The position numbers were made by a program, and so were the translations under genes. Under the pieces are notes generated by a model, which saw only the letters and a list, made by a program, of their open reading frames with translations, was not told the DNA's origin and searched no databases. A stretch of 10,748 bases of DNA from Candidatus Rokuibacteriota bacterium (GTDB lineage Bacteria; Methylomirabilota; Methylomirabilia; Rokubacteriales; JACPHL01): the NCBI GenBank assembly GCA_016188625.1, contig JACPHL010000210.1:1-10748 (forward strand), given 5' to 3'. How positions within the stretch are numbered: position 1 is the first letter of the stretch; each line of letters opens with the position of its first letter. Positions 1 to 10,748 of this stretch are shown piece by piece.

Positions 1-140
1 TCGAGGAGGATCCCGTGGTCCAGTCCGCCCTGGGCCCGGAGCTGGCCGCGGAGTTCATCAAGGTCAAGCGCCAGGAGTGGGTCCGCTACCACAACACGGT
101 GACCCCGTGGGAGGTGGACCGCTACCTCACGCTCTTCTGA
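1..140 (+). CDS. Glutamine synthetase family protein, C-terminal end (partial)
   Basis: Only the last 45 residues and the stop are in the window; the reading phase begins at base 3 and ends at TGA 138-140. The tail carries a Lys-Arg-x-Glu-Trp-x-x-Tyr-His segment, then Val-Thr-x-Trp-Glu-x-x-Arg-Tyr-Leu, the usual C-terminal helix pattern of type I glutamine synthetase-like ligases, including those acting on amines other than ammonia (PuuA, GmaS, IpuC and GlnA3-like enzymes). These use ATP to join the gamma-carboxyl of glutamate to ammonia or an amine in the cytoplasm. The stop lies 4 nt before the GTG of a GGT-family hydrolase, so the two are very likely co-transcribed, which favours a gamma-glutamyl-amide ligase over housekeeping GlnA. 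The substrate cannot be judged because the catalytic domain is outside the window. Confidence 0.8.
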   Translation, partial: EEDPVVQSALGPELAAEFIKVKRQEWVRYHNTVTPWEVDRYLTLF

Positions 141-144
141 GCCC

Positions 145-1782
145 GTGGCCGGGCGCATGACCGAGCCCGCGCGACGGGAGACGGGGCGGCCCCTCACGCT
201 GGCGCCCTCCGGCATGGTGGCCTCGCCCCATGCCCTGGCCTCGGAGGCGGGGGTGGCGGTCCTCCGGGCCGGCGGCTCGGCGGTGGACGCCGCCATCGCC
301 GCCAATGCGGTCTTGAGCGTCGTCTACCCGCACCAGTCGAGCCTGGGCGGGGACGCCATCGGGCTCATCTACGACGCCCGGGCCAGGCGGGTCCGCTCCC
401 TGAACGCCTCCGGCCGCGCGCCGGCCGCGGCCACCCTCGAGGAGTTCCGTCGGCGCGGCCTGGACGAGATCCCGACCCGCGGGCTCCTGCCGGTCACGGT
501 CCCCGGGACGGTGGCCGGCTGGTGGGCCGCCCACCAGGCCTACGGCCGCCTCCCGTGGCGCACGCTCTTCGAGCCCGCCATCGCCTACGCCCGGGAGGGG
601 TTCCCGGTCACGGCCCGCCTCAGCGCCTGGATCGAGCGCTCGATGTCCGTCATCACGAAGGAGCCGACCACCGCGGCGATGTACCTCCAGGACGGGGAGG
701 CCCCGCGCCCCGGGGCGCGCCTGGTCCAGCCGCGCCTCGCCCGGAGCCTCGAGCTGGTCGCCGAGGGCGGGCGCGAGGCCTTCTACGCGGGCGAGATCGC
801 CCGGGAGATCGTCGCCTTCGCGGGCGCGCACGGCGGGCTCCTCGCCGAGCCGGACTTCGCCGAGGCCCGCGCGGAGTGGGGCGAGCCCCTGCCCACCACC
901 TACCGCGGGGTCGCCATCTATGAGCCTCCCCCCAACACCCAGGGGATCAGCGCCCTCCAGATGCTGAACATGCTCGAGGAGGACGACCTGGGCGCCCTCC
1001 CCTACCTCGGCCCCGACCTCATCCACCTCCTCGTGGAGGCGAAGAAGGTCGCCTTCGCCGACCGGAACCGCCACATCGCCGACCCGGCCTTCGTCGAGGT
1101 CCCCGTGGAGCGGCTCCTCGACAAGGCCTACGCCCGGGAGCGCCGGCGGCTGATCCGCCCCGATCGTGCGACGGCCTGGGACGAGATCGCCGCGGGGAGC
1201 CTCGCGGGGGACACGGTGTACGTGGCCGTGGTGGACCGGGAAGGGAACGCGGTCTCCCTCGACCAGAGCCTCTATATGCTCTTCGGCTCCGGCGTGGTCG
1301 CGGGCGGGACGGGCATCCTGCTCCACAACCGCGGAGCCTACTTCTCCCTGGACCCCCGCCACCCCAACCGGCTCGAGCCCGGCAAGCGCCCCTTCCACAC
1401 CCTGATGGCCTCGCTGGCCTTCCGCGGCGGGCGCCTCTGGGCCGTCTTCGGGTGCATGGGGGCGGACGGCCAGCCGCAGATCCACCTCCAGGTCTACTCG
1501 GCGATGATCGACCACGGCCTCGACCTCCAGGAGGCGATCGAGGCCCCCCGGTGGCTGTCGGGCCGCTTCGCCATCGGCGACCCCCGCGACCTCCTGAACT
1601 GCGAGGGACGCTTCCCCCCCGAGACCCTGGAGGGGCTCAGGGTCCGGGGTCACAAGCTCAACGTCTGGGACCCCTGGCACGAGTTGACCGGTCACGCCCA
1701 CGGGGTGGTCATCGACCCCGAGTCGGGCGTCCGGATGGGGGCCTCGGACCCCCGCTCCGACGGCGCCGCCATCGGCTATTAG
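145..1782 (+). CDS. Gamma-glutamyltransferase family Ntn-hydrolase (cytoplasmic type)
   Basis: A 545-residue protein of normal length for the family. These enzymes self-cleave before a Thr that becomes the nucleophile, and then hydrolyse or transfer gamma-glutamyl (or related acyl) groups. The large-subunit signature is near residues 45-75 (AGGSAVDAAIAAN and SSLGGD). The candidate nucleophile is Thr357 in the GDTVY segment, seven residues before VVD as in E. coli GGT; the following Thr of canonical enzymes is Val here. FGSGVV and GTGILLHN follow. The oxyanion region reads GCMGADGQPQ (436-445) instead of the classical PGG motif, which points to the acylase/YwrD-like branch; HpxW-type oxamate hydrolase is an alternative. 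No hydrophobic signal peptide is visible at the N-terminus, unlike periplasmic GGT. GTG 145 was chosen for its 4-nt distance from the upstream stop; ATG 157 is an alternative and neither has a strong Shine-Dalgarno site. Confidence 0.88.
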   Translation: MAGRMTEPARRETGRPLTLAPSGMVASPHALASEAGVAVLRAGGSAVDAAIAANAVLSVVYPHQSSLGGDAIGLIYDARARRVRSLNASGRAPAAATLEEFRRRGLDEIPTRGLLPVTVPGTVAGWWAAHQAYGRLPWRTLFEPAIAYAREGFPVTARLSAWIERSMSVITKEPTTAAMYLQDGEAPRPGARLVQPRLARSLELVAEGGREAFYAGEIAREIVAFAGAHGGLLAEPDFAEARAEWGEPLPTTYRGVAIYEPPPNTQGISALQMLNMLEEDDLGALPYLGPDLIHLLVEAKKVAFADRNRHIADPAFVEVPVERLLDKAYARERRRLIRPDRATAWDEIAAGSLAGDTVYVAVVDREGNAVSLDQSLYMLFGSGVVAGGTGILLHNRGAYFSLDPRHPNRLEPGKRPFHTLMASLAFRGGRLWAVFGCMGADGQPQIHLQVYSAMIDHGLDLQEAIEAPRWLSGRFAIGDPRDLLNCEGRFPPETLEGLRVRGHKLNVWDPWHELTGHAHGVVIDPESGVRMGASDPRSDGAAIGY

Positions 1783-1791
1783 GTCTCGGAG

Positions 1792-1814
1792 GGGGTTGAA
1801 CCCCGCGCTCGGGG
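1792..1814. repeat. Palindromic repeats upstream of the first GYD gene
   Basis: GGGGTT-G-AACCCC (1792-1804) is a perfect 6+1+6 palindrome starting 9 nt after the hydrolase stop. It overlaps a second small stem, CCCCG-CGCT-CGGGG (1801-1814). The two are mutually exclusive as RNA. They sit just upstream of the predicted -10 element at 1824-1829, where an operator would be expected. No T-run follows, so this is not an obvious intrinsic terminator. Any function is speculative. Confidence 0.35.
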
Positions 1815-1820
1815 GTCCGG

Positions 1821-1829
1821 TGCTATACT
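1821..1829 (+). promoter_or_regulatory. Extended -10 promoter for the GYD gene
   Basis: TGCTATACT (1821-1829) combines the TG extension with TATACT, a 5/6 match to TATAAT. The nearest -35-like hexamer, TTGAAC at 1796-1801, is 22 nt away, too far for a standard sigma-70 pairing, so recognition would rely on the extended -10. A start near 1836 would give a leader of about 25 nt carrying a Shine-Dalgarno run at 1845-1855 and the GTG at 1861. Confidence 0.5.
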
Positions 1830-1860
1830 GGGGGTGACCTCACGAAAGGGGGGGGTGATC

Positions 1861-2184
1861 GTGGCGCTCTACATCATGCTCTCCACCCTGTCGGAGTCCG
1901 GGCGGAAGGTGATCCGGCAGCGGCCGGGCTGGATCCGGAAGGTCAATCACGAGGTGGAGCGGATGGGCGTGCGGGTCGTCTCCCAGTACGCGGTCCTGGG
2001 TCCCTACGACTTCGTCACCGTGCTTGAGGCCCCGGACAACGAGACCGTCGCCCGGGTCTCCATCGAGCTCGGGGCGAGGGGCTCGGTCCAGATGATGACC
2101 ATGGCCGCCATCCCGCTGGACGACTTCATCGGCCGGATCTCGGGCGGCGACGGGCGGCCCCGCAGGGGGCGGCGCAAGCGCTGA
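1861..2184 (+). CDS. GYD domain protein, first paralog
   Basis: A 107-residue protein of the GYD family (PF08734), small alpha/beta proteins of unknown biochemical role, probably dimeric. The diagnostic centre is QYAVLGPYDFV at residues 42-52, followed by ELGARGSV and MTMAA. The C-terminal tail is basic (RPRRGRRKR) and absent from the paralog at 5159, suggesting contact with nucleic acid or an acidic partner, though it may just be disordered. Of the first 90 residues 59 match that paralog by hand alignment. GTG 1861 is preferred over the in-frame GTG at 1834: it has an A/G-rich Shine-Dalgarno run 5 nt upstream, its N-terminus aligns with the paralog, and 1834 lies within a few bases of the predicted promoter. 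It is followed after 70 nt by the di-iron protein gene, probably in one transcript. Confidence 0.85.
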   Translation: MALYIMLSTLSESGRKVIRQRPGWIRKVNHEVERMGVRVVSQYAVLGPYDFVTVLEAPDNETVARVSIELGARGSVQMMTMAAIPLDDFIGRISGGDGRPRRGRRKR

Positions 2185-2254
2185 GCCGGAGGCCGGGGGC
2201 CCGTCGATCCGTGGCGCGACGATGGGCCCGAACGTGGCGGGGGAGAGCCGCCGG

Positions 2255-3325
2255 ATGGGCGAGGTGCTGGAGGAGATCCGCGGGGTCTACGCGTCGGTCG
2301 GGATCCGGGTCGCGGAGCCGGCGGCCTACGGGACCTACTACCGGCTCCGCTGCGAGGGGTGCGACGGCTACCTGGGGGTGGTGGGAGACCGCCTCCTCCC
2401 CGGCCTGATGGCGAGCCTCCTGGAGGCCCAGCGCGACCTCTACGCCGACGGGCTCCTGGGGTGCGGCTGCGGCCATCAGGCGGCGAAGACCGGCGGGCAG
2501 GCCGGCCGGTGGCGGGAGCCGGCCCCCGAGGGGCTCGGCCCCGAGGCCTGGCCGCTCTGGCGCCGGGCCTACGCCGGGGGCGATCCGCTCCCGGCCTTCC
2601 CGCGCCGCGAGGGGCCCTCGCCGCACCGCTTCGAGGAGGGCGACCCGCTCCCCGACGAGTATCGGGGACTCCTGCTCAAGATGCTGGCCCACGAGGGGGA
2701 GCGGGCGGGGAACAAGAGCTTCTGGGGGTTCATGGCCACCTGCGCGGACCTGGCCGAGGCTCTCGCCCCCTCCGAGGAGGCCCGGGCCCTCAAGGCCGAG
2801 TATCTCGCCGAGGAGATGAAGCACGCCATCCTCTTCCACCGCCTGGCCACCGGCCTGGCCCGCGACTTCGCGCTGAAGGACGTCCCCTACACCCACTACG
2901 CCTTCCATCTCCCCCGCGAGTGCTGGGCCGACGACGCCTTCTTCCACTTCTTCGTGGATCTGAACGGGGCTTTCCACGCCCGGGACTGGCGGGGTTCGAG
3001 CTACCTTCCCCTGACCAAGATCGCGGCGACGGTGGAGCGGGACGAGCTGGGCCACTCCGAGATGGGGTACCACTTCCTCGCGGGGCTCTCGGCCCACTCA
3101 GAAGGGCGGGTCCAGGTCCAGCGGCTGCTCGGCAAGTGGTACCCCGCGGCCCTGGACATGTTCGGCCGGGCCGCCTCCCCGAACGTCCCTCGCTTCATCG
3201 GGTGGGGGCTGAAGAGCCTGGGGAACGAGGAGATCCGTCAGGCCTACCGGGACTATGTAGACCGGAAGCTCGCCGCCCTCGGGCTCGAGCTGCCGGACCC
3301 GACCCACCGCCGCTTCTTCCGCTGA
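2255..3325 (+). CDS. Ferritin-like di-iron protein, PaaA/PaaC-like, with Cys-rich N-terminal domain
   Basis: A 356-residue protein resembling the phenylacetic acid catabolic family (PaaA/PaaC-like, PF05138), four-helix-bundle proteins in which Glu and His residues hold a di-iron centre that activates O2. Candidate ligands are Glu147 or Glu149 (HEGE), Glu187 with His190 (EEMKH) and Glu264 with His267 (ERDELGH); Asp235 could be the third-helix acid. The N-terminal 80 residues carry CxxC (Cys33, Cys36) and CxCxH (Cys70, Cys72, His74), which look like a small metal site not usual for PaaA or PaaC. Linked genes suggest oxidation of a gamma-glutamylated or other substrate upstream of the aldehyde dehydrogenase. 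ATG 2255 was chosen because GGAG lies 9 nt upstream; ATG 2222, 11 codons earlier, has no clear ribosome site. No other Paa subunits are in the window, so this may be a stand-alone oxygenase or oxidase. The fold is moderately sure, the reaction unknown. Confidence 0.72.
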   Translation: MGEVLEEIRGVYASVGIRVAEPAAYGTYYRLRCEGCDGYLGVVGDRLLPGLMASLLEAQRDLYADGLLGCGCGHQAAKTGGQAGRWREPAPEGLGPEAWPLWRRAYAGGDPLPAFPRREGPSPHRFEEGDPLPDEYRGLLLKMLAHEGERAGNKSFWGFMATCADLAEALAPSEEARALKAEYLAEEMKHAILFHRLATGLARDFALKDVPYTHYAFHLPRECWADDAFFHFFVDLNGAFHARDWRGSSYLPLTKIAATVERDELGHSEMGYHFLAGLSAHSEGRVQVQRLLGKWYPAALDMFGRAASPNVPRFIGWGLKSLGNEEIRQAYRDYVDRKLAALGLELPDPTHRRFFR

Positions 3326-3361
3326 GACCCTTGCCCGCCTAACGGGGTGGGGCGGGGGGTC
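3326..3361 (+). other. GC-rich hairpin after the di-iron gene
   Basis: The stem starts directly after the stop codon: GACCC (3326-3330) and CCCGCC (3334-3339) pair with GGCGGG (3351-3356) and GGGTC (3357-3361), with a TTG bulge and an 11-nt loop. This gives 11 base pairs. No T-tract follows, so it could attenuate or pause transcription, or protect an mRNA end, before the aldehyde dehydrogenase gene. No convincing promoter is visible between 3326 and 3412. Confidence 0.4.
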
Positions 3362-3412
3362 CCGACGCAACCGTCACGACGAGGGGGGACCCCGGCCCCT
3401 CGAGGTGAGCCC

Positions 3413-4864
3413 ATGGTGCTGGAGACCAAGGCCCCCAGGATGTGGATCGACGGCCAGCCGGCATCCGCCGTCTCAGGGAAGGAGTTCGCCGTCGTCAACC
3501 CGGCCACCGAGGAGGAGCTGGCCCGGGTCCCCGAGGCGGGGGCCGAGGACGTGGACCGGGCGGTCCGCGCCGCCCACCGGGCCTTCGAGGAGGGACCCTG
3601 GACCCGCCTCCGGCCGCGGGAGCGGGCTCGGTGCCTCTTCCGCCTCGCCGACCTGATCCGCGAGCACCGCGAGCCCCTGGCCCTGCTCGAGGCGCAGAAC
3701 GTCGGCAAGCCGATCCGGGACGCCCGGGACGAGGTCGGGATGGTGGCCGACTGCTTCGAGTACTACGCCGGGGCCGTCACGAAGCTCTTCGGCGAGACCA
3801 TCCCCACCAACGCCCCCGGCCTGGACTTCACCCTCCGGGAGCCGATCGGGGTGTGCGCCCTGATCGTCCCCTGGAACTTCCCGCTCGTGATCGCCTCCTG
3901 GAAGGTCGCCCCCGCCCTGGCCGCGGGGAACGCGGTCGTCCTCAAGCCGGCCAGCTACACCCCGCTGACGGCCCTGGCGCTGGGCCAGCTCGCCCAGGAG
4001 GCGGGGCTCCCGCCGGGGGTCGTCAACGTCGTGGCCGGCCCGGGCGGGACGGTCGGGGCCGAGCTGGTCCGCCATCCCCTGGTGGCGAAGGTCGCCTTCA
4101 CCGGCGAGACCGCGACGGGGCGGGCGATCATGGGGCTCGCGGCGGAGGGGATCAAGCGGGTCTCACTCGAGCTCGGCGGGAAGTCCCCCCTCATCGTCTT
4201 CGAGGACACCGACATCGACCAGGTGGTCGAGTCCTCGCTGGGGGTGGTCTACGGGAACGCGGGGCAGGACTGCTGCGCCCGGAGCCGGGCCTTCGTCCAG
4301 CGCGAGGTCTACGATGCCTTCTGCGAGGCCTTCGCCGCGCGGAGCCGGCGGCTCCGGGTCGGCGATCCCCTCGACCCCGAGACCGAGATGGGCCCGCTCA
4401 TCTCGGGGGCCCAGCGGGAGCGGGTGAGGGGGTACGTGGCGGTCGGGCAGGAGGAGGGGGCGAGGCTCCTCGCCGGCGGAGGGGTGCCGGCCGGGGTCGG
4501 GCGGGGCTTCTACCTCGACCCCGCGGTGTTCACCGACGTGACCCCGGCCATGCGGATCGCCCGCGAGGAGATCTTCGGGCCGGTCCTCGCGGTGCTCCCC
4601 TTCACGGACGAGGAGCCGCTGATCCGGGCGGTCAACGACTCCATCTACGGCCTCTCCGGCTCGATCTGGACCCGCGACCTGGGCCGCGCCCTCCGCGTGG
4701 CCCGGAGGGTCCAGACGGGCGTGCTCTCCATCAACGGCTCCACGAGCGTGCACCTCGAGGCGCCCTTCGGCGGCTACAAGCAGTCGGGCCTCGGGCGGGA
4801 GCTCGGGATGCACGCCCTTCAGCTCTACACCGAGGTGAAGAACGTCCACATCGCCCTCGGCTGA
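3413..4864 (+). CDS. NAD(P)-dependent aldehyde dehydrogenase
   Basis: A 483-residue, full-length member of the aldehyde dehydrogenase superfamily, oxidising an aldehyde to a carboxylic acid in the cytoplasm. The oxyanion Asn155 lies in PWNFP, the general base Glu253 in SLELGGKSP and the nucleophile Cys287 in GQDCCARSR. The 34-residue spacing between Glu253 and Cys287 is the same as in ALDH2. The late motifs EEIFGPVL and PFGGYKQSGLGRE are intact. The overall pattern is closest to betaine-aldehyde, gamma-glutamyl-aminobutyraldehyde (PuuC) and hydroxymuconic-semialdehyde type enzymes; sequence alone does not fix the substrate. With a GS-like ligase and a GGT-like hydrolase nearby, a PuuC-like role is attractive but inferred. 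ATG 3413 has GAGG (3402-3405) 7 nt upstream and gives a normal N-terminus; the in-frame GTG at 3347 would add 22 non-conserved residues. Confidence 0.92.
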   Translation: MVLETKAPRMWIDGQPASAVSGKEFAVVNPATEEELARVPEAGAEDVDRAVRAAHRAFEEGPWTRLRPRERARCLFRLADLIREHREPLALLEAQNVGKPIRDARDEVGMVADCFEYYAGAVTKLFGETIPTNAPGLDFTLREPIGVCALIVPWNFPLVIASWKVAPALAAGNAVVLKPASYTPLTALALGQLAQEAGLPPGVVNVVAGPGGTVGAELVRHPLVAKVAFTGETATGRAIMGLAAEGIKRVSLELGGKSPLIVFEDTDIDQVVESSLGVVYGNAGQDCCARSRAFVQREVYDAFCEAFAARSRRLRVGDPLDPETEMGPLISGAQRERVRGYVAVGQEEGARLLAGGGVPAGVGRGFYLDPAVFTDVTPAMRIAREEIFGPVLAVLPFTDEEPLIRAVNDSIYGLSGSIWTRDLGRALRVARRVQTGVLSINGSTSVHLEAPFGGYKQSGLGRELGMHALQLYTEVKNVHIALG

Positions 4865-4877
4865 AGGGGGTGCCAAC

Positions 4878-5099
4878 ATGGCGGACGAGCGACGGCAGCT
4901 GGACGAGGACCTGGCCGATTGTCTCACGGAGGCCTCCACCCTGCAGAGCCGGCTCATGGAGCTGACCGAGCGGGTCCACGCCCTGACAGGCGTCCGGACG
5001 TCCCAGGACCGAGCGGACCGGGCCAAGATCGCCGGGATGATGTTCGGGGTCTTCGCCCACCTGGAGAGCCTGAAGCGGCTGATCCAGGAAGACGCCTGA
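4878..5099 (+). CDS. Small helical protein of unknown function (73 aa)
   Basis: Not recognised as any named family. The start is well supported: ATG 4878 follows a G-rich AAGGGGG Shine-Dalgarno run at 4864-4870 and lies 13 nt after the aldehyde dehydrogenase stop, so the genes should be co-transcribed. The product is acidic at its N-terminus and has heptad-like hydrophobic spacing across residues 8-35 and 48-70, separated by a polar DRADRAK segment. This suggests a two-helix hairpin or a helical dimer. There is one Cys (residue 15), no membrane segment and no signal peptide. A second GYD gene begins 59 nt downstream. An accessory or scaffold role for the neighbouring enzymes is possible but is only a guess. 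Confidence 0.65.
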   Translation: MADERRQLDEDLADCLTEASTLQSRLMELTERVHALTGVRTSQDRADRAKIAGMMFGVFAHLESLKRLIQEDA

Positions 5100-5158
5100 G
5101 GCAGGCCCTCAACCCCGTCACGGCGCCGGCGGCGGCCGGTGCCCCCGGGAGGTCCACG

Positions 5159-5458
5159 ATGGCTACCTACATCCTCCTCTCCACGCTCAGCGAGTCGGGT
5201 CGCCAGACCGTCAGGGAGCGGCCGGAGCGGATCAAGGAGGTGAACAAGGAGCTCCAGGGGATGGGGGTGAAGGTCATCGCCCAGTACGCCGTCCTCGGTC
5301 CCTACGACTTCGTCAACATCGTCGAGGCGAAGGATAACGAGACCATCGCCCGGGCCTCGGTGGAGCTGGGGGCGCGCGGCACGGTGTCCATCATGACCAT
5401 GGCGGCGAGTCCGCTTGAGGAGTTCCTCGCCGGCCTGAAGAAGGGCAAAAAGAAGTAG
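5159..5458 (+). CDS. GYD domain protein, second paralog
   Basis: A 99-residue GYD-family protein (PF08734) with QYAVLGPYDFV at residues 42-52 and the same ELGARGTV and MTMAA blocks as the paralog at 1861. The two proteins match at 59 of their first 90 residues, pointing to an old duplication rather than a recent copy. The tail is short and lysine-rich (KKGKKK), where the other has an arginine-rich tail. ATG 5159 has a strong GGGAGG Shine-Dalgarno site (5147-5152) 6 nt upstream. The open frame continues upstream, but the paralog alignment and this ribosome site fix the start. Its place at the end of the cluster suggests a shared, non-redundant role with the first copy, perhaps as a heterodimer. 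The biochemical function of the family is not established. Confidence 0.87.
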   Translation: MATYILLSTLSESGRQTVRERPERIKEVNKELQGMGVKVIAQYAVLGPYDFVNIVEAKDNETIARASVELGARGTVSIMTMAASPLEEFLAGLKKGKKK

Positions 5459-5507
5459 CCACCGAGCGTAGGGAGGGGGGGCGGAGAAGATAAGCCCACA
5501 ACGCGCG

Positions 5508-5537
5508 TTCACTTTTGGCGACAAGGAGTTGTAAAAT
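5508..5537 (+). promoter_or_regulatory. Sigma-70-like promoter of the toxin-antitoxin operon
   Basis: TTCACT (5508-5513, 4/6 match to TTGACA) and TAAAAT (5532-5537, 5/6 match to TATAAT) are 18 nt apart. The surrounding bases are much more AT-rich than the flanking operons. A start near 5544 would give a short leader with the GGAGGAG Shine-Dalgarno site just before ATG 5561. Such modules are usually autorepressed by the antitoxin-toxin complex near this position; no clear operator palindrome was seen. Confidence 0.5.
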
Positions 5538-5560
5538 TCGACTGCGAAGGAGGAGAGTCC

Positions 5561-5809
5561 ATGAAGCGAGACGAATTGTTACAACGGATTTCCATTGATC
5601 CAAACATCTGTTTCGGCAAGCCGTGCATCCGGGGACATCGTATCTGGGTGTCGCTGATCTTGGACTTTTTGGCCAGCGGCTGGACCTTCGAGCAGATCCG
5701 GGAAAACTACCCGGGAATCGAGGAAGCCGACATCCTGGCATGCATCGCTTATGGGGCTGAGATGTCCCGCGAGCGCTACGTCGAGCTGCCGGTGGCGAAC
5801 CAGCCGTGA
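5561..5809 (+). CDS. DUF433 family antitoxin
   Basis: An 82-residue protein matching the DUF433 pattern: an N-terminal ISIDPNICFGKPCIRG block (residues 10-25), then hydrophobic LILDFLASGWTFEQI and YPGIEEADILACIAYGAE. These are small helix-turn-helix-like proteins typically paired with a PIN-like toxin, binding both the toxin and the operon promoter. The gene has a strong GGAGGAG Shine-Dalgarno site close to ATG 5561. Its TGA (5807-5809) overlaps the GTG of the next gene in a GTGA tetranucleotide, so translation of the toxin is probably coupled to that of the antitoxin. Codon use is more AT-rich than in the flanking genes (for example consecutive TTG, TTA, CAA and ATT codons), consistent with horizontal acquisition of the pair. 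Confidence 0.87.
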   Translation: MKRDELLQRISIDPNICFGKPCIRGHRIWVSLILDFLASGWTFEQIRENYPGIEEADILACIAYGAEMSRERYVELPVANQP

Positions 5810-6315
5810 ACCTCAAGCTGGACGAGAATCTGGGCGAGCGCGGGGCGAGTCTGTTCCGGTCTGAAGGGCATGACGTGGCCACTGTGCCAGGTCAAGGCAT
5901 GTCGTCCGCCCGCGACCACGACCTGATCGCGGCCTGTCAGGCCGAGCGCCGGTGCCTGGTCACGCTCGATCTGGACTTCAGCAACCCGCTTGTCTTCCCA
6001 CCGCGGGATTACAGCGGTATCGCCGTCCTACGTTTCCCACGCAAGCCCACTGAGGAAGACCTCTTTGAGGTCTACCGTAAGCTCTGCGGAGAACGGGGAG
6101 AGGAGTTCGCTCTCGCGGTGGTGGCCCAGATGAAGCGGACTCGCCTCGTCCCCCTCTCGGAGACGATTGCGCTCGAAGCCGCGGACCTTAGCCTCAGGCA
6201 CTCCCTCTCGATGGCGGACGCCTTCATCCTGGCTACCGCTCGCCATGCCAGGTGTCCCCTCGTCACCAGTGACGCCCATTTTCGAGGATTGGATGGGGTG
6301 ACGTATATCGCGTGA
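5806..6315 (+). CDS. PIN-like toxin: DUF5615 N-terminus fused to VapC-type C-terminus
   Basis: A 169-residue protein that appears to be made from two toxin types. Residues 1 to about 86 follow the DUF5615 pattern usually partnered with DUF433: LDEN (5-8), GHDVATVPGQG, LVTLDLDF (51-58) and a GIAVLRFPRKPT block. From about residue 87 the pattern becomes that of the second half of a VapC PIN domain: EVYRKL with Glu88, ERGEEFALAVV, LVPLSE, ALEAADLSL, MADAFILATAR with Asp138 and LVTSDAHF with Asp156. PIN toxins are metal-dependent RNases using clustered acidic residues. The N-terminal Asp of VapC is missing, but LDEN could supply an equivalent. GTG 5806 overlaps the antitoxin stop by 4 nt. The frame is open throughout, so the fusion is not an obvious wreck; whether it is active is unknown. 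Confidence 0.82.
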   Translation: MNLKLDENLGERGASLFRSEGHDVATVPGQGMSSARDHDLIAACQAERRCLVTLDLDFSNPLVFPPRDYSGIAVLRFPRKPTEEDLFEVYRKLCGERGEEFALAVVAQMKRTRLVPLSETIALEAADLSLRHSLSMADAFILATARHARCPLVTSDAHFRGLDGVTYIA

Positions 6316-6369
6316 GGGTCCAGCGCTCGGTGCGCCGGATCGTCCTGCACCTGCCCGCGACGTTCCCCT

Positions 6370-6388
6370 GGCTGCCCACGTGGCAGCC
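6370..6388. repeat. Inverted repeat downstream of the toxin gene
   Basis: GGCTGCC (6370-6376), CACGT, GGCAGCC (6382-6388) form a perfect 7-bp stem; the centre also contains the palindrome CACGTG. A C-run, not a T-run, follows on the + strand, so it is not a canonical intrinsic terminator. It may mark the end of the toxin-antitoxin transcript or act as a protein-binding site. The rest of 6316-6445 shows nothing recognisable. Confidence 0.4.
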
Positions 6389-6445
6389 CCCCCCATAGGC
6401 GCTTTGTGTAACGTCGTTTTAAGAAAGGCCTCTATTGAAAGATCC

Positions 6446-6475
6446 TTGACGCTACGGGGCGCGGTGTGCTAGATG
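6446..6475 (+). promoter_or_regulatory. Promoter upstream of the GarR-like pseudogene
   Basis: TTGACG (6446-6451, 5/6 match to TTGACA) lies 18 nt from TAGATG (6470-6475), a weak -10 that reads TGCTAGAT with its upstream TG, similar to the predicted -10 elements at 1824 and 8695. Transcription would begin near 6482, about 29 nt before ATG 6511. This also makes the in-frame GTG at 6466 unlikely as a start codon. Confidence 0.5.
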
Positions 6476-6494
6476 GAGCCGACAAACCTTCGCG

Positions 6495-6506
6495 GAGGCG
6501 CGCCTC
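6495..6506. repeat. Perfect 12-bp palindrome over the ribosome-binding site
   Basis: GAGGCGCGCCTC is a perfect palindrome that contains the GGAGG-type ribosome-binding bases (6494-6498) for ATG 6511. It lies about 13 nt inside the predicted transcript. It could be an operator or, as an RNA self-pairing site, could modulate access to the Shine-Dalgarno bases. Palindromes of this length also arise by chance in GC-rich DNA. Confidence 0.3.
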
Positions 6507-6510
6507 AGCC

Positions 6511-7390
6511 ATGCCAAAGACCATCGGCTTCATCGGACTCGGCATCATGGGCCGGCCCATGGCCAAGAACCTCCTCAAGGCCGGCTACTCCCTGGTGGTC
6601 CACAACCGGAGCCAGGCCCCGGTTCAGGAGCTGACCGGCCTGGGGGCCAAGGCCGCCCGCCCGCCGCGGGAGGTCGCGGCCGGCTCTGAGGTGATCATCA
6701 CGATCCTCCCAAACTCGCCGGATGTTGAGCAGGTCGCCCTGGGGCCGGACGGGCTGATCGAGGGGGTCCGGGGCGGCCAGCTCTGTGCGGACATGTCCAC
6801 CATCTCCCCGATCGTCTCCCAGAAGGTGGGGGCGGAGCTGGCGAAGAAGGGGGTGCGGATGCTCGACGCCCCGGTCTCGGGCGGGGAGGCAGGGGCGATC
6901 CAGGGGACCCTGTCGATCATGGTCGGGGGGGAGCGGGCCGCCTTCGACGAGGCCCTCCCCATCTTCCAGGCCATGGGGAAGACCATCACCTACCTCGGCC
7001 CCCTCGGCTCCGGCGGGTTCACCAAGCTGGCCAACCAGATCATCGTGGCGCTGAACCTCACGGCGATCGCCGAGGCCCTGGTCCTGGCCGCCAAGGCGGG
7101 GCTGGACATCGAGCTGACCATCAAGGCCCTGGAGCCGGGCCCTGGAGATGAAGACCCCGAACTACCTCGCCCACGAGTTCAAGCCCGGCTTCAAGATCGA
7201 CCTCCACTACAAGGACCTCGGACTGATCATGGAGGCGGCCCGGGCGCTCGGCGTGCCGTTGCCCACCACCGCCGTGGTGCAGGAGCTCTTCAGCGCGCTC
7301 CGGGTCCGGGGCCGGGGAGGGCTCGATCACTCGGGCGTCGTCACGCTCCTCGAGGACCTGGCCGGGGTGGAGGTGAAGAAGCGCGGCTGA
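6511..7390 (+). pseudogene. Frameshifted 2-hydroxy-3-oxopropionate reductase / beta-hydroxyacid dehydrogenase
   Basis: The intact family (GarR, GlxR, HIBADH) reduces tartronate semialdehyde or oxidises beta-hydroxyacids with NAD(P). Residues 1-208 read normally: Rossmann GLGIMG (9-14), LPNSP (66-70), DAPVSGG with Ser123, and Lys172 and Asn175 in TKLANQ. After codon 208 (GAG 7132-7134) this frame departs from the family, while a second frame continues in register as WSRALEMK (from 7130) through FKPGFKIDLH to TGA 7388-7390. Compared with E. coli GarR, four glycine-rich residues plus the repeated bases are missing. Deleting one of two CTGGAG copies removes 17 nt, and restoring them gives 298 codons, fitting a 294-residue family with four extra terminal residues. 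The 5' part alone would lack the C-terminal dimer/substrate helices; ATG 7148 could restart an 80-residue remnant. A sequencing or assembly error is the main alternative. Confidence 0.8.
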
Positions 7391-7458
7391 GCGACGGGGC
7401 GAGCGGGGACAGGCCCCGCGGGTGATCCGGGGGGCGGGTGCGTCTCTGAGGAGGCACC

Positions 7459-8436
7459 GTGGTCAAGGTCCGGAGGGTCCGGAAGGGGGATCTCGCGAGG
7501 GTCCGCGAGGTCATCGAGTCGGGCTTCGCGGACTACTTCGAGCGCCAGCTCGGCTCGCGCCCCCGGCAGGTCTTCGGCGGGGCCCAGTACGTGCACCACC
7601 GCTGGCTCATGGAGCCGTGGGGGTGCTTCGTCGCCGAGGAGAACGACACCAAGATCGTCGGGGCCTCCATCGCCATCGCCTGGGGGAAGGTCGGGATCTT
7701 CGGGCCGGTCGCGGTCCTCACCCCCTATCAGAACCAGAAGATCGCCCAGGGCCTGCTGAAGGCGAGCCAGGGGTTCTTCGACGAGAACAAGGTCACCCTC
7801 CAGGGCGTGGCGACCTTCTACGGGAGCCCCAAGCACCTCCTCCTCTACCAGAAGTTCGGCTTCAAGCCCAAGGGGCTCCTCGCCGTCACCACCCGGTCGC
7901 TGGAGCGGCGCGAGCCGACCCCGCCGGCCAGGCCTTCGCGCTCCGCGCCCGAGATCCGGCGCCTCTCCTCCCTGAAGGAGGCGCAGAAGAAGGCGATGCT
8001 GGGGCGGCTCAGGCGGATCACGAACCGGATCTACCCGGGGCTGGACCTGTCCAAGGAGGTCGAGATCGTGGACAGCCTCGCCCTGGGCGACGTCCTGCTC
8101 CTGGAGCGGGAGCGCCAGGTCCTGGGCTTCGCCATCTGCCACACCCCCGGGGCGAGCGAGGCCCCCCACGGGGCCCTCTACGTGAAGGTCCTGGCCATGG
8201 ACCCGACCCGGCGGCGGCCCGAATACTTCGCGCAGCTCCTGGGCGCGGCCGAGGAGATGGCGGTGGGGGCCGGCCTCCAGCGGATCATCGCGCCGGTCTA
8301 CACGCGGTACTGGCGGGCCTATCAGGCCCTCCTGACGGCCGGCTACCAGATCGACATGCTCCTGGTCCGGATGAAGCGGGGGAAGAAGGAAGACTACGAG
8401 CGGGAGGACGACTTCGTCCTGGACGACTGGCGATAA
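7459..8436 (+). CDS. Tandem GNAT-fold N-acetyltransferase
   Basis: A 325-residue protein with two GNAT-like halves. The first (about 1-150) has the acetyl-CoA-binding strand and loop FGPVAVLTPYQNQKIAQGLL (81-100) and the typical SPKHLLLYQKFGF segment (123-135). The pyrophosphate loop reads QNQKIA rather than the consensus Q/RxxGxG/A, so cofactor binding by this half may be altered. A Pro-rich linker (151-164) joins a second half (about 165-325) with LYVKVLAMDP, a helix and YTRYWRAYQALLTAGYQ, which looks like a diverged GNAT repeat. No membrane segment is present; the C-terminus is strongly charged. GTG 7459 has GAGGAGG (7448-7454) 4 nt upstream. It lies 68 nt after the broken reductase and may share its transcript. 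The substrate cannot be inferred. Confidence 0.8.
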   Translation: MVKVRRVRKGDLARVREVIESGFADYFERQLGSRPRQVFGGAQYVHHRWLMEPWGCFVAEENDTKIVGASIAIAWGKVGIFGPVAVLTPYQNQKIAQGLLKASQGFFDENKVTLQGVATFYGSPKHLLLYQKFGFKPKGLLAVTTRSLERREPTPPARPSRSAPEIRRLSSLKEAQKKAMLGRLRRITNRIYPGLDLSKEVEIVDSLALGDVLLLERERQVLGFAICHTPGASEAPHGALYVKVLAMDPTRRRPEYFAQLLGAAEEMAVGAGLQRIIAPVYTRYWRAYQALLTAGYQIDMLLVRMKRGKKEDYEREDDFVLDDWR

Positions 8437-8444
8437 AATTCGAA

Positions 8445-8462
8445 GGGGGGCGTCGGCCCCCC
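8445..8462 (+). other. GC hairpin after the acetyltransferase (terminator-like, no T-run)
   Basis: GGGGGGC (8445-8451), loop GTCG, GCCCCCC (8456-8462) form a perfect 7-bp G/C stem 8 nt after the stop codon. The position suits transcript termination or 3'-end stabilisation, but the following bases are C- and G-rich, so an intrinsic terminator is not proven. Confidence 0.5.
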
Positions 8463-8483
8463 TCCGAGCCTCCCCCCAGGGTT

Positions 8484-8502
8484 GCGGCGGCAAAGCCGCC
8501 GC
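8484..8502. repeat. Perfect 8-bp inverted repeat
   Basis: GCGGCGGC (8484-8491), AAA, GCCGCCGC (8495-8502) form a tight hairpin in the spacer between the acetyltransferase and DoxX. It lies 21 nt after the hairpin at 8445-8462, so the two stems form a tandem pair. The stretch 8503-8593 between it and the larger repeat shows no gene or recognisable motif. Confidence 0.5.
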
Positions 8503-8593
8503 TCGAAGCGGACCGTCCATCCGCGCGCCGAGGATCCACAGCGCGCGGAACCTCCGCGTCCTGCCCTGTGTTGAGGGCTCTTCCGGCTTTCGA

Positions 8594-8672
8594 GTGGGTG
8601 AGGGGGCCCTGCCGGGGGTTCCCGGCGAGCCCGTTGAGCGAGCGGGAACCCCCGGCAGCCGGCCTCGCCCAC
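8594..8672. repeat. Long inverted repeat (16-bp perfect core, about 30-nt arms)
   Basis: The core arms at 8609-8624 and 8643-8658 are perfect 16-nt reverse complements (left arm begins CTGCCGGGGG; right arm ends CCCCCGGCAG) around an 18-nt loop. After a small internal loop pairing continues outward: 8594-8603 with 8663-8672, nine Watson-Crick pairs and one G-T wobble. The whole would fold into a stem of about 26 bp as RNA, or a cruciform as DNA. It ends about 20 nt before the predicted DoxX -10. The size and bulged symmetry resemble REP/BIME-like or MITE-like elements; a factor-assisted bidirectional terminator is the other possibility. No transposase or target duplication was seen. Confidence 0.65.
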
Positions 8673-8691
8673 ACGACTTCCTGAAGACCCG

Positions 8692-8700
8692 TGCTAAGAT
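8692..8700 (+). promoter_or_regulatory. Extended -10 promoter for doxX and the aldo/keto reductase
   Basis: TGCTAAGAT (8692-8700) has the TG extension and a 4/6 match to TATAAT. No good -35 exists 16-18 nt upstream (around 8671-8678). A start near 8707 gives a leader of about 27 nt with GGAGG at 8722-8726 before ATG 8734. Confidence 0.45.
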
Positions 8701-8733
8701 GCGGGGGACAACATTTCCCATCGGAGGGGCGCC

Positions 8734-9153
8734 ATGGCGCGCGCACAGGCTCTGATCGCTTATGCGCCGATCCCGCTCCGGCTCGGGCTCGGCCTCATCC
8801 TCCTCGTCCACGGGGCCCAGAAGATCTTCGTCCTCGGCCCGGGACAGGTGGCCGGCTACTTCGCCAATCTCGGGCTCGAGCCGTCCGGCCTCCTCGCCTG
8901 GGTGGCGATCGCCGTGGAGTTCGGCGGCGGGGTCTGCCTCCTCCTCGGGCTCCTGACCCGGCTCGTGGGGCTGCTCTTCGCCATCGAGATGGCGGTGGCG
9001 ATCTGGAAGTACCATGCCCCGCAGGGCTTCTACGTCAGCCAGAACAGCTACGGCTACGAATTCGCCATGCTCCTGATCGCCGGCTGCCTGGCCCTGATCC
9101 TGGCCGGCCCCGGCCGCTTCGCCGTGGATCGGCCCGTCGGGATCGAGAAGTGA
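8734..9153 (+). CDS. DoxX family membrane protein
   Basis: A 139-residue protein with four predicted membrane helices at about 13-33, 52-73, 76-92 and 107-125, the standard DoxX layout. The early LRLGLGLILLVHGAQKIF block with the HGxQK signature and the GYFANLG segment are typical. The family name comes from a subunit of an archaeal thiosulfate:quinone oxidoreductase, but most bacterial members are uncharacterised inner-membrane proteins linked to redox or detoxification genes. The length is normal. ATG 8734 has a clear GGAGGGG Shine-Dalgarno site. Its TGA overlaps the GTG of the aldo/keto reductase by 4 nt, so the two proteins are probably made together, suggesting a membrane-associated redox pair. 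That partnership is inferred from gene order only. Confidence 0.9.
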   Translation: MARAQALIAYAPIPLRLGLGLILLVHGAQKIFVLGPGQVAGYFANLGLEPSGLLAWVAIAVEFGGGVCLLLGLLTRLVGLLFAIEMAVAIWKYHAPQGFYVSQNSYGYEFAMLLIAGCLALILAGPGRFAVDRPVGIEK

Positions 9154-10262
9154 GCTCGCTCCTCCCAGGGCACGCCACCGGGGCCGGGACCGCCGCCTAC
9201 CGCGAGCGGCTGGGCGGTCGGGCCGGCGCGGGCCACTTCCGCGAGCACCAGGGGCTTTGGCTCTCCTCCCTCGGCCTCGGGACCTACCTGGGGGGCGAGG
9301 ACCAGCGCACCGACGACCTCTACCGGGGCGCCATCCTCCGCGCCCTCGAGCTGGGGATCAACGTCATCGACACCGCGATCAACTACCGCGCCCAGCGGAG
9401 CGAGCGGGTGATCGGGGAGGCCCTGCGTGAGGCGATCTCGCGGGGGACCGCCCGGCGCGAGGAGGTGGTCGTCGCCACGAAGGGCGGCTTCGTCCCCTTC
9501 GACGGCGCGGTCCCGCCCGACCCCCGCGTCTACGTGGAGGAGACCTTCGTCCGCCCCGGGGTCTTCCGCTGGGAGGAGTTCGTCGCCGGGTGCCACTGCA
9601 TGACCCCGCGCTACCTCGCCGACCAGATCGAGCGAAGCCGGCGCAACCTCGGGCTCGAGACCCTGGACATCTACTACGTCCACAACCCCGAGACCCAGCT
9701 GGGCGAGGTCCCCCGCGAGGAGGTCTACCGCCGGCTGCGGGCGGCCTTCGAGGCCCTCGAGGCGGCCGTCGCCGAGGGGAGGCTCCGGGCCTATGGGACG
9801 GCGACGTGGACCGGCTACCGCCAGCCCCCCGAGGCGCCCGACTACCTCCCCCTGGCCGAGCTGGCGCGCCTCGCCCGGGAGGTCGGGGGCGAGGGCCACC
9901 ACTTCCGCGTGATCCAGCTCCCCTACAACCTGGCCATGCCCGAGGCCTACGCCCGCGCCAACCAGCCCCTCGACGGCCGGCCGGCGAGCCTCCTCGAGGC
10001 CGCCCGCGAGCTGGGGATCTACGTGATGGCCTCGGCCTCGATCCTCCAGGGCCGCCTGGCCCGGAACCTCCCCCCGGTGCTCGGCGAGCACCTCGCCGGG
10101 CTCGAGACCGACGCCCAGCGGGCGATCCAGTTCGTCCGCTCCACCCCGGGGCTGGGGACCTCGCTGGTCGGGATGAAGAGTCCGGGCCACGTCGAGGAGA
10201 ACGCCCGGGTCATCGGCGTCCCTGTCGCCCCGCCGGAGGCGATCCGCTCCCTCTTCCGGTAG
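9150..10262 (+). CDS. Aldo/keto reductase family oxidoreductase
   Basis: A 370-residue member of the aldo/keto reductase superfamily, soluble TIM-barrel enzymes that use NADPH to reduce carbonyls. The catalytic tetrad is complete: Asp74 and Tyr79 in DTAINYRAQRSE, Lys111 in VVATKGGF and His178 in YYVHNPE. The nucleotide-binding end of the barrel is recognisable near FVRSTPGLGTSLVGMKSPGHVEEN. It is longer than the usual 270-340 residues because of an N-terminal extension of about 40 residues and an insertion of about 50 after Lys111 containing CHCMTP. The GTG at 9150 overlaps the DoxX stop (GTGA, 9150-9153); the frame is open upstream inside doxX, so the overlap start is chosen for coupling and because only it gives a plausible length. 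The physiological substrate is unknown. Confidence 0.88.
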   Translation: MSSLLPGHATGAGTAAYRERLGGRAGAGHFREHQGLWLSSLGLGTYLGGEDQRTDDLYRGAILRALELGINVIDTAINYRAQRSERVIGEALREAISRGTARREEVVVATKGGFVPFDGAVPPDPRVYVEETFVRPGVFRWEEFVAGCHCMTPRYLADQIERSRRNLGLETLDIYYVHNPETQLGEVPREEVYRRLRAAFEALEAAVAEGRLRAYGTATWTGYRQPPEAPDYLPLAELARLAREVGGEGHHFRVIQLPYNLAMPEAYARANQPLDGRPASLLEAARELGIYVMASASILQGRLARNLPPVLGEHLAGLETDAQRAIQFVRSTPGLGTSLVGMKSPGHVEENARVIGVPVAPPEAIRSLFR

Positions 10263-10314
10263 GGGGTGCGTCCTCACCGTCCTGGCCGGCTGAGAGCTTG
10301 GGTCCGCTCAGGAT

Positions 10315-10357
10315 TTGACACCCTTATGACAACCCCGTGCGGGCCACGGGCTAGACT
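10315..10357 (+). promoter_or_regulatory. Promoter elements upstream of the NDH-2-like gene
   Basis: A perfect TTGACA (10315-10320) is followed by ATGACA (10326-10331) and then TAGACT (10352-10357), the -10-like element preceded by GGGC. Spacings to TAGACT are 31 nt and 20 nt, neither standard, so the exact pairing is uncertain. The two related ACA boxes might be overlapping -35 elements or an activator site. Transcription would start near 10363. Confidence 0.4.
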
Positions 10358-10358
10358 C

Positions 10359-10378
10359 CGGGCCGGGCGTCCGGCCCG
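10359..10378. repeat. Perfect 8-bp inverted repeat at the predicted transcription start
   Basis: CGGGCCGG (10359-10366), loop GCGT, CCGGCCCG (10371-10378) form a perfect stem starting 2 nt after the predicted -10. As DNA this is where a repressor operator would lie; as RNA it would form a 5'-terminal hairpin that can protect the transcript. Confidence 0.5.
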
Positions 10379-10400
10379 ATCGCGTATCGTCGAATCCGAG

Positions 10401-10507
10401 GGGATCACGCCGGTGTCTAACCTTCAAAAGGCGTCGAGGAATGTGCATCGCTTTTGAGTCCGACACTCCCCCGGATCCCTGCCGGGGTGTGGGCGGCTCT
10501 TGAGCCG
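10401..10507 (+). ncRNA. Candidate structured leader RNA (unassigned class)
   Basis: Nested complementary blocks suggest a folded 5' leader: GGGAT (10401-10405) with ATCCC (10475-10479); CCG (10410-10412) with CGG (10472-10474); GTGTC (10413-10417) with GACAC (10462-10466); and CAAAAG-CG (10425-10433, one bulged G) with CGCTTTTG (10449-10456), capped by a 15-nt loop. A second small hairpin CGGCTC-TT-GAGCCG follows at 10494-10507, just before the leader ORF's ribosome site. The layered order, with asymmetric internal loops, resembles riboswitch or ribosomal-leader architecture. I could not match it to a known class; TPP, cobalamin and c-di-GMP consensus blocks are absent. The fold was read by eye and no energy calculation was made. 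Confidence 0.4.
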
Positions 10508-10526
10508 TTGAGGAAAGGAGCGAGCC

Positions 10527-10604
10527 ATGCAGTTACCTGGGTTTTCGTCCACCGGCGAGTGGACGCGACCGGGCGTCGGCCAGCTTCTTCTGAAGCTGGC
10601 CTGA
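10527..10604 (+). CDS. Putative 25-residue leader peptide
   Basis: ATG 10527 is preceded by an excellent Shine-Dalgarno site (AAAGGAG, 10514-10520, 6 nt spacing), stronger than those of several full genes here. The 25-codon frame ends at TGA 10602-10604, and its last codons form a perfect 10-bp hairpin (10578-10601). The peptide ends in a leucine/lysine-rich LLLKLA segment, has two Trp-free halves around a single Trp12, and has no recognised family. The next gene starts 9 nt after the stop in the same frame, suggesting termination-reinitiation or attenuation-type control. It could instead be non-functional. Confidence 0.45.
   Translation: MQLPGFSSTGEWTRPGVGQLLLKLA
10578..10601 (+). promoter_or_regulatory. 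Perfect 10-bp hairpin abutting the leader ORF stop
   Basis: GGCCAGCTTC (10578-10587), loop TTCT, GAAGCTGGCC (10592-10601) is a perfect stem-loop ending at the base before the TGA. It covers the last eight codons of the leader ORF and ends 12 nt before ATG 10614. Ribosomes translating the leader would melt it, so it may link leader translation to access at the downstream start. No T-run follows, so termination is unlikely. Confidence 0.55.
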
Positions 10605-10613
10605 GGCGGAGGG

Positions 10614-10748
10614 ATGCCGGCCCAGCCTCACCGGGCCGTCAGCCCGGCCGCCAGCCGGGTCCTGGCCCGCCGCTCCACCTCCCTGGCCCCCCGGGTGGTG
10701 ATCCTGGGGGGCGGGTTTGCCGGCGTGAACACGGCCCTGGAGCTGGCC
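10614..10748 (+). CDS. FAD/NAD(P)-dependent oxidoreductase, NDH-2-like (5' partial)
   Basis: The first 45 codons are present and the gene runs off the window. Residues 28-45 form the first beta-strand and dinucleotide-binding turn, VVILGGGFAGVNTALELA, with the GxGxxG fingerprint as GGGFAG. The GGGFAG form followed by small residues is typical of type II NADH:quinone dehydrogenases and related pyridine nucleotide-disulfide oxidoreductases, which pass electrons from NADH to quinone at the inner membrane face. The 27 residues before the fold are basic and Ala/Pro/Ser-rich, not a clear signal peptide. ATG 10614 has GAGG (10603-10606) 7 nt upstream, overlapping the leader ORF stop; the GTG codons near 10692-10697 at the start of the Rossmann strand are less likely. 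Family assignment beyond a flavin-binding Rossmann domain is tentative. Confidence 0.72.
   Translation, partial: MPAQPHRAVSPAASRVLARRSTSLAPRVVILGGGFAGVNTALELA

Follow-up and report, generated by a model that had tools for sequence, protein, structure and literature searches.

Among the described systems closest to the locus examined here is VapBC10 of Synechocystis, a tested COG2442-PIN toxin-antitoxin system in which VapC10 halts the growth of E. coli and is neutralised by its partner, a member of the DUF433 family (PMC3834315). The pairing of COG2442 with PIN domains had been predicted earlier (PMC2701414); the DUF433-COG4634 combination has been named as a candidate toxin-antitoxin pair, situated on a mobile element that also bears a VapC (PMC4226512); and genes of the DUF433 and COG4634 families have been studied in Rhizobium for their effects on conjugation or plasmid transfer (PMC4294206). 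Pairs of DUF433 and PIN-domain genes can therefore be toxin-antitoxin systems. The name DUF5615 is not used in the literature that we found on DUF5615 or DUF433; COG4634 is the group that we take to correspond to it.

The window considered here, a stretch of 10,748 bp that makes up one whole contig of a draft genome bin of a Candidatus Rokuibacteriota bacterium (84% complete, 344 contigs), contains a DUF433 gene followed by a gene whose predicted product resembles two families of toxins predicted to cleave RNA. The locus is like the DUF433-DUF5615 (COG2442-COG4634) pairs in its operon order, in the overlap of the two genes, and in the N-terminal 83 residues of the second product with their conserved acids (the closest DUF5615 protein, L062, has 60% identity to it over the first ~93 residues), but it differs from them in that the C-terminal hairpin (which reads LWIVEPGRIRI in relatives) and the remainder of the last helix have given way to a VapC tail. 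Over residues 86-168, which include E88, D138 and D156, the product is like the VapC proteins (PF01850), such as the one annotated on Leptospira plasmids, and its tail has about 40-49% identity to complete members of that family; however, it is without their first ~38 residues, and hence without strand 1, the first catalytic Asp and the VDSS motif, and the VapB-type antitoxin gene that lies upstream of VapC is likewise missing. A search of the literature on chimeric VapC toxins returned nothing relevant.

Results

The hybrid gene occupies positions 5806 to 6315 of the forward strand, where a GTG start at 5806 and a stop codon ending at 6315 delimit a single open frame of 169 amino acids. The initial annotation had interpreted this frame as a chimera of DUF5615 and VapC, and the interpretation is upheld, in that each part matches its own family when searched separately. 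Residues 1-85 (5806 to 6060, forward strand), with D6, E7, D37, D55 and F58, form the DUF5615 part (PF18480), and residues 86-169 (6061 to 6312, same strand), with E88, D138 and D156, form the VapC PIN part (PF01850). All the motifs that had been read from the frame are present (LDEN at residues 5-8, VTLDLDF at 52-58, FEVYRKL at 87-93, ERGEE at 96-100, MADAFILATAR at 136-146 and VTSDAHF at 153-159), and the numbering given for the three VapC acids is correct.

In Pfam, the DUF5615 match extends over residues 1-83 and profile positions 1-83 of 110 (70.8 bits, E = 1.1e-19; curated cut-off 23.8 bits), and the PIN match over residues 87-163 and profile positions 39-118 of 120 (51.7 bits, E = 1.7e-13), the latter exceeding its curated cut-off of 23.6 bits by virtue of the C-terminal two-thirds of the domain only. 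When front and back were scanned alone, the families were unchanged (59.5 bits for DUF5615 and 49.2 bits for PIN). Over residues 87-169 the DUF5615 profile scores 14.3 bits, which is below its cut-off and favours a chimera over a DUF5615 protein that spans the entire frame. On these sequence scores, chance similarity is excluded for the DUF5615 part and the VapC part alike.

Neither part is visibly decayed, because nearly all near-invariant positions, and every conserved acid of the catalytic motifs, are retained: 16 of 17 such positions in the DUF5615 part, among them D6, E7, D37, D55 and F58, and 20 of 25 in the VapC part, where the three acids that the initial annotation had counted as kept are indeed intact. 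D6 is a contribution of DUF5615, and positions 1-38 of the PF01850 profile are without a match in the hybrid. No remnant of the DUF5615 hairpin was detected in any frame downstream of the hybrid.

The proposal that recombination had swapped the back half of the toxin is not supported. Residues 1-86 represent about three quarters of DUF5615, not half, and include every one of its conserved acidic residues. The DUF5615 core appears to be PIN-like by itself, as indicated by a match of residues 1-59 to PIN_10 that lies above the cut-off of that family, and by a profile-profile comparison in which positions 35-78 of DUF5615 align with positions 91-126 of VapC (E = 0.001, with a probability of only 21%). 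The VapC profile matches the front part at residues 41-59, very weakly, and a second, weak match to the DUF5615 profile occurs in the tail at residues 135-159. The front part seems, from such alignments, to hold its own equivalents of Asp138 and Asp156 in the form of Asp37 and Asp55, so that the motifs of the back half would be present twice in the hybrid; the join would have added a second, incomplete back half and removed the C-terminal helix and hairpin of DUF5615. Because the two families are joined out of homologous and structural register, ordinary homologous recombination is unlikely, and an illegitimate event is the likelier origin of the join.

The junction was placed by a breakpoint scan with profiles built from 17 DUF5615 relatives and 23 VapC relatives. 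In ungapped comparisons, the DUF5615 profile scores 123 bits over residues 1-94 and the VapC profile 96.5 bits over residues 86-168, and the best switch point falls after residue 84, 85 or 86, all within 1 bit of one another. The corresponding interval, residues 84-86 (6055 to 6063, forward strand), is close to the recombination site originally estimated at 6058-6072. The overlap between the two profile matches reflects a helix that is much alike in the two parents at this place (QDFIEFSKNL in the DUF5615 protein L062 and ITLYEVFKKI in the VapC protein L047, as compared with EDLFEVYRKL in the hybrid), and this helix begins at residue 83 in the predicted models of both the hybrid and an intact DUF5615 relative. 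A search for repeats at the junction found none.

An AlphaFold2 model of the hybrid, of no more than moderate confidence (pLDDT 78, pTM 0.49) and computed from an alignment of 12 sequences, displays the elements and strand order of DUF5615 in residues 1-77, followed by helices and by two short strands at the end; the stretch 112-116, which lies at the place of a VapC strand, is uncertain. It had been asked whether Asp6/Glu7 and Glu88/Asp138/Asp156 form a single acidic pocket, for which the model offers no support: residues 1-77 align with the VapC chains 3zvk, 6a7v and 4chg (and with 5sv2 to residue 79) at Z of about 5, and residues 81-169 align separately with the VapC chains 7by2, 7by3 and 2fe1 at Z of about 5-7. 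None of the VapC alignment rows uses strand 1 together with residues 87-169, and Z-scores of 5-7, as obtained for the hybrid, are in the range of chance. A Foldseek search with the whole model gave nothing at E ≤ 0.001, the best matches being the VapC chains 7by3 and 7by2, and a sequence search found no DUF5615 relatives among solved structures. Because a control model of a DUF5615 relative produced just generic Rossmann-like matches, we do not take the structural scores as proof. The separate alignments speak weakly against a shared pocket, and the model is itself too weak to exclude one.

Directly ahead of the hybrid, as the initial annotation had presumed, lies the usual partner of DUF5615: a DUF433 gene (5561 to 5809, forward strand; PF04255, E = 3.4e-26), whose 82-amino-acid product is a probable antitoxin and matches the solved DUF433 structure 2GA1. 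The upstream gene is thus of the DUF433 family and not a VapB-type antitoxin. The end of this gene and the beginning of the hybrid share 4 bp, an arrangement normal for a DUF433-DUF5615 operon, and DUF433 is situated 5' of DUF5615 in all relatives examined for gene order. Ahead of the DUF433 gene, a consensus scan found one possible, weak sigma-70-like promoter (5508 to 5537, forward strand), with 0.3 expected.

Third-position GC content is 0.756 in the DUF433 gene, 0.767 in the front part of the hybrid and 0.747 in the back part, and this agreement is as expected if all three had one common history. For the segment from 5460 to 6465, which holds the DUF433 gene and the hybrid, the value is ~0.75 compared with 0.95-0.98 in three neighbouring genes, suggesting acquired DNA. 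The next gene downstream (6511 to 7387), which is 3-hydroxyisobutyrate dehydrogenase-like, is frameshifted near 7121-7150; positions 1-47 of its NAD_binding_11 domain are in one frame and positions 48-122 in another, reflecting either a sequence error or a pseudogene.

The hybrid has no full-length homologs in sets of 148 and 388 relatives' genomes, in which each match covered one half, and the same join was found neither in 95 genomes of the phylum, which belong to other families, nor on plasmids, where the matches were again to one half each. It was also absent from a scan of 84,980 GTDB species genomes with exact short peptides of the hybrid, a procedure that reaches close relatives only and whose matches likewise took in a single half; viral contigs, for which the scan has the same reach, and phages yielded no match. 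Homologs sharing the junction, for which the initial annotation had proposed to look, did not emerge, and the hybrid is known from one sequence. PADLOC gave no match. Neither half has a close second copy within the same genome, where the four further PIN genes and the single Mut7-C-like gene are distinct from both.

DUF5615 genes as a rule retain the end that the hybrid has lost: in 290 relatives, most of the matches listed extend at least to position 100 of the 110 in the profile. Of 20 DUF5615 genes selected for a short match or a long frame, 19 are without a VapC tail, and the remaining one (L079) was not located by tblastn. The C-terminal end of one DUF5615 gene (L078, in genome G062) looks frameshifted, so that the hybrid may not be the only case in which DUF5615 has lost its end. 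In another genome (L017:1480-1761), a lone VapC back half stands behind an unrelated deacetylase-like gene, cut near the same point as in the hybrid, and the Asp of its ADS motif is replaced by Asn.

No DUF5615 gene in 40 regions of 3-7 kb from other genomes was found to neighbour a VapC gene of the subfamily to which the tail belongs. Deletion between neighbouring toxin genes, considered as the origin of the hybrid, is accordingly unproven, although some of the 40 regions contain tandem DUF5615 genes. Two or more DUF5615 genes occur close together in several genomes (L032, L038, L095, L103 and L107), with DUF433 present where checked.

Discussion

The explanation that we prefer, with a confidence that is evenly balanced, is that the hybrid represents a genuine fusion, rare and probably of recent date, subject to control by DUF433 through its front part and provided with a VapC tail that would be catalytically incomplete. 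The sequence shows ~83 C-terminal residues of a VapC protein occupying, in one frame, the place of the C-terminal helix and hairpin of a DUF5615 protein; under this explanation, they would have come there through an illegitimate, out-of-register join. The DUF5615 core would fold as a compact PIN-like domain, would be translated together with DUF433 and bound by it, and any RNA cleavage would use Asp6, Asp37 and Asp55 of the front part, with the VapC tail serving as an appendage at most. Because the tail is without the first strand and the first Asp, it would be catalytically incomplete; and because it is incomplete, the hybrid, as judged from its sequence, is more likely to be a weakened or defused toxin than one of new specificity. 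The catalytic residues of the tail are nevertheless intact, as is also expected of an active hybrid, and this counts against the explanation that we prefer, as do the occurrence of the join in one sequence from a draft genome bin, the weakness of the model and of its structural scores, and the lack of a DUF5615-VapC neighbour pair in the 40 regions.

Alternatively, a deletion might have collapsed two toxin genes into a non-functional remnant that still reads through but is inactive and will decay. Such a remnant would fit with a join that was seen just once, with the normal retention of the C-terminal hairpin by DUF5615 (most listed matches extending to profile position 100 or beyond), with the existence of loose VapC back halves as debris, of which the altered ADS motif in L017 is an example, and with the presence of a frameshifted gene nearby in the window. 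Against it, all 169 codons are open and nearly all conserved residues are kept in both halves, unlike in L017, and we regard a remnant as unlikely but deserving of serious weight.

An assembly artefact, in which a VapC gene from elsewhere or from a different organism was misjoined to the DUF5615 gene, is, in our estimation, improbable. In its favour, the source is a draft, metagenome-like bin, the join has been seen in a single case, and the frameshift near 7121-7150 means either that the contig contains an error or that the downstream gene is broken. However, the join is in frame, falls at matching helix starts and lies in the middle of the contig, and third-position GC is equal on its two sides. 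Moreover, the nearest known parents have only scattered residues in common at the join, so that a shared exact k-mer, at which an assembly could have gone astray, is unlikely.

No less doubtful is an active toxin maintained by selection, in which the VapC tail would complete a composite pocket or re-target the DUF5615 nuclease; if this were the case, toxins could trade parts that determine specificity across PIN subfamilies while the antitoxin is kept. In its most specific form, a functional hybrid nuclease of the PIN type whose single pocket is composed of Asp6/Glu7 and Glu88/Asp138/Asp156 and which has a new RNA specificity under DUF433 control, this is very improbable, since, although all the named residues are present and conserved and the front part supplies exactly the strand and the Asp that are missing from the tail, the model and the structure alignments yield two separate PIN-like pieces, and the tail would have to displace the Asp37 and Asp55 that the front part has beside its Asp6.

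If it is a toxin that has kept the part facing its antitoxin and acquired half of another toxin, the hybrid would permit a direct test of which part governs antitoxin recognition and which governs target choice in PIN toxins, and it would draw attention to DUF5615, a family that has received little study. Being one case that awaits confirmation, it carries modest weight. Elsewhere in the window, two genes with a GYD domain (PF08734), at 1834-2184 and 5156-5458, are 3 kb apart and are likely to be paralogs.
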